Source: Marinilabilia rubra
GTDB lineage: Bacteria; Bacteroidota; Bacteroidia; Bacteroidales; Marinilabiliaceae
DNA: 64,000 nt
Reading direction: 5' to 3'
NCBI RefSeq assembly: GCF_003121985.1
Contig: NZ_QEWP01000003.1
Location: 124,001-188,000, forward strand
Positions within the stretch are counted from its first letter, which is position 1, and every line of letters begins with the position of its first letter. Below, piece after piece: positions 1 through 64,000 of the stretch. Below the pieces are notes generated by a model that saw nothing but the letters and a program-made list of their open reading frames with translations, was not told the DNA's origin and ran no database searches. The position numbers and the translations under genes are program-made.

Positions 1-1731
1 CTCATTTATGGTATCTTGAAAAATATACGGAGAGACAGTAATATCAGTAACAGTTGTTTCCTGGCCATTTACAGCATAGCTTAAATCCCACGGACCTGTT
101 CCCTTTAGGTCAACTAACACATCAACCACTTCTCCAATATTTACCATAGTACTTCCCGACGCCAACGAACAAGATGTATAATACTGATAATCTACCACTA
201 CCGCTTTAAAGTTGGATGCCACTTTTAAATTAGAAAAAGAACTATTCCTGCTTTTAGATCTAAAAGTAATGCTCGTTAAATCTGCTGCCTGCTCAATTTT
301 ATGCGATAAGTCCCACCCAGTTGTGATATTGGTATTTCCATTAGCATCAATATTTCGATATAAAAAAGGTTCTGAGTCAGGTATACCATCCTTTAATGGA
401 TATGTGATATAGCTAATGATATCTTTTTCCTGAGCAGATGCAGTGATACGACACACAACTAAGTAATCTTTCCCTTCCGTAAAATATTTCTTTGATCGGA
501 TGGTTGCCGGATACGAGTCATGTGTTGAAGCTAATTCTGCTCCCGAACTAAGCTTGATATGATTATCTGTAGTAATAGTCATAGTAGATACCTTGCCATT
601 ATCGGCATTAAGCTCAACAGAAAATTCATCAATTTGCTCTTTTTTAGCCAAAAAACTGAGATACATTATACTATCTCGACCCATATCAATGAGCTGGGTC
701 AACAAGTGAGTAGAATCAGACTGTATAACATCAACAGTTTGAGTTGGAATCGTGATAAAATCATTTTTTCTTTTGTAAACACGAATATAATCCACTCCCA
801 TATAGCTGTTGTGTGCAGAACTATCAAGTGGGCTATTTGAAGTGCTCCAGGGCAAAGTACTAAAACAAACATTTAACAAATCTCCATTCATACCACCAAA
901 ATACTTCCAGTCGTCCTGATTATATTTACCATAAGCACGCTGCTCTTCATTGTCTAACCAGACAGGGAATTTGCCTACTCCGGTTTCCCATTGGTTGGGA
1001 TAGTTATCGTCGGTTGTTCCGTCCCATTTCTCAACACCATTCAGATAAATTTTAAACCCGTTTTCTCCTACCCATAGACCCCACACCTGATAATCATCGT
1101 CAGGAAGATTATAGGATCCACCCTGTGCAATAGCTCCACCGTAAGTGCTATAGGTTTTCCAGTCGTGCCAGGCGTAATGGGCATGTATGGTACCATCATT
1201 TAGCAATCTATTTTCAGGACAATCTATCTCGTAACGATTTTGATAACTTTTGGTTCCTTCTGCTTTATTAGTTGCAGCTGACATCCAGAAAGCATTATTG
1301 ACACCAGTCGCATCAGTATTACTAATTCTGGCTTCATAATAGCTGTTGGCACCATACACTTCTCTTAGCCAAACAAACCCAGCTGTCCAATCAGAACCAT
1401 TAACACTTTCTTGTTTAACCAGTATTTTCATCAGTCCATCTTCCACTACTATATTTTGCTTGTCACGATGCACAACTTCGCCAGAAGCCGAAGTCTTTAC
1501 TCCATCCTCCGAATCCCATACTGTCCAATCCATGCTGCTTCCATTAAATTCATCCTGAAAAACGAGTTGAAAATCATCTGAATTGGGAATATTAGGATTG
1601 GTTTGTGCTTTCATTTTACCGGCTAAACAAATCACCGATAAAAACATTAGAACGACGACTCTAATTTTGGTATTAATTAATAAGTTCTGCTTTCTAACTT
1701 CAGAATTCAAGAGTGTAAATTGTAATTCCAT
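1..1731 (-). CDS. GH16 family glycoside hydrolase, secreted, 3' end beyond window
   Basis: The minus frame from the ATG at 1731 to the left edge is open for 577 codons, so the gene is cut by the window. Residues about 24-42 form a hydrophobic export signal; an internal ATG at the start of that segment is an alternative start. A GH16 catalytic domain spans roughly residues 50-295. It carries the ExDxxE active site as EIDCPE at residues 168-173, where E168 would be the nucleophile and E173 the acid/base. This bulged motif is typical of GH16 beta-galactanases, carrageenases, porphyranases and laminarinases, so the substrate cannot be fixed. The remaining residues look like beta-sandwich modules. 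A T9SS tail could lie beyond the edge. It follows the sulfatase in the same direction but after a 613-bp gap. Confidence 0.88.
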   Translation of the reverse strand, partial: MELQFTLLNSEVRKQNLLINTKIRVVVLMFLSVICLAGKMKAQTNPNIPNSDDFQLVFQDEFNGSSMDWTVWDSEDGVKTSASGEVVHRDKQNIVVEDGLMKILVKQESVNGSDWTAGFVWLREVYGANSYYEARISNTDATGVNNAFWMSAATNKAEGTKSYQNRYEIDCPENRLLNDGTIHAHYAWHDWKTYSTYGGAIAQGGSYNLPDDDYQVWGLWVGENGFKIYLNGVEKWDGTTDDNYPNQWETGVGKFPVWLDNEEQRAYGKYNQDDWKYFGGMNGDLLNVCFSTLPWSTSNSPLDSSAHNSYMGVDYIRVYKRKNDFITIPTQTVDVIQSDSTHLLTQLIDMGRDSIMYLSFLAKKEQIDEFSVELNADNGKVSTMTITTDNHIKLSSGAELASTHDSYPATIRSKKYFTEGKDYLVVCRITASAQEKDIISYITYPLKDGIPDSEPFLYRNIDANGNTNITTGWDLSHKIEQAADLTSITFRSKSRNSSFSNLKVASNFKAVVVDYQYYTSCSLASGSTMVNIGEVVDVLVDLKGTGPWDLSYAVNGQETTVTDITVSPYIFQDTINE

Positions 1732-2027
1732 AATTCGTTTTAATTAACAAGTGATAATAAATGAAGAAATCCCTTACGAATAAGGTAATAAAAGGCAACG
1801 CACCCCCACATTAAAGATGCTCGTGAACCTGGATTATTTTAATGCAACACCCCTCAAAAACTTCCAGACTATCAACTGTCTTCACAACCTGATGACACAA
1901 CAAACCTATGCGTTAAGAACGCTACTGTTTTTCCATTTTTTCTTTTGAAAAAGTCCTGATTTTTATAACTTAAGTTTTATTGTATATATTCTAATGCCTA
2001 ATTTTGACAACATTTGCAGTAGCCCAA

Positions 2028-2065
2028 GCATCAGCCTCATTACCAAAAAATAATGAGGCTGATGC
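2028..2065. repeat. Perfect 15-bp hairpin
   Basis: The arms at 2028-2042 (gcatcagcctcatta) and 2051-2065 are exact reverse complements around an 8-base loop. After a 2-base bulge, CCAA upstream and TTGG downstream can extend the stem. No U tract follows on either strand, so it is not a classic terminator. It could protect the 3' end of the sulfatase transcript or bind a regulator ahead of GH16. Confidence 0.55.
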
Positions 2066-2286
2066 ATTTGGCAATAAAAAGAGGTTAAGCAACAGAAATG
2101 CCACAACTAACTTACATGTACATAACTGCTTAATTATCATCTGCTTGACATTTGTCAAATTAAGAATACAAGCCCTAAATCCCCACTATAGGCTTGGCCA
2201 TTTAAAGTGAGATGGGTGCCTTGTGGCATACTCGTCTTTTTTTTATTTATAAAGTTGGGGGGGGGATCCAAACTACCAAAACACGC

Positions 2287-2316
2287 CAATGCCATGGCTG
2301 CTAAATAATGGCATTG
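2287..2316 (-). terminator. Possible terminator after sulfatase
   Basis: Inverted repeat CAATGCCAT / ATGGCATTG with a 12-base loop, 29 bp beyond the sulfatase stop. The T-rich stretch lies on the plus-strand side, so termination of the minus-strand transcript is uncertain. Confidence 0.3.
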
Positions 2317-2344
2317 TTTTAATAATTCTTGATATATGCTAATA

Positions 2345-4111
2345 TCATTTCAATACTTTAATAACAGATGTTTTTCCTTTTGCACTGATTCTCGCCAGGA
2401 ACACATTATTCTTTTTTAAACCAGAAAGGTCTATCTCAAGTTTGTTTGTGTTCTTTTCCAGGTCAATAACCTTATAGCCAACGATATCGTAAATCGCAAC
2501 TTGTTCAATTAAGTCAGAACTTGAGATATGTATTTTTTCTGTTGACCGATTGTAATAATAATTCAGGTCTTTTAATTCTACATTCTTTACTGAAGTTGCT
2601 GAACCTGTAATTTCTTCACTACTAGACAATACAAGTTGTCTCATTTCTTCCAGTAATTCGGTTTCAGTATTTACCAGGTTCTCAACAGAAATTGGTGTAT
2701 TACGATATTTATAATGGTCGTATAACTCATAGGCAATAATGTCTTCCTTCATAGGAAAAACATCATATTCACCGCCCCAATGTTGTGTATATCGATAACC
2801 GTCTGGATTTATAATACTCAGACTAATAGCTCTTTCTATTCCTATTTCAGATAGTGACCTGACTCTTATTGTACTAATATGGGTTCTTCCGCTTACTGAT
2901 GTGTTAAAAAGTACATCTGCAAAACTGATTCCATCAATATTTTCTGGGAGCGGAATACCACAAAGCTCTGATAATGTTGGATAGATATCAATTAATCCAA
3001 CAATCGCTTGTGATATTTTACCATGCTCAGAAGTTTTTCTTGGATCTCTGATTAATAAGGGCACAACTGCGTCTTTTTCATGTACGGTCGATTTAGCCCA
3101 TCTCTGATATTCACCCAACTTGTATCCATGATCCGATACAAAAACAATGATGGTGTTATCGTAAAGATTCTTTGCTTTAAGTTTATCAATAATATCTCCT
3201 ACCAGGTAATCAGCGAAAGAAACACATGCACTGTATCCATGTATGATTTCCTTTTGCTTATCGACGGGGATATTTTCTCCGGTATACATGTAAGTATCTA
3301 CGTGGCCACTAAATAATCCGTCAATCCCGTTAAGGGATAAGTCGGCATTTACCCCTTCAGGTAGAAGAATATCACTTACTTTAATCTCATCCCTGTTGTA
3401 CATATCCCAAAACTGAGAAGGGGCAGAAAAAGGCGAATGAGGTTTCTTTATTCCCAAACACATAAAAAATGGATTATTACTGGCAGCATCATAGGTGTCC
3501 AGCCATGCTTTGGCGTTTTCAATTAAAGCCCCATCCCTATGTTCTGTTATAGTCCTCGTTGAATTGTCTGTAATATATGTAACCTTTTTACCATCAGGCA
3601 TTGTACCTTTAACACCATCTACACCTGCATTACTTAATACATCATCAAAATCATAAATAGCACCTGGTTTTCCTCCTACAGTGGTGTTATGATATATTTT
3701 TCCTCCTCCTACGGTTGTATAACCATTGTCTCTGAAGTAATGTGGCATTGTTTTTACATTAAAGGAAGCCGCTTTGGTTTGCGTAGCTTCATCTTTTCCT
3801 GGCTTATTCCAGGTAATTCCGGTTTTTGACGGATACAAACTCGCCTGGATAACAGCTCTTGAAGGTCCACAAAGGGGGTATTGACAATAGGCGCGATTAA
3901 AAAGAACAGCCTCATCCGCCAATTTTGACAGCCTTGGTGTTTTTATCTCCGGATAACCATAAAGCTCTGTTTGCTTCATTAAATCATCGGCAATGATGAA
4001 AACAACATTTGGCTTCTCACCATTCTGACCAACCATCTGGATATCCACTAACAAAATGATACATCCAAGCAACAGTATTTTCAATTTTAACAAATTCATC
4101 ATAATATTCAT
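2345..4111 (-). CDS. S1-family sulfatase (iduronate-2-sulfatase-like) with T9SS tail
   Basis: This 588-residue formylglycine-type sulfatase should remove sulfate esters from a polysaccharide or its oligosaccharides. A signal peptide covers residues 1-29. The metal ligands D42-D43 lie in the IIADD motif, and the sulfatase signature C81-G-P-S-R85 gives the cysteine to be converted to formylglycine. A second metal site is SDHG at 326-329. The overall pattern resembles iduronate-2-sulfatase-like S1 enzymes. The last roughly 75 residues form a Por-type beta-sandwich ending VIKVLK, a T9SS sorting domain, so the enzyme is predicted to be at the cell surface or released. It is the only intact sulfatase in the window; the maturase it needs is not here. 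It lies downstream of the flavoprotein pair in the same direction. Confidence 0.92.
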   Translation of the reverse strand: MNIMMNLLKLKILLLGCIILLVDIQMVGQNGEKPNVVFIIADDLMKQTELYGYPEIKTPRLSKLADEAVLFNRAYCQYPLCGPSRAVIQASLYPSKTGITWNKPGKDEATQTKAASFNVKTMPHYFRDNGYTTVGGGKIYHNTTVGGKPGAIYDFDDVLSNAGVDGVKGTMPDGKKVTYITDNSTRTITEHRDGALIENAKAWLDTYDAASNNPFFMCLGIKKPHSPFSAPSQFWDMYNRDEIKVSDILLPEGVNADLSLNGIDGLFSGHVDTYMYTGENIPVDKQKEIIHGYSACVSFADYLVGDIIDKLKAKNLYDNTIIVFVSDHGYKLGEYQRWAKSTVHEKDAVVPLLIRDPRKTSEHGKISQAIVGLIDIYPTLSELCGIPLPENIDGISFADVLFNTSVSGRTHISTIRVRSLSEIGIERAISLSIINPDGYRYTQHWGGEYDVFPMKEDIIAYELYDHYKYRNTPISVENLVNTETELLEEMRQLVLSSSEEITGSATSVKNVELKDLNYYYNRSTEKIHISSSDLIEQVAIYDIVGYKVIDLEKNTNKLEIDLSGLKKNNVFLARISAKGKTSVIKVLK

Positions 4112-4183
4112 TTTTATAGTTTAATTAATTCTTTTCAAGCTTTTGCATGTACCCCCCTATAAAAAAGAAGATAGACTCCCGAA

Positions 4184-4200
4184 ACTTACAACTTGTAAGT
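4184..4200. promoter_or_regulatory. Dyad ACTTACAA-C-TTGTAAGT upstream of sulfatase
   Basis: A perfect 8-bp inverted repeat with a single central base lies about 73-89 bp upstream of the sulfatase ATG. The size and symmetry fit a protein-binding operator or a very tight hairpin. A run of six C at 4152-4157 lies between it and the gene. No matching copy was noticed elsewhere in the window. Confidence 0.35.
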
Positions 4201-4235
4201 CCCTGTAAAATAATTTTGACAAATGGGACAACACC

Positions 4236-5081
4236 TTATTTTGTGTCGACATATTTTTTGATAAACGCTCTGGTATATTCATCCAATTGGGGCATGATAT
4301 TTTTGATAGATTGTTGATTACTTTTATCTCTCAGAATATCACCCTGTAAGTTTTTCAGGATGTAAAAATTAACAAGTGCATCCCCTCTTTTTATGAGTTC
4401 AAGAATCACATCAAAGCGACTACAATAATCCTCCTTGTTCCAATTTTTCAATGCCAAAAGCACCATGTCCGAATCGTGAGATTTTAACAACTGCTGCTCA
4501 ATTTTTGGCAAATATTGTTTTATTGTGTTCTTCCTGATAATTTCCCTAACATCTCCGTTTACCAGGTTCCATAAGGTAAATGATGAAAACGAAGCGCCTT
4601 CAACTACATCTTGTTTTAGTTCCTTTGCCGTTGCTCCGCTATACCCGTCAACACCATCCTGTTTTTCAGGTTTGTTGGTCTGTACCAATTCATTTTTTTC
4701 AATCCTGCTCAACACCGAGTATTCATCCTGCAATATTGAATGGAGTTTTTCATAATCTCTGGTGACAAACAATTGATGGTCGTTCTTTGTCAATGGAAAA
4801 CCGGGAACTGTATCAAAACTCAAATACTTGCCAGCCAAATTCCAATAAACATCAAGCTTTACCAGGTTACAAACCGAATCGTCGCACACAGGTGTAAATA
4901 TTCTTGAATAATAAAAAGCAGAGTCCGTTTTTTGGCCAACTAAGTATAAAGGATGGGCAAATTTCTCTTCCGGAATACCTAATACCAAGTCTTTATCCTC
5001 CCTGTTTTGAGACATACCGGGGATAAGTAAACCTCCGGATATCCACAAAAAAAGACAGATATATTCCTTATAAACGCCCAT
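4236..5081 (-). CDS. Exported protein with FMN-attachment motif (DGYSGAT)
   Basis: A 281-residue protein with a hydrophobic N-terminal export segment (about residues 7-24). Residues 145-151 read DGYSGAT, matching the Dxx(S/T)GA(T/S) consensus in which ApbE links FMN covalently to the final threonine (T151 here), as in NqrC, RnfG and FMN_bind proteins. Cysteines at 66 and 71 (CDDSVC) precede a beta-rich stretch. The C-terminal 100 residues are helical and HEAT-like. It starts 10 bp after the stop of the FAD oxidoreductase, so the two are probably co-translated. Inference: it is a periplasmic or surface FMN carrier exchanging electrons with that oxidoreductase. No ApbE gene is in the window. 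The fold is not proven, so a coincidental motif remains possible. Confidence 0.6.
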   Translation of the reverse strand: MGVYKEYICLFLWISGGLLIPGMSQNREDKDLVLGIPEEKFAHPLYLVGQKTDSAFYYSRIFTPVCDDSVCNLVKLDVYWNLAGKYLSFDTVPGFPLTKNDHQLFVTRDYEKLHSILQDEYSVLSRIEKNELVQTNKPEKQDGVDGYSGATAKELKQDVVEGASFSSFTLWNLVNGDVREIIRKNTIKQYLPKIEQQLLKSHDSDMVLLALKNWNKEDYCSRFDVILELIKRGDALVNFYILKNLQGDILRDKSNQQSIKNIMPQLDEYTRAFIKKYVDTK

Positions 5082-5091
5082 CCTTAAAAAA

Positions 5092-6873
5092 TTACTTGTG
5101 TTTATCAGAAGAAAGTACTAAAGCCATATATTCGTCCAGATATTTCTCATAAACCTCCCGGGGCTTAACATTGTACTTTTTACATATAGACGCAGCATAC
5201 CCTACTGCCGCACCCATTTGTCCGGTGGTAAGCATCACGCGTGGGCCTCCCAGGCCAAGGTGGGTACAACTAAAACACCTGCCAGCCATAAACAGGTTGT
5301 TAATATTTTTGGAATACAAACTACGATATGGTACGTAATACCTTCCTGAACGATAAAAAAGAGCTTCGGACAGGAAATCAGGCTTATGTGCTTTTTCTAA
5401 ATACTGTTGAAAATGTACATCTACAGCCCTTTCTTCAACAACTACCGAATCCCGAAATGCCACATTGTTTTTTACATCATTAAAGTTGTACACATGGTCT
5501 CCAACCAATCGGTACGATTCCCTTTTACCCAAAAGGAAACCAACCCACTCAAGTGACAGGCTGTCGTTACCGGCCTTTTGTTTTTCGTTGTAAAATGAAC
5601 CATATATGGCTTTTAACATATGATCCCTGATTTGTTCAGCATCATCGACCTGATGCAGGTCATTATCAGAGTACTCCCACTTCCAGCTTCCTTCTTTGGC
5701 AGCATAACCACCAACAACATCCATAGCCCATGGCACTTCAGGAAAAACATAAGTGGAATCCACTTTGTGACTTCTCCATAATAAAGAAGACCCCATAACA
5801 AAATTATCAGCCTTCTCCGGGCTCCACAGTTCTCCATGTTGCTCCCAATGTTCATCATAGGTATCTGAACTTTCTCTTCCATACATGCGTTCGGCACCGG
5901 CCCAATAACCTATCCAGCCATCACCGGTACAATCAACAAAATATGGTGCTTTAAACCTTATACGCTCCCCGGTCTGGTTATGTCTTGCATCCACATGACT
6001 AATATAATTATCATTAGAATTAGCATTATGGGCCCTCCAATCGAGGTATAAGTCTATATTTTTATACTTCTGTATATTTTTCAGGCGTTTCTCATCCTCC
6101 TGAGCCGCTTTAGGTGAACCATTGGGATAATGTTCGGTATCTATCATTTTTAGAATCCGCTCGAAATGACCGTAAATTCCCAGAGTGTGCACCCTGATTT
6201 CATTGCTTGCGTTACCTCCTAAAACAGGACGATCATGTATTAAAGCCGTTTTAAGCCCTTGCTCTGCTGCAGCAATGGCAGCGGCGCATCCTGCCAGGCC
6301 TCCCCCGGTAATTACGAGGTCGTATTCCTTTTTGTCTGACGAATTTGACGATTCATTACGCAATTTTTGACGCCACTGAACCATCTTTGCATTATCTTGC
6401 TCCGGCTCCTTTTTATGTTGGGATAAGTAAATGGCATCGCAACGCCCGTTAAAACCGGTCAAATCGATCAAGCCTAAAGTATTTGTCCCTTTTTCTAATT
6501 TAATATTCCCGGCATACTGCCAACCCCATTCTTCACGAGTTCCCAATATTGTTGATAATTCCATATGGTTAACAGAAACCTTAAACTGACCGGGAGCTTC
6601 CCAATTTCCAGGTGCCCAGTCTTTTGTTCTAACCCAGACATGGTAAGTTCCTTTTTCCTCAATCATAAAAGAAGTGCTCGCATCTTCAACCTGAGAACCC
6701 ATGCCATGTGCTATCAGGTAGGGAGAACCCATTTGTTCTACAAATTGAGGATCAACACTCCATCCCCCTTTTTCGTCAAAACTCTCTGCTTCAATGAGCA
6801 ATGATTTTATTTCTTCTCCTGATTGACAAGAGAATAATACAATTGACAGCAATCCAATGAGTATCTTTTTCAT
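5092..6873 (-). CDS. Lipoprotein FAD-dependent oxidoreductase with N-terminal carbohydrate-binding-like domain
   Basis: This 593-residue protein begins with a lipoprotein signal whose lipobox ends FSC, with C16 as the lipidated residue. Residues about 27-150 form a beta-sandwich resembling golvesin/CBM-like domains. From residue 184 an FAD-binding Rossmann fold of the FAD_oxidored (PF12831) type starts, with the dinucleotide motif GGGLAG at 190-195 followed by a glycine-rich LGGNASNE stretch. The substrate is unknown. Because the enzyme is exported and lies in a PUL, oxidation of a sugar or uronate on the cell surface or in the periplasm is a reasonable inference. The FMN-motif protein follows after 10 bp and is a candidate electron partner. 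A small beta-helix remnant ends 13 bp upstream of its start. Confidence 0.82.
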   Translation of the reverse strand: MKKILIGLLSIVLFSCQSGEEIKSLLIEAESFDEKGGWSVDPQFVEQMGSPYLIAHGMGSQVEDASTSFMIEEKGTYHVWVRTKDWAPGNWEAPGQFKVSVNHMELSTILGTREEWGWQYAGNIKLEKGTNTLGLIDLTGFNGRCDAIYLSQHKKEPEQDNAKMVQWRQKLRNESSNSSDKKEYDLVITGGGLAGCAAAIAAAEQGLKTALIHDRPVLGGNASNEIRVHTLGIYGHFERILKMIDTEHYPNGSPKAAQEDEKRLKNIQKYKNIDLYLDWRAHNANSNDNYISHVDARHNQTGERIRFKAPYFVDCTGDGWIGYWAGAERMYGRESSDTYDEHWEQHGELWSPEKADNFVMGSSLLWRSHKVDSTYVFPEVPWAMDVVGGYAAKEGSWKWEYSDNDLHQVDDAEQIRDHMLKAIYGSFYNEKQKAGNDSLSLEWVGFLLGKRESYRLVGDHVYNFNDVKNNVAFRDSVVVEERAVDVHFQQYLEKAHKPDFLSEALFYRSGRYYVPYRSLYSKNINNLFMAGRCFSCTHLGLGGPRVMLTTGQMGAAVGYAASICKKYNVKPREVYEKYLDEYMALVLSSDKHK

Positions 6874-6886
6874 TTTATATCTACGA

Positions 6887-7027
6887 TTATTTTTCTATTT
6901 CAATGGCACCCATATCTGGCATTCCGGTATTGGCATCTTTCCCGATAACGGGATGTACGTAATAGTTTGTTGAGTGTGCAGTATATACCAGAAGCGTAAA
7001 AGCCATAACTAATAAGATCTTTTGCAT
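6887..7027 (-). pseudogene. Remnant of a secreted beta-helix protein with internal deletion
   Basis: An ATG at 7027 opens a 46-residue frame made of a good signal peptide (MQKILLVMAFTLLVYTAHS), then NYYVHPVIGKDANTG, and ends PDMGAIEIEK. The first part is how secreted right-handed beta-helix proteins and polysaccharide lyases usually begin (YYV.P.GnDaNtG). The last ten residues resemble their usual C-terminus (PDiGA.E). The several hundred residues expected between them are missing, and the joint near 6918 is in frame. A stretch of this frame upstream of the ATG is open as well and is ignored. The product, if made, would be a short exported peptide. It sits between the broken sulfatase and the FAD oxidoreductase. 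Confidence 0.55.
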
Positions 7028-7069
7028 GCTTAAGTTTTTATGTGTGTTGCCAGATTCCGAATTACCCAT

Positions 7070-8696
7070 CTAATTTCTCTTTGCACTTGCTGGAAGAACA
7101 ATTATGTTTTTATAAGCATCAACATCACCAACCATATCAATTAATTGCTGCTTCATTTCAGCTTTTTTACCGGCATGTATTGGGTCATAAGCAAGATTAG
7201 TCCATTCGTAGGGATCATCCTGATGGTTATAAAGTTCCTCCTTACCGTTCTCATAGCGCACATATCGCCAGTTTTCGGATTTGATTGAGTAATTTTGCCC
7301 TATAGGGGTTAACTCACCTGTAGGTGATTTTACAACGGTAAGTGCCACATCCGGGCCTTCCCATGAACCGTTTTCAGGATCATCTACAAAGGGCTTCATA
7401 TAAAACCGCTTAAAGGCGCCCCACCATCATTCTTCATATTGCTGGCTGTTAATCCGCAATAATCTAAAACAGTTGGATAAACATCAACAAGCGACACCGG
7501 TTGAGCGACCTTTTTCCCGCCATTGCCAGGTACAGACGGATCTTTAATAATCAAAGGCACGCGGGGACTTTCATCCCAAAGTGAGTTTTTAAACAGATAA
7601 TCTTTTTCTCCCTGATTGTAGCCATGGTCGCTGGTTAAGATCACAATGGTGTTGTCTCTTAGCCGACTATTATTAAGCGCATCTAAAACCAACCCCACCT
7701 GCTCATCCACAAAGTTAACACATGCCAGATAGGCTTGAACATACCTCTTTAAACCTTCCTCAAAACTAGCATATGATTCAACCATCGCCTCGTAATGGCG
7801 AATACCTTTTGAATTGCTGCCATCGAATACTGTCTTATAGAAACAATCGCTTATGTCGTTATTTTTTATATCCGGCAATTGAATAGTTTCAAGCGAAAAC
7901 TTGTCGAAGTATTTTTGGGCACAACCAAAGGTGTGTGTGGACGTGTAAAGCCCACAGCTAAAAGAAATGGTTCACTTGTCCCCGACACTGCTAGCTCATT
8001 TAATTTATCTATTGCCCAATTGGCACATTTTTCATCATTCAACAGATCACTGTCATCATCACTTACATAACGGAAGGGTTTTTTTTGCATATTGTACCAT
8101 CCCGTGTAACCTGGATTATCATTCTCTGCAGGCACCGATGGAACATCTGCTAAAGATGCAAAAGTACCGTCGAGTGGCCCTATATTTCGATATGATTCAG
8201 GAACTGAAGGGTGTCAGACAGCTTTAACGCCATTATATGCCAATGGCCCAAAATAGTTGGAGATACCGTACTGTGTCCATTCTGTTTTTACTTTATGATG
8301 CATCAACTTCCCTGTACCATAAGTTGAGTAACCATTCTCTCTCATGTAATATGCTAATGATTTGCAATTGGACAAAACATCGTTATGGTACCATTTAGCA
8401 AATCCATAATTTTCCGAAACATGAGGATAGATACCGGTGAACATGCTTGATCGCGAAGGTGCACACACCGGGGCGTTGGAATGAGCATTGGTAAAAATCA
8501 CGCCTTTCTCTGCTAAAGCATCCATATTGGGAGTTAATGTCTGAGGATGACCACCCAAAAAGCCAACGCAATCGTTAAGGTCATCCATCATGATCAAAAC
8601 AACGTTGGGATTTTCATTGTTAGAAGCTTGTCCTGAAGTATAAACCAATCCATACAAGAGATAAGTTAGGATTCTGAGTATAGACTTTTCATGCAT
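7070..8696 (-). pseudogene. Sulfatase gene broken by one nonsense codon and two frameshifts
   Basis: Four consecutive minus-strand fragments together read as one S1 sulfatase of about 540 residues. The N-terminal piece has a signal peptide, the DD metal site and the intact signature C78-A-P-S-R82. It stops at an in-frame TGA at 8214-8216, after which the same frame continues with sulfatase-like sequence (HPSVPESYRNIGPLDG). A missing base in the A5 run (plus-strand T run 7912-7916) shifts the frame; restoring one base gives VPKKYFDKFSLE. A second missing base near 7402-7405 restores GFYMKPF. The rest, including SDHGYNQGE, is well preserved, so decay is recent. The two frameshifts lie in short homopolymers and could be assembly errors, but the TGA does not. 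No T9SS tail is visible. Confidence 0.85.
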
Positions 8697-8831
8697 GATT
8701 TATTGTTTTAAAAAGGTTGTTGAATTATCCCCTGTTTTTAAGAAAATTAAACCTCTTTCCCATTTTCCCAAAAATTAGTGTGCTATCAACGATCCGATAT
8801 CTCAAATGAAAAATGTCTTTTAATTTGTCTT

Positions 8832-8974
8832 TGCAAGAAAACTCCGATAACTGCGTTACGCTCATCTTACTTGCCAGTCATTTACAGAAGTAAACTCCTG
8901 ACAATTAAGACTCGCAAGCCTTGTTCTCGAAGTTTTCTTATCAAAGCCTTCGAAAAAAAGAGGGTTTTCTTGCA
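8832..8974. repeat. Intergenic element bounded by inverted repeat TGCAAGAAAAC
   Basis: Positions 8832-8842 (TGCAAGAAAAC) and 8964-8974 (GTTTTCTTGCA) are exact reverse complements about 120 bp apart. Further complementary pieces lie inside, such as AGAAAACTCCGATAA against a TCTCGAAGTTTTCTTAT stretch, giving a long folded structure. It occupies much of the 443-bp gap between the broken sulfatase and the CBM-T9SS gene. No gene was found in that gap. It looks like a miniature mobile or REP-type element; no second copy was seen in the window. Confidence 0.4.
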
Positions 8975-9097
8975 GGCTAATTAAGATTGGTAATCCCATC
9001 ACGAAGATCAAACAACATCGTTAGCTTTATTTTTTTATTCTCATCTCAGATAGTTTTCCATTTGCTGCTGCTACAGGTTGAATAAGCTTATGACTAA

Positions 9098-9132
9098 AAG
9101 GGCAACAAAGACTTACGATCAATGCTGCCCTT
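9098..9132 (-). terminator. Rho-independent terminator after CBM-T9SS gene
   Basis: On the minus strand AAGGGCAGCA pairs with TGTTGCCCTT (one mismatch), followed by TTTTAG, starting 8 bp after the stop codon at 9140. It probably ends the susC-susD-GH128 operon transcript. Confidence 0.55.
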
Positions 9133-9139
9133 CTTAAAA

Positions 9140-9874
9140 TTATTTCACAAATACCTTTGAAACGGATTCGTCGCCGTCTGAAAACCTAACCTTTACCAGG
9201 TACAGTCCATTTGTTTGAGTACTTAGATCAACAGCTACATTCATCTGATCCAGTCCCATTTCTTTCTTAACCACTTGTCCTGTGGAATTATAAACCGAAT
9301 AGGCTGCTATTGCTTTATCACCTTTCAGTTTAAAGATTCCGTTTGATGGATTTGGACTCACAAGCAAATCAAGCTGTTCCGCATCATTAATGGAAGTGGT
9401 TGTTGCCTTTGTAAAAGAGACATCATCAAGTAAGCACGCAGAAGTGCCATTACCTTTCCAGAGTGTTATCTTAACTGATGTAATACCTGCCGGAACAACA
9501 AATTGCTCATTAATCGTCGACCATGTAGTGGTGCTTATCACGCTAGTATTACCAAGCTTATTGTTGCTTTCATCCTTAAAAGCCATTTTGATATTACCGG
9601 CAGAGTCAATCCATTTGGCCGAAAAACTAACATCATAAGTTTCACCAGCCTCCACCGTAATCACCTGGCTTAAAGCAGAATTACCACCTTTAAGTCTTCC
9701 TGACTTTACACCCGAGTTTACATCGGTTGTTTCTTGCATAAAATTGTATCCATCCCAGCCGTCAAAAGCAATTAAATCAGCATCGAACGTTTCAAATCCA
9801 CCATTAGTAACCTGGGCATTAAGCCCTAAACTAAAAGCCATAGCAATGGCCGTAAAAAGTAAAAACTTTTTCAT
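9140..9874 (-). CDS. Secreted carbohydrate-binding protein (CBM4_9-like) with T9SS tail
   Basis: A 244-residue protein with signal peptide (residues 1-20), one CBM4_9-like beta-sandwich (about 22-155, beginning VTNGGFE and ending LLDDVSF) and a T9SS sorting domain. The T9SS tail contains the usual SPNPSNGIFKL segment and ends SVSKVFVK. No catalytic domain is present, so the protein probably binds glycan at the surface or carries substrate to the Sus complex. The CBM resembles the C-terminal module of the neighbouring GH128-like lipoprotein, suggesting shared ligand or duplication. It is the last gene before a terminator, 65 bp after GH128, with a perfect 11-bp hairpin between them that may lower or separate its expression. 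Confidence 0.85.
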   Translation of the reverse strand: MKKFLLFTAIAMAFSLGLNAQVTNGGFETFDADLIAFDGWDGYNFMQETTDVNSGVKSGRLKGGNSALSQVITVEAGETYDVSFSAKWIDSAGNIKMAFKDESNNKLGNTSVISTTTWSTINEQFVVPAGITSVKITLWKGNGTSACLLDDVSFTKATTTSINDAEQLDLLVSPNPSNGIFKLKGDKAIAAYSVYNSTGQVVKKEMGLDQMNVAVDLSTQTNGLYLVKVRFSDGDESVSKVFVK

Positions 9875-9905
9875 AACTTATTGATTTAAATTAACATTAG
9901 AAATT

Positions 9906-9931
9906 ACCGGAAGGTTAAATAACCTTCCGGT
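9906..9931. terminator. Perfect 11-bp hairpin between GH128-like and CBM-T9SS genes
   Basis: ACCGGAAGGTT at 9906-9916 pairs exactly with AACCTTCCGGT at 9921-9931 around the loop AAAT. It starts just after the GH128-like stop. The T-rich tail is on the plus strand; on the minus strand only TAATTT follows, so it may act as an attenuator or mRNA-stabilising stem inside the operon. Confidence 0.5.
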
Positions 9932-9939
9932 TTATTGTT

Positions 9940-11295
9940 TTATTCTACTTTAACACATTCTACATTATCCAGATAAAATGGAGGGAATGCTGGTTTTAAT
10001 TTACCTTTGTACCACACTAAACGCACCTGCGTTTCCTGTGAAGCCGTAAATGTCACCTGGTTTTTAGTCCAACCATTTTCATTGGCTTCTATCGGTTCTT
10101 TTAATAATATAGCTTTATCACCTGTTTCCTCCTTAACTACAACGTTAAAGGTATTTTCAGAATATTCAGCCCATTGTCCATAGAAGGTTATCTCATACGT
10201 TGCACCCGGCTCAACTTCTACAACCTGATATAACGATCCATCTTTCTTTCGGATATTACCACAATACAATCCGGCATATGGTTCTATTTCACTCACTCCA
10301 TTTTTAAATCCTTGCCAGGGATCAAGCACACCCGATTCAAAACCTCCATTCACAACTATGCTATTGGGATTTAGCTCATCGGGACCCACCAGGTCATCTT
10401 TACCAGGTCCGATAAGGTCGTTAGGCTCGAAATTGGCATAGAACTCTCCAAGGGGAGTTAATACCCCTTCGGCATCCCACAACGCGGATGTTTTCAATGC
10501 TATATGATCCTGTTCAGCCGGAAACCATGCATAACGGTGAATATACGATCGATCTTCCAACTCAGGCAGAAGCTCTTGCATAAAAGCAAGAACCTGTTCA
10601 GGAGTGTATTTATGTTCTTCAAGAGTGGTAGCCTTCCAGTCGCCTACTCCAAACTCAGTGATCCAAATCGGTAGGCCATACTTGGCATAAACCTCATCAA
10701 GCTTATTAAGAAAGCCCTGCGCATTTGGTCCGCCATACTTATGTACACAGATAAAGTCCACCCTTAATCCGTTGGCATCTACCTGAGCCATAAACTCCGT
10801 TAACCATTCATTATCAATTCCTACAACAGCAGGACTACCAAGAGGGACGCCAACTTCTTCAAGCAATGGCCATATTTCGATTGCTTCTGCAACGGTCATG
10901 TTGGATTGCTTCTCTCCATCAGGTTCGTTAAAACCTAACAAGAAGTTAATCTTTCCTTCGTCTCTTAGTGTTTTTAAATCGTCAACCTTTGCTTCATCAA
11001 TACTGTTTTTTCCCCATATCATAGGGACGTAATCGACATTATCCGGCTCTTTGATACTAAGATTGTTTCCCCATGTATAATGCCAGTGTATTTTTAATTT
11101 TGACACTTTAGACGACCAGTCAGAATCTTTGGTTGTTTTACCAATACCCTTTTTGCCAATTTCAGGTATCTCAGGCAGTTGAGACCCTTCAGGTTCCTCA
11201 TGCTCATATATCTTAAACTCCTGGCCACTATAGATGCCTTCGCAACCGGTTAGGGCAGCCATTATCATGAATATGGAAATTATTATTTTTTGCAT
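9940..11295 (-). CDS. GH128-like (glyco_hydro_cc) lipoprotein with C-terminal CBM
   Basis: A 451-residue surface lipoprotein with lipobox LTGC (C18). Residues about 50-290 match the Asl1/GH128 TIM-barrel family, whose characterised members are endo-beta-1,3-glucanases. The acid/base candidate is E124 in LLGFNEPD and the nucleophile candidate is E214 in IWITEFG; conserved aromatics (WHYTWG, HRYAWF) fit the substrate cleft. A CBM4_9-like module follows at about 317-450 (NGGFESG to LDNVECV). It is encoded 22 bp after susD and probably cleaves the target glycan at the cell surface before import. Beta-1,3-glucan specificity is known for the family, but the sulfatases nearby mean the natural substrate may differ. 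Confidence 0.85.
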   Translation of the reverse strand: MQKIIISIFMIMAALTGCEGIYSGQEFKIYEHEEPEGSQLPEIPEIGKKGIGKTTKDSDWSSKVSKLKIHWHYTWGNNLSIKEPDNVDYVPMIWGKNSIDEAKVDDLKTLRDEGKINFLLGFNEPDGEKQSNMTVAEAIEIWPLLEEVGVPLGSPAVVGIDNEWLTEFMAQVDANGLRVDFICVHKYGGPNAQGFLNKLDEVYAKYGLPIWITEFGVGDWKATTLEEHKYTPEQVLAFMQELLPELEDRSYIHRYAWFPAEQDHIALKTSALWDAEGVLTPLGEFYANFEPNDLIGPGKDDLVGPDELNPNSIVVNGGFESGVLDPWQGFKNGVSEIEPYAGLYCGNIRKKDGSLYQVVEVEPGATYEITFYGQWAEYSENTFNVVVKEETGDKAILLKEPIEANENGWTKNQVTFTASQETQVRLVWYKGKLKPAFPPFYLDNVECVKVE

Positions 11296-11317
11296 AACGT
11301 TATCTTTTAGCAGTTAA

Positions 11318-12967
11318 CTACCAACCCGAATTTTGTGTTAGATTCGGATTTTTATAGAGTTCGGATTGCGGTATTGGATACATGTTCATTCGCTCATCCC
11401 AGATACGACTTTCAACATGCTTCTCTTCATAAACATAACCACCAAAGGGATTAAGCGCCGCTGTAACACCCTTAATTTCGGTTGTTTCAGAACCAATCAT
11501 CCACCTTCTGACATCCCAGAAGCGGTGGTCTTCGAAAGCCAGTTCAACACGGCGCTCATTTCTGAGCTTCGTTCTGAATTCGCTCTGGGTTAAACCAGCA
11601 GGGAATTCAGGCATTCCGGCTCTTAACCGCACTTCATTAATGGATTCGAGAGCAGTTTTTCCAAGGGTAGCGGCGTTTTCCGGACCATAGGCTTCATTCA
11701 TCGCTTCGGCATAGTTTAGCAGCACTTCTGCAAAACGGAATAAAACCCAGTTGTGTCGTTTGGTTATTACATTACCCTGCTCAAGGTTCACACTCTCAAT
11801 AACATATTTTTTAAGGTAGTAACCTGTTAAAGTAGCATTAGGCTTAGGCTCTGCATTAGCACCACCATACCATACTTCTACAGTCTTACCCTTCCAGGAT
11901 GAACCATTAACAATAACTGTTTCATTCAATCGGGGATCCCTTCCTGAGTAAGGGAAAACAGGATTATATCCTGAAGATGGATCATCAATTGGTAAACCTG
12001 TTGCAACCATTTCATATGCGTTAACCAGGTTTTGAGTGGGACAAGTACCGGTATTACCACCTTCGTAACCTATTGGGAAATTAGCCTTCTCAAAAGATGC
12101 TGACTCAGCCTGACGAATACCAAAAATCAGCTCCGGGCTCAATGCATTATTAACAACATCTTTGTAATTACCTTCAAGGGTATACCACGCGGAATCAATA
12201 ATTGCCTTTGAAGCAAGAGCAGCAGATTCCCACTTATCTATAGCATTTGCACTATTGTTCAACGGACTGGCAGCATAAAGAAGGGTGCGGGCTTTTAAGG
12301 CCATGGCGGCACCCTTTGTTGCCCGCCCTGTTTCTTCAGCAGTCACATCGTAAAATGATGCCGGCAGTACCTTACTCACCTCGTCACATTCTTTTACAAT
12401 GTAATCAACTACCTCCTGGAATGAAGCTCTTGATACAGTATTCGCCTCTTTCTCGGTAAGTTCTGTTTCCACAATTGGTACACCACCATACCTTTTTAAT
12501 AATTCAAAATAGAAATAGGCTCTTAGAAATCTTGCTTCATAAGGATACAGATTAAACTGTTCCATTATTTCATCGTAATCTTCATTCCATTTTATTTCAT
12601 CCCATGTCTTACCTTTAATTTCTTTAAGAAAAGTATTCACATCACGAATTGCTGAATACATACTTTCCCATTTGGTATCTAACGTTTGGGATGCACTCCA
12701 GTTACCGTCCGTGAAAAGTCTTACATTAGAAAGATTGTTGACGTGAATAGCTTCATCCGTACCCGAAGAACGCATTGCACCATCAATAGTGCTGAAATCA
12801 TCAGGAAGCTGAGAATAAATACCAGCCAAAAACTTCTTTGTTCTTGAGTACTCATTAAAAACATCTTCCTTTAGTAAATAAGATGATTCGTCATAGTCAA
12901 GGTAATCACATCCCCCCAGCATAAATGCCCAGGTAATTGCCAACATTATGATTTTATATCGTTTCAT
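11318..12967 (-). CDS. susD: SusD-like glycan-binding lipoprotein (pair 1)
   Basis: RagB/SusD family surface lipoprotein of about 549 residues. The start chosen is the ATG at 12967 (MKRYKIIML), which leads straight into a lipoprotein signal ending LGGC. An upstream in-frame ATG at 12997 would overlap the end of susC and add ten charged residues. TPR-like helices early in the protein (LRAYFYFELLKRYGGVP) and the C-terminal WDERMNMYPIPQSEL stretch are typical. Together with the SusC encoded 19 bp upstream it should form a lid-and-barrel complex that binds oligosaccharides and passes them through the outer membrane. Confidence 0.92.
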   Translation of the reverse strand: MKRYKIIMLAITWAFMLGGCDYLDYDESSYLLKEDVFNEYSRTKKFLAGIYSQLPDDFSTIDGAMRSSGTDEAIHVNNLSNVRLFTDGNWSASQTLDTKWESMYSAIRDVNTFLKEIKGKTWDEIKWNEDYDEIMEQFNLYPYEARFLRAYFYFELLKRYGGVPIVETELTEKEANTVSRASFQEVVDYIVKECDEVSKVLPASFYDVTAEETGRATKGAAMALKARTLLYAASPLNNSANAIDKWESAALASKAIIDSAWYTLEGNYKDVVNNALSPELIFGIRQAESASFEKANFPIGYEGGNTGTCPTQNLVNAYEMVATGLPIDDPSSGYNPVFPYSGRDPRLNETVIVNGSSWKGKTVEVWYGGANAEPKPNATLTGYYLKKYVIESVNLEQGNVITKRHNWVLFRFAEVLLNYAEAMNEAYGPENAATLGKTALESINEVRLRAGMPEFPAGLTQSEFRTKLRNERRVELAFEDHRFWDVRRWMIGSETTEIKGVTAALNPFGGYVYEEKHVESRIWDERMNMYPIPQSELYKNPNLTQNSGW

Positions 12968-12986
12968 TTTCAAATACTCTTTTAAA

Positions 12987-15983
12987 TTAAAAACCAATGT
13001 TTACTCCAAGGTGATAGGATGCCAGCGTAGGATAACTGATATCAATGGCTTCCGGATCGACTACCTCTATTTTGTCAATCGAGAACAGATTCATACCACG
13101 AACGAACACACGGGCATTGGCTAGTTTTACAGATTTAACCAGCTTTTCCGGCAGGTTATAATAAAGGTCTAATGAACGTAGTTTCAAATAGTCACCATCT
13201 GCCAGCCAGATTGTATTTTTCTGGTAGTTATTGGCATTATCATCCAGGGATAAACGTGGTAAGGTTGCTGTATTCTTTGTTTGAGGCGTCCATCTGTCAG
13301 CCGAAAAATCTGAAATGTTAGTATTGTTTCTCAATGGCCAGAATACGCTACTTGTATTCAGGTAAATCGTTTGATTAGCCATACCCTGAAGCAAGGCATC
13401 AACACCAAATCCTTTTATTTCAAATCCCAGCTTTGCCGAATAATAAATCTCAGGATATAACGACGAATGACCGATGGCAACTTCATCAAAATCATTAATT
13501 ACGCCATCATCATTCTGATCTTTATATTTGATGTCGCCCGGACGCACATCTGAGAATAATTGAGCCGGGCTGTTGACAATATCATTCTCATCTTCAAAGA
13601 AACCAACTGCTTCGAGTCCATACATCTGACCTACTGCTTGTCCGGTACGCTTCATATAGTCATGCGGACGGTAAGCTTCATTTCTATTAAGCACTTTGTT
13701 CTGAACAAAAGAGAAGTTACCGCCAAGGTAGTAATTAAGGCTACCTATATTATCCTTCCACAACAGGTCTGCTTCAATTCCTTTGTTTTCAACCTCTCCG
13801 CTATTCACAAAAGCAGTTTTAACACCAACTACATTTGACACAGTGCCTTCCGAATCAACCAGAATATCGGTACGTTTTTCATAGAAAGCATCTACGGTAA
13901 GATCAAGCTTGTTGAAGAAACGCATATCCAGTCCCACATTTGTCATGGTAGCAGTTTCATAAGTCAAGCCGGTACTTGCCAGGCGTCCCTGTTGATAGCC
14001 TCTCAATCCGGAAAAGTTATCGGTATAAAAATACTTTCCTCCGTTGGAGAACTTCTGATCATATAAGTTTGGAGACATCAGGTCATTACCAGTCATACCC
14101 CATGATGCACGGAGCTTTAAAAGGTTAATTGCTGAGCTGTTATTCATAAAATCTTCTCGTGATACAATCCACGCTCCTGACAAGGAAGGGAACAAGCCAA
14201 AACGACCACTTACAGGAAGAGTACTGCTGCCACTGTAAGCAACATTAACATCGGCAAAATACTTCTCCTTGTATGCGTATTGAACTGCACCCGCTATATT
14301 CTGATGAAGAATAGTATTGTATTGACCATTATCTACCATTTTATCCTGGCTATACATCATTGAAGCAAACAAGTGATTATCTCCCCATGACTTATCATAA
14401 TTGGCCTTTGCTCTAAAAGTTGCATGACGCCATTGTGTTATGGCATTGTGATTACCATCAATATCGGTAAGAGGAGACTCCTGGCCATAAAGGTTAGCAA
14501 TGGTATCAGTTATGGCCCCGGTTTGCTCATCCCTAAGTACATTCACACTTTCGTACTCATATGTTTTGGTTCTTCCTTCCTGAAAAACTGCCGAATTATC
14601 AAAAGCAGCGGTTACTTCCGCCGAGAGTCCATCTAGCATTTTACTCAAATCCTGCTTAATGGTCATATCACCCAAAAGTTCTCGTTGAAAATCCTGACGA
14701 TAGCCTGTTGAAGAGATCTTAGCAACTGGATTATTGTCATAGTACTCCGTTCCTCCCCAATAGTCATTAAGTGAGCGAACCGGATAAGCAGCCGAAGGAG
14801 TATTATAAATCGCTTTCATTATCCCGTTAATTCCACCAGGGTATTTTCTATCACCCATAGACGCACTAAGGTTAACTGCCAGTAAAGTTGTTGAAGTAAT
14901 ATCTGCATCAATATTGGCCCTGACATTAAACCTCGTATACTTTAACTGGCTATCATAACGTGAATCAAGATCCGTGTGGTTAAAAAGCCCTTTCTCCGTC
15001 TGGTAGTTAATAGATGAAAAGTACCTGACATTTTCACGACCTCCTTTAAAGCTGGTATTGAAGTTAGTTGAAATTCCAAAGTCATTCATTGCCTCATCCT
15101 CCCAGTCAACATTTGGGGAAAAAAGAGGATTGGTACCATTTTTAAAATCCTGTAAATCCCATTGTGAATATACAAACGGATTACCATCCATCGCACTGGC
15201 TTCATTCACAGCCGCTGCATATTGGTAGGCATCCAGGAATTCAGGCGTACGGAAAGCAGTGTTTAGTCCGTACTGATAGGTGGCATCCACCTTAAAAGAA
15301 TCATATTCACCTCTCTTAGTAGTAACAATGATGGCTCCATTAGCACCTCTCTGGCCGTAAATGGCTAAGGCACCTGCATCTTTCAATACCGAGATGCTTT
15401 CGATATCATCAATTATGAGTGAAGACATTGGTCTTTCAATACCATCTACTAATACCAAAACAGAGTTATTATTCAGCGTTCCAATGCCTCTTACCATCAA
15501 ATCCGGCCTGCGACTCCAGGGTGTTCCATCGTTCTGAAGTACAGTTAAGCCCGCGAGTTGACCATAAAGTGCATTTTCAGGATTCACCACACTCATCTTA
15601 TTTAATGCCCCGGCATTTACTGTACTTACAGCAGCGGTAATACCGGCAGGTTTTTTATTGTAACCCAGCCCCATATCAATATTTTCGGCATAAGCACTAA
15701 GAGTATAATCCTTATTATCTTCCAATTTAAAAACCCTTGATACCAAACCGGCATCAATCTGAATTAGTGCTTCTCCTTCTGCTTCAAGGCTAAATTCGCC
15801 TTTTTCATTGGCCCGGACTTTATTATCAGTACCTACCAGCGTTACTTCAGCATCTTTAATGTAATTGCCGTTACTACTGATAATCCGTCCTTTATAGACC
15901 TTTGATTGTGCCAGTGCATACTGACCAAACAAGCAAGTCATCAGAAACAGAGCAATGTATTTGATATATATTTTTCGTTTCAT
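12987..15983 (-). CDS. susC: SusC-like TonB-dependent outer-membrane transporter (pair 1)
   Basis: A 998-residue SusC/RagA family transporter. It has a signal peptide (1-25), a carboxypeptidase-regulatory-like domain (about 30-90), a plug domain with VLVLVDGIERP and DIESISVLKDAGALAIYG, and a beta-barrel ending YHLGVNIGF with the terminal phenylalanine. The segment before the plug reads GLGYNKKPAGITAAV, a divergent form of the usual SusC signature, and the protein is shorter than the second SusC (1040 residues). Import would depend on TonB-ExbBD, not found here. It lies 36 bp after susD of pair 2, so the two pairs form a tandem susC-susD-susC-susD operon. Confidence 0.93.
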   Translation of the reverse strand: MKRKIYIKYIALFLMTCLFGQYALAQSKVYKGRIISSNGNYIKDAEVTLVGTDNKVRANEKGEFSLEAEGEALIQIDAGLVSRVFKLEDNKDYTLSAYAENIDMGLGYNKKPAGITAAVSTVNAGALNKMSVVNPENALYGQLAGLTVLQNDGTPWSRRPDLMVRGIGTLNNNSVLVLVDGIERPMSSLIIDDIESISVLKDAGALAIYGQRGANGAIIVTTKRGEYDSFKVDATYQYGLNTAFRTPEFLDAYQYAAAVNEASAMDGNPFVYSQWDLQDFKNGTNPLFSPNVDWEDEAMNDFGISTNFNTSFKGGRENVRYFSSINYQTEKGLFNHTDLDSRYDSQLKYTRFNVRANIDADITSTTLLAVNLSASMGDRKYPGGINGIMKAIYNTPSAAYPVRSLNDYWGGTEYYDNNPVAKISSTGYRQDFQRELLGDMTIKQDLSKMLDGLSAEVTAAFDNSAVFQEGRTKTYEYESVNVLRDEQTGAITDTIANLYGQESPLTDIDGNHNAITQWRHATFRAKANYDKSWGDNHLFASMMYSQDKMVDNGQYNTILHQNIAGAVQYAYKEKYFADVNVAYSGSSTLPVSGRFGLFPSLSGAWIVSREDFMNNSSAINLLKLRASWGMTGNDLMSPNLYDQKFSNGGKYFYTDNFSGLRGYQQGRLASTGLTYETATMTNVGLDMRFFNKLDLTVDAFYEKRTDILVDSEGTVSNVVGVKTAFVNSGEVENKGIEADLLWKDNIGSLNYYLGGNFSFVQNKVLNRNEAYRPHDYMKRTGQAVGQMYGLEAVGFFEDENDIVNSPAQLFSDVRPGDIKYKDQNDDGVINDFDEVAIGHSSLYPEIYYSAKLGFEIKGFGVDALLQGMANQTIYLNTSSVFWPLRNNTNISDFSADRWTPQTKNTATLPRLSLDDNANNYQKNTIWLADGDYLKLRSLDLYYNLPEKLVKSVKLANARVFVRGMNLFSIDKIEVVDPEAIDISYPTLASYHLGVNIGF

Positions 15984-16019
15984 TTGTATCGATGTTAATT
16001 GTAAAATACAACAGTTGAA

Positions 16020-17774
16020 TTACTCCCAACCAGGGTTTTGTACTATTCCATATCCCTTAATTACTTCATCTGTCGGGAAGGCGCTCAGGTACCATTTGGG
16101 CGACCAGCTTAATTGCCAGTACCTGTCCGGTAATTCCTTCACAGTAGCTACCAGGTTTTTATTCAGGTCTGTACCATGTAGTGTTTTAGTAAAGTCAGCT
16201 CCGCTCTTCCATCGAACAAGGTCAAACCAACGTACTTCCTCATAACCAAACTCCTTTGCTCGTTCTTCCAACACTGCTTCACGGAATTCAATCTGCGATA
16301 ATCCTTCCTGTAGATTTCCTAACCCAACTCTTTCTCTTACTTTATTGACATATGAATAAGCTTTAGCTGTTGGCCCGCCATTGGCTTCATTCAATGCTTC
16401 GGCGGCAGTAAGGTATATCTCTGCCAAACGCAGGTAAGGCCAGTGTATCACAGAATTAACAGACGTAGCGGTATTACGTTCCAAGAGAAATTTGCGTAAG
16501 CCGTAACCTGTTTTTGTCCCTTTGAAATTGGCATTTTTACGATCACGGCCGCCAATCCACAACTCAGCAGTACGCCCCTGGTAAGTATCTCCGTTAACCA
16601 ATACCGTCTCGTACAAACGCGGATCACGGTTTTCGAATGGGTCAGAAGGATCAAAACCTGATGCCGGATCATCAATGGGTAAACCATTGGCCATACCAAA
16701 CATGTCAACATATTCCTGAGTAGGACATGCTGTACCATAATTACCGGCACTCTGATAGAAATAATATGCTCCACTCCACCATCCAGGTGATTCATATCGC
16801 ACCCTTGTGGAGATAAGAATCTCACCATTACCTCTTTTATAATATGCATCCTGAAAGTCCTGACGAGGGTTACCTGTATTAACCAGGGCATAACCATTTC
16901 TTTCCGCTTCTTCAATCAGGTTCTCAGCCACAGCTGCAGCTTGGCTCCATAGTGACTGGTCTTTTCCACCATACCAAACCATTTTCTGCTGTGCAGCTTC
17001 CCCGTCAAGATATGGCACATCATCGTTAAACAAGGGACTGGCAGCAAATAATAGCAAACGGGCTTTTAAGCCAAGGGCACCAGCCTTTGTAAAACGGCCA
17101 TCCCAGTTGCTGGCATCTTCTATCTGCCATAGCAGGTGAGGTACTGCTTCATCAATTACTTTACTGATGGAATCTACAGTTGCCCGGGCTGTTAAACGTG
17201 GTAGTTCATTGTTATTTCCAGGCACATAAGATCTGTTTACCCAGGGTAATCCACCATAATGCCTGAACATATCGGTATAATGCAGGGCGATGACCATTTT
17301 TGCTTCTGCCTTAAGCTGCTCACGATAATCATCTTCCACATCAGGAATTTTATCGGCATTCTCGATAAAAATCCATCCATTTCTGATTCCCTCCCAAGTC
17401 TGTTCTTTTGAAAAATGAAACTTTGTTTTTGAGCTTGAATTCTCTGTAACAGCAGCATATTGCCCGGAATAATATAATTGATTAGAACCACCCCAAGCCA
17501 GATAACTATGAGCTAGATCCGTTAATGATTCCAATATATCCATGCCCAACTTATCCCCTTTATCTGACCAATTGGTATTTAAACCATAAGGTAAAGTTGT
17601 GTAAGCGCCATACAGATAGCGCTCAGCATATTCGAGGCGGGTAAATACTGTATCAACGGTGACATCCAATTCAGGAGGAGTATCCAGGGCGGCATCTCCT
17701 AATTCCAACTCTTCACATGCCGTAAAGATAAGGCCGCCTAATACTAATAATTTGATATATTTTAGTGCTTTCAT
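16020..17774 (-). CDS. susD: SusD-like glycan-binding lipoprotein (pair 2)
   Basis: A 584-residue RagB/SusD lipoprotein with lipobox FTAC (C20). Helical repeat segments (MVIALHYTDMFRHYGGLPWV) and the C-terminal SPKWYLSAFPTDEVIKGY motif are typical of the family. It is encoded 19 bp downstream of its SusC partner. It differs clearly from the other SusD, so the two pairs may take up different fragments of one glycan. Confidence 0.93.
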   Translation of the reverse strand: MKALKYIKLLVLGGLIFTACEELELGDAALDTPPELDVTVDTVFTRLEYAERYLYGAYTTLPYGLNTNWSDKGDKLGMDILESLTDLAHSYLAWGGSNQLYYSGQYAAVTENSSSKTKFHFSKEQTWEGIRNGWIFIENADKIPDVEDDYREQLKAEAKMVIALHYTDMFRHYGGLPWVNRSYVPGNNNELPRLTARATVDSISKVIDEAVPHLLWQIEDASNWDGRFTKAGALGLKARLLLFAASPLFNDDVPYLDGEAAQQKMVWYGGKDQSLWSQAAAVAENLIEEAERNGYALVNTGNPRQDFQDAYYKRGNGEILISTRVRYESPGWWSGAYYFYQSAGNYGTACPTQEYVDMFGMANGLPIDDPASGFDPSDPFENRDPRLYETVLVNGDTYQGRTAELWIGGRDRKNANFKGTKTGYGLRKFLLERNTATSVNSVIHWPYLRLAEIYLTAAEALNEANGGPTAKAYSYVNKVRERVGLGNLQEGLSQIEFREAVLEERAKEFGYEEVRWFDLVRWKSGADFTKTLHGTDLNKNLVATVKELPDRYWQLSWSPKWYLSAFPTDEVIKGYGIVQNPGWE

Positions 17775-17793
17775 TGCTTGCAGAATTAATCCT

Positions 17794-20700
17794 TTAAAAA
17801 TTAGCTTTTACCCCAATATTATAAATCTTTACCAGCGGGTATTTTGAATCATTTGCCGTGTTGGCTTCAGGATCCGCTATTTCAAGCTTATCGAAAGTCA
17901 GCAGATTAGCACCGTTAACGTAAGCTCTAAGTTTTTTAATACCAATGCCGGATAAGAAGTTACCTTTGAAATTATAACCTATCTCGATGTTTTTCAATCG
18001 CATATATGAAGCGTCTTTCACCCAGAAATCAGAATCTGCGCTATTGTGACTGCTACTGGATAAGCTTAACCTTGGATAAGTTGCAGATTCAGCATTTTCG
18101 GGCGTCCATCGTCCATCTGCCATGTACTGCATTAAAGACTTGTCTTGCGTTGTTCCAAATGCCTGGCGATAGCCTTCACCAAGAGTACGTGTCACATTTG
18201 TAGCACCAGCCCATGACATGGAGAGATCGAAGCCTTTAAATTGAGCTCCCATATTCAAACCAAAGATATATTCAGGGAATCGTGAATAACCTAATGCTTT
18301 TATATCATTTCCATTGACAATCCCGTCATTGTTTAAGTCCTTGTACTTCATATCTCCAGGACTCGGCATTGGTAAAGTTACATGTTCTGGGTAGTTACCC
18401 GCATCTATATCATCCTGAGTAAAGAAACCATCGAACACATACCCGAAGGGTGTCTCATTAGGATGCCCGGTAACATTCATGTATGGCTCAGGCTGGTCTA
18501 CTAATCCTTTTTCAATAACTTTATTTTTGGCATGAGACATGTTAGCATTAATCCAGTAATCGAAGCTACCTAGCTGGTCTTTCCATTTTAACTCAACTTC
18601 ATAACCTTTGTTCTTCATTTTACCAATATTGGTTGGAACAACTTGATAAGCAACAAACTCTGGAATTCTCTGGTCAACCGTTAAAATATCTGAGCGGTCT
18701 TCCCAGAATAAATCTACATTAACAGCCAGTCGGGAATTAAGAAAGTAAGTATCAATACCGATGTTCCGTTTGTGAGCAGTTTCCCATGTTACTCCGGGAT
18801 AACCAACGACGCCCTCCCTTGCTACAATCTGGTCATTAGGATTATCTATACCATAGTTATATCCTCCACCTGCTAAGTTATAGGGCCCTTCAGCGTAAAG
18901 GAATCGAGCTGTATTAAACTTATCATTACCAACCAGACCGTATGAACCACGTATTTTCAGGTAATTGATAAAACTGACATTCTGCATAAAACCTTCTTCT
19001 GTCAAGATCCAGCCAATTGACCCTGCCGGGAACCAACCGTAACGGCTCTCCTTGGCAAAATTCTCAGAACCGTTATACCCCATATTAAATTCAACCAGGT
19101 ACTTGGTGTTGTAATCATAGGTTACGCGGCCAACTAGACCAACAACACCTGTTGGTATATCATGGTAATTCATATAACCACCATTTGATGATTTAGGATA
19201 GTAAGTCTTACGCTGGTTATACAGTAGTAATCCACCTAAATTGTGCGATCCAAACTTTCGATTATAGTTAAAACCAAAATCAGTGTACCAGTTACGTGCC
19301 TTAGAGTAATTTTCGTTATAGCTGAGAGTTCCATCTTGACTATTACGACGGAGGGCAATGGTTTTATCCTCCGGAACAACACCATATTGATTAAATAAAT
19401 CACTTTGGGGATCGATGTGTGCCTGATAGAAAGGTTCGTAATGTGCTTTTGAAGTACTACGTGTTTTGGTGTGACCATATGTCGTATTATAAGCAAACTT
19501 TAACCTAAATTTTAAGCCTTTAGTAAGCTTTTTCAAATCCTGCTTTATATCAATATCAAAGTTAAGTGTATGATTTAAAGCATTGCTGTATCCACGGCCG
19601 TAGAAAGGTGTTAATCCTTCCTTTTTATTACCCGGAATATAAACATCGTTATTCTTGATCCATTTGCCGTCAACTATACCAGGCCCTGCAAAAGGAACTG
19701 ACCAGTAGATATTTCGGAACAAATGGTTCATACCATTCTGAGTATTAGGTTCATTTTTAACCCCAACACGCCCACCAATTGTAACACCTACATTAGTCGT
19801 ATTAGTGGCCTGAATATCAATATTTGAACGATAGTTATAACGCTTGAATGAAAAATTGTAGTCATAATCACTATCAAAGGTATTAAACAAACCATCCTGG
19901 CTAAGTATACCCACTGACACAAAATATTTTACCTTATCACTACCACCGCTTACATTAAGATTACCCTGATGCTGATAGGCATGTGGTTTGAGCATATAAT
20001 CCATCCAATCGGTGTTTGGATACATAATCGGATCGGATCCTGTACGAAAGGCTTCAACAACATGCGGTTGAAACCTATATTCTGATTCAGATAATCCATC
20101 ATTGGCCTGTGCCTCATTAAAACGCAACGCATAAGTATAACTGTCGGCAAATTTAAGCAAACGCGTTGGTTGCTGGATACCAGTTGATACTGATGCAGAA
20201 AAGCTGGCCTTGCCTTTTGTGCCTCGTTTGGTAGTTACAATGATAACACCATTAGCTCCTCTGATACCATACACTGCTGTTGCAGATGCATCTTTTAAGA
20301 CTGAAATACTCTCAATTTCATTTGGATCTAGATCAAAGAAAGAGCGTTCCACCCCATCTACAATATAAATAGGACTGGCATCCACGAATGTACCTTGGCC
20401 ACGAATAAATAGCTCAGGATCATCTGCTCCCGGCTGGCCTGATACCTGAATTGAAGATAGTCCGGTAACTTTACCTGTTAAGGTATTGGCAACACTGGCA
20501 TTAGGTGACTTCAGCAGCTCATCAGAGTCAACCGAGCTAATTGCACCTGTAATGGACACCTTTTTTTGTGCACCATAAGCCACCACCTGCACCTCTGCAA
20601 TATCCGTAACATCATCTTCTAAAACAACATTGATACTTCTTCCAGAAACAGGCAGTTCCTTTGTTTTCATTCCGATAAACGAGAATACCAGCACGTCATT

Positions 20701-20916
20701 GGAGGCTACTGAAATATCATAAGCCCCATCAATGTTTGTAATTGTTCCTTTTACTGTACCCTTCACGACGACAGTAACTCCTGGTAAAGGATATCCCTCT
20801 TCATCTGTAACCTTCCCGGACACCGAGGGTTCTTGTGACCATGTGAACATACCACAAAACATAACGAAACCCAACAATGTGAGAAGTCGCCTTAGTTTTT
20901 CTGGATTTTTTTTCAT
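17794..20916 (-). CDS. susC: SusC-like TonB-dependent outer-membrane transporter (pair 2)
   Basis: A 1040-residue SusC family transporter and the first large gene of the PUL operon. It has a signal peptide (about 1-28) and a carboxypeptidase-D-like domain (about 30-100, SGKVTDEEGYPLPGVTVVVKG). A SusC signature follows near residues 110-125 (VVAYGAQKKVSITGAI), with a plug (VDGVERSFFDLDPNEIES) and a barrel ending YNIGVKANF. It should import oligosaccharides with TonB energy. Upstream lie a 37-residue membrane peptide (20975-21088) and three ATCATTCAAAA-like repeats (21196-21247) that may bind the hybrid regulator encoded further upstream. Confidence 0.95.
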   Translation of the reverse strand: MKKNPEKLRRLLTLLGFVMFCGMFTWSQEPSVSGKVTDEEGYPLPGVTVVVKGTVKGTITNIDGAYDISVASNDVLVFSFIGMKTKELPVSGRSINVVLEDDVTDIAEVQVVAYGAQKKVSITGAISSVDSDELLKSPNASVANTLTGKVTGLSSIQVSGQPGADDPELFIRGQGTFVDASPIYIVDGVERSFFDLDPNEIESISVLKDASATAVYGIRGANGVIIVTTKRGTKGKASFSASVSTGIQQPTRLLKFADSYTYALRFNEAQANDGLSESEYRFQPHVVEAFRTGSDPIMYPNTDWMDYMLKPHAYQHQGNLNVSGGSDKVKYFVSVGILSQDGLFNTFDSDYDYNFSFKRYNYRSNIDIQATNTTNVGVTIGGRVGVKNEPNTQNGMNHLFRNIYWSVPFAGPGIVDGKWIKNNDVYIPGNKKEGLTPFYGRGYSNALNHTLNFDIDIKQDLKKLTKGLKFRLKFAYNTTYGHTKTRSTSKAHYEPFYQAHIDPQSDLFNQYGVVPEDKTIALRRNSQDGTLSYNENYSKARNWYTDFGFNYNRKFGSHNLGGLLLYNQRKTYYPKSSNGGYMNYHDIPTGVVGLVGRVTYDYNTKYLVEFNMGYNGSENFAKESRYGWFPAGSIGWILTEEGFMQNVSFINYLKIRGSYGLVGNDKFNTARFLYAEGPYNLAGGGYNYGIDNPNDQIVAREGVVGYPGVTWETAHKRNIGIDTYFLNSRLAVNVDLFWEDRSDILTVDQRIPEFVAYQVVPTNIGKMKNKGYEVELKWKDQLGSFDYWINANMSHAKNKVIEKGLVDQPEPYMNVTGHPNETPFGYVFDGFFTQDDIDAGNYPEHVTLPMPSPGDMKYKDLNNDGIVNGNDIKALGYSRFPEYIFGLNMGAQFKGFDLSMSWAGATNVTRTLGEGYRQAFGTTQDKSLMQYMADGRWTPENAESATYPRLSLSSSSHNSADSDFWVKDASYMRLKNIEIGYNFKGNFLSGIGIKKLRAYVNGANLLTFDKLEIADPEANTANDSKYPLVKIYNIGVKANF

Positions 20917-20974
20917 ACTTCTTGATTTAGTCTATTATTAATAAAAACATTTCTTCTAACAGTACCAGCAAGTG

Positions 20975-21088
20975 TTATATGATTAATGTGACTAACACTA
21001 CCACCACTAATACTGCTAAAACTATATATAGCAACACCTTGCTTTTTTTCACACTTTTAATTTGCCTCTCCAGTTCTTTAACTTCCAT
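20975..21088 (-). CDS. 37-residue single-pass membrane peptide (unannotated small ORF)
   Basis: A minus-strand ATG at 21088 opens a 37-codon frame ending TAA at 20975-20977. Residues 1-17 are charged and helical (MEVKELERQIKSVKKSK), and residues 18-37 are one uninterrupted hydrophobic helix of V, L and I with a single Tyr, Ala and Thr. A GGAGA sequence ends 8 bases before the ATG, a plausible ribosome-binding site, although Bacteroidetes use these weakly. The stop lies 58 bp upstream of susC, in the same direction, within the presumed leader of the PUL transcript. The layout suggests a cytoplasmic coiled-coil tip plus membrane anchor. I do not recognise a family. It could act on the regulator or transport complex, but no function is shown. 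Confidence 0.5.
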   Translation of the reverse strand: MEVKELERQIKSVKKSKVLLYIVLAVLVVVVLVTLII

Positions 21089-21195
21089 TTGTAATTTCTC
21101 CGTTATTTATTTTTCCTTCTGAATACTCCTTGAATTGAAAGAATTTTTCATTGTGCAAATTGATCATTTAAGACAGGAAGGCATAGGATCATACC

Positions 21196-21247
21196 ATCAT
21201 TCAAAAAGGTGATATCATTCAAAAGCAGTGCAATATCATTTTCAAAA
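21196..21247. promoter_or_regulatory. Three ATCATTCAAAA-type direct repeats upstream of the PUL operon
   Basis: ATCATTCAAAA occurs at 21196-21206 and 21214-21224, and a third copy with two extra T at 21235-21247. Starts are 18 and 21 bp apart, close to two helical turns, so a protein could bind them on one face. They lie about 110-160 bp upstream of the small ORF and about 280-330 bp upstream of susC. An AraC-type hybrid regulator encoded just upstream is the obvious candidate binder (inference). A run of seven G follows at 21250-21256. Confidence 0.35.
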
Positions 21248-21417
21248 GAGGGGGGGCACAATGGCGACACCCTTACACAACCAACTGATTTTACGGTCCT
21301 TTAACATTTGAAAACAAATCTTGGTATGTTTTAATGAAAAGACAGTAGAGTATTATTCTCATAAGGTTTTGTTAGAAAAAGTACGCAGAAATGACAAATA
21401 AAAGAACCAAATAATCC

Positions 21418-22111
21418 AGGAAAAATAAACCTAAATTATGACTCCATAGACCCATATAATTTCGGTGAAATTGTCAGGATAATGACCGTCTGTAAATTTA
21501 AGAAGCCGGCATATCTATTAGACATCCATATCAAACTTCTTTCTGTAATCGGTGGGAGTTAACTCGAATGATGGTTAAAAGTTGTAATGGAAGTTTTTAA
21601 TATCCTGGTAACCTACACTTTCAATTATTTCAGAAACAGTAAGGTTGGTTTCTCTCAATAACTGGGCTGCTCTATTCAAGCGAATGCTTTTAATAAACTC
21701 CCCAGGTGTTTTTCCTGTCAGTTTCTTGATCTTTCTATAAAAAGCAGAGGTACTCAAAGAACCTTATAATTTAGGGAATATAAACCTAAATTATGACTCC
21801 CTATAGGAATATAAATTAGGTAAAATTGTCAGCATCATGACCGCCTATAAATTTAAGAAGCTGGCAAATCTATTAGACATTCATATCAAACTTCTTTCTG
21901 TAATCGGTGGGAGTTAACTCAAATGATTGTTTAAAGTTGTAACGGAAGTTTTTAATATCCTGGTAACCTACACTTTCAATTATTTCAGAAACAGTAAGGT
22001 TGGTTTCTCTCAATAACTGAGCTGCTCTTTTCAACCGAATGCTTTTAATAAACTCCCCAGGTGTTTTTCCTGTCAGCTTCTTGATCTTTCTATAAAAAGT
22101 GGAGGTACTCA
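21418..22111. repeat. Tandem duplication of the 3' end of the hybrid regulator gene
   Basis: Two direct copies of about 339 bp, offset by 355 bp, lie at 21418-21756 and 21773-22111. The right copy contains the real end of the regulator gene and about 100 bp of downstream sequence; the left copy repeats both with scattered substitutions. The copies begin with a shared AACCTAAATTATGACTCC stretch and end at GAGGTACTCA. The left copy carries a nonsense change, so it is drifting. Confidence 0.9.
21518..21756 (-). pseudogene. Duplicated AraC-type DNA-binding domain fragment
   Basis: This is the coding part of the left copy of the tandem duplication. It matches the last roughly 79 codons of the hybrid regulator (STSAFYRKIKKLTGK through YQDIKNF), then meets TAA where the parent has AAA. 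After that stop the parent reading continues (PSFELTPTDYRKKFDMDV) to the same final stop. There is no ATG at its start. It encodes only the second half of the AraC domain and cannot sense anything, so it is most likely debris, though a short helix-turn-helix peptide from a TTG start is possible. Confidence 0.8.
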
Positions 22112-25100
22112 TCGCTAATTCACCAGCGAGTTTATCAGGATCAAAGCCGGCATCACCAATGTTTTTCTCAATTATTTTTATGGCCTTCTCAAGAATCTCA
22201 GCTTCTTCAGACTTTATAATAGCATCCGTAGGCTCCAATTTTACTTGTTTAGAAAATTTCTCTGATAAAAGTTTACGGCTTGCAACTAATTGCTTCACCT
22301 TCTCTATTATGAGTTCAGGTTCAAATGGCTTTGTCAAATACAGGTCTGCTCCTCTTCGGGCACCAAACAGTTGATCTTGAGGAGTCCCTTTAGCTGTTAA
22401 TAACACTACAGGTATATGAGCAATTGTATCATTGGATTTTATCTTCTGGCAAAGCTCAAAACCATCCATCCCTGGCATCATTACATCTGAAATAATGATT
22501 TGGGGCTTGTGCTCAATAATCAAATCAAATGCTTCAATTCCATCTTCCGCCTCCAATATTTCAAACTCATCAGCCAGTAAATCTTTCAAATATGATCTTA
22601 CTTCCCTGTTATCTTCCACAAGCATTAGCTTTGCCCCTTTGGTGCCGGTATTAACAGAGCGTGATTTTTTCATAACCGGTAACGGTTGAATGGCAACTAC
22701 CTGATCTATATTATTTTCACTTTGCAAGAGTTCATCATCAGAAAAATGCTGACGGCCTTTTGGCAATATCACACTAAAAGTGGTGAATTGTCCAGGCTTA
22801 CTTTCCACCTCTACCCGTCCTTTATGAAGTTCAACATAGTTCTTTACAAGTGCCAGTCCTATGCCTGAGCTACCAACAGAGCGTTTTTCTGTTGCCTGGT
22901 AAAAGCGTTCGAACAAATGTTTTATATCCTCATCGGAAATGCCTTTACCGTTGTTTTTAATCAGGATGTTTACTTCCGCTTTTGTTTCTGAAAGTAAGAC
23001 TTCAACTTGTCCTGGCGTCCCAACAAACTTAAAAGCATTGGATAGTAAGTTATTAACGACAACACTTAAGCGTTCGATGTCGAAATATAATTCCGGCTCT
23101 TTAAGCTTTAACTGTTTTTTAAAAGTGATATTCCTGGTTTCCGCCAGTTCTTCAAAGGCCTCGCAAATATCTGCAACAAAACTAACAATATTGTGATTTC
23201 CGACCTGCAACTTGATTTTACCGGCTTCAATCTTTCTAAACTCAAGCAATTGATTCACCAGGTTATATAGGCGTGTAGCATGCTGGTATACCAGCTGTAT
23301 TTTTTTTGAGGCAACTGCAGGTGGAACAGAAGCCAGATCTTTTTTCAACAACTCAATTATCGGCGCCAGAATGAGGGTTAATGGCGTTCTGAGCTCATGG
23401 GAAATATCTGTAAAGAACGTAAGTTTGTACTCATTAACACTTTGTTCCTTTTCACGTAGAATCCTCTGCAAATTAACAGCATTCACAAGGCGTTCCTGCT
23501 TACGGGTTACAATGGTAATTGATGCAACAATAAACAATATCAGCATAAAGTATATAATAACCGCATACCATGTGCGCCAAGGTGCCGGCAACACCCCAAG
23601 TTCAAGTGTTCGTGCCTTTTCACTCCAAACACCATTGCTATTTGTTCCATAAAGATGTAATGTGTAATCGCCCGGTTTTAAGTTGCTAAACGAAATATGC
23701 CTGCGTGTCCCAATATTTACTCTCTCTTCGCCACTTCCCTCCAACCAGTATGCATATTGATTTCGGTTTGGTGCTTTATAATCCAGGGCGGCAATTTCAA
23801 ATGAAAACTCTGATTCCTTATAAGTCAGCTCAAGATGATCAACCTCATTGATTGACTTTGATAATATCCCATCTTGCTCAATCGGCACTTCCTTGTTTAA
23901 GATTTTAAATTCAGTAATCACTACCGATGGCATAGTTAAGTTTTCTTTGATCTGATTGGGATGAAAAAAAGTAACATCAGAAGAACCACCAAAATAAAGC
24001 ACACCATCACTAGCTTTAAAACAGGCTGATTCGGAGAAGTTAGATCCGCCTAGGCCGTCAGACACATCGTAATTACGGAAAACATTATCTTCTAAATGTA
24101 ACATAGAAATACCAGCATTGGTGCTGATCCACACATTCCCTTTCTCATCACTTAACAGTGCATTTATATAATCATCTGAAAGGCCATTGGAACGGCTGTA
24201 ATCAGTAAGATCATATGCTTCTCCATGCTCAGATTTTGTAAGTTTATTCAAACTACAAGGTGTTCCAAACCAGATAGTACCATCGTTATCAATCCATGTG
24301 CACAATATAATTTTGCTCAATGGTTGCCGCTTATTACTTATCTGTTTTTCAACCGGTAAGAAGGTTGAATCTTCTGGCTGGAACTGAAAAAGTCCTTTAT
24401 AGGTACCTAACCAAAGTTTTTCTTCATGATCAACAAACACCGAAGTAACCCGATTTGTTGGCAGGTAACCTTCCTTCCTTTTCGCAACATAGTTCTTTAT
24501 CAACTGAAAAGTTGAATCTTTAAATTTATAGTGATAGAGCCCTCTTTGTTGAGTACCCACCCACAAATCATCATTGTTCAACAATATCTGGTGCACTTTC
24601 CTAACCTCCCATAGTTGAGGACTGTTAAAGAAAAGTGCTGCAGGTATTAATTCAAAAGAACCTTTAGGATTTTTACTTAATATATATAATCCTTCATTAG
24701 AACCAACCCATATGTTATTGTTGTCGTCCTCAAAAAAACCTCTAACTACGAGTTCGTCTTTGTTAAATAGGCGATCGTTTTTCTGAAAGCCAACTTTTAA
24801 AAGCCTTTTCCCATCATCAGAAACAAACAAACCTTGTCCTTTAGTTCCAATCAATATATTTTGATTGGCATCTTTGAAAATTGCATTAACATGAAGATTA
24901 AGTGGCTCTCCAGTTAATTCCAATCCCAATGTATTAAACTGGCTTTTATCCGAAAGACGAACAATACCTCCTCCATCCGTTCCTATCCAGATATCGCCTT
25001 CCCGATCCTGAAAAATGTCCAGAATAACATCATAATCTATTGAAGCTCCTGTATTTCTCTTAGGTTCAATATCTATTTGTTCAAAACCTTTTTGCTGCCG

Positions 25101-25943
25101 GTCAAATTTATAAATACCATTTCCCCAGGTGCCAACCCATAAGTCACCCAGATCGTCTTGCATTAAAGAATAAGCTTTGGGAGAAAGGGTTGACTTATTC
25201 AATGGCAATTGATATTGTTCGAAGGTGAAGTCTTGATAGTTAAACCGAATGAGGCCTAAATCCCATCCAACCAACCACAAAAAAGGCTCGCCCTGATTAC
25301 CGACAATAATTTCTGTAACCTCATTGGAGCCATTTTGTAATTTAATCGTTGTGAAGGTTTCGCCCAACTTTGCATAAATCAGTCCATCGAAAGCGGCACA
25401 CCAAATAATACTATCTGGAGTTTGAGCTATTGAGCTAACCCTTCGATTACCTAGCCAGTGCTGAACTGAATCCGTTTTAATATTAAGGTTATTCAAACCA
25501 CCATCTCCTCCTCCAATCAACATGCTCGAATCATCTTGAGAAGCAAACGCAATTATTCGGTTTGGCAACTGTTGATTAATATCCGGAACAGTAAAGCTTG
25601 CTTTTTCTATATCATAAATACTTAATCCACCAGATTTTGTTCCAATCCATATATTTCCTTTTCTATCTTGATATAGTCGTTCAACAGAAGGGTTGTTTAT
25701 ACTGTTTTGTTTGTCTCTACCAGGTTTAAATAGCTTAAAATTATATCCGTCATAGCGGTTCAGCCCTCCGCGTGTACCAAACCACATAAAACCATACTTA
25801 TCCTGTATTATAGTAGTTACTTCATTTTGAGAAAGTCCATTATTAGTATCAATATGTTGAATTGAATACCTATTTCCTGCACTGATATTAAGGATGTAAA
25901 ATCCTGACAAAAAGAATATTGATAAAATTATTTCCTTAAACAT
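21873..25943 (-). CDS. Hybrid two-component system sensor/regulator (HTCS)
   Basis: A 1356-residue one-protein two-component system, the usual local activator of Bacteroidetes PULs. Signal sequence 1-22; periplasmic sensor of repeated propeller blades (WFGTRGGLNRYDGYNF type, about 25-690) and a Y_Y_Y domain (about 695-780); one membrane helix near 788-810; HisKA with the phospho-accepting H849 in ISHELRTPL; HATPase with GIGLALVKNYVELHKG. The receiver domain has phospho-acceptor D1153 in IIISDVMMPG, and the AraC-type DNA-binding domain ends at residue 1356. It probably binds an oligosaccharide from the target glycan and turns on the operon starting near 21088. Its 3' end is duplicated immediately downstream. 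Confidence 0.95.
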   Translation of the reverse strand: MFKEIILSIFFLSGFYILNISAGNRYSIQHIDTNNGLSQNEVTTIIQDKYGFMWFGTRGGLNRYDGYNFKLFKPGRDKQNSINNPSVERLYQDRKGNIWIGTKSGGLSIYDIEKASFTVPDINQQLPNRIIAFASQDDSSMLIGGGDGGLNNLNIKTDSVQHWLGNRRVSSIAQTPDSIIWCAAFDGLIYAKLGETFTTIKLQNGSNEVTEIIVGNQGEPFLWLVGWDLGLIRFNYQDFTFEQYQLPLNKSTLSPKAYSLMQDDLGDLWVGTWGNGIYKFDRQQKGFEQIDIEPKRNTGASIDYDVILDIFQDREGDIWIGTDGGGIVRLSDKSQFNTLGLELTGEPLNLHVNAIFKDANQNILIGTKGQGLFVSDDGKRLLKVGFQKNDRLFNKDELVVRGFFEDDNNNIWVGSNEGLYILSKNPKGSFELIPAALFFNSPQLWEVRKVHQILLNNDDLWVGTQQRGLYHYKFKDSTFQLIKNYVAKRKEGYLPTNRVTSVFVDHEEKLWLGTYKGLFQFQPEDSTFLPVEKQISNKRQPLSKIILCTWIDNDGTIWFGTPCSLNKLTKSEHGEAYDLTDYSRSNGLSDDYINALLSDEKGNVWISTNAGISMLHLEDNVFRNYDVSDGLGGSNFSESACFKASDGVLYFGGSSDVTFFHPNQIKENLTMPSVVITEFKILNKEVPIEQDGILSKSINEVDHLELTYKESEFSFEIAALDYKAPNRNQYAYWLEGSGEERVNIGTRRHISFSNLKPGDYTLHLYGTNSNGVWSEKARTLELGVLPAPWRTWYAVIIYFMLILFIVASITIVTRKQERLVNAVNLQRILREKEQSVNEYKLTFFTDISHELRTPLTLILAPIIELLKKDLASVPPAVASKKIQLVYQHATRLYNLVNQLLEFRKIEAGKIKLQVGNHNIVSFVADICEAFEELAETRNITFKKQLKLKEPELYFDIERLSVVVNNLLSNAFKFVGTPGQVEVLLSETKAEVNILIKNNGKGISDEDIKHLFERFYQATEKRSVGSSGIGLALVKNYVELHKGRVEVESKPGQFTTFSVILPKGRQHFSDDELLQSENNIDQVVAIQPLPVMKKSRSVNTGTKGAKLMLVEDNREVRSYLKDLLADEFEILEAEDGIEAFDLIIEHKPQIIISDVMMPGMDGFELCQKIKSNDTIAHIPVVLLTAKGTPQDQLFGARRGADLYLTKPFEPELIIEKVKQLVASRKLLSEKFSKQVKLEPTDAIIKSEEAEILEKAIKIIEKNIGDAGFDPDKLAGELAMSTSTFYRKIKKLTGKTPGEFIKSIRLKRAAQLLRETNLTVSEIIESVGYQDIKNFRYNFKQSFELTPTDYRKKFDMNV

Positions 25944-25963
25944 AGCTTATAAATGGTATGACC

Positions 25964-25971
25964 CAAAAGTA
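25964..25971 (-). promoter_or_regulatory. Candidate -7 box TACTTTTG for the HTCS gene
   Basis: On the minus strand TACTTTTG matches the Bacteroidetes TAnnTTTG element 21 bp before the start codon. No TTTG is found 19 bp upstream, so only the -7 half is convincing. Confidence 0.4.
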
Positions 25972-26165
25972 ATAAAAACAACTAAAAATGTATAACTCAT
26001 CATAAAAGCTTTCTTAAAAAAATGTCCATATTTGTATTGCTCTATTTGTATTTTTGTCGGATTCCCAGCCTGTCGCGCAGCCAATCTTCTTCAGTTAATT
26101 TAAAGACTCCCCAAATAAAATGTGCAAGCTTTTTTAACATGACTGATGATTACATTTTTTGTATA

Positions 26166-26414
26166 TTAGTTATATGTTTTTCTTTTAAAGGACGCTATAC
26201 TAGCCAATGCTAACTTAAAATCCCCATTGATAATATTAGTTTTCATCTCTATCATTTCCTCACTCCCACAAACAATTAAAACTGTATCAATCCGACCAGC
26301 TACCTCCAAAATTACATTCCTGGCTGCTTTGAGGTGTCTTTTTCGAAGGTCATCATCTTTTAGTTTTTTATTTTCATTAATATAATATTTGATTAAAGAG
26401 TTGAAAGCATAGTT
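26166..26414 (-). pseudogene. Possible decayed gene, no start codon
   Basis: A minus-strand frame of about 82 codons, open between stops, reads like a real protein with helical, amphipathic composition (LRKRHLKAARNVILEVAGRI). It ends TAA at 26166-26168. No ATG precedes most of it; the only in-frame Met codons are near the end. I do not recognise a family. It partly overlaps another fragment on the opposite strand, so both are probably remnants of older insertions in this 979-bp gap (25944-26922). The rest of that gap shows no gene. Confidence 0.3.
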
Positions 26415-26716
26415 TTAAAAAAAGCATAATTGACTATCTGGAAAGGCATAACCAACAATCCCTCGTCGAAAAGTTTGAATTGGATTCCAACCCGGAAATT
26501 TTCACAACCAACAGCAAAAGTGTGCTTGCGCACATGAAAGAGGTTAAATGGGATAATGAATACCACTGTGCCCATACTTTTCACAATCCGGAAGAAATAG
26601 ATTTCAAATGGCTTGAAGACCTCTATTATTTAGCACCGTTCAAATCTAAGTTTATCGATAATAAATACCTATGTACAAAACAAATACTTGAAGACGTTGT
26701 AAATAACTGCATATAA
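26405..26716 (+). pseudogene. Possible decayed gene, 5' end lost
   Basis: A plus-strand frame open from 26405 to the TAA at 26714-26716 encodes about 103 protein-like residues (for example HTFHNPEEIDFKWLEDLYYL). The only near start is a TTG at 26480. Its balanced hydrophilic/aromatic composition argues against a random frame, but no promoter or ATG is seen and no family is recognised. It is most likely the 3' part of a deleted gene. Confidence 0.3.
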
Positions 26717-26875
26717 ACAGGATTAGTGCAGTATAACACTCCAGCCAGAGAAAGTTTGCATCAACATCGAATAGAACCGATAGTTTGCAATTGCCCCTAA
26801 GCACTCTTCTGGAAACATCAAACATAAAAACAACAGGCAATATTTAACAAAAACGGGGAAGGTCATCAAAAACCA

Positions 26876-26906
26876 TTTGCTTAATAAATTAGTTTTTATA
26901 CTTTTG
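26876..26906 (+). promoter_or_regulatory. Perfect Bacteroidetes promoter TTTG-N19-TACTTTTG
   Basis: TTTG at 26876-26879 is followed by exactly 19 bases and TACTTTTG at 26899-26906, matching the -33/-7 consensus of the primary Bacteroidetes sigma factor. Transcription should start a few bases later, leaving a leader of about 10 bases before the DUF5687 gene. Confidence 0.75.
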
Positions 26907-26922
26907 TAAGCAAATCTAACCT

Positions 26923-28401
26923 ATGAGTCACATTATTAGTTCATTAAATCGAAAATCTTTTTACCGCTCAACTTACTGGAAAAAGAGTATTGGCATTAAG
27001 ATATTGGTAGTTTTCTTTGTCTTTTACTTATCAATAAGTTTATTAATATTGGGATTCAACATACCTGCAATACTTCAGGAATATTTCCCGGGCCAAAATG
27101 TAATCAAAGCCTTCAACGAAAACTTATTGTTTTACTTTATTTTTAGCGCCATACTCAGGCAGCTTTTTCAGGAGATCCCAATTGTAAACAGCCTCCCCCT
27201 TCTTGTTCTTCCTTTTAAGAAAAGGAAAATAGCACAACACCTGGTCAATAAATCGTTCTTTCACATCATTAATTTTCTTCCTCTTCTATTTTTAGTCCCA
27301 TTCGCATTTAATACCGTATTAGAGGAATATGAACTAATAAATACTCTTGGATGGTTAATTAACCTGGTGGGACTTATCCTGGTAAATCACCTGGTCGGAA
27401 TCTGGCTCAAAAGATTCTCTTTCTACAAAGAAAAAACGTCGGCAATAATTTTGGGGTTGGGTATCGGGCTCTTTCTATTGTCATTTTTTAAGATTATCCC
27501 CCTATCCAGCTGGATTGCTCAATATTTCCATGCTGTATTGAATTATCCGGCCCTCTCCCTGGCTCCCTTTTTTCTTATCATTTTATTATACCGTTTTAAT
27601 CTAAATGAAATTGCCAGGGGGATGTATTTGGATAGCAAGTTAATCCCTGCTGAAAAGGAGGTGAATATTCACTCTTTTTCCTGGACGGATAAATTCGGAG
27701 CAATCGGGAAATATATTTCTCTTGAATTAAAGATGATTACACGTAACAAAAGAACAAGAACCGCTTTTTTAAGTGTAATTTTCCTGTTGTTTTACGGCTT
27801 TATTTTGTACGGCAATTCAAGTATGGCGAACCACGATTTTTCCCTGGTATTTATCGGCATTCTAATTACAGGCAGTTTTAGTATTAGTTACGGTCAATTT
27901 ACCCCTGCCTGGCATTCAAAGTATTTTCCCTTTTTAATGACCCGGGATTTTGGCTTAAAAAACATGCTAAACACCCAGTACTTTTTGTTTATGGCCTCTA
28001 CTCTGATTGCCTTTATTTTTTCAACTGTGTACTTAATTTATGGTACAGAAGTGCTATTCTTTAATTTTCTTAGCGCCATCTTTAACATCGGAGTTACCAG
28101 TCATATTATACTGTGGATGGGATCGTTCAGTATTAAACCCATTGATTTATCTGAAAGTTCCTTTTTTTATTACAAAGGCACCGGGGCATCTGTTTGGATT
28201 ATGTCTTTAATCATTATGCTTGGGCCAATGCTTTATTATGGGCTGTTAAGCATGCTGCTTAAAGATGTTTGGTGTTATCTTGTTTTTGGACTAACAGGTG
28301 TTGGCGGAATCGTTTTTCACGAATCAATTATGAACAGGATTCTTTTACGATATAAAAAAAATAAGCACAGGATGCTATATAGTTACAGACAATCAACTTA
28401 A
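26923..28401 (+). CDS. DUF5687 family ABC-transporter permease-like membrane protein
   Basis: A 492-residue polytopic membrane protein with about ten or more hydrophobic segments, including two long ones near residues 25-50 and 160-200. It matches the Bacteroidetes-specific DUF5687 proteins, which sit next to ABC ATPases and are thought to be the permease half of an ABC-2-like exporter. The ATPase gene follows after 11 bp. The substrate is unknown; drug or lipid export is possible by family analogy only. A perfect promoter lies directly upstream. Confidence 0.8.
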   Translation: MSHIISSLNRKSFYRSTYWKKSIGIKILVVFFVFYLSISLLILGFNIPAILQEYFPGQNVIKAFNENLLFYFIFSAILRQLFQEIPIVNSLPLLVLPFKKRKIAQHLVNKSFFHIINFLPLLFLVPFAFNTVLEEYELINTLGWLINLVGLILVNHLVGIWLKRFSFYKEKTSAIILGLGIGLFLLSFFKIIPLSSWIAQYFHAVLNYPALSLAPFFLIILLYRFNLNEIARGMYLDSKLIPAEKEVNIHSFSWTDKFGAIGKYISLELKMITRNKRTRTAFLSVIFLLFYGFILYGNSSMANHDFSLVFIGILITGSFSISYGQFTPAWHSKYFPFLMTRDFGLKNMLNTQYFLFMASTLIAFIFSTVYLIYGTEVLFFNFLSAIFNIGVTSHIILWMGSFSIKPIDLSESSFFYYKGTGASVWIMSLIIMLGPMLYYGLLSMLLKDVWCYLVFGLTGVGGIVFHESIMNRILLRYKKNKHRMLYSYRQST

Positions 28402-28412
28402 CCTTATTGCAT

Positions 28413-29108
28413 ATGATCACTTTAAAAAACGTAGTTAAGAAATACAATGACAATACCGTCTTAAATATTGACCAACTCACTTTTTCACAAGGAGAAATTA
28501 CAGGCATCGTAGGAAATAATGGTGCAGGTAAAACAACCCTCTTTTCTGCGATTCTGGATTTAATACAACTTTCCGTAGGCCAAATTGAGAACAATCAAAT
28601 TTCCGTGAGTCAATCCGAAGACTGGAAAAAATTCACAAGCTCCTATCTGGATGAAAAATTTCTGATTGATTATTTAACACCCGATGAATACTTTAATCTG
28701 GTTGGAAGCTTAAAAGGATATTCATCTAAGGAAGTTCAGGAATTTATTAAAGGCTTTAGTGATTTTTTTAATGGAGAATTGGAAAATAAAAGAAAATACA
28801 TTCGAAGTCTGTCGAAAGGAAATCAACAAAAAATAGGAGTCATAGCCGCTTTAATTGGTAATCCTCAGATTATTCTATTAGATGAGCCTTTTAGCAACTT
28901 AGATCCAACTTCACAATACAGGCTGCGTCAAATCATTAAGGATTTTCAGCAAAAAAACAATTGTACCTTTCTTATCTCAAGTCACGATTTGAATCATGTT
29001 GCCGAAGCATGCAGCCGTATTGTTATTCTTGAGAAAGGAAAGGTCGTGGATGACGTAAAAACAAGTGAAGAAACCATGATGAGATTGGAGAATTATTTTG
29101 CCATCTGA
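28413..29108 (+). CDS. ABC transporter ATP-binding protein
   Basis: A 231-residue ATPase with Walker A GNNGAGKTT, the ABC signature as LSKGNQQK, Walker B IILLDEP with the catalytic Glu, and the H-loop SSHDLNH. The ATG at 28413 is preferred over a TTG two codons earlier. The signature LSKGNQQK is typical of ATPases paired with ABC-2 type permeases. It is co-transcribed with the DUF5687 gene and should power that exporter from the cytoplasmic face. Confidence 0.92.
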   Translation: MITLKNVVKKYNDNTVLNIDQLTFSQGEITGIVGNNGAGKTTLFSAILDLIQLSVGQIENNQISVSQSEDWKKFTSSYLDEKFLIDYLTPDEYFNLVGSLKGYSSKEVQEFIKGFSDFFNGELENKRKYIRSLSKGNQQKIGVIAALIGNPQIILLDEPFSNLDPTSQYRLRQIIKDFQQKNNCTFLISSHDLNHVAEACSRIVILEKGKVVDDVKTSEETMMRLENYFAI

Positions 29109-29262
29109 TTTATCTTGTCCAGAGGGATAAACGTTTCCTCATCAACATACTTACTTGAAATTCGGAAAACTAAGTCCAATTAAACCTTTGGTTTCCATGG
29201 GCCTAAAACAATTTCCTCATATTTCTGTTTAATTTTCAAACACACGAATTAAACAAATCAAC

Positions 29263-29892
29263 ATGGAATTACTCGATAAATTCGAATGGCGATATGCCAC
29301 CAAGCGCTTTGACTCCGGCAGAAAACTGAGCCCCGAGCAGGTCAGTTACTTATTAAAGGCAGCCAACCTGGCACCATCATCCTTTGGCATTCAACCTTTT
29401 GCTGTGGCCATGATTGAAGATTATGGCATGAAGGAGAAACTCAGCCCTGCAGCATACAATCAGCCCCAGGTCACCGAAGCGTCACATCTTTTTGTTTTTG
29501 CCGCACGCACCGACGTCTCTGAAAAAGATGTGGATGAATTTGTGGAAAGGATCGTAAAAACCAGGAATATCCCGAAGGAAGAGGTCGCAGAATATGAAGC
29601 TGTCATGAAAGGTTCCATCAATAAACGATCACCAGACTCACGCTTCAACTGGGCTTCCCGGCAGGCTTACATTTCCCTGGGTTTTCTGTTGGCTGCAGGT
29701 GCAACACAGGACATTGATGTTTGTCCGATGGAAGGTTTTAACAAGCAAAAGTTTGATGAAATACTGGGGCTTACGGAACGGGGATTTTCATCTATTGCCA
29801 TGGCTGCAGCCGGATACCGGTCGGCCGAAGATACAACCGCACAGGACAAAAAAGTTCGGAAATCGCTGGATGAGTTTGTGATTAAATTTTAA
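29263..29892 (+). CDS. NAD(P)H-dependent nitroreductase family flavoprotein
   Basis: A 209-residue single-domain nitroreductase of the NfsB-like type. The N-terminus (FEWRYATKRFDSGRKLSPEQV) and LAPSSFGIQPF give the FMN phosphate and ring contacts known in this family. It likely reduces quinones or nitroaromatics with NAD(P)H in the cytoplasm. Its stop codon overlaps the end of the convergent MATE gene by 4 bp, and no terminator separates them. Confidence 0.9.
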   Translation: MELLDKFEWRYATKRFDSGRKLSPEQVSYLLKAANLAPSSFGIQPFAVAMIEDYGMKEKLSPAAYNQPQVTEASHLFVFAARTDVSEKDVDEFVERIVKTRNIPKEEVAEYEAVMKGSINKRSPDSRFNWASRQAYISLGFLLAAGATQDIDVCPMEGFNKQKFDEILGLTERGFSSIAMAAAGYRSAEDTTAQDKKVRKSLDEFVIKF

Positions 29893-31238
29893 TTCTGAAC
29901 CTTCAACTTCTTCCATTCCGAAACCAGAAATATCGCACATACGATAGCTGAAGCAGAATCAGATATTGGGGCTGAGTTCCAAACACCGGTCAGCCCCATT
30001 ATTTTTGGCAATATCAGAAGCATGGGGATTAAAACCAGCACCTGTCGCAGCAACGTGAGAAAAATGGCCTTTCCGGCTTTTCCAACCGATTGCAGATAAT
30101 TCCCCACCACCACCTGAAAGCCAACTATGGGAAGTGCCAACAGGTAGGTCCGCATGCCTTCCACACCATACTCCATGATTTCAGGACTGTCGTCAATAAA
30201 AAGACTGATTACCGGCCGGGGAAAAACCTGGATAAACACCCAGGCCCCAAGAGAAATGGCAGATGCAATGAGCAGACCGATCTTCAGGGTGTGTCGAACC
30301 CGTTCGTAGTTCCGGGCTCCGTAATTGTATCCAATAATGGGTTGTCCGGCCATGTTCAACGCAACAATGCTCATGATGATGATGATCACGACACTCATGA
30401 TAATACCCATGGCCCCCACTGCCAGGTCGCTTCCGTATTTTATGAGGTTGATGTTGAGTAGAGCCTGAACCACGCTATTGGCGATCTGCATGGCAAAAGG
30501 GGCGAGTCCTACCGACACGATGGAAACAATAATACTCATATCGAGACCGATGTAACGTTTTCTGAGTCTGACCACACAGCGTTTACTGCGAAAATGTATC
30601 AATACCCAAACCGACAAACAGGCCATGGAAATAATGGTGGCAAGGGCAGCTCCTTTCACCCCCATCCCCAAATGAATAATGAATAAAGCATCAAGCGGAA
30701 TATTGATGCCGGCGCTGATGAGCATGCTGTACATGGCAATACGTGCATTGCCTTCGGCGCGTATGAGTGCATTCATGGAGAAGCCAAACTCATGCAGCAC
30801 GACGCCCCACAAAATATAGTTCAGATAATCGTTGGCATAATCAATGGTTGTATCGGTGGCCCCGAATAACCGCAACATAGGATCTTTGATAATAAAACCC
30901 AAAGTGGTAACCAGGGCAGAAACTACAACAATCAGCACAACGGTGTTGCCCACCACTTTACGGGCCTTTTCAAAGTCTTTACGGCCCAGGTTAAGGGACA
31001 ACCGCACACTGGCCCCTATCCCGATCAGCATCCCGAAAGCCATCATGATGACCATCACCGGAAAAACAGCTGTAACCCCGCTTAATGCCTCCGGCCCCAC
31101 GTACTGACCAATAAAAACCCGGTCGATGATATTATAAAGTGAATTGGCCATCACCCCGATAAAGGCAGGCCAGAAATAACGCCACATCAACGCCCCCACG
31201 GGATGGTTCTCCAGTTCAAACAGTTTTTTATCTTGCAT
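29889..31238 (-). CDS. MATE family efflux transporter
   Basis: A 449-residue integral membrane protein with about 12 helices in two homologous halves. The first half contains NSLYNIIDRVFIGQYVGPEALSG and the second begins near AGQPIIGYNYGARN, both characteristic of MATE transporters. It would export cationic drugs or metabolites using a sodium or proton gradient. It ends overlapping the convergent nitroreductase and starts 15 bp after the ATPase gene upstream, so the two may share a transcript. Confidence 0.93.
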   Translation of the reverse strand: MQDKKLFELENHPVGALMWRYFWPAFIGVMANSLYNIIDRVFIGQYVGPEALSGVTAVFPVMVIMMAFGMLIGIGASVRLSLNLGRKDFEKARKVVGNTVVLIVVVSALVTTLGFIIKDPMLRLFGATDTTIDYANDYLNYILWGVVLHEFGFSMNALIRAEGNARIAMYSMLISAGINIPLDALFIIHLGMGVKGAALATIISMACLSVWVLIHFRSKRCVVRLRKRYIGLDMSIIVSIVSVGLAPFAMQIANSVVQALLNINLIKYGSDLAVGAMGIIMSVVIIIIMSIVALNMAGQPIIGYNYGARNYERVRHTLKIGLLIASAISLGAWVFIQVFPRPVISLFIDDSPEIMEYGVEGMRTYLLALPIVGFQVVVGNYLQSVGKAGKAIFLTLLRQVLVLIPMLLILPKIMGLTGVWNSAPISDSASAIVCAIFLVSEWKKLKVQN

Positions 31239-31253
31239 GATTGGTTTTTGCAG

Positions 31254-32387
31254 TTATTTCAACCATTCGTTAAAATTATCTTTGTTAATCACTTCGAAAG
31301 AGGCATTAGGATAGGCCCTTTTCCATTGTGTGGGTATTTTAACTTTGCTGTCGGTCCATTTAAATTCATACCCAAATAAAGAGCCTTCTCTCTCTTCTAC
31401 CCAATCAACTTCCTGTTGCTCGTATGTTCTCCAAAAATAATTGTTAGACATGAGCCTTTGATTCTCCTGGTACTTTAACCTTTCGGCAATCATATAGTTT
31501 TCCCATAAGGCTCCAATATCATTTCTTGATTCAATCGGATTGAAATTAGCAATCACAGCATTTCTGATGCCATTGTCCAGAAAATACCACCTTGAGTTTT
31601 TAGTTATTTCTTTTCGCAAATTCCTGCTGAATCCTACGACTTTGTGAAGTATTAAAACTTTACTTAACAAATCCAGATACTTTTCAACAGTATTCTTACT
31701 TATTCCTAATTGATTTCCCAGTTCTTGCAGAGATACTTCTCCGCCAATTTGAAAGGCTATGAGACGTAATAAATTGAATATTTTCTGTGAATTCTTAATG
31801 TTTTCATAAACCAAAATATCCTTCAGAAGATATGAACTAACCATTTCGTTTAAGTAATCAATCTTATCGTTTCTATCCGGCAGTTGTAATAGCTCGGGAT
31901 AGTTTCCAAAAACCAATCTTTCCCGGACTTTGTCAACTTTAGTAATACTGTTTTCAATCTGGCTATACTCATTTTCCGATAACGCAAACAAATTAAACGA
32001 ATATTTTCGTCCTGTTAATGGCTCTCCGGCGTCTTTATAGATATCAAAAGCAGAAGAACCCGAAATAATAACTTTCAGACCTTCAATTTCATCAACCATA
32101 AGTTTCAACTTCAATCCAATCTCCGGGATTTTCTGGGCTTCATCAATGTACAGTAATTTATATGACCCTAAAATCTGCTTATAGTTTTCGACACTTCGAA
32201 TGGCTAGTTTGTCATGAACGTTTATATCCTCTCCATTTAGTATTAATGCAGGTTCGTTTACCTGCTTCAGAATCTCTTTCACAAGGACCGTTTTGCCCAC
32301 CCTGCGGGCCCCAAAAACGATCACAACCTTATTGGATTGCAATTTTTTAAATATAGTTTCAGATAATTCCCTGACTAAATATCTCAT
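31254..32387 (-). CDS. AAA-family ATPase with DUF4143 domain
   Basis: A 377-residue protein of the AAA_14/DUF4143 group. Walker A is GARRVGKT and Walker B is LLYIDEAQ. The C-terminal half has the winged-helix and nuclease-like DUF4143 region, ending with a stretch rich in W and K (FGYEFKWTDSK). The ATG at 32387 is preferred because the residues encoded upstream of it (from 32438) are basic and unlike the family N-terminus. The role of this very common family is unknown; links to DNA mobility or defence have been suggested. Confidence 0.88.
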   Translation of the reverse strand: MRYLVRELSETIFKKLQSNKVVIVFGARRVGKTVLVKEILKQVNEPALILNGEDINVHDKLAIRSVENYKQILGSYKLLYIDEAQKIPEIGLKLKLMVDEIEGLKVIISGSSAFDIYKDAGEPLTGRKYSFNLFALSENEYSQIENSITKVDKVRERLVFGNYPELLQLPDRNDKIDYLNEMVSSYLLKDILVYENIKNSQKIFNLLRLIAFQIGGEVSLQELGNQLGISKNTVEKYLDLLSKVLILHKVVGFSRNLRKEITKNSRWYFLDNGIRNAVIANFNPIESRNDIGALWENYMIAERLKYQENQRLMSNNYFWRTYEQQEVDWVEEREGSLFGYEFKWTDSKVKIPTQWKRAYPNASFEVINKDNFNEWLK

Positions 32388-32538
32388 AATACAGTCATTT
32401 ATTTGACGCAATTTACGATATTTCCGTCTAATGAACAAGTTTATGCTTTAACAGCCACTATTTATTACTGATTCCGGATATACTGAAAAAGTCAAATGAT
32501 AAATTACTTTTGTCAAAGACAGTTAAAAGAGATATTGA

Positions 32539-32571
32539 ACCATATCAGGTATATAAGAAAATAGCAGAGGA
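32539..32571 (+). repeat. Short dispersed repeat, copy 1 (ACCATATcAGGtATATAAGAAA)
   Basis: The first 22 bases match positions 35045-35066 except at two positions, after which both copies continue with TAG and AGGA. The two copies bracket the pair of GT4 genes. A short start-less frame of about 45 codons also crosses this gap and looks like debris. Confidence 0.4.
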
Positions 32572-32583
32572 GATAAGCAACTT

Positions 32584-33816
32584 TCAGTGATTCGGTCTCT
32601 CCATCAAAGCATCAAACCATTCCACAAATCGCTCCAGGGTATGTTCTGCCATAACTTTTTTGCGGGCATTAGTTCCAAATTCTTTTCGAATGGTTGGTTT
32701 CGAAAGCAAAGTATAAAAAACATCGGCAATGATTTCAGGAGTTTCAGTGATCAGAAAACCATCTTTTTCAGTGACCAGCCGGCGGGTGTTGCCCACATCG
32801 GTGGCTACAATCCCGTTTTCACAGGCCATGGCTTCAATTAATGATTGACTTGGATAATTTTCCCCTTTCTGGAGAGAGGCAAAAACGGAGGATTTCTGAA
32901 GAACGTCCCATGGACGCTGGTGTAACCCGGTAAATTCAACATCCCGCAATTGATACTTCTCCACATATTGCTGCATTTCAGACAGCATAGCGCCTGTCCC
33001 CATTACAAAGAAACGAGCCTGAACTTTGGGATACTTATCCTGAAAAATTTTGACTGCTTTCAAAAACAGCATGGGATTTTTCACAGGCTCCAGCCTCCCC
33101 AGGAATACTACCCAGGGCTGTTTTTGAGGAGCAGAATAGTAACGGGTATAATCGATGAAACTGTTTGGGGTGACCACAAGTTGCCCACGGAAATGCTTTT
33201 CGCCCAGTGCCTGAAAATATTCATCAGGCAATGAAGGAGATAAAAAATCAAGCAGCTGGGCATGCCTGAGCACATAATACTGACTGTCGAAAAACTTTCT
33301 GATCGTCTTCTTCACCAGCAGTTTGCCTGTTGCATTCACACTGTAGAACAACTCCACATTGAGTAAACGACACAACATCCAGGTCCAGATGCCTCCCTGC
33401 CAGACACCATAAATCCGGGAGATCCTGTTTCTCCTGATCTGACGAATAAAGAACCATGAGAATCTCAACCAAAGAACCAGCGTTTTGAGAAAATACTTCC
33501 ATCCCCCCAGGAACTGTTTTATGGAACGGCATCGATCCCTGTTACGGGTCGGAAGCTCCTTCCCTCCTTTCTTTTCTTTTGGGATCCCGTCTCCCCCGTC
33601 ACTGAAAAGAATAATGCGATCGTGAGGCTGCAGAATGCCATTGTTAAGAAAAAGTCTGTAAAGTTTGGTATTGACGATCAGGTAGTAGTCTTTGTCCGAA
33701 TTCATGAGACTGCGAAAAAGGGTAAGATAGCGTTTTTCGGCACCCCCGTATCGTCCCGAAAAGTTGAGCACACATAAAGCTTTATTTCCCTGATCATGCT
33801 TCATGAGTGACAGCAA
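32584..33816 (-). CDS. Glycosyltransferase, GT4 family
   Basis: A 410-residue GT-B fold glycosyltransferase. The acceptor half begins NFSGRYGGAEKRYL. The donor-binding half has VVFLGRLEPVKNP, and the family E-x7-E region is EAMACENGIVATDVG. It would transfer a sugar from a nucleotide donor to a growing lipid-linked glycan at the inner membrane. The start overlaps the end of the upstream GT4 gene by 23 bp; a later ATG at 33804 would shorten the overlap. The donor and linkage cannot be told. Confidence 0.9.
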   Translation of the reverse strand: MLSLMKHDQGNKALCVLNFSGRYGGAEKRYLTLFRSLMNSDKDYYLIVNTKLYRLFLNNGILQPHDRIILFSDGGDGIPKEKKGGKELPTRNRDRCRSIKQFLGGWKYFLKTLVLWLRFSWFFIRQIRRNRISRIYGVWQGGIWTWMLCRLLNVELFYSVNATGKLLVKKTIRKFFDSQYYVLRHAQLLDFLSPSLPDEYFQALGEKHFRGQLVVTPNSFIDYTRYYSAPQKQPWVVFLGRLEPVKNPMLFLKAVKIFQDKYPKVQARFFVMGTGAMLSEMQQYVEKYQLRDVEFTGLHQRPWDVLQKSSVFASLQKGENYPSQSLIEAMACENGIVATDVGNTRRLVTEKDGFLITETPEIIADVFYTLLSKPTIRKEFGTNARKKVMAEHTLERFVEWFDALMERPNH

Positions 33817-35020
33817 TTAGATTTTCGGCCAACCAGGCAGCTTTGCGTTGCCACGAAAGTTCTTTTCTGGCAAACCTGGCGCATCGCTCTTTAACCTCCT
33901 GGTTTTCCTGATATTTCAACAAGCGCTTCTGAATAGAATCGATGGGTTCACTCTCCTGCCATATTTCTCCTAACTGATGTTCATCAACCAAATCCTTTAA
34001 GGTGTGAACATGAGGGGTAATGAGTACCGGAACACCACTCGCCAGGTATTCAGAGAACTTGGTAGGAAAGGCTTCATGGTTTAGCGGCAAGTCCTCACGA
34101 ATGAGAAAGGCTACATCAGCAATCATTTGATACTCATTCAAAGTTTGCTGATCAAGATAATTCATCCCCCAGGCAGAATCGGGGACTTTCCGTTTTTTCA
34201 GCTCATCAATAAATCTCTGAGATTTTACCGGAAGGTTAATCATGAAATAAGCATCAGGCCTGACCTTTAAAAATTCAGCAAAGAATTCCACCATGTGCGG
34301 AACCATCTGATAATACTTATCCGTTCCACTGTAAACAAACACAAATCGATTGTCCAGTCCCATTTCGGACCTCATCGCCCGGGCGATACCGGTGTCATAC
34401 CAAAACTTCTTTTCATCGAAAAAATTGTACTTACGCAGGTGATGTTTCTCGTTCGGCAGATCATAACAATCTTTGGAAACAGTTAATACCACATCACTCT
34501 TTCTGAGACACAGGTTTCTGATTTTCCGGTAGAAACTGACCCGCCACTGTGGAGCCCCCTGAACCGCCATTTCATTGACGCGGTTGCCCCGCATATCGTA
34601 AGCCAGTTTGAAGCGGAAAAAAGTTTTTAGAATAACACCATAAAGAGTCCCCACATCATTGTATCCGTAAAGCAATTTAACGTTTGAATGGTGCAAAATC
34701 CGGGAAAGCTGTTTCAGATTGAGCAAAAACTGAATGAGTTGCGGAAAAAGTTTTCCACGTCCCATGCTTCTTTTAAAAAACCAATACCGGCATTGTTGAT
34801 CCAGCCCCGATTGTTGCATGTATTGCCGGCCATTCCCCAACTGTGTTTCGGTATTACTGAGGGATACCAGTACAACATCCATCCCTTGTCTGACCAATTC
34901 GGGTAAGACAAACTCGAAAGTGGTACGAAAGTTTTGTGTTTGCACCTGAAATCCCGGCTCATCGGGCTTTTGCAGAAATGCTACAGGCAACAAAAAAAGA
35001 ATGGAAGGTTGGCTGGACAT
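33794..35020 (-). CDS. Glycosyltransferase, GT4-like
   Basis: A 408-residue GT-B protein. The first half has a Rossmann-like acceptor domain. The second half contains FVYSGTDKYYQMVPHMVEFF and the donor-site stretch FPTKFSEYLASGVPVLITPH, where PTKFSEYLA is a frequent pattern in polysaccharide-cluster GT4 enzymes. It is translationally coupled to the next GT4 gene and is the first gene of this sub-operon, after a 522-bp gap. Confidence 0.88.
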   Translation of the reverse strand: MSSQPSILFLLPVAFLQKPDEPGFQVQTQNFRTTFEFVLPELVRQGMDVVLVSLSNTETQLGNGRQYMQQSGLDQQCRYWFFKRSMGRGKLFPQLIQFLLNLKQLSRILHHSNVKLLYGYNDVGTLYGVILKTFFRFKLAYDMRGNRVNEMAVQGAPQWRVSFYRKIRNLCLRKSDVVLTVSKDCYDLPNEKHHLRKYNFFDEKKFWYDTGIARAMRSEMGLDNRFVFVYSGTDKYYQMVPHMVEFFAEFLKVRPDAYFMINLPVKSQRFIDELKKRKVPDSAWGMNYLDQQTLNEYQMIADVAFLIREDLPLNHEAFPTKFSEYLASGVPVLITPHVHTLKDLVDEHQLGEIWQESEPIDSIQKRLLKYQENQEVKERCARFARKELSWQRKAAWLAENLIAVTHEA

Positions 35021-35542
35021 GGGGGCTTGTCTACAAATGATTAAACCATATAAGGCATATAAGAAATTAGAGGATGTTTAATAACCTATTCACTATTTTG
35101 GAAAAGCACGAGGTTGTCTCAAATGTATAAAACTCCAAAAACCTGTCATGTTGAGGGTAACCGAAACATCTGTTTATCACACGAACAGATTTTTCAACAA
35201 GCTACCAATGACAGATCTATGCAAAAACACAAATATCAGCAAATTAAAAGTTGGCCCCCCTGCCTGCCGGCAGGCAGGCATACGGGGACCTGATACTTTT
35301 GGGGACACCGCGCCCCGGGCTTTTAACCCTGCCTGTCCCGCATTTTAATCGGGAGGGTTATCCAAATTTGCCCCTCCGGGGGACGAGCCATTCCCCTTGT
35401 TATATCCGCATTATTTTCCAGGATTATTTGGGGTAGGCACTCCGAATGATATCAAATTTGGACTTTTAAGACAACCTCCTGTCAGTTAAAAAAACTTTGC
35501 GTCATTGCGCCTTTGTGTTTTATTTTTTTAACGCACTATGGG
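35021..35542. other. 522-bp intergenic region rich in short repeats
   Basis: No gene seen. It holds the second ACCATATaAGG repeat copy (35045-35074) and a 7-bp hairpin ATCTGTT/AACAGAT followed by four T on the plus strand (35168-35194). It also contains a 20-bp palindrome (35259-35278) and a CTTTGCGTCATTGCG repeat (35494-35522). It separates wbpA from the GT4 pair and looks like a landing zone for small repeats. Confidence 0.6.
35259..35278. repeat. 20-bp palindrome CCTGCCTGCCGGCAGGCAGG
   Basis: A perfect palindrome. A near-identical copy with one changed base lies at 57023-57042 in another intergenic gap, so this is a dispersed REP-like element. Confidence 0.75.
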
Positions 35543-36832
35543 TTACAAACTCCAGTAAGGTAATTCTTTAATCTTGTCTCTGAAAGAGCCTTTTACATCG
35601 ACAATAAGTGGATTGTCTACCGTAATGGAATTGAAGTATGACTCATCCAGCTTCATATATTCATTATGATTTACAGCCAGAATTACAGCATCATATTTCT
35701 TCTCAATTTTCTCAATCAAGCCGTAGCCATATTCCCGCATCAGTTCCTCAGATGAAGCGTATGGATCATGAACATCCACATCCACACTAAAGGATCGAAG
35801 CTCGTGGTAAACATCAGCTACTTTTGAATTGCGGATATCGCTCACATTTTCCTTAAAGGTAGCTCCCATAATCAGTACGTTGGCACCATTAATCTTATGC
35901 CCCTTGGAGATCAGACGTTTCACCACCTGCTTGGCAACATATGGACCCATGGCATCGTTGATCACTCTTCCGCCGGTAATGATTTTTGAGTGATACCCCA
36001 GTTCGTTGGCTTTGTAAGTGAGGTAATAAGGATCGACACCAATACAGTGTCCGCCAACCAGTCCCGGGAAGAACTTCAGGAAGTTCCACTTCGTGCCGGC
36101 CGCTTCAAGCACTTCATAGGTATTAATATTCAAACGATTGAATATCAGAGAAAGCTCATTCATAAGCGCAATGTTCACATCGCGCTGAGTATTTTCAATA
36201 ATCTTGGCCGCTTCTGCCACTTTAATAGAGCTGGCCTGATGAATCCCGGCTTTGATAATGGACCCATAAACAGCCGCAATGACCTCCAATGCTTCTTCAT
36301 CACATCCCGAAACAATCTTCAGAATCTTAGTCAGCGTATGCTCCTTATCTCCCGGGTTTATACGCTCCGGACTGTACCCCACTTTAAAGTCTTCACCCAT
36401 TTTCAGACCCGATTCCTGCTCAAGAATAGGAACGCAATCATCCTCGGTACAACCGGGATAAACCGTGGATTCAAAAACCACATAGTCGCCTTTTTTAAGA
36501 GCCTTCCCCACTGTACGGGTAGCTCCCAAAAGAGGGTTCAGATCCGGAAGATTATGATTATTGATAGGTGTAGGCACTGCAACCACATGAAAAGTAGCAT
36601 CCTTCAAATCTTCAGGATTACTGGTGAAATCAATATCACACCCCTCAAAATCGGAGGCTTCCAGTTCATCACTCGGGTCAATATTATTTTTCATCTTCTC
36701 CACCCGGTCTGGTTTAATATCGAAGCCGATGACTTTCATTTTTCTTGCAAATTCGAGTGCAATGGGCAATCCTACATAGCCCAGGCCAACCACTGATAGC
36801 CTGGCTTCTTTGTTGATGAGTTGCTGAAACAT
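35543..36832 (-). CDS. wbpA: UDP-N-acetylglucosamine 6-dehydrogenase (WbpA/TviB type)
   Basis: A 429-residue nucleotide-sugar dehydrogenase that oxidises the C6 hydroxyl of UDP-GlcNAc to a carboxylate with two NAD+. The NAD site is VVGLGYVGLPIALEFA near residue 14, and the catalytic cysteine is C263 in GGHCIGVDPYYL. A C-terminal UDP-binding domain (FKENVSDIRNSK) follows. It is chosen as WbpA over UDP-Glc dehydrogenase because wbpB, wbpD and wbpE homologues follow upstream in the same direction, giving the full UDP-diacetamido-glucuronate route. The gap to wbpB is 24 bp. Confidence 0.88.
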   Translation of the reverse strand: MFQQLINKEARLSVVGLGYVGLPIALEFARKMKVIGFDIKPDRVEKMKNNIDPSDELEASDFEGCDIDFTSNPEDLKDATFHVVAVPTPINNHNLPDLNPLLGATRTVGKALKKGDYVVFESTVYPGCTEDDCVPILEQESGLKMGEDFKVGYSPERINPGDKEHTLTKILKIVSGCDEEALEVIAAVYGSIIKAGIHQASSIKVAEAAKIIENTQRDVNIALMNELSLIFNRLNINTYEVLEAAGTKWNFLKFFPGLVGGHCIGVDPYYLTYKANELGYHSKIITGGRVINDAMGPYVAKQVVKRLISKGHKINGANVLIMGATFKENVSDIRNSKVADVYHELRSFSVDVDVHDPYASSEELMREYGYGLIEKIEKKYDAVILAVNHNEYMKLDESYFNSITVDNPLIVDVKGSFRDKIKELPYWSL

Positions 36833-36856
36833 TTTGTTCAGGTTTTATGATTAATA

Positions 36857-37870
36857 TTATCTGTGTTGATAAATTCGTTCAATTATATCCACTACTTTCA
36901 ACCCTTCTAACGCATTGGTGCTAACATAAGTTCGCTCACGAAGGGTCTGAATTACATTATCGATCACAAAATGATGATTAGCGGCCGATCCTTTATAGCT
37001 ACCGTAATCATTTGGGGGATTAGACGCAGGGAGGTCAGGCATCTCATAATCTTTGATGTGGCATTCCACCACATCATTCATATACTGGCCCGATACTTTA
37101 ATGGTCCCTTTCTCACCGATAATGGTCATGGTACTTTCAAGATTTTTGTCCCATACCGCTGTGGAGAAATTGATATTTCCCATGCCACCGTTAACAAAAT
37201 TGAACAACACTGCGCCACTGTCTTCAAAATCGGTGGAATGTTGATGGGCAAAATCATTAAAACCGGCTTTGATATCATCGATATCGCCAAACAACCAGTA
37301 AAGCATATCTATAAAGTGAGAGAATTGCGTAAATAAAGTTCCCCCATCCAGTTCCCGGGTACCATGCCACCCCTTATTGAGATAATACCGGTCATCTCTG
37401 TTCCAGAAACAGTTCAGCTGAACGAAGAAGATGTGTCCAAGCAACTTCTCCTCCATCACCTCTTTCAGCCATACCGAAGGAGGGGAATACCGGTTCTGCA
37501 TCACCGTAAAAACATGCCTCGAAACCTGAAGTGCCTTATAAATGATCTTTTCACCCTGCGACCTGCTGAGTGCCATTGGTTTTTCCACAACCACATGTTT
37601 TTTTCTGTCAAGAGCTTCAGTTGCTTGTTCGGCATGCAATCCGTTGGGTGTGCAAATATTGACCACATGACAATCATGAAGATGGTCCAACATCTCCTTA
37701 AACTCATAAAAATAGGGCACATTCTTATTGCTCCAACCGGTTTCTTCAGGTGATCGTGTGTCACATACTGCACACAGTTCTGCATCAGGATTGTCCATAA
37801 TCATTTGGGCATGGCGTTTCCCAATGTGCCCCAGACCTACAACAACAAATTTTACTTTTCCGGTTATCAT
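36857..37870 (-). CDS. wbpB: UDP-GlcNAcA 3-dehydrogenase (WbpB type, Gfo/Idh/MocA family)
   Basis: A 337-residue oxidoreductase with N-terminal NAD fold VVVGLGHIGKRHAQMI and the family motif VVEKPMA, whose lysine is catalytic. In the Wbp pathway this enzyme makes the 3-keto form of UDP-GlcNAcA, coupled to WbpE. It lies between the wbpA and wbpD genes, 5 bp from wbpD. Assignment rests mainly on context, as the wider family oxidises many sugars. Confidence 0.85.
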   Translation of the reverse strand: MITGKVKFVVVGLGHIGKRHAQMIMDNPDAELCAVCDTRSPEETGWSNKNVPYFYEFKEMLDHLHDCHVVNICTPNGLHAEQATEALDRKKHVVVEKPMALSRSQGEKIIYKALQVSRHVFTVMQNRYSPPSVWLKEVMEEKLLGHIFFVQLNCFWNRDDRYYLNKGWHGTRELDGGTLFTQFSHFIDMLYWLFGDIDDIKAGFNDFAHQHSTDFEDSGAVLFNFVNGGMGNINFSTAVWDKNLESTMTIIGEKGTIKVSGQYMNDVVECHIKDYEMPDLPASNPPNDYGSYKGSAANHHFVIDNVIQTLRERTYVSTNALEGLKVVDIIERIYQHR

Positions 37871-37875
37871 TCAGT

Positions 37876-38457
37876 TTACAGTTTTTCTACTCGACCATCT
37901 TTAATTATATATTCCTCATTGCTTTCCGGACACAGGGCTTTCCGGTCTTCATTGAACTCCAAAGGATGACCGTATTCGCTCATCCAACCGGTATGCCTGG
38001 CAGGATTGCCCACCACCAGGGCATAATCCGGAACATCGCGGGTCACCACAGCGCCGGCACCAATAAAGGCGTACTTACCAATGGTATGGCCGCAAACAAT
38101 GGTGGCATTGGCTCCGATTGTAGCCCCTTTCCTTACAAGTGTTTGTTCATACTGATTGCGGCGGGGCACGGCACTCCGGGGATTGGTAACATTGGTAAAC
38201 ACACACGACGGGCCCAGGAAAACATCGTCCTCACAAACCACCCCCGTGTAAATAGAGACATTGTTCTGAACTTTTACATTGTTTCCCAAAATCACATCCG
38301 GAGAGACCACCACATTTTGGCCCAGATTACAATTGGCCCCAATGCGGCATCCACTCATAATATGGCAGAAGTGCCAGACCCGGGTACCGGGGCCTATTTC
38401 ACAACGATCGTCAACAACCGCTGAAGGGTGTACTTTTGGTAGAGAAATATCATTCAT
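37876..38457 (-). CDS. wbpD: UDP-2-acetamido-3-amino-glucuronate N-acetyltransferase (WbpD type)
   Basis: A 193-residue left-handed beta-helix acetyltransferase. Hexapeptide repeats run from about residue 10 to 155 (for example GRIGANCNL-type turns and [16 protein letters not shown]). It begins [25 protein letters not shown], as WbpD does, and ends with the [15 protein letters not shown] stretch seen in that family. It acetylates the 3-amino group made by WbpE. It overlaps the wbpE stop by 4 bp (ATGA), so translation is coupled. Confidence 0.9.
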
Positions 38458-39584
38458 GAAAACTGACGTATTTTAGTGGTAATAAATTCAAGTTGCTCTT
38501 CTGTCATTTCTGTGTGCAAAGGCAATGACAACACCTGTTCGCAAAGCATTTCACTCACCGGCAATGACTGGTTCGTAATCCCATGATCTTCAAAAACCGG
38601 TTGCTTGTGCAAAGGTGAAGGATAATAAACCATACCAGGGATACCCGAATCTGACAAATATTGCTTCAATTCATCACGGCGGTCGTCGGGCACACGAATG
38701 GTAAACTGGTTAAAAGAATGCTCCCCCTGACTGATTTGTAAGGGCAACTGCAAAAAAGACAAATCTTTCAGAGCCTCGTAATAGTAGGCTGCAGCTTGTC
38801 TCCGGCGTGTCACAAAATCATCCAGATGTTTAATCTTTTCATTTAATACTGCCGCCTGCAGTGTATCCAGACGGGAGTTAACGCCTACTATTTCATTCAT
38901 GTATTTCTTTTTGGCGCCATGGTTGACAATCATTCTAAGTTTTTCGGCCAGGGCATCATCATCAGTAAAACAAGCCCCGCCATCTCCAAAACAACCCAAA
39001 TTTTTGGTTGGAAAAAAACTGGTACAGCCAATATCACCAATAGTTCCCAGCATTTGGCGCGAACCATTCAATTTATAGTCGGCCCCCAAACTTTGAGCAG
39101 CATCTTCTATTACATTTAACCCGTATTCACGAGCGATAAGCATAATATCTTCCATAGCAGCGCTCTGACCAAACAAATGTACCGGAATAACAGCTTTTGT
39201 GCGTGGAGTTACAGCTTCCCTGACCAACTCGGGGTCAATATTGTAGGTGTCCGGATCCACATCCACCAGGACCGGTTTCAAGCCCAAAAGCGCAATCACC
39301 TCAACCGTGGCTATGAAGGAGAATGACGTAGTAATCACCTCATCACCCGGATTCAAATTAAGCGCCATCAAGGCTGCCTGAAGTGCGTCTGTCCCGTTTC
39401 CGCAAGGTATAACATGTTTCACCCCCAGGTATTCTGAGAGGGCCTCTGAAAAGGAACGGACTTCGGGACCGTTTATGTACCGTCCACTCATTAACACCCG
39501 GGCCATAGCCTCATCAATTGGAGACTTTAACCGCTGGTATTGACCGGTAAGATCAACCATTTGAATTTCCGGTGTTTCAGACAT
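38454..39584 (-). CDS. wbpE: UDP-3-keto-GlcNAcA aminotransferase (WbpE type, DegT/DnrJ/EryC1)
   Basis: A 376-residue PLP-dependent sugar aminotransferase using the ATG at 39584 ([12 protein letters not shown]); an upstream in-frame ATG at 39617 adds residues unlike the family. The catalytic lysine is K194 in [15 protein letters not shown], and the ED of [11 protein letters not shown] contacts the cofactor. It adds the 3-amino group using glutamate. It is the first gene of the wbp block, next to wbpD. Confidence 0.9.
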
Positions 39585-39652
39585 ATAATCTTTTTTTTTG
39601 GCGTTACCATTTAACATTCGCCTGCCTTCATCTCAACTCTTATCAATAAAAC

Positions 39653-39681
39653 CTTTGCGTCATCGCGGCTTTGCGTTTATT
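39653..39681. repeat. Short dispersed repeat CTTTGCGTCATCGCGGCTTTGCG
   Basis: Closely matches 35494-35522 (CTTTGCGTCATTGCGCCTTTGTG), with three differences in 23 aligned bases. Both copies lie just downstream of a polysaccharide gene on the minus strand, bracketing the wbp block. Confidence 0.45.
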
Positions 39682-39691
39682 TTTCCACGAT

Positions 39692-41356
39692 TCAAAATCC
39701 AAAATTCACACCAAAACGACCGGTAAAATCACCCTCCAGAAAATAGGGAGGATAATACTTTTCACGGTCGGGACCACTGATATCCTTATTGGCCAGTGAC
39801 AAAAACACATAACCATCGTTAATAACCTGCCAGGAGCCTTTAAATTCAATTTTTTGCATTTCAAACCTTACTGCATCCATAAACGGAAGCCCCCATCTTG
39901 GTTCTTCCATGTTAACTTCGGGATACGATTCTTCGTTTCCTTCAACCAATATGGCCTGATAATCCTCCCCCTTTCGGATTTTTGTATAGGAAAGTTGCAG
40001 TTTAACTCCGCGAATGGGCTTGTATTGAACTTCTAAAAACACTTCGTCGCTATTGTCTTTCAAATAATGACCCATACTGTACTGGTTACTTGTCCAGGGA
40101 GTTGTAGGGATTTTATGCTGATAAACCATTGGATTGGTACGGGTGTACTCCATGGTAAAGGCAAATCCGGCAGGTAATTCACTTAACCTGGCTCCCAGTT
40201 TTGCACTTACATAATTGGAGTTCTGCTTAGAATCAAACATCCGGTTGAATGAGATTTCATCCACAAAGAAAGTAGAATAGAGATGCAAGTGGTTGATTTG
40301 CCGGCTGCTTATATCAAAAAACATCTGAGCATTCTGGCCCACCTCATTGGAGGCTCCGTTATAGGTGTGATCCACTGATTTAAAGAATATAAACGGCACC
40401 AGAAAAGCCGGGTTGATTTTTGTATCAGCATAAATAATACTGTTGCCGAAAGACACATTCAATCCCTTAAGGGGACGAACCGTCATAAAGTTGGCCGCCA
40501 AATATTTATCAGCAAAGACCTCGCGTGTACCATCGTAATAGCCAAACGACCTCAAACTGTCTACGACTTCAGACACCAGCCATCCATGCATGTAATTGAG
40601 TTCAAACCATGATACCGGCTTAATATTCAAGGACAAGAATGCATGCGAAGGGGTATTTCCGGAAAGAATATTGGCTCCATTGTAGCCGTGCCCCCAGGTA
40701 TAATGATCTTTATGAAGACCTATTTCGCCCCAATCCCAGGTCCAGGAGATTCCCCCCCGGGCTTCACTGTAGTCTTGTTCAACCTCATCCCCTTTATAGA
40801 CTGCCCCGCGTCTGTCAATTAAATAAGCAGGTCCTCCAAGTATTTCAGACTCGTAATTGTCTCTTAAACTGCCGTAAAACCCAAAGTGCTCCCCGATGGT
40901 ACCGTGAATTTCGCCTCCATTGAATCTATGATAAGCCATTTCACCGCCCGAGGAAAAAAGTTCAAGTCCCAAAATGGGATTGGCGGTCAATCTGAAAACA
41001 GAATCGGAATAATAAAAAATATCGAAACGCTTGTTCACAGGCCATTCGTTGCTTAACTCCTTTCCAAAATCCCGGAGGTAAAATTCAATTTCTTCTCGTT
41101 GTCTTGTCGTCAGCCCTTCTGTTGCCGAAGCAGTTACCAGCCATTCAGCAATGTCTTTTCTGCTATAAGGTTTTACAAGCGAATTAACCTCAATTACACC
41201 AATGTTGGCCAGTTCATCAATGAAGGTATAAATGCCGGTATTGTCTATATGGACAGGTACACTTTGAGCCTTCACGGAACTAACAAAACCAAAATGCCCC
41301 GTTGAGAAAAACAGGAAGAATACAAAAGAGAAGAATCCCGGATAGAGTTTACTCAT
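39692..41356 (-). CDS. Wzi-like capsule assembly outer-membrane protein
   Basis: About 554 residues from the ATG at 41356; a longer start at 41407 would put 17 extra residues ahead of the signal peptide. After the signal, residues about 35-75 (TFIDELANIGVIEVNSLVKPYS) resemble the N-terminal region of Bacteroidetes Wzi-family proteins. The rest alternates aromatic and polar residues as in a beta-barrel and ends FTGRFGVNFGF with terminal Phe. Wzi homologues hold capsular polysaccharide at the cell surface, so it fits as the outer-membrane anchor of the glycan made here. Confidence 0.82.
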   Translation of the reverse strand: MSKLYPGFFSFVFFLFFSTGHFGFVSSVKAQSVPVHIDNTGIYTFIDELANIGVIEVNSLVKPYSRKDIAEWLVTASATEGLTTRQREEIEFYLRDFGKELSNEWPVNKRFDIFYYSDSVFRLTANPILGLELFSSGGEMAYHRFNGGEIHGTIGEHFGFYGSLRDNYESEILGGPAYLIDRRGAVYKGDEVEQDYSEARGGISWTWDWGEIGLHKDHYTWGHGYNGANILSGNTPSHAFLSLNIKPVSWFELNYMHGWLVSEVVDSLRSFGYYDGTREVFADKYLAANFMTVRPLKGLNVSFGNSIIYADTKINPAFLVPFIFFKSVDHTYNGASNEVGQNAQMFFDISSRQINHLHLYSTFFVDEISFNRMFDSKQNSNYVSAKLGARLSELPAGFAFTMEYTRTNPMVYQHKIPTTPWTSNQYSMGHYLKDNSDEVFLEVQYKPIRGVKLQLSYTKIRKGEDYQAILVEGNEESYPEVNMEEPRWGLPFMDAVRFEMQKIEFKGSWQVINDGYVFLSLANKDISGPDREKYYPPYFLEGDFTGRFGVNFGF

Positions 41357-41561
41357 ATGAATTTTAGCATTAAATATAGTATAAAAATCATCACCTAACC
41401 CGCCCACAAGTATTCAAAACAAAAGCTTTGATCAAAAAAATACCGGCGTTCGCTTTATTAAAAAAAAATGTCAGGGATTTCCATTTTCCCCAACTCAACA
41501 AAATGGTTTTATAACATCAAAGTATCCGATCGGTATGAAACCAGACAGGAGCTTGCGATTA

Positions 41562-42665
41562 TCATTTTCCCCCGCGAAAAATTTTCACCATCTTTTCCCC
41601 TACCCTCTCCAAAGTGGCATGCTCCTGATACCATTCAACGGATTTTTTCGCAATTTCTTTCATTTTTTCCGGATTATCCAGCAATTCCTTTATCGTAGAC
41701 TCAAGATCTTCGGGATTGCAGCTCACCAGAGGGATGTCCGGATAGCTCTCCCTGGCCCATTTTTCCATTCTGCAAATAACCACACAGCCTCTCGACATAC
41801 CTTCTATGGCCAACAAACCAAATGTGTGGGTAAACTGATCTATCAGAAGATGCGCTTTCTCCAGATTCTCCAATACTTCGCGGTTTTTCATTCGCTTAGA
41901 CAAATAATCAATATTGTAATGCTTCCCCAAAATTGCTAGAGCAGATTCCACATATTTGGTCCCCTTCAACTCGCTATGAGACGGGAAATGCATGATCTTA
42001 TAGGAGGAGGGGTGATCAAATTTTTCAAGGTTCAGGGATGATTCGGGCGGGTCGGTCATCAGCCACATGGGATAAGCCATCTGAGGATTCTTCAAATATC
42101 CTGAGGTATTAGGTCTGGAAAAAACATAGTCCGCATACTTCTCAAACTTTTGAATGCGTTTCTTTTTCTTATCGGGTTCGAAACAAAGGCAAAAGGTTTG
42201 TTTCTTTTCATCATTACAATACCAGCAATCGCTGTATCTCATTGCATTGAACTCATCATGGGGATCCTTTTCTGCACAACCGGGAAAGAAAAACGCGATC
42301 CTTTTGCCAAAAAATTTCAATATAGCCAAATCCCGGTGACTGTGGAAGAAAGTATATGGAGAGATGAAATAAAAAATGTCGTATCGAAACAAGACGGAAA
42401 TAAAAAAGACGAAACGAATCATTGCATTCAAAGGGCGCAGCACAAATCGGTTATTCACAATTTTTATGATCCCCTTTCGCCCTACAGACCGAAACTGGGT
42501 AATTTCATGATCAACAGGATAGCCAAATTCGTGGGCACGGTAAACATAACTGCGTGCAAAGACACCCACTCTTCGTAAAGAACGGGCAATATAATGGGCA
42601 TTACCGGCTGTATTTCCGGGACCTACAAATACTCTAAACTTTTTAGATTTCAACCTTTTGCTCAT
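41562..42665 (-). CDS. Glycosyltransferase (GT4-like) with cysteine cluster
   Basis: A 367-residue protein from the ATG at 42665; an ATG at 42680 is possible. It starts KFRVFVGPGNTAGNAHYIARSL and has a GT-B-like C-terminal half (FGLLAIEGMSRGCVVICRME). Between the halves there is a compact cysteine group at C130, C147, C150, C159 and C161 (CWYC and CLC pairs) followed by a lysine run, which could bind a metal. Such a cluster is unusual for a GT4 enzyme. The gene overlaps the WbmS-like gene by 23 bp. Confidence 0.75.
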   Translation of the reverse strand: MSKRLKSKKFRVFVGPGNTAGNAHYIARSLRRVGVFARSYVYRAHEFGYPVDHEITQFRSVGRKGIIKIVNNRFVLRPLNAMIRFVFFISVLFRYDIFYFISPYTFFHSHRDLAILKFFGKRIAFFFPGCAEKDPHDEFNAMRYSDCWYCNDEKKQTFCLCFEPDKKKKRIQKFEKYADYVFSRPNTSGYLKNPQMAYPMWLMTDPPESSLNLEKFDHPSSYKIMHFPSHSELKGTKYVESALAILGKHYNIDYLSKRMKNREVLENLEKAHLLIDQFTHTFGLLAIEGMSRGCVVICRMEKWARESYPDIPLVSCNPEDLESTIKELLDNPEKMKEIAKKSVEWYQEHATLERVGEKMVKIFRGGK

Positions 42666-43335
42666 GAAAAATATCTTCAAGTTTCACAAAGGGGTAATTC
42701 TTCATCAGAAGTCCTTCTAAAAGTGTTGCAGTCCCTCTGCCTAAATTTCGGTAACCATACAAGTGTTCAGGATCCTGATAAAAAGGACGTGCCCCTTCGT
42801 AACGTTCACGTGTTTCGGTATTCAAAAATATATGTACCGGATGGAAGTTGAGTATGTGTAAGCCTTCCGAAAAATCCAGATCGGCATCCCGGAAGGATTT
42901 ACCAAATGAAAAGTGAAGATAGTCTTCCCAGTTAAAGGGGATGCGCATCATTCCATTCCATAAAGGAAGTACTTCCAGTTTTTTACTGTAAGGCAGACAA
43001 ATATTGCTCTCGTACTGAAAGCCCATTTCACCAAACATTTCAACCAGCACATTACTCACAAGGGAGGAGTGAGACCTGATGCCCATTGCTCCCGGAAATG
43101 CCTCACGCAGGGGAGCTACAACATCAACGGGATGTCTTTTATCACCATCAAACAAAGGGTTAAAATTTGGGTGCACCCCAATTTCAAATTGCTTTTGATC
43201 CAGGCCGCTCAATAATGAGGTTCTGTGCGTTGCAAATATGGTACAAGGCACCCCTGCTTTTGAAAACAGCTTAAGCGTGTGCTCCAGCACTTTATCCGGA
43301 GCCCAATCCACATCTATGGTAATTGCAACCTTCAT
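42643..43335 (-). CDS. Polysaccharide deacetylase-fold protein, WbmS-like
   Basis: A 230-residue protein with NodB-like (CE4) features: DVD (D8 and D10 in ITIDVDW), HPNFNP as the metal-binding His region, and IRSHSS. The ATG at 43335 is preferred because AAAGG lies 7-8 bases upstream and family members start M.VAIT.DVDW; the ATG at 43377, overlapping asnB by 4 bp, is the alternative. WbmS-like proteins occur in Bordetella O-antigen loci beside amidotransferases. It may deacetylate or otherwise trim an amino sugar in the polysaccharide. Confidence 0.75.
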   Translation of the reverse strand: MKVAITIDVDWAPDKVLEHTLKLFSKAGVPCTIFATHRTSLLSGLDQKQFEIGVHPNFNPLFDGDKRHPVDVVAPLREAFPGAMGIRSHSSLVSNVLVEMFGEMGFQYESNICLPYSKKLEVLPLWNGMMRIPFNWEDYLHFSFGKSFRDADLDFSEGLHILNFHPVHIFLNTETRERYEGARPFYQDPEHLYGYRNLGRGTATLLEGLLMKNYPFVKLEDIFHEQKVEI

Positions 43336-43373
43336 ATAAACACCTTTCTTTTTGTTAACACTGATAAGGACTA

Positions 43374-45242
43374 TCATTCAAACACCCGCAGCCACCATTC
43401 AAAACTCAGCAACGACCAAATCAGCAATCTCCTGTTCATTTGCCCGGCCATATGCTCATCCATTAATTTAAAGGCGATTGATGGCTCTATAAAATCGTAA
43501 ATTCGTGCATCCTTCCGGTAAAGAAACTTTTTAATGTAATCCATGCTCTCTCCTTTAAACCAGCTGGCATCGGGAGCTGAGAACCCTTGCTTGTGCCCGT
43601 TGCAATAATTCTCAGGCACATATTTTTGAAGCATTTCACGCAACAGAATTTTCCCATCCGTAGAGGGAGACTTAAACTGCTTTGCTTTGCTGAACAGGTC
43701 ATTTTCATTAACATTCACCATTTTCTCCCAATCCCGAAGCTTTAGTTCAACAGGGAGCTTCATAGCAAAGTCCACCAAATCATTGTCCAAAAAAGGCAAC
43801 CGGGTTTCCAGACCGTGCGCCATACTCAGCTTATCTTCCACCAGCAAAAGTCCGTGCAAAAAGGTTTTGCTCTCGAAATACAGGGAGTTATTGATAAACG
43901 CTTTTGGATCGGCGGTATCGGGAAGCCCATTGTTTAATAAATGCCGGAAAACAGTGGCCGGCCGATCAAAATCTATTTTCTCTCTCAGCCAGGGTCGAAA
44001 AAAGGATTCCCTTAAATGATCGGGAACCAATCGCTGCCAATATTTAAAATAGCCATCGGCAAATCCATTGTTGTAGCCTTCTGCTGTATTATGATAATAC
44101 CGCCATGGATAACCTGCAAAAAGTTCGTCTCCGCCGGCTCCCGACAAACAAACTTTCACAAAGCGGCCGGCCAATCGGGATATATAGTAATTGGGGTAAG
44201 ACTGCCCCACCCTTAAATCCTCTAAATGAGTGGTCAGCTCCGGCATTACCCGCTCCATATCGCCTGCTTTAAGAACGACCTCGTAATGTTCCGTTTTATA
44301 AAGGTTAGACAGAAACTCTGATCGCTCCCGTTCATCAAAGTTCAGTTCCAACCCTGAAGCTGAAGAAAGATCGAAACCTGCAGTAAAAGATTTCAAATTT
44401 TTAAACTGCCGGGAGGCCACACAGGTAATACCTCCGCTATCCATGCCCCCGCTAAGGTAGGCACCCACTTCCACATCGGAAATCAACTGCCGCTCAACAG
44501 CTTTCTCAAATAAACGCTGCAATTCTTCAAGCGCTTCCTCCTTTTGCATAGGAACTGACTGAAAATCAAAATCCCAATAACAGACAGGTTCATTAACCTT
44601 TTTGCCCGGGAAGACTTCCATATAATGCCCCGCAGGCAGTAATTTTACTCCCTCAAAAAGGGTAACATCACTGAATACATTCTGAAAAGAAAAGTACTCA
44701 ATCAAGGCATCATTGGATACCCCAAACCGGAAAGCCGGATGTTGCCGCAACGCTTTGACCTCAGATGCAAACAAAAAGGAATCAGCCGAATGGTAGTAAT
44801 ATAAAGGTTTGATGCCGTACCTGTCGCGAGCCAGCAATAACCGCCCTTCATTTACGAACCAGGCTGCCAAAGCAAACATCCCGTTGAACCGTTTAATGGC
44901 ATCATTTCCCCAACAGTGAAGCGCATTCACAATCACCTCCGTATCGGAATGCCCTCTAAAGTGATACCCTTTACGGATGAGTTCCTGCTTCAATTCGGGA
45001 AAATTGTATACCTCCCCGTTGTATACCAGAATCAGGTTACCATCAGACGAGATCATCGGCTGCTGCCCCGTTTCTGTCAAATCAAGAATAGCGAGCCGCC
45101 GATGCCCAAGGGCAACGGGACCGGATGCATACACTCCTTCCCCGTCGGGCCCGCGGTGAGCGAGTGTCCCGGCCATTTTCCTGCATAGTGCTTCATCAGC
45201 AGGCTCAGCCGTGTGATTTATGATTCCAGTTATTCCACACAT
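43374..45242 (-). CDS. asnB: Asparagine synthase-type glutamine amidotransferase
   Basis: A 622-residue AsnB-family enzyme. The N-terminal glutaminase uses C2 (MCGITGI), and the ATP pyrophosphatase domain has the SGGMDSGG loop. In a polysaccharide cluster such enzymes (WbpS, WbmI) amidate uronic acids rather than make asparagine. That role fits the wbpA-E genes close by, which would supply a diacetamido-uronic acid (inference). It overlaps the DegT gene by 13 bp and the WbmS-like region by 4 bp if the longer start of the latter is used. Confidence 0.9.
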   Translation of the reverse strand: MCGITGIINHTAEPADEALCRKMAGTLAHRGPDGEGVYASGPVALGHRRLAILDLTETGQQPMISSDGNLILVYNGEVYNFPELKQELIRKGYHFRGHSDTEVIVNALHCWGNDAIKRFNGMFALAAWFVNEGRLLLARDRYGIKPLYYYHSADSFLFASEVKALRQHPAFRFGVSNDALIEYFSFQNVFSDVTLFEGVKLLPAGHYMEVFPGKKVNEPVCYWDFDFQSVPMQKEEALEELQRLFEKAVERQLISDVEVGAYLSGGMDSGGITCVASRQFKNLKSFTAGFDLSSASGLELNFDERERSEFLSNLYKTEHYEVVLKAGDMERVMPELTTHLEDLRVGQSYPNYYISRLAGRFVKVCLSGAGGDELFAGYPWRYYHNTAEGYNNGFADGYFKYWQRLVPDHLRESFFRPWLREKIDFDRPATVFRHLLNNGLPDTADPKAFINNSLYFESKTFLHGLLLVEDKLSMAHGLETRLPFLDNDLVDFAMKLPVELKLRDWEKMVNVNENDLFSKAKQFKSPSTDGKILLREMLQKYVPENYCNGHKQGFSAPDASWFKGESMDYIKKFLYRKDARIYDFIEPSIAFKLMDEHMAGQMNRRLLIWSLLSFEWWLRVFE

Positions 45243-46336
45243 TCACTTAATTTTTCCACTACTTCTGTTTGTTCCTGACTGGTCATGCCATGGTACATGG
45301 GCAAAACCAGCGCTTCTTCAAAAGCCCGGATGCTTCCGTGAAATTGCCCCCTGAGTTTGGCATTGCCATCCTGAAAAGCAGGGTGCATATGAAGCGCATA
45401 AGTACCAATCTGCACCTCTATACCCTGATTCCTCATTTTTCTCATTATGTCATCCCTTCCTTTGACAAAGACCGTATAGCTCTGCCATGAGTGACTAATA
45501 TATTCGGGCTCAACCGGACATTGTATGCTTTTCACCGGCTCCAAAAGACGAGTGTATTTTTCGGCCAGATTCATGCGTTCAGCCAGCAGATTATCAATAT
45601 CTTCCATCTGAGCCAATCCAATTGCCGCCTGCACATTACTCATTTTATAATTAGTACCGGGAGTGAGAAAGACCAACTCTCCCCGATCTCCCGGTTTTCC
45701 CATTCCAAAATGTTTATACCGGTTCATTGCCTCAGCCCATTTTCCATTATCGGTGGTAACCATTCCTCCTTCTCCGGTGGTAATAAATTTCCGGGGATGA
45801 AAACTAAACACTGAGATATCTGCCAAAGTACCGGTTCGTTTTCCTTTGTAGACACTTCCGAGAGCACAGGCCGCATCTTCAAGTATCCATACTTCGTATT
45901 TTTTCTTCAACTCTGTAAAACCATCGTGGTCAAAAGGAAGCCCGAACAGAGATACAGGAATAATAACTTTAGTAGAAGCAGAAATGGCTTCCTCTGCAAG
46001 TTCCGGAGTCATCAACATGGTATCGGGATCCACATCTACAATTACAGGGGTAGCTCCCACAATTTGAACCGCACCGGCTGTTGCCGGATAAGTGAAATCG
46101 GGAACAATTACCTCATCACCCGGTCCCACTCCCAGTACTCGCAGAGCAGTTTCCAGTCCGGTGGTACAGGAAGTAAACGCCACAGCATGTCCGGCTCCGG
46201 TATAACCGGCCACAGCAGATTCGAATTGTCTGGTAACCGGTCCTTCGGTAAGGTAACCACTGTCCAGAACTTCATTGATCATTGTTTTAACCCGTTTGCT
46301 GATATAAGGGCGAATAAGTGGAATGCGATAGCTCAT
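45230..46336 (-). CDS. DegT/DnrJ/EryC1 family sugar aminotransferase
   Basis: A 368-residue PLP enzyme with K183 in FSFHPRKFITTGEGG as the Schiff-base lysine and ILEDAACALG before it. It probably aminates a keto-sugar nucleotide different from that of WbpE. No 4,6-dehydratase gene is visible next to it, so the substrate is unknown. It is coupled to the DUF354 gene upstream (4-bp overlap) and to asnB downstream. Confidence 0.9.
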   Translation of the reverse strand: MSYRIPLIRPYISKRVKTMINEVLDSGYLTEGPVTRQFESAVAGYTGAGHAVAFTSCTTGLETALRVLGVGPGDEVIVPDFTYPATAGAVQIVGATPVIVDVDPDTMLMTPELAEEAISASTKVIIPVSLFGLPFDHDGFTELKKKYEVWILEDAACALGSVYKGKRTGTLADISVFSFHPRKFITTGEGGMVTTDNGKWAEAMNRYKHFGMGKPGDRGELVFLTPGTNYKMSNVQAAIGLAQMEDIDNLLAERMNLAEKYTRLLEPVKSIQCPVEPEYISHSWQSYTVFVKGRDDIMRKMRNQGIEVQIGTYALHMHPAFQDGNAKLRGQFHGSIRAFEEALVLPMYHGMTSQEQTEVVEKLSECVE

Positions 46337-47367
46337 GACATACTCGTTATTGTTTCAACCATAAATTTAGTAACATCAATGTGGTCTTCCAGAATCTTTT
46401 CTGCCTGGCGGGCACTGTTAGTCTTGGTTCCGGGGCGCCCGAGCAGCATGCCTGCACTTTTTAACGCCAGATTCTGTTCTCTCTCCGAAGTGCCGAAATT
46501 CAGTACCATTCCATAATTATCTTCTAAATACTGAAGATTTCCTAATTTGAAGTCCGACACAAAAATGGCAGGCGTACCCAGGATTGCGGCTTCGGTAGCC
46601 ATAGTGGCCCCTTCAGTTACCAATAGTGTAGCATAAAAAAGCAGATCATGTATTTTATGGGAGGCCAGTTTTAAACGTAAAGGCTCTAACAACTCGGGCA
46701 ATGGGCCCTCTGCACTGATAAAAACCCGTCCAAATCTCTCGAGCGATCTAACCAGTTCTATTTTCTTTTTATTTGAAAAACCTTGCTTTCCCCGGTCGTG
46801 CACGGCCCCCCACCCCACAAAGCGGACAACTGCAAAAGGTTCATTGGCTTTTAAACCCAGGGACTCAGGAACGGAAAGATCGGGTTCAAAGTAGTTGGGG
46901 TGCAAGTAGGACAGTTCCATCAATCCGTTAAATCGATGGTGATTGGATCCCAGGTCACTGGTGAAATATTTTGGCGTATAAACCTCCCTGCAAAAAGGCT
47001 TGATAAGTTTCCGATATACCCCTGTGTTTTCAGTATCAGTAAAAGTTATATAAGGTTTACCAAGCAAATAAGCAGCAGGACCTGAGTAAATGGTACTGAA
47101 GTCAAGGAAGAGATCCGGTTTAAATTTCCGGGCCCTCAGATATTGACAAAAAACAGTGATCAGTAAATAAAAAATCTTCCCAATAAAAGAACGGCCTCCT
47201 CGTCCACGGCTTCGAAAAGAGACATTATAAAAATCCAAAAGTTCGTGAATATGCTCACGTTTGCGTGCCGTTACAAAAAACTGATGCCCATGTTCAGTCA
47301 TTATCCGTATAAAATGCCTGAAATAATGAACATGAGCAGGATGGCCTATATCGATAAATATTTTCAT
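46333..47367 (-). CDS. DUF354 domain protein, GT-B fold
   Basis: A 344-residue protein matching DUF354, a glycosyltransferase-like family common in polysaccharide clusters and in archaea. It begins MKIFIDIGHPAHVHYFRHFI, and its second half carries VTEGATMATEAAILGTPAIFV, equivalent to a nucleotide-sugar-binding site. No member activity is well established to my knowledge. It is coupled to the DegT gene. Confidence 0.82.
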   Translation of the reverse strand: MKIFIDIGHPAHVHYFRHFIRIMTEHGHQFFVTARKREHIHELLDFYNVSFRSRGRGGRSFIGKIFYLLITVFCQYLRARKFKPDLFLDFSTIYSGPAAYLLGKPYITFTDTENTGVYRKLIKPFCREVYTPKYFTSDLGSNHHRFNGLMELSYLHPNYFEPDLSVPESLGLKANEPFAVVRFVGWGAVHDRGKQGFSNKKKIELVRSLERFGRVFISAEGPLPELLEPLRLKLASHKIHDLLFYATLLVTEGATMATEAAILGTPAIFVSDFKLGNLQYLEDNYGMVLNFGTSEREQNLALKSAGMLLGRPGTKTNSARQAEKILEDHIDVTKFMVETITSMS

Positions 47368-47383
47368 ACAAACATTGCTTTAA

Positions 47384-48424
47384 TCAGGAATAACAATAAT
47401 TACGAAAAATAAATCGCCTGATTCTTTTGTACCAACGGTAAAATACTTTTCCTAATCCCCAAAGCAACCAGTTATGTACATAAATATATCGCCCGGTCTC
47501 TTTTACCATCCCTCCGTATGACTTTTTATATTGACGTGCAAAATAATCCTTCCCGGGCCTGCCCCCAGTTCCCAAATCAAGATAGCGGATACCTTCGCTC
47601 TGCAATTCCTGAATGACACCCCACAAAAACCCATCATACTTCCAGAATTCTTTGTCGGAAAGGCAATGACCGTCGAACCAGATAACGGACCGGTTTTTAA
47701 TAATCATAATGAGAATAACAGCCTTAAGTTCATGATTAATCTCCATACCTTTAATCCGGAGATGGGTATTTAAAAGCGGGGATTGATCAAGGGACTGAAA
47801 TAAGGATAAATCCGGGATTGGACGCCCTTTTCGGCCTATATAACAACGCAAAATATCCCAAATCTTATAGACGTCTTCCGAACCGTGCAGATTTCTGATG
47901 GTATGATTGGTTGTCCCCATTTTCTGAATATTGTCACGACGGCTTGGGGACAAAGAAGCCCAAAGATCATTTGATTTGCGACTCATATCAATACCCACAC
48001 TCAGATGAGATTCATAATAAAAACCTGCTTCTTCATACAGCGGCTTGAGCGACAATCCAAGTTTTAAATTCCTGATTTCACTGAATACTGCTTTACGCCC
48101 CGTCTCTTTCACTAATGCTTCCAAAAGCGCCAGCAAAACCCCCATATCATTTTCAGCCACCAGGGGGCCTCCAAAAACCACCTGACGTCGAGTAAAAAGA
48201 GACATCGGAAAAATTGCATTCCAAAAATTCACAGAAACCATAAGCCCGACCAGGTTATCACCTTCGAAGGCGAACCAACCTGCCGGTCGCTGGTATTTGG
48301 CATGCTCGTGCACATCAAACATTCCGGGCAATTGAAAAACACTGCCATCGGGATGGTCAAGCACAAACGCTTCCCATTTCTCGCGATCTACCCGTTTGGG
48401 ATCTGAAATAATTTTTAATGCCAT
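47384..48424 (-). CDS. FemAB/GNAT-like acyltransferase
   Basis: A 346-residue protein with two GNAT-like halves, including LWASLSPSRRDNIQKMG and WFDGHCLSDKEFWKYDGFLWGVIQELQSEGIRYLDLGTGG. This matches FemAB/FemX-like proteins that add amino acids to cell-wall precursors, and the BioF2-like acyltransferases of exopolysaccharide clusters. Here it may attach an acyl or aminoacyl group to the glycan. It sits 16 bp upstream of the DUF354 gene in transcription order. Confidence 0.8.
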   Translation of the reverse strand: MALKIISDPKRVDREKWEAFVLDHPDGSVFQLPGMFDVHEHAKYQRPAGWFAFEGDNLVGLMVSVNFWNAIFPMSLFTRRQVVFGGPLVAENDMGVLLALLEALVKETGRKAVFSEIRNLKLGLSLKPLYEEAGFYYESHLSVGIDMSRKSNDLWASLSPSRRDNIQKMGTTNHTIRNLHGSEDVYKIWDILRCYIGRKGRPIPDLSLFQSLDQSPLLNTHLRIKGMEINHELKAVILIMIIKNRSVIWFDGHCLSDKEFWKYDGFLWGVIQELQSEGIRYLDLGTGGRPGKDYFARQYKKSYGGMVKETGRYIYVHNWLLWGLGKVFYRWYKRIRRFIFRNYCYS

Positions 48425-48475
48425 ATCTCTGCTCTGACTCCTTATTTAATGATGAGAAGGTTTTGGATGAGGCGG

Positions 48476-49426
48476 CTAAATACATTGGCTGTAAAGGGTC
48501 AGAAGTTTTCTCACCACGATATTATTGTCCAGTTCTTTAATTCTGTTTCTTCCATCCGGCTTATTTTCATTTTCCAGGGATTGCTGCAATGCTTTTGCAA
48601 GGATTTCAGGATAAGGATCACAAGTAGAACAGTTCTTAAGTCCGTTGATTCTTTCTTCCACATCTCCTACGCGGGTTGAGACGACCGGAACATTACAAGC
48701 CAGTGCTTCCTTTACCACATTGGGAGATCCTTCCCAAAGAGATGTCAACAAAACCACATCCGAAGCATTATAGAAATAAGGCATCAACATGGTGTCAATT
48801 CCATATACCGGTTTCAACTCAACATCACTTCGATTCAAAACCTTCATAACAGCTGCAGCCAGGTCGAAGTTTTTCACTTTACGACCGGGGTCTGCCGGCC
48901 ACATTACCACTTTGGGTTTTGAAAAACCACATTTTTGCCGGGCTTCTTTTCTGGGAATTTCTCTAAACAGTTCCATATCCACCCCGTTGGGTATTACCAA
49001 AACTTTTGGGACATCTATCTTTTGAGCCATTGACCAACTTTTCACTATTGTAACCGGCCAAAAAAATCTGGTGAAAAATTTAACCAGAGTTAAAATCCAC
49101 CGGGGACCAAAAACATCGCTGCCCATCAACGAAACAACCAACGGCCGGGCTCCGGAGAGGGTGGCCATTATGGCACTTAATCCATAATGGGCATGTATCA
49201 CGTCATATTTATTCTCTTTTAAGTGTCGTTTCAACGTCAACGCCCCTCTAAGATAGCCTGCAACTCCCTTTCTTTCAACTCTGAAAAATGATATTTTAAC
49301 TCCCCTTTTCTTCAGGGCCCTGGCTTGCTCATTCACCGCAGGTGTACATAAACCATTTTTATTTCCACTGCATACAAACAGAACACGTCCGGAAAAAACA
49401 TTCGGATAATTTTCCATTTCCAACAT
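48476..49426 (-). CDS. Glycosyltransferase, GT4 family
   Basis: A 316-residue GT4 enzyme, shorter than usual. The acceptor side includes DVIHAHYGLSA and MGSDVFGPRW; the donor side has VVLLTSLWEGSPNVVKEALACNVPVVSTRVGD, a classic E-x7-E region. It is the first gene of the minus-strand block that runs down to 39692. The 219-bp gap to the divergent AbgT gene should carry its promoter, but I see no good consensus. Confidence 0.9.
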   Translation of the reverse strand: MLEMENYPNVFSGRVLFVCSGNKNGLCTPAVNEQARALKKRGVKISFFRVERKGVAGYLRGALTLKRHLKENKYDVIHAHYGLSAIMATLSGARPLVVSLMGSDVFGPRWILTLVKFFTRFFWPVTIVKSWSMAQKIDVPKVLVIPNGVDMELFREIPRKEARQKCGFSKPKVVMWPADPGRKVKNFDLAAAVMKVLNRSDVELKPVYGIDTMLMPYFYNASDVVLLTSLWEGSPNVVKEALACNVPVVSTRVGDVEERINGLKNCSTCDPYPEILAKALQQSLENENKPDGRNRIKELDNNIVVRKLLTLYSQCI

Positions 49427-49645
49427 AAATACCCATTAAATTTAAGGAATTAGAGAGCTAAAAGCTAAGAAGACTGGTCAGTGTCGGGCAGTATTTGACC
49501 AATTAAAGATATTTGTATATAAGAGCTAAACCTAAAATGGAATTGTAATACATTTTTTGCATATTTGGGAAATGGTATTTTTATTTTTTTAACACTCCGG
49601 GTAACTTTTAAAAAGGCAAGGTAAACCTATAAAATTCAAAACCTC

Positions 49646-51181
49646 ATGACCAAAGCAGAAAATACGTCTCCCAAAGGCAACGCCGTATTGGATTGGATTG
49701 AAAAAATGGGAAATAAACTGCCACATCCCTTTTGGATGTTTGTTTGGATAACCATTTTTGTTGTTTTAATCAGCTTTATCAGCTCATTTCTTGGAGTTCA
49801 AGCCACCGACCCGGCAACAGGAGAAGTAGTAAAGGCACAAAACCTATTGTCTGGAGACGGGCTTCGCAGGTTTTTGCAGGAAATGGTCACCAATTTCGCC
49901 CATTTTGCACCGCTGGGATTAGTTTTAGTCATGCTGATGGGGGTTTCGGTAGCCGAGAAAAGCGGCCTTTTATCCCTGGTGATGAGGAACCTGGCTTTCT
50001 CTGTTCCACGAAAAATTGTACTGCCTGTAATATTTGTCATCGGGGCTTGCGGAAACATTGGATCTGACGCAGGTGTAGTTATAGTTCCACCTATCGCGGC
50101 CCTCATATTCAGTCAAATGGGGCTTCACCCTGTGGCAGGACTGGTAGCCGGATATGCAGGTGCAACAGCAGGGTTTACGGCCAATTTCTTTATTGCAGGA
50201 ACGGATGTTTTATTAGCCGGAATCAGTACCGAGGTCACCTCAAAGATACAGGGCGTTGGCGAAGTAAGTGCCACAGCCAACTGGTATTTCATGATTATAT
50301 CTACCATCTTGTTGGGACTGGGAGGAGCTTTTGTGGTAACCCGCTACACCATACCTCGAACCAGGCGGTTTGCCATGGGAAACCATCAGGAACTTGCCAC
50401 TCCGGACACCCATAAAGTTACCGATGATGAACGCAAAGGATTGCGAAAAGCCGGTTATGCGGCCCTGGTAATTATTGCCGTTGTGGCATTGCTCACCATC
50501 CCCTCGTGGGGGCCCTTAAGAAATCAGGAAACAGGAGGCATTGTTCCTTCACCATTTTTACGTGGCCTGGTACCTATACTTTTCTTTTTATTTGCCATTC
50601 CGGGGTATTTCTTTGGCAAAACCACCGGCAGCATCAAGCACGCTGATGATGTGATAAAATACATGGGACAAGGCATGAAAGATCTGTCGGGGTATATTGT
50701 GCTGATGCTGGTAGTAGCCCAGTTCATAAATCTGTTCAACTGGAGCCGGCTAGATGCCATTTTGGCTATTAACGGCGCCGATTTCCTTCAATCCACGGGA
50801 CTAACAGGGCCGTTTATGTTTACTCTTTACATGATGCTGGTGGCTTTCATCAATATTTTTATCGGGAGTGGCTCGGCCAAATGGGCCATCTTTGCACCAG
50901 TGTTTATTCCCATGCTTGCCCAGTTGGGATTCACACCCGCCTTTGTGCAACTTATGTACCGGGTGGGAGACAGCATTACTAATTGCGTAAGCCCATTATA
51001 TGTATACTTCCCCCTGCTTATCGGATGGATTCGCCAATATGACAAAAAAGTAGGAATTGGGACAGTTGTTTCACTTTTAGTACCGTACGCTGTCGTTCTG
51101 TTCCTAATGTGGTTGATATTGCTTTTTGTTTGGTTCTGGCTGGATCTGCCTATTGGAGTTGGCGAAGGCATTTTCCTTTAA
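49646..51181 (+). CDS. AbgT family transporter
   Basis: A 511-residue polytopic membrane protein of the AbgT family (p-aminobenzoyl-glutamate or sulfonamide transport). It begins with the usual LDWIEKMGNKLPHPFWMFVW. It has the GNIGSDAGVVIVPP and GATAGFTANFFIAGTDVLLAG segments, and the second half carries GSGSAKWAIFAPVFIPM. It faces away from the polysaccharide genes and is followed after 11 bp by a histidine kinase. Confidence 0.93.
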   Translation: MTKAENTSPKGNAVLDWIEKMGNKLPHPFWMFVWITIFVVLISFISSFLGVQATDPATGEVVKAQNLLSGDGLRRFLQEMVTNFAHFAPLGLVLVMLMGVSVAEKSGLLSLVMRNLAFSVPRKIVLPVIFVIGACGNIGSDAGVVIVPPIAALIFSQMGLHPVAGLVAGYAGATAGFTANFFIAGTDVLLAGISTEVTSKIQGVGEVSATANWYFMIISTILLGLGGAFVVTRYTIPRTRRFAMGNHQELATPDTHKVTDDERKGLRKAGYAALVIIAVVALLTIPSWGPLRNQETGGIVPSPFLRGLVPILFFLFAIPGYFFGKTTGSIKHADDVIKYMGQGMKDLSGYIVLMLVVAQFINLFNWSRLDAILAINGADFLQSTGLTGPFMFTLYMMLVAFINIFIGSGSAKWAIFAPVFIPMLAQLGFTPAFVQLMYRVGDSITNCVSPLYVYFPLLIGWIRQYDKKVGIGTVVSLLVPYAVVLFLMWLILLFVWFWLDLPIGVGEGIFL

Positions 51182-51192
51182 ATATTTAAAAT

Positions 51193-52332
51193 ATGGACGA
51201 AGCCCCGGGAAATAAAAAAACAAATATCAATGACATTCTCAAAATAGATGATGGAATCTTCCATCATCTAATTAAAAATTCTTTTGATTTATTGGTTTTG
51301 CTGGATACCAAAGGAAATCAGATTTATGTCAGCGATTCCTGCGAAAAAATTCTCGGATACAAACCCGAAGAATTAACCAACATTCCGGTAATTGAAGGCT
51401 TTCTCCATCCCGATGATCAACAAAAAGCTATTGAGGGACTTCAGGATATCATTTATAACAACAACAATGGAGGTACCCAATACCGTCACAAACACAAAAA
51501 TGGCGGTTGGGTCTACCTGGAAGCCTTTGGAACCAACCAGCTGGATAATCCGCAGATCAAGTCAATTGTTCTTAACGTAAGAGACATTTCAGAAAGGAAA
51601 AAAGCCGAAGAGGCATTAAGAAAGAGTGAGGCGAGTTTAAAGGAACTGAATGCCACTAAAGACCGGTTCTTTTCCATTATTGGCCATGATCTTCGCAGTC
51701 CGTTCAGTAGCATTGTCGGATTCACCGATCTTTTAATCGCTCAGATTCGGGAGAAGGACTACGGTGGTATCGAAGACTATGCCCGGATCATACAAAAATC
51801 ATCACAACAGGCCATGGATTTGCTCTCCAATTTACTGGAGTGGTCAAGAGCTCAATCCGGAAGGATTGATTTTGTTCCTGAATACCTCGAATTAGGAAAA
51901 ATGATTCGTCAAACCATTGACTTATTTAAAAATACAGCTACCCGGAAATCTATAAAAGTTCTCAATAAATCAAAGAATTTCCTTCCCATTTGGGCAGATA
52001 AACACATGGTTGAATCTGTTTTAAGAAACCTGATTTCGAACAGTCTTAAATTCAGTCCTCCGGAAAGCGTAATTACCATTTCGGCCAGGGGCCTGGAGAA
52101 CAAAGCTCTGGTATCTGTGGCAGATAAAGGTGTTGGCATGAAAAAGGAAGATCTGGGTAAATTATTCAAAATAGAACAACCACATTCCACCAGAGGAACT
52201 AAAAATGAAACCGGAACCGGACTTGGACTCCTGCTGTGTAAAGATTTTGTTAAAATGCACAAGGGGCAAATATGGGCAGAAAGTGAAGAAGGTAAAGGAA
52301 GTACTTTTTTCTTTACTTTACCGCTGGCATAG
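51193..52332 (+). CDS. PAS-domain sensor histidine kinase
   Basis: A 379-residue cytosolic histidine kinase. The PAS domain spans about residues 25-135 (LVLLDTKGNQIYVSDSCEKILGY, then the PAC segment ending VRDISERKKAEE). HisKA has phospho-accepting H165 in FFSIIGHDLRSPF. HATPase_c has the N box NLISNSLKF, DKGVGM, and GTGLGLLLCKDFV. No membrane segment or receiver domain is present, and no response regulator gene is adjacent. It lies 11 bp after the AbgT gene and may be co-transcribed with it. Confidence 0.93.
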   Translation: MDEAPGNKKTNINDILKIDDGIFHHLIKNSFDLLVLLDTKGNQIYVSDSCEKILGYKPEELTNIPVIEGFLHPDDQQKAIEGLQDIIYNNNNGGTQYRHKHKNGGWVYLEAFGTNQLDNPQIKSIVLNVRDISERKKAEEALRKSEASLKELNATKDRFFSIIGHDLRSPFSSIVGFTDLLIAQIREKDYGGIEDYARIIQKSSQQAMDLLSNLLEWSRAQSGRIDFVPEYLELGKMIRQTIDLFKNTATRKSIKVLNKSKNFLPIWADKHMVESVLRNLISNSLKFSPPESVITISARGLENKALVSVADKGVGMKKEDLGKLFKIEQPHSTRGTKNETGTGLGLLLCKDFVKMHKGQIWAESEEGKGSTFFFTLPLA

Positions 52333-52366
52333 AGAGAAGTGGTTAGAAACTGTTTAAATTTTGTTT

Positions 52367-52424
52367 TTGAAAGATGTTTTTCAGCAGAGAATATGGCTCA
52401 AAAAATTCAGCAAACATCTTTCAA
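52367..52424. terminator. 13-bp inverted repeat between convergent genes
   Basis: TTGAAAGATGTTT at 52367-52379 pairs exactly with 52412-52424; the right arm includes the stop codon of the NlpC/P60 gene. The 32-base loop contains further small pairings. It may stop transcription from both sides, although no strong U tract follows. Confidence 0.4.
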
Positions 52425-53038
52425 TTAAAAATGCGGGTACCAAATATAAACTTATCGCGCCACCAAACATTGTCCAGAGAGGTAATGGTGACACCCTGAC
52501 TTGAAGATGTATGAACAAACCGATTATTACCTGCATAAATCCCGGAATGGGTAATAAATCTCTGTGTACGATAAGTATTAACAAAAAAGACCAAATCCCC
52601 TTTCTTTAACTGGCTTTTACTTTCAATAATATCACCATATCTGGCCTGTTCCTCTGAATTATGAGGTAAGGTTATTCCATGGATAGCAAAGACCCGCATC
52701 AGCAAACCAGAACAGTCCATGCCCCGGGAAGAGCATCCTCCCATTCTATGAGGAACACCAATGTATTCTTTGGCTGTGGATATAAGATCCTCTTCACTCA
52801 CCGTTCCCATCGGCAAACGCTTTCCGGTCCCATCTTCCAGAAACCTGTTCAACATTCCTTTACCGGTCTTATTCTCCAGCTTCGTATATGATATTCCCGG
52901 CAAAACTTTTCTGGAACATGAAGAACCATTTATCTGCACCATAAAAATCAGGAACAGAAAAAACATCCAATTGTTTTTCAACTCCAATAATTGAATAAAC
53001 CGAGATCGGATTCTTGCTATGTGGAAATTCTTCTTCAT
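52421..53038 (-). CDS. NlpC/P60 family cell-wall hydrolase
   Basis: A 205-residue exported C40 peptidase. The catalytic Cys is C109 in GMDCSG, with H164 in THSGIYAG as the catalytic His and H176 as the likely third residue. The N-terminus has a hydrophobic segment (about residues 24-37) followed by NGSSC, compatible with a lipoprotein lipobox at C41. It would cut D-Glu-diamino-acid bonds in peptidoglycan peptides. It is convergent with the histidine kinase and stands alone. Confidence 0.9.
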   Translation of the reverse strand: MKKNFHIARIRSRFIQLLELKNNWMFFLFLIFMVQINGSSCSRKVLPGISYTKLENKTGKGMLNRFLEDGTGKRLPMGTVSEEDLISTAKEYIGVPHRMGGCSSRGMDCSGLLMRVFAIHGITLPHNSEEQARYGDIIESKSQLKKGDLVFFVNTYRTQRFITHSGIYAGNNRFVHTSSSQGVTITSLDNVWWRDKFIFGTRIFN

Positions 53039-53228
53039 AAGAATTCATATTACGAAACTATGCCTGTTTGAGTTCCATCTTTCTAAACGATGAGAAACAT
53101 GAGTTATCTTGCGGTCAAAAGCCAAAACGTTCTATCTCCAAAAATATTTTTCTTTCAGGAATAGTTTCAATTTCCGGTCCTAAAAGCCACCAATAAAGCA
53201 AACATTTCACATTATTTATTTCAAAATC

Positions 53229-53720
53229 ATGGACACAGTTACAATCCCCGAGCCAGTTTTTTGGTTCCAGAATCTTTTTGCGGCACTGGCAGTTGGTTTT
53301 GCTTTGGCAGCTTTTATTGTAGCATGGATCGGCAATGCCTCCCGAAGCTGGCTACAAACAACAGGTACTATTGTGATATCTGAAGTACATCAGATTTCAC
53401 GTAAAACAAAATTTTTTCCAAGAATAAAATACGAATACCAGGTCAACAGAAAGAGCTTTCTCTCAAGAATCCTGTTCATTGGACATTTCATAAAAACGTA
53501 CACTGAAGACTTCTCACGGAATATGGTAACCCAATACCCCAAAGGCCTTGAGACAAAAGTGTATTACAACCCCACATATCCGTCTTTAAGCGTTTTGGAA
53601 CCAGGCATTAACAAGGGAATAATCTCAAATCTTATTACAAGAATGATAATTTGCATCATCTGTTATTCCCTTTTAACTCCTCTGGTGTTAAAAGAACTAT
53701 TAAACTTTCTTTCAACGTAA
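53229..53720 (+). CDS. DUF3592 family membrane protein
   Basis: A 163-residue protein with a hydrophobic helix at each end (about 12-33 and 135-155). The middle is a beta-rich domain (TTGTIVISEVHQIS, then PRIKYEYQVN and VYYNPTYPSLSVLEPG), the pattern of DUF3592 proteins. The function of this family is unknown. It is transcribed alone, 191 bp after the divergent NlpC/P60 gene. Confidence 0.85.
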   Translation: MDTVTIPEPVFWFQNLFAALAVGFALAAFIVAWIGNASRSWLQTTGTIVISEVHQISRKTKFFPRIKYEYQVNRKSFLSRILFIGHFIKTYTEDFSRNMVTQYPKGLETKVYYNPTYPSLSVLEPGINKGIISNLITRMIICIICYSLLTPLVLKELLNFLST

Positions 53721-53912
53721 CAAAATTCTTATTGCCTGATGAGAATAAAAAATTCAATTACGTTCCCAATTTAGTTTGTAACTTCGTAGCTGTTTCAATC
53801 AGAATTCAATGAGGAAAAAGATCAACAGAGCAATGCATCTTCACCTAAATACTTCATTCTAAACTGATTCAAAGAAAACTTACGTCATTACAAACCATAA
53901 AACCACAAACTG

Positions 53913-54998
53913 ATGAAATTAAAGTACGGGATGAATCCCTATCAGGATTATGCAGAGGTTATTGATGATAACAATGCTTTTAAATTACTGAATGGAAAAG
54001 CCAGTGTTATCAATGTTCTGGACGCACTCAACTCATGGCAACTGGTAAAAGAAGCATCGCAAACTTTGGGAAAAGCGGCCGCCACTTCTTTTAAGCATGT
54101 TACCCCTTCCGGCGTTGCTTTGGAAACTGAGCTCACAGAGCAAGAAAAACAGGCTTATCTTATCAAAAAAGAAACGTCTCCACTCTCATCGGCCTATGCC
54201 AGAGCCAGGGGGGCCGACAGGCTGGCCTCTTTTGGCGATTTTGTAGCTTTAAGCGAAACCGTGGATGAAGCGACTGCCCGAATGATTAAATCGGAAGTTT
54301 CGGATGGCGTTATTGCCCCGGATTACACCCCGGAGGCTCTTGAAATTCTGAAGTCAAAGAAAAAGGGAGGGTATGTTGTTTTCAGCATTGATAAAGATTA
54401 TGAGCCGGACGAAGTGGAAGAACGACAGGTTTATGGAATAACGATTCGTCAGAAAAGAAATGAACTGAAAGTTACCGATGAGTTACTCAAAGATGTCAAA
54501 ACCGAAAGCGGGGCACTTACGCCTCAAATTGTTTCTGACTTAAAACTTGGCATTCTCACTTTGAAATATACCATGTCTAACTCCATTTGCGTTGTTAACA
54601 ATGGACAAGTGATCGGCATTGGATCAGGTCAGCAATCAAGAATTCTTTGCTCCGGACTGGCTCTCAACAAAGCCAATATCTGGTATCAGAAAACGCAACT
54701 TGATTATTCCTTTCTGAAAGAACAGGAAGGCCTTAAGCGCACAGAACTGGATCAACTTATTGAGCAGAAAAGAGAAGAAGCGTTCGGAGACAAAGTAATG
54801 CTGAGTGAATTGGATGGCTCATGCCTGATATCGGATGGTTTCTTCCCTCAAAAAGACAACATTGAACTGGCGGCAAAATACGGGATCAAGTACATAGGTT
54901 CGCCGGTAGGCTCCATTCGTGATGAAGAAATTATGGCCACCGCTAAAAAATATGGCATCACCTTCGTTAATATTGGCGTGAGACTGTTTCACCATTAA
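53913..54998 (+). CDS. purH: Stand-alone AICAR transformylase (PurH C-terminal domain only)
   Basis: A 361-residue protein corresponding to the formyltransferase half of PurH, which converts AICAR and 10-formyl-THF to FAICAR in purine synthesis. It begins MKLKYGMNPYQDY, like the AICARFT start, and keeps the catalytic pair K61-H62 (SFKHVTPSG). The N-terminal IMP cyclohydrolase domain of bifunctional PurH (about 200 residues) is absent. Its length shows a complete one-domain form and not a truncation. IMP cyclohydrolase must then come from another gene or a second PurH. Confidence 0.9.
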   Translation: MKLKYGMNPYQDYAEVIDDNNAFKLLNGKASVINVLDALNSWQLVKEASQTLGKAAATSFKHVTPSGVALETELTEQEKQAYLIKKETSPLSSAYARARGADRLASFGDFVALSETVDEATARMIKSEVSDGVIAPDYTPEALEILKSKKKGGYVVFSIDKDYEPDEVEERQVYGITIRQKRNELKVTDELLKDVKTESGALTPQIVSDLKLGILTLKYTMSNSICVVNNGQVIGIGSGQQSRILCSGLALNKANIWYQKTQLDYSFLKEQEGLKRTELDQLIEQKREEAFGDKVMLSELDGSCLISDGFFPQKDNIELAAKYGIKYIGSPVGSIRDEEIMATAKKYGITFVNIGVRLFHH

Positions 54999-55050
54999 AA
55001 TTCATCCTTTTATGTGAATAAAATCACAGAATAAAAAGGAACTTGTAAAC

Positions 55051-55251
55051 GTGATAAGACTCTCTCTTAACCGGAACATCGGTGGTAAAAACAAAGCTGC
55101 TCTGGTCGGGCAGTTTGCCAGTTCTTCCTTTTTTCAAAGCAACCAAATAGTCCTGGGAGAATTTCCAACCATGGAAGAAGCACAGAAAGAGTTGGCTTCA
55201 ATCGAAGAGTTTCTGAACGGAGACAATGAAGGCGTTTATCCCATAAAATAG
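55051..55251 (+). CDS. Small conserved-looking protein, function unknown
   Basis: A 66-residue protein from a GTG start at 55051 (reads MIRLSLNRN), 52 bp after the AICAR transformylase gene. It has a short beta-rich start, SSFFQSNQIVLGEFPTMEEAQKEL and an acidic tail ending GVYPIK. No export signal or membrane segment is seen. A strong terminator follows 16 bp later, so it ends the purH transcript. I do not recognise a family. Confidence 0.55.
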   Translation: MIRLSLNRNIGGKNKAALVGQFASSSFFQSNQIVLGEFPTMEEAQKELASIEEFLNGDNEGVYPIK

Positions 55252-55267
55252 AAGCTAACACATTTAT

Positions 55268-55307
55268 TGCCCTTTTCAATGATACAAGCATTGAAAAGGG
55301 CATTTTT
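55268..55307 (+). terminator. Strong bidirectional rho-independent terminator
   Basis: A perfect 14-bp stem (TGCCCTTTTCAATG / CATTGAAAAGGGCA) with a 7-base loop, followed by five T on the plus strand. It ends the purH-small protein unit and also starts right after the stop of the convergent flavoprotein gene. Confidence 0.9.
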
Positions 55308-56520
55308 ATCTTAACTGCCCCGCCACAAACCCGGTAGTCCAGGCAGACTGAAAGTTAAAGCCACCGGTAATGGCATCAATATCCAACACCTCTCCGGCAA
55401 AATACAGGTTTTTGGCTGCTTTACTTTGCATGGTTTTCATATCCACGCTTTTGAGACTCACTCCTCCGCAGGTAACAAATTCTTCTTTATGAGTTGCCTT
55501 GCCAGAAACGGGATAGGAATCATTGGTTAATACTTCCACTAGTTTATTGATAATTTTTTTTCCTGTTTCTCCCCATTTTTTATCTCCCGGCACCCCAATC
55601 TTTTCCAAAAGAAAGATCCAGAGCCTTTCGGGGATTGAAAATGGCCGGTAATTGGCCATCATCTTTTTGGGGTGATTCTCTGCTATTTCCTGAAGACGGG
55701 AAGTTACCCATTGGAGATCTTTCACCGCCAGCCAATTAACCTGCAATGTAAACTGATACCCGCAATCACGCAGATGCCTGGCAGAAAGAGAAGAAAGTTT
55801 CAAAATGGCCGGACCACTCATTCCCCAATGGGTTATCAAAAGTGGTCCGTCGGTCTTAAATTTTGAACCCGCAACACTTGTCCAAACATCATCTACCACC
55901 AATCCGGTAAGCCGGGTAATTTTATTGTCGGCCATATTGACAGAGAATAAAGAAGGTACAGGCGCGACAATCTTATGTCCAATTTTTTTCAGCCAGTCCA
56001 AACCTTCTTCCCGGGGACTTCCACCAGTTGTAACAATTACTTTGTCAAACTGCTGTGTGGGACGAGCCTCGCTCAGGAAGTGTAGTTCCCATCGATTATC
56101 ACACTTTTCAATTTCCCTGACTCCGGAATACGTTTCTATCTGAACACCCAGTTTTTTAGCTTCATTCAGAAAGCAGTTAATAATCATCTGAGAGTCCTGT
56201 GCAGCAGGAAAAACACATTGATCTTCCTGAACGACCAACGGCACTCCCCGGGTTTCAAACCATTGCATGGCATCTTTATTGTCAAAGCTATGAAACAGCT
56301 TTTTAAGACTGTTACCCCCACGTGGATACGCTTTTATCAGATCACTAACATCATTGCAGGCGTTGGTTACATTGCACCGTCCACCCCCTGATATTTTCAC
56401 TTTAGATAATAGTCTGCCCGATTTTTCAAAGATGACCACTTTGGCTTCCGGATGCGTCTCCTTTGCAGTTATGGCCGAGAAAAATCCGGCAGCTCCCCCT
56501 CCTATGATAGCAACATTCAT
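55306..56520 (-). CDS. HI0933-family NAD(P)/FAD-dependent oxidoreductase
   Basis: A 404-residue flavoprotein of the HI0933/BaiN-like family, using the ATG at 56520 (MNVAIIGGGAAGFF); eight residues upstream of it from 56544 are unlike the family. FAD motifs are GGGAAG near residue 7, ISGGGRCNVTNA, and the C-terminal LYFAGEVLDIDAITGGFNFQSAWTTG, very typical of the group. The physiological substrate is not established. It has no export signal, unlike the FAD oxidoreductase in the PUL. Confidence 0.9.
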   Translation of the reverse strand: MNVAIIGGGAAGFFSAITAKETHPEAKVVIFEKSGRLLSKVKISGGGRCNVTNACNDVSDLIKAYPRGGNSLKKLFHSFDNKDAMQWFETRGVPLVVQEDQCVFPAAQDSQMIINCFLNEAKKLGVQIETYSGVREIEKCDNRWELHFLSEARPTQQFDKVIVTTGGSPREEGLDWLKKIGHKIVAPVPSLFSVNMADNKITRLTGLVVDDVWTSVAGSKFKTDGPLLITHWGMSGPAILKLSSLSARHLRDCGYQFTLQVNWLAVKDLQWVTSRLQEIAENHPKKMMANYRPFSIPERLWIFLLEKIGVPGDKKWGETGKKIINKLVEVLTNDSYPVSGKATHKEEFVTCGGVSLKSVDMKTMQSKAAKNLYFAGEVLDIDAITGGFNFQSAWTTGFVAGQLR

Positions 56521-56541
56521 AATTCCTAAGGATTTTATCAA

Positions 56542-56549
56542 CAAAGTTA
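56542..56549 (-). promoter_or_regulatory. Candidate -7 box TAACTTTG for HI0933-type gene
   Basis: TAACTTTG on the minus strand matches TAnnTTTG 22-29 bp upstream of the ATG at 56520. The -33 element is not clear, as the nearest TTG is only 15 bp away. Confidence 0.4.
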
Positions 56550-56597
56550 AGGCTAAACATTCATCAATTTTAAGCGTTATTCAAAAAAGTATTTACT

Positions 56598-56954
56598 ATG
56601 AAATTATACGCTTTAAGTTTAATCAATGGCATTGTATTAATTATATTAGGTATCTGGTCTCATTTATGGCCGGATTCACCATCGCCAACCGCCTTGATAC
56701 CAGTTGTTTTTGGAGTTGCAATACTGCTTTTAAACAAAGGCGTGAGAAATTACCGCAAAGGTATTTCCAATGCGGTAATGGTGATTACATTTATGATATT
56801 ACTGGGATTGATTTTCCCTCTCAAAGGCTCCATTGAACGAGGCGACACCCCGGCATTACTCAGAGTTCTTACGATGATGGTGGTATCACTCATTTCATTT
56901 ATATTCTTTTTGAAAAGATTCATCAACGACAGAATAAAAAACAAACCCCAGTAG
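56598..56954 (+). CDS. Small four-helix membrane protein
   Basis: A 118-residue protein with four hydrophobic segments (about residues 4-21, 31-47, 58-76 and 88-108) joined by short loops. It starts MKLYALSLINGIVLIILG and ends with a basic tail (RFINDRIKNKPQ). No family is recognised with certainty; it resembles small uncharacterised integral membrane proteins of Bacteroidetes and Planctomycetes. It is divergent from the flavoprotein gene across 77 bp. Confidence 0.65.
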   Translation: MKLYALSLINGIVLIILGIWSHLWPDSPSPTALIPVVFGVAILLLNKGVRNYRKGISNAVMVITFMILLGLIFPLKGSIERGDTPALLRVLTMMVVSLISFIFFLKRFINDRIKNKPQ

Positions 56955-57022
56955 GGGTAAGTTTCCGGGGTTAAAAAAAGAAATGCAGACCTTTTTACAA
57001 TAGATCGTTAGATTTTCAGATA

Positions 57023-57042
57023 CCTGCCTGACGGCAGGCAGG
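57023..57042. repeat. Second copy of the CCTGCCTG-CGGCAGGCAGG palindrome
   Basis: Identical to 35259-35278 except one central base (A for C). The stem ACCTGCCTG/CAGGCAGGT is flanked by AT-rich DNA. It lies in the 231-bp gap (56955-57185) after the small membrane protein; nothing else is seen in that gap. Confidence 0.75.
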
Positions 57043-57185
57043 TTAGATTTAAGATGAATCATAACCAATTGACGTTCGGACCGTTAACCCCAAAAAGCTA
57101 TTAACATATAAACAGTTAATTCAGAGCTCATTGCAATCCCAAGCCATCGGGATAACGGACTATTATTTTTAGAGTCTGCATTTTT

Positions 57186-58109
57186 TTACAAATGGTCATT
57201 TCGACCTTTTATCCCTCTTATTCCGTGCCAAATACCAAGCCAGTATAGATAGAACATTCGAATTCCGCCTTTTCGGATGGTCCATACTGCAGATACGGGT
57301 AATTTGAAAATCTCACTCAGCAGAAAACAAACCATTCCCCGCTTTAGTCGGTATTTCTTAAAATACAAGATTTTGTTGCGTCTCAAATAATAATATTCCC
57401 GTTGATAGCTTTTGGAATTACCGACAGACCAATCATGAAAATGCCAGCAAATTGCTTTTCTGGTAACCATGGCCAACCGTCTTTGCTTCCGAAAGCGATA
57501 AAAAAAGTCCCGCTCCTCCCCATAAAGAAACAAGTCTTCATCCCATAGGAACATTTCATTAAAAACTTCCGTTCGAACCATGAGAGCCACCCCGGCCAAA
57601 TAATCAACATCAGCACTTACGGGTAATTCTTTACTTGTATTTAAGACTTTCCCCGAGTCGGGAGAACTTTTCCGGGCCTTTATAAAATCCATATACAACC
57701 GAAAATACTGAACTTTACTGGTTCTTTTGCCGGCTAATCCTTCATAAATCAAAGGGCCACAAGCATCAACGCCCCGAAAACGAGTCATCTGATTGTGAAG
57801 TTGTTTGAGAAAATCCTTATGGATTTGCACATCTGTATTTAGTATTAAGACATAGTCAGCTCCTTCTTCAAGAGTTTGTTTTAACAATGCATTGTGGCCA
57901 CCGCTAAATCCCAGGTTCTTATCTGATTTAATCAAATGTCCGTCAGGATACAATTCCTTAAACCTTTGGGCAGATTGATCATCACTACTATTATCCCACG
58001 CAAAAACCCTGAAATATTTAAAGGTCTGGGCTTTCAACGAACTGAGAAGGCCTTCCAGGTAATGCGCATCGTGGTATAAAACCAATTGTATGATAATCTC
58101 TGTCCTCAT
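57186..58109 (-). CDS. Glycosyltransferase, GT2 family
   Basis: A 307-residue GT-A fold enzyme. It begins with a beta-alpha unit (IIIQLVLYHDAHYLEGLLSSL), has NLGFSGGHNALL, and its metal-binding DXD equivalent is LNTDV near residue 93. The C-terminal half resembles rhamnosyltransferase-type GT2 proteins (VDYLAGVALMVRTEVF, DLFLYGEERDF). It is the last gene of the second polysaccharide block and overlaps the polymerase gene by 4 bp. Confidence 0.92.
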   Translation of the reverse strand: MRTEIIIQLVLYHDAHYLEGLLSSLKAQTFKYFRVFAWDNSSDDQSAQRFKELYPDGHLIKSDKNLGFSGGHNALLKQTLEEGADYVLILNTDVQIHKDFLKQLHNQMTRFRGVDACGPLIYEGLAGKRTSKVQYFRLYMDFIKARKSSPDSGKVLNTSKELPVSADVDYLAGVALMVRTEVFNEMFLWDEDLFLYGEERDFFYRFRKQRRLAMVTRKAICWHFHDWSVGNSKSYQREYYYLRRNKILYFKKYRLKRGMVCFLLSEIFKLPVSAVWTIRKGGIRMFYLYWLGIWHGIRGIKGRNDHL

Positions 58110-59476
58110 TTTTCCAAGGCTGCTTTTTGTCTAAAAAGGATGGCCACTAAAATCCCTGCATACAAATTGATCAATAGAGTACCGGTAGTCAATTCATTGA
58201 ACAGATAATTTGGTTTAAAGAAGAAGGTCTTCACCATCCATGCAAAAACGACAAAAAAGAATGCCACATCCAGTTCGTTAATATGCTGCAATTTATTCTT
58301 CAGTATTCTATAGCCAACTACAACATATCGCCACATTTGAATATACAACAAACTGTAAACCAACAGACCAACAGCTCCGTACATAGCCAGGTGTCCGGTA
58401 ATGGGGAGATCAGTGACCTCATAGTCTGAGGGACGAAATCTGAGAGAAAAGAATTCTGAAAATCCAGCTCCCGTGCCGAAAAAAGGCCGCTGACTGATCA
58501 GTGCCAAATGAGCAGGCCACTGATTGAGCAAACGCCCTTCTACCTGGCCCCCGGTATAGGAACTTCCGGCAATAAACAGCCACAAGTCTTCAACCTGACG
58601 CCAAACCAGTTGTGGATAATCGGGGAATACTAAAAACATCAGCAATAGCATTAATAAACCGGGGCCAATAAGCATTCCCACTAAACCAGCAACTGATGCC
58701 CTGTAAAAACGGTAATACAAAAACAGACATGCCACCACCAACCCGGCGATATTGATGTAACTGCTTTTGGTTAAAGACAAAAGTATTGCAATAACCACAA
58801 GCATCACCGATAAGTAAAGCACTTTACTGTAGCGGTAAGTAACATTTCTGACAAACATTAAAAATGCCAACGGAATGAGCATATCGGTCAAACCCGAACT
58901 GAACATAAGATACCGCATAATGCCGGAGCCACGGTATCTCTCGGCCTGCCATACGGGCATAAGGTCAACATTGGTAAGGATGGTAAAGAAATACATAAGG
59001 TAAACCACCAGTGAAGACCAAACAAGAACATCTACAAACACGCGCAGGTTGCGGCGAGCCATTACAAAAACAGGAATGATCAGTAAAAATCCAAATACTG
59101 TCATCCGCTCACGTACAACAACATAGCGAAACACGTACCCCCAACCCTTGCCTGGCTGCCAGTAGCCAAAGACGAAAATATGATACAGCAAAAACAAAAT
59201 CTGAACGCCCAATATTATCAGAAACGGTTTATGGCTGAGTAACCCTCGTTTTGAAACCTGTGAGGACATTAAAGGAAGAAAGGACATGGCAAAAAGAAAA
59301 TCCCGGTAATAAAATCCGCCTAAACTCTCTTTTCCAAAATATACCGACAAGTGCCCGGTGGGGTCGAACAGCAAAAGAATGATGATCCAGAAAGCATAAT
59401 CGGGCCACCTTTGAATGACCAAAAAACCGGCAATTGCTATTGAAAAAAGAAGTATGAATAATAATAATGTGCTCAT
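58106..59476 (-). CDS. O-antigen polymerase/ligase-like membrane protein (Wzy type)
   Basis: A 456-residue inner-membrane protein with about 11-12 hydrophobic segments and a long external loop near residues 290-345 (QVEGRLLNQWPAHLALISQRPFFGTGAGFSEF). That pattern is typical of Wzy polymerases and O-antigen ligases. With the flippase encoded just upstream (4-bp overlap) it should polymerise lipid-linked repeat units on the periplasmic side. Polymerase and ligase cannot be told apart by sequence alone. Confidence 0.82.
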   Translation of the reverse strand: MSTLLLFILLFSIAIAGFLVIQRWPDYAFWIIILLLFDPTGHLSVYFGKESLGGFYYRDFLFAMSFLPLMSSQVSKRGLLSHKPFLIILGVQILFLLYHIFVFGYWQPGKGWGYVFRYVVVRERMTVFGFLLIIPVFVMARRNLRVFVDVLVWSSLVVYLMYFFTILTNVDLMPVWQAERYRGSGIMRYLMFSSGLTDMLIPLAFLMFVRNVTYRYSKVLYLSVMLVVIAILLSLTKSSYINIAGLVVACLFLYYRFYRASVAGLVGMLIGPGLLMLLLMFLVFPDYPQLVWRQVEDLWLFIAGSSYTGGQVEGRLLNQWPAHLALISQRPFFGTGAGFSEFFSLRFRPSDYEVTDLPITGHLAMYGAVGLLVYSLLYIQMWRYVVVGYRILKNKLQHINELDVAFFFVVFAWMVKTFFFKPNYLFNELTTGTLLINLYAGILVAILFRQKAALEK

Positions 59477-60927
59477 GTTTCTCTCCGCGAAATTTTACTC
59501 CAGACCATCCTAACATCTTCCCACTTCAGCAATTTAAACAAAAATGCGCAGCTCGTCACCAGCAAAATTGCCAAAAACTTCATCCAACCGGAAGCGTGAA
59601 ATTCAAACGTAGTTATCAGCAGCGAAACGCCAACCCCAAATACGTAAAACATCAATATGCTAAAAAATGGGTATTTGATGGGGAAGTACTTTGAAGCCAC
59701 ATAAACTTTGACAATCCAATAAATCACAAAGGAGATAAGGGTGGCGATACCCGCTCCTATAAAGCCCATTCGTGGCACCAAAAGGAAGTTGAGTCCAATA
59801 TTCAGAATAGCGGTAAAGCCGGTTATCCATGCAAAGTGCCAGGTTTTTTCTGACAATGAGATACCGGGCCCCATCGTTTGAAAGGATTGGGCGGCAATAT
59901 AAGAGAAAACCAACATAGGGACCACCCTTGCTCCTCCGGCATAATCGGGAGTAGCCACAACAGGAATCAAAACATCAGAAAAGACCGACAATGTGGTGGC
60001 CAAAATCACACTGCCTGAAAGATACAAACTGTAAATGTCCACGGCCATTTTCCGGGTGGCCGGTTTATTAGGATTTTCTTCTTTATGGTACAACTTAAAA
60101 AACAAAACGCTGAAACTCATCTGTACAGCCATGTTAATCAAAAGTACCGGCTGCGAAAAAACAGCACCGATAGAGTATAAGCCCACTTCACGCAAATCGT
60201 GATAGTGCAACAGGAAAAAGCGGTCACTGCTGTTGTAAATCCAGGCTGCTATTCCTGCCCAAATCAGCGGAAAGCCATACTTGAGAAGCTGCCGGGCCCA
60301 CCCAAGGGAAAACCGGAAACTGTATTTGCGGAAATTAAATACTCCAAAAGCCAGAACCACGACCAGTAAACTGCTGCCAATTCGCGCCCACATGGCTCCT
60401 TGTACGCCTTGTTTTAACACAATAACCAAAGTGATACCAATGCCGATATTGGCCAGCGATTTGACGACGGTGATAATATTGTAGCGCCAGGGCTGACGAA
60501 AATACCGAAACAAATGAGACTGTTCACTCATCATCAAATTAACAGGAACCAGAAGTAACAGAAGAACAATCAAAAAACTTTGATCAGAATCCCCAAAAAC
60601 CAAACGGGCTAATGGCTTCTGGAAAAAAAGCAGGGGTACAATTATCAGAAAAGACAATAATCGCAGATAAAAGGTTGTGGATAAAACATCTGCCTTCTGC
60701 CGGTCAGAAGCCTTGAAATAGTAATAACCACAAGCAGAATCGAGTCCAACAGACAAGAATCCACCAAGCAACGCGGCAGCAGTACCAAGGGTTTCCAACA
60801 TTCCGAATTCCCCAACTGTCAGAGCCCGGGTATAAAATGGCAATAAAAAAAGACCAATGAATTTCTTTAACCCGTTTCCGAGTCCGTAAACAAACGTATC
60901 TTTAATAAATGCTTTTCTTTCACCCAT
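59473..60927 (-). CDS. Polysaccharide flippase (Wzx-like, MATE/MOP superfamily)
   Basis: A 484-residue protein with about 14 membrane helices. The start KDTFVYGLGNGLKKFIGLFLLPFYTRALTVGEFGMLE is typical of Wzx/RfbX flippases, which move undecaprenyl-linked repeat units across the inner membrane. The ATGA overlap with the polymerase gene points to coupled translation. A 350-bp gap with small repeats separates it from the sugar transferase upstream. Confidence 0.9.
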   Translation of the reverse strand: MGERKAFIKDTFVYGLGNGLKKFIGLFLLPFYTRALTVGEFGMLETLGTAAALLGGFLSVGLDSACGYYYFKASDRQKADVLSTTFYLRLLSFLIIVPLLFFQKPLARLVFGDSDQSFLIVLLLLLVPVNLMMSEQSHLFRYFRQPWRYNIITVVKSLANIGIGITLVIVLKQGVQGAMWARIGSSLLVVVLAFGVFNFRKYSFRFSLGWARQLLKYGFPLIWAGIAAWIYNSSDRFFLLHYHDLREVGLYSIGAVFSQPVLLINMAVQMSFSVLFFKLYHKEENPNKPATRKMAVDIYSLYLSGSVILATTLSVFSDVLIPVVATPDYAGGARVVPMLVFSYIAAQSFQTMGPGISLSEKTWHFAWITGFTAILNIGLNFLLVPRMGFIGAGIATLISFVIYWIVKVYVASKYFPIKYPFFSILMFYVFGVGVSLLITTFEFHASGWMKFLAILLVTSCAFLFKLLKWEDVRMVWSKISRRET

Positions 60928-61277
60928 AAAAAATTAATGAATATCCTTGTGTATACCCAACTCCAAATTCTGGGGGCTTTGCCCCTAAACCCCAATTCCT
61001 TTTTTGTCTTGACACAAAAAAGGAATCAAAAAAAGTCAAGGCTGTGGCCGCTTCGCTCGAAAAAACAGCATTTGATGGCTAAAATCTTTAAACTCTCCCG
61101 ATTTAAGTTTTGTAAGGTTTTTGGTGCCCCAAAAACCAACAAAAACTAATTTCGGGATCAAACAGAAAAGATTTTTAAACGCCATCTTCACTTGCTTTTT
61201 CGGCTCACCGCCCAAGGCCGTCCTTTAACTCAAGGCCTGTTTCCAATTTAAGTAAAAGAGCGGTTCCCCATAAAAAA
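60928..61277. other. 350-bp intergenic element with three nested hairpins
   Basis: No gene is seen. The region contains a GGGGGC-TTTG-CCCC stem near 60972-60985 and a perfect 13-bp stem ATTCCTTTTTTGT/ACAAAAAAGGAAT at 60995-61026. It also has a perfect 9-bp stem GGTTTTTGG/CCAAAAACC at 61116-61137 around TGCC. The ordered hairpins suggest a dispersed intergenic element rather than a simple leader. It lies between the sugar transferase stop and the flippase start, so it may also shape expression across this junction. Confidence 0.5.
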
Positions 61278-62387
61278 TTATTTGCTTCGGGCCCCGCAGC
61301 ATATAATGTTCCACAAAGCTTTTAGAAAATAGATCAGGTCTGTTTTAAAAGGGGCTTTTTTCCAACGCTCAATGTATCTGACCTCGGATTCCTGAATTTC
61401 ATCAAGAGAGGAAGGCAGGTCCACATAATAGGGAGGAACTAGACCAGGTTTTACAGAAGTTCTGAGACGTATTACTTCAGGCTTATAAAGCGACAAATAC
61501 TGGTCACTAATGGGTCTGACACCCACCAATTTTATATCCCCTTTCAGGATATTAACGACCATTGGCAACTCATCGAGCCAGAATTTACGAAGGATGCCCC
61601 CAAGGATGGTTACCCTCCGGTCATTCTTAAATTTCCCCCCTTCTCTCAATTTATTCCGTTTGTAAATATGTTCCTGAACATATTCGCTGAAGGGCACCAT
61701 GGTCCGGAATTTATAGACCCTGATTCGTTGCCTGCCTTTTCCCACACGGGAAAGACACAGCGTCAGGTTGTAGTTCTCTCTTGGACTTACAGGAGGACTT
61801 GCCACCTTTCGTGCAGCAAAATAATGCATTCCCCCAATTACCCGGTCCGATTCTATTTGAAGGCCACAATAAGAGAGGCGGCCCACCATTTCGTAATAAG
61901 ACATTGCATGGTTACGCCCAGCTGCAGACATCCGGTATATCCAGCGGGTTGAGCGCAAAGAAGGGGCTACCCGTTTAATCAGGTAATCGAAAAAATAATA
62001 AATTCGCCCTGAAAAGCCCGAGTATTTGGCATATATACGCTTACGTCTTAAATGAGTCGTTTCCAGGCAACCAATAAAAAGGCCACCTTCTGACATTTTA
62101 AGATTGATTTCTTTCAAGAAGCCACATACCCGCTTTGCGTTGTTCAATTGCTCCAGATTGACAAAAAATGGAATCTGATGCCTGGGATGCATCCTTATAT
62201 TTAAGGCATTTGAAGTAGAAGTAACAAGGGCACTTTTTTTATTTGCATCTCCAAATCGATCGATAAAACGGACTACCTCTTGTCCCAAATTTTCAGAAAC
62301 AACGGCACGCACATTCCTCCCGGCATCCTTTTCCATGATGCAGGATTCACTTACAGAAACCGTTGATTGCTTATAAATTTGAAACAT
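61278..62387 (-). CDS. Sugar-phosphate transferase with atypical N-terminal domain
   Basis: A 369-residue protein. Residues about 205-365 match the bacterial sugar transferase (PGT) domain: SRVGKGRQ, KFRTM at 226-230, then WLDELPM with the catalytic D272-E273, and GDIKLVGVRP. This domain normally starts with a re-entrant membrane helix, which I cannot find here. Residues 1-200 look instead like a methyltransferase-type fold (FFVNLEQLNNAKRVCGFL, GGLFIGCLETTHLRRKRIY). It should still start glycan synthesis by moving a sugar-phosphate to undecaprenyl phosphate, but membrane attachment is unclear. An ATG at 62336 is an alternative start. Confidence 0.8.
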   Translation of the reverse strand: MFQIYKQSTVSVSESCIMEKDAGRNVRAVVSENLGQEVVRFIDRFGDANKKSALVTSTSNALNIRMHPRHQIPFFVNLEQLNNAKRVCGFLKEINLKMSEGGLFIGCLETTHLRRKRIYAKYSGFSGRIYYFFDYLIKRVAPSLRSTRWIYRMSAAGRNHAMSYYEMVGRLSYCGLQIESDRVIGGMHYFAARKVASPPVSPRENYNLTLCLSRVGKGRQRIRVYKFRTMVPFSEYVQEHIYKRNKLREGGKFKNDRRVTILGGILRKFWLDELPMVVNILKGDIKLVGVRPISDQYLSLYKPEVIRLRTSVKPGLVPPYYVDLPSSLDEIQESEVRYIERWKKAPFKTDLIYFLKALWNIICCGARSK

Positions 62388-62401
62388 AAAGAATCCTCCG
62401 A

Positions 62402-63397
62402 CTATTTTTTGTCAATTCCCTCTTCCAATCTCCACAGAACCAATTCCTCCAATCCCTCTTCCAGGGTGTATTCAGCAGAAAAATCCAATAACTCTGAAGA
62501 TTTTCGGGTATCTCCAATTCTGTTTTTCACCAGCTGCCGGCTGTCATCATCAGAATAAGGCCTGAACTCAACCTGAAGATCAGATTCTTTTAGCTTAAGA
62601 ATTGTATCGCACAACTCAGCCACAGAAGTCTGAACACCTGTTCCCACATTGAAAAATTCATCCGACGTCTCGGCTACCAGAGCCAACACATTGGCGCGTG
62701 CAACATCACGAACATAAACAAAATCATAGGCCTGGGTACCATCTCCGTTTATCACAGGCGCCTCACCAGCTGCAATTTTATTGAGCATAATGGGTACCAC
62801 TCCCGAATAAACCGCATTTTGGTCCTGCCGGGGTCCAAACACATTCATGTACCTCAACCCGACATAATTCAATCCGAAACGATCGTAAAAAGCCCGGCAC
62901 ATAGCTTCGCCCGATATTTTTGTAGCACCATAAAAGTTACGGTTGTTAAAGGGATGGTCTTCCCCCATAGGAACACTAACTGCGTCTCCGTATACAGAAG
63001 CTGAAGAAGAATAAACCAATCTTTTAACGCTATGCCTGGCACAAGCCTCCAAAACATTGAATGTACCTGCTATATTCACATCAAAAGCTGTGCGGGGGAA
63101 ATCGCGGCAATGCAATAACCACATGGCTGCCAGATGAACCACATAATCTGTACCTTCTACCGCACGATCAAGAATATCCAAATCACGGATATCTCCACCA
63201 AATTCAAAAATCCGACAACGGGAGTCCCGCAAACTTTTACCGATATTATCTTCACTGCTCCGTACAAAATTGTCGTATACCACTACTTCTTCCACCGGAT
63301 ACTTCAACAACTCTTCGACAACGAAGCTACCGATGAATCCGCCACCGCCGATTACCAGCACTTTTTTTCCGGTTAGTTTCTGGTTTATATTTATCAT
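62402..63397 (-). CDS. NAD-dependent epimerase/dehydratase (extended SDR)
   Basis: A 331-residue extended SDR of the UDP-glucose 4-epimerase type. NAD motif GGGGFIGS near residue 17; DxVVHLAA equivalent VVHLAAMW; SSSASVYG; active-site tyrosine and lysine in FYGATK; and the substrate-loop FGPRQDQNAVYSGVVP. It probably makes a sugar nucleotide for the polymer, such as UDP-Gal or UDP-GalNAc(A). It precedes the sugar transferase gene by 14 bp in the transcript. Confidence 0.9.
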   Translation of the reverse strand: MININQKLTGKKVLVIGGGGFIGSFVVEELLKYPVEEVVVYDNFVRSSEDNIGKSLRDSRCRIFEFGGDIRDLDILDRAVEGTDYVVHLAAMWLLHCRDFPRTAFDVNIAGTFNVLEACARHSVKRLVYSSSASVYGDAVSVPMGEDHPFNNRNFYGATKISGEAMCRAFYDRFGLNYVGLRYMNVFGPRQDQNAVYSGVVPIMLNKIAAGEAPVINGDGTQAYDFVYVRDVARANVLALVAETSDEFFNVGTGVQTSVAELCDTILKLKESDLQVEFRPYSDDDSRQLVKNRIGDTRKSSELLDFSAEYTLEEGLEELVLWRLEEGIDKK

Positions 63398-63495
63398 TTA
63401 TATCAGATAGTTAGTGTTTAGTTATAGTTGATAGTGATTAGTGTAAATCACCATTTTTAATGAAAAAACCAGGAAAATCACTTACGATTATTATA

Positions 63496-64000
63496 CTAAT
63501 ATTTCCCATTAAATAAATTTACAAATCCCGGCAGTGGATCGTCCAGATCATCAATGCCATTTACAAAATCAAAGGACAAGGGGGCCATAAAATCCCGAAA
63601 GGTCATTTCACCCTTCTGCATTTTTCTGACTCCTGCTGCCAAGTCGCCCCAGGCCAGCCACCATCCGGGGCCGTAAATTTGTTTCAACTCTGCCACGGCA
63701 GGTTTTTTCATAGCATCCAGTAAAGCCAGATAATTAAAGTTTATACCACAATGGGTAGCCAGCGACTGGGTTTTATAAAGTCGGCTATTGAGCTCAAGTA
63801 ATATCAGTTGCTGCCTTTTACTGTCGTATATAAACTCCAGCTCACAACTTCCGTGATATTTAAGATACTTCAGAAATGTTCTGGCCGCATCAACCCCATC
63901 GGGACATGGCTCGCTGACTGATAAAGCTGTGCTTCCAAACTCCCTGGTGGAACGCACCCTCCGGGAGGTAAAAAAAGCCTCAGCAGCACCCCCTTCACGA
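63496..64000 (-). CDS. ATP-grasp family protein, N-terminal part beyond window
   Basis: The minus frame is open from the right edge to the stop at 63496, giving the last 168 residues. GGAAEAFFTSRRVRSTREFGSTALS and the LELNSRLYKTQ stretch, which holds metal-binding E and N, fit the C-terminal half of an ATP-grasp ligase. These enzymes join a carboxylate to an amine or thiol; in polysaccharide clusters some add amino acids to glycans. A GTG at 63957 is internal and not the true start. Confidence 0.75.
   Translation of the reverse strand, partial: REGGAAEAFFTSRRVRSTREFGSTALSVSEPCPDGVDAARTFLKYLKYHGSCELEFIYDSKRQQLILLELNSRLYKTQSLATHCGINFNYLALLDAMKKPAVAELKQIYGPGWWLAWGDLAAGVRKMQKGEMTFRDFMAPLSFDFVNGIDDLDDPLPGFVNLFNGKY

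Follow-up and report, generated by a model that had tools for sequence, protein, structure and literature searches.

A conserved 37-codon membrane micropeptide gene, linked to one branch of HTCS regulators, as a candidate feedback partner in glycan sensing

A 37-codon minus-strand frame (20975–21088) in the 64,000-nt stretch of Marinilabilia rubra DNA analysed here (the window) encodes a micropeptide with a basic N-terminal part and a C-terminal transmembrane (TM) helix, and its relatives accompany one branch of HTCS (hybrid two-component system) regulators rather than the SusC transporter that most often follows them. Judged from sequence comparison, the frame is coding, keeps its length among relatives and stands at the head of operons next to this branch. 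We consider it about an even call that the adjacent HTCS activates an operon of which this gene is the first, and that the gene's product binds and tunes that HTCS as a feedback partner.

The frame opens with an ATG at 21088 and translates as MEVKELERQIKSVKKSKVLLYIVLAVLVVVVLVTLII, followed by a stop. Its longest hydrophobic stretch is formed by the last 20 residues and is unbroken, so that the charged helix followed by 20 hydrophobic residues of the initial annotation was confirmed by translation and hydrophobic-run count. The coordinates of stop and start codons likewise bear out the claimed 58-bp gap to a co-directional susC: the spacer (20917–20974, minus strand), in which a terminator scan found no site, ends at the ATG at 20916 of a susC homologue (17794–20916, minus strand; ORF and domain search), the next gene of the putative operon. 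The ATG and the GGAGA 8 nt upstream of it are both readable in the sequence; the GGAGA is nevertheless weak evidence, since it is not a conserved feature before the ATG of the relatives and Bacteroidetes mRNAs are described as being without classical Shine-Dalgarno sites (PMC7366714). AlphaFold2, run on the single sequence, gave one helix spanning residues 2–36 with a mean pLDDT of 92.8. The micropeptide would be placed in the inner membrane with one TM helix, nearly nothing of it reaching the periplasm and its basic helix probably lying in the cytoplasm, as the charge suggests.

No model scored above its cut-off for the micropeptide in Pfam (best 17.7 bits against a curated cut-off of 26.8) or NCBIfam (best 14.5 against 40), and the sub-threshold Pfam scores to DUF2116, Orbi_NS3 and SNARE were rejected as helix noise. 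Rfam revealed no family in the window, the 1.2-kb region had no match in a plasmid collection, and no description of such a micropeptide family was found in the titles and abstract openings of the open-licence literature on small proteins, SusC, HTCS and PULs.

Among 71 genomes of the family, relatives with 54% identity were found in G013, G014 and G017 and one with 45% in G030; matches at E <= 1 occurred in 23 of the 71, the weak ones being mostly chance. The closest relatives (43–54% identity) keep the length, and profile searches added further members. In an alignment of 13 members, nine have 37 aa, with a range of 35–38 if counting begins at the start closest to the helix; several members have longer in-frame alternative starts. 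Nei-Gojobori dN/dS was 0.17, 0.20 and 0.32 for the window micropeptide against L057, L058 and L060, 0.14 for L057/L058 and 0.27 for L062/L063. Many distant pairs were saturated, and two pairs involving L052, taken from an ungapped alignment, came out near 1. Third codon positions took the largest share of changes in these five close pairs. Within the window-like group, length and spaced basic residues are conserved, and the TM sequence is very hydrophobic and tolerant of change. Because the closest relatives keep their length and dN/dS lies at 0.14–0.32, we regard the 37-codon frame as a real gene. The initial annotation had set a test in advance, namely conservation with synonymous change and without stops or frameshifts, and this is what L057 and L058 display (54% identity, 37 aa, dN/dS 0.17–0.20).

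A chance ORF could be suspected from the shortness and intergenic position of the frame; this reading is refuted by the conservation of its homologues, and we give it a practically negligible probability. It is also at odds with a simulation, in which first-order Markov sequences were modelled on the same intergenic region and only five of 5000 fitted the description by which micropeptides were recognized in our surveys (25–50 codons, a C-terminal TM segment, at least three K/R before it and a stop no more than 200 nt from the next gene; hereafter the rule).

Further afield, profile searches matched 34 of 393 genomes of the order, the window's own included, supporting one new member in G158, and 32 of 396 genomes of the class, again including the window's own, supporting no new member. 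Of eight weak candidates from these sets, six from the class and two from the order, the seven with a readable context revealed no SusC or HTCS operon, and most of the remaining weak matches lay inside longer frames or contained stops. A SusC scan of genome contigs confirmed no micropeptide relative. The window's own genome matches profile A4 at C2, but A4 contains that very sequence, which makes the match circular.

The gene upstream of the micropeptide, in the same direction, encodes an HTCS regulator (21873–25943, minus strand) with Reg_prop propeller, Y_Y_Y, HisKA, HATPase_c, receiver and AraC-type HTH domains, which we propose as its partner. When the last 250 residues of this HTCS were compared with the same 71 genomes, the matches listed fell on two sides of a gap in identity, 22 at 48% or more and the rest at 45% or less. 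These 22, together with the HTCS of G158 and L159 of Marinifilum, formed one group of 24 (SH-aLRT 99) in a tree of 75 HTCS, built by a quick method from a set that drew 26 HTCS from the 40 controls and 21 from the 72 named ones. By the rule, a micropeptide lies directly downstream of 19 of the 22 branch HTCS tested (21 of the family, leaving aside L276 at a contig end, plus G158) and of three of five borderline HTCS. This compares with none of 40 HTCS from the same bacterial family but outside the branch, which were hand-picked among the matches listed and of which 32 have a co-oriented next gene, and with one of 72 named HTCS, a set that includes one branch member, L159. The single named match, L160, pairs in the tree with the micropeptide-positive L323. 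A looser scan revealed hydrophobic ORFs of other form after seven of the 40 controls. Since the first members were already known when the rule was drawn up, the branch counts are partly fitted.

The three branch loci missed by the rule were inspected individually. L279, in G158, has the micropeptide, the start of susC having been misplaced by the rule; at L272, MMNKQKQQDANVSIKRLKYASYILYVLLFVIIAGVIAILSF lies 51 nt before the susC that heads a co-oriented run with the HTCS at its far end; and the sequence at L273 breaks off where its contig stops. In Marinifilum L159, MKPMESQIEEKIRKTKQLKMFLYGLLLLFVIAVMLIFI lies 100 nt before a run of esterase, GH3 and sulfatase genes on the other side of the HTCS. 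Adding L279, L272 and L159 to the 19 rule matches, among which we count L271 despite an opposite-strand gene, transposase-like by eye, between HTCS and micropeptide, the micropeptide heads an adjacent operon in 22 of the 24 branch HTCS. Neither L273 (downstream side) nor L276 (upstream side) showed a micropeptide on the readable side, the other side being a contig end. L272 and L159 were checked later than the rule, as were the SusC genes of G049, and both were searched more widely than the controls. An equally wide search of 1.14 Mb around the 80 named HTCS loci listed, a subset of all such loci, gave six operon-head matches, three at branch or related HTCS (L158, L159, L160) and three elsewhere. 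These last (L182, L202, L214) are frames of 44–47 aa with a basic N-terminus and a C-terminal TM segment, heading genes near HTCS in Flectobacillus, Spirosoma and Fibrella.

Some loci do not follow this pattern and speak against the feedback-partner reading. Copies without a neighbouring branch HTCS were found in G030 (L060), G046 (L061) and G012 (L054), and similar peptides stand beside HTCS outside the branch at L160, L323 and L327, L324 being a weaker case. The G012 frame (C146, 205–345; also listed as L361) is near a contig start and has no co-oriented gene within 2 kb; beyond it lie a putative HTCS-like frame of 1361 aa and a SusC-like frame.

The initial annotation had placed the peptide before susC, which holds at the window locus; as a general framing it is too narrow, as the peptide follows the HTCS branch and stands at the head of operons with other next genes too. 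In most loci the micropeptide is directly followed by SusC, and TonB-dependent uptake requires inner-membrane partners, so that a helper of the operon's uptake or processing machinery, for example a partner of a TonB-linked or other transporter, comes to mind; we nevertheless hold this to be unlikely. In a survey of all 40 over-cut-off SusC genes of the window's genome and 50 of the 52 of G049 (two were left out, one at a contig start and one a partial match), all six SusC genes directly after a branch HTCS had the micropeptide, and 83 of the 84 others lacked it (Fisher P 1.1e-8, with relatedness ignored); four of these others, L119, L120, L375 and L409, appear from their position to lie further inside branch operons. 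The one positive, L402 (G049, before the SusC at C311:149393), is a 28-aa basic-plus-TM frame with a gap of 96 nt and no adjoining branch HTCS, and may be either chance or a distant relative.

The varied next genes point the same way. At L062 they encode, by Pfam, an AraC/cupin regulator, an aldehyde dehydrogenase, a RhaT-like permease and a mandelate-racemase-like enzyme; by eye, L063 and L051 display similar sequences in the same order and L064 a similar first gene. The next gene of L278, read as its duplicate L158, has a lipoprotein-like start and no Pfam match, and that of L159 encodes an esterase, followed by GH3. The constant adjacency to SusC expected of a SusC/SusD accessory was thus not observed, AraC, lipoprotein-like and esterase operons being headed as well.

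Divergence was compared in 11 of the 13 SusC-bearing loci, L274 and L275 (SusC unrecognised by the script) and L059 (a near copy of L058) being omitted. Micropeptide distances correlated with those of the C-terminal part of the HTCS (rho 0.49, P 0.001) and not with those of SusC (rho -0.01, P 0.54), so the micropeptide does not track the transporter; without L057 and L058, the values were 0.27 (P 0.044) for the HTCS and -0.11 for SusC. Co-inheritance by linkage alone could account for part of this signal. A SusC-specific helper as the sole role is ruled out by the survey, the distance test and the varied next genes taken together. What the micropeptide accompanies, as these comparisons show, is one branch of HTCS regulators, not the transporter.

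Upstream of the micropeptide, three TTTGAA repeats on the minus strand form a putative HTCS-binding series: repeat 1 at 21241–21246, repeat 2 at 21218–21223, 23 nt from the first, and repeat 3 at 21200–21205, 18 nt from the second. They are followed by CAATTTGC (21155–21162, minus strand), a -7-like promoter element 67–74 nt before the ATG and one mismatch from the TAnnTTTG consensus. The upstream region can be aligned among the window, L057, L058 and L060, and more loosely with L061. TTTGA repeats lie 22–23 nt apart in several relatives, and an element like CAATTTGC stands about 70 nt before the ATG in those aligned, being identical in L057 and L060 and reading GAATTTGC in L058. This conserved footprint has the look of an activated promoter followed by a short leader and fits a PUL transcript that begins with the micropeptide gene, its start being predicted about 60 nt ahead of the frame.

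A first ORF in this position may also act in cis, translation rather than the peptide setting downstream expression through coupling, through stalling or by bringing the mRNA to the membrane. The transcript does appear to begin with the micropeptide ORF, the gap to the next gene being mostly 6–117 nt and at most 189 nt, and leader-peptide-like short ORFs have been described in long 5' UTRs of B. thetaiotaomicron (PMC7366714). Against it stand the strongly diverged synonymous sites beside conserved amino acids, the wide variation of the spacing, the lack of any terminator site between the frame and susC in the scan, and an RNA fold z-score of -0.37; we judge such a cis role improbable, to the same degree as the uptake helper. 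An RNA attenuator was rejected, for the window locus only, on the last two of these results. Leader peptides of attenuated operons resemble the micropeptide as short first ORFs before structural genes; the micropeptide differs from them in its selection at the amino-acid level, its TM architecture and the lack of a terminator or an unusual RNA fold.

As a feedback partner, the micropeptide would be made from the head of an operon that the adjacent HTCS switches on, and its TM helix and conserved lysines would bind the TM and juxtamembrane region of that same HTCS. Binding would tune HTCS signalling in a loop like that of MgrB on PhoQ, damping being slightly likelier than boosting. The TM and linker part of the HTCS correlates less with the micropeptide (0.18, P 0.04) than the C-terminal part does (0.40), so a contact through the TM region is not favoured by these distances.

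MgrB, the PhoQ inhibitor of Enterobacteria, resembles the micropeptide in architecture, both being shorter than 50 aa with a single TM segment and N-terminal lysines. It is described as a 47-aa member of the PhoQ regulon whose TM segment is needed for inhibition and whose N-terminal lysines matter (PMC8404706), with a key Trp in the TM segment and a periplasmic Cys pair (PMC8404706, PMC8534201), and PhoQ has a charged residue, where TM2 joins HAMP, that has been implicated in the action of MgrB (PMC8404706; PMC8534201). MgrB is thus a product of the regulon of the sensor it inhibits, as we infer for the micropeptide. The latter differs in containing neither Trp nor Cys, hence no Cys pair, and in having almost no periplasmic tail, which weighs against the analogy; its partner would be a hybrid HTCS instead of a classical kinase, and it is encoded at the head of its target operon, unlike MgrB. 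As the Trp and Cys features are absent, we did not file it under MgrB. The sensor-kinase activators SafA, UgtL and MzrA are also small membrane proteins acting on a sensor kinase; SafA and MzrA are reported to act through their periplasmic regions (PMC8534201), of which the micropeptide has almost none.

Two other roles were considered. A broader function in the membrane, such as lipid or envelope adjustment switched on by this HTCS branch without binding to the HTCS or the operon's proteins, would suit the very hydrophobic, tolerant TM sequence and the occurrence in several operon types; it fits poorly with the length and spaced basic residues kept in the window-like group and with the six copies of G049, one for each branch operon and not one per genome, and we regard it as quite improbable. 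Type I toxins are similar to the micropeptide in size and TM composition, and a hydrophobic peptide of that kind, paired with a concealed antitoxin RNA, might be imagined; the micropeptide's fixed place at the operon head, next to a single type of sensor in over 20 loci, makes this very improbable.

HTCS are described as combining sensor and regulator, with control lying within a single chain (PMC11253607). A conserved micropeptide tied to an HTCS branch, heading neighbouring operons even where the HTCS gene is at the opposite end, suggests that glycan sensing has a component so far missed and would offer a cheap genetic handle on it. Genes of fewer than 50 codons in well-studied operon types are recoverable in this way, via the larger gene they follow.

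The branch HTCS also share a distinctive kinase feature. Aligned to the window HTCS, residue 997 (codon 22953–22955, minus strand) is Asn instead of the G1-box Asp (DxGxG) in all 17 aligned branch HTCS; in non-branch named HTCS it is Asp in 63 of 67 and Asn in four. Residue 901 is Glu in 17 of 17 branch HTCS against one of 67 non-branch named ones, and residue 1025 is Ser in 82% of the branch and Gly in 66 of the 67 others. Reading the pattern directly, we found Asn also in L057, L059, L276, L279 and L159; of 18 control loci, 14 could be read, and every one of these has Asp. Asp is kept in the micropeptide-bearing L160, L323, L324 and L327, so the Asn is a mark of the branch and is not required for the peptide. 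In this ATPase fold, an Asp-to-Asn change in the G1 box would be expected to weaken nucleotide binding. It is conceivable, if rather doubtful, that the operon supplies its G1-box-Asn HTCS with a dedicated micropeptide, a partner subunit that resets or stabilises a weak kinase. On that reading, HTCS signalling would take two proteins and carry its own feedback, in place of the one-polypeptide scheme by which it is described. The receiver motif of the window HTCS (21873–25943) reads AHIP; it is given as S/CHIP in most Bacteroides HTCS, such deviation having been linked to weaker autoinhibition (PMC11253607).

In its general layout the locus resembles other HTCS-controlled polysaccharide utilization loci, with an HTCS, susC/susD pairs, a glycoside hydrolase and a sulfatase, and differs by the extra, conserved micropeptide gene and by an HTCS from a distinct branch whose G1 box has Asn. 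Downstream of the micropeptide, SusC and SusD are followed by a second SusC-type TonB-dependent receptor and SusD, then by a Glyco_hydro_cc protein with CBM_4_9 and a CBM protein carrying a Por secretion tail; genes for an FAD oxidoreductase and a sulfatase lie at a greater distance. A tandem duplication (21401–21700 and 21756–22055; 300 nt, 91% identical, spacing 355) covers the 3' end of the HTCS gene together with the DNA that comes after it and left a 60-codon fragment of an AraC-type domain at 21575–21757, between the HTCS and the promoter.
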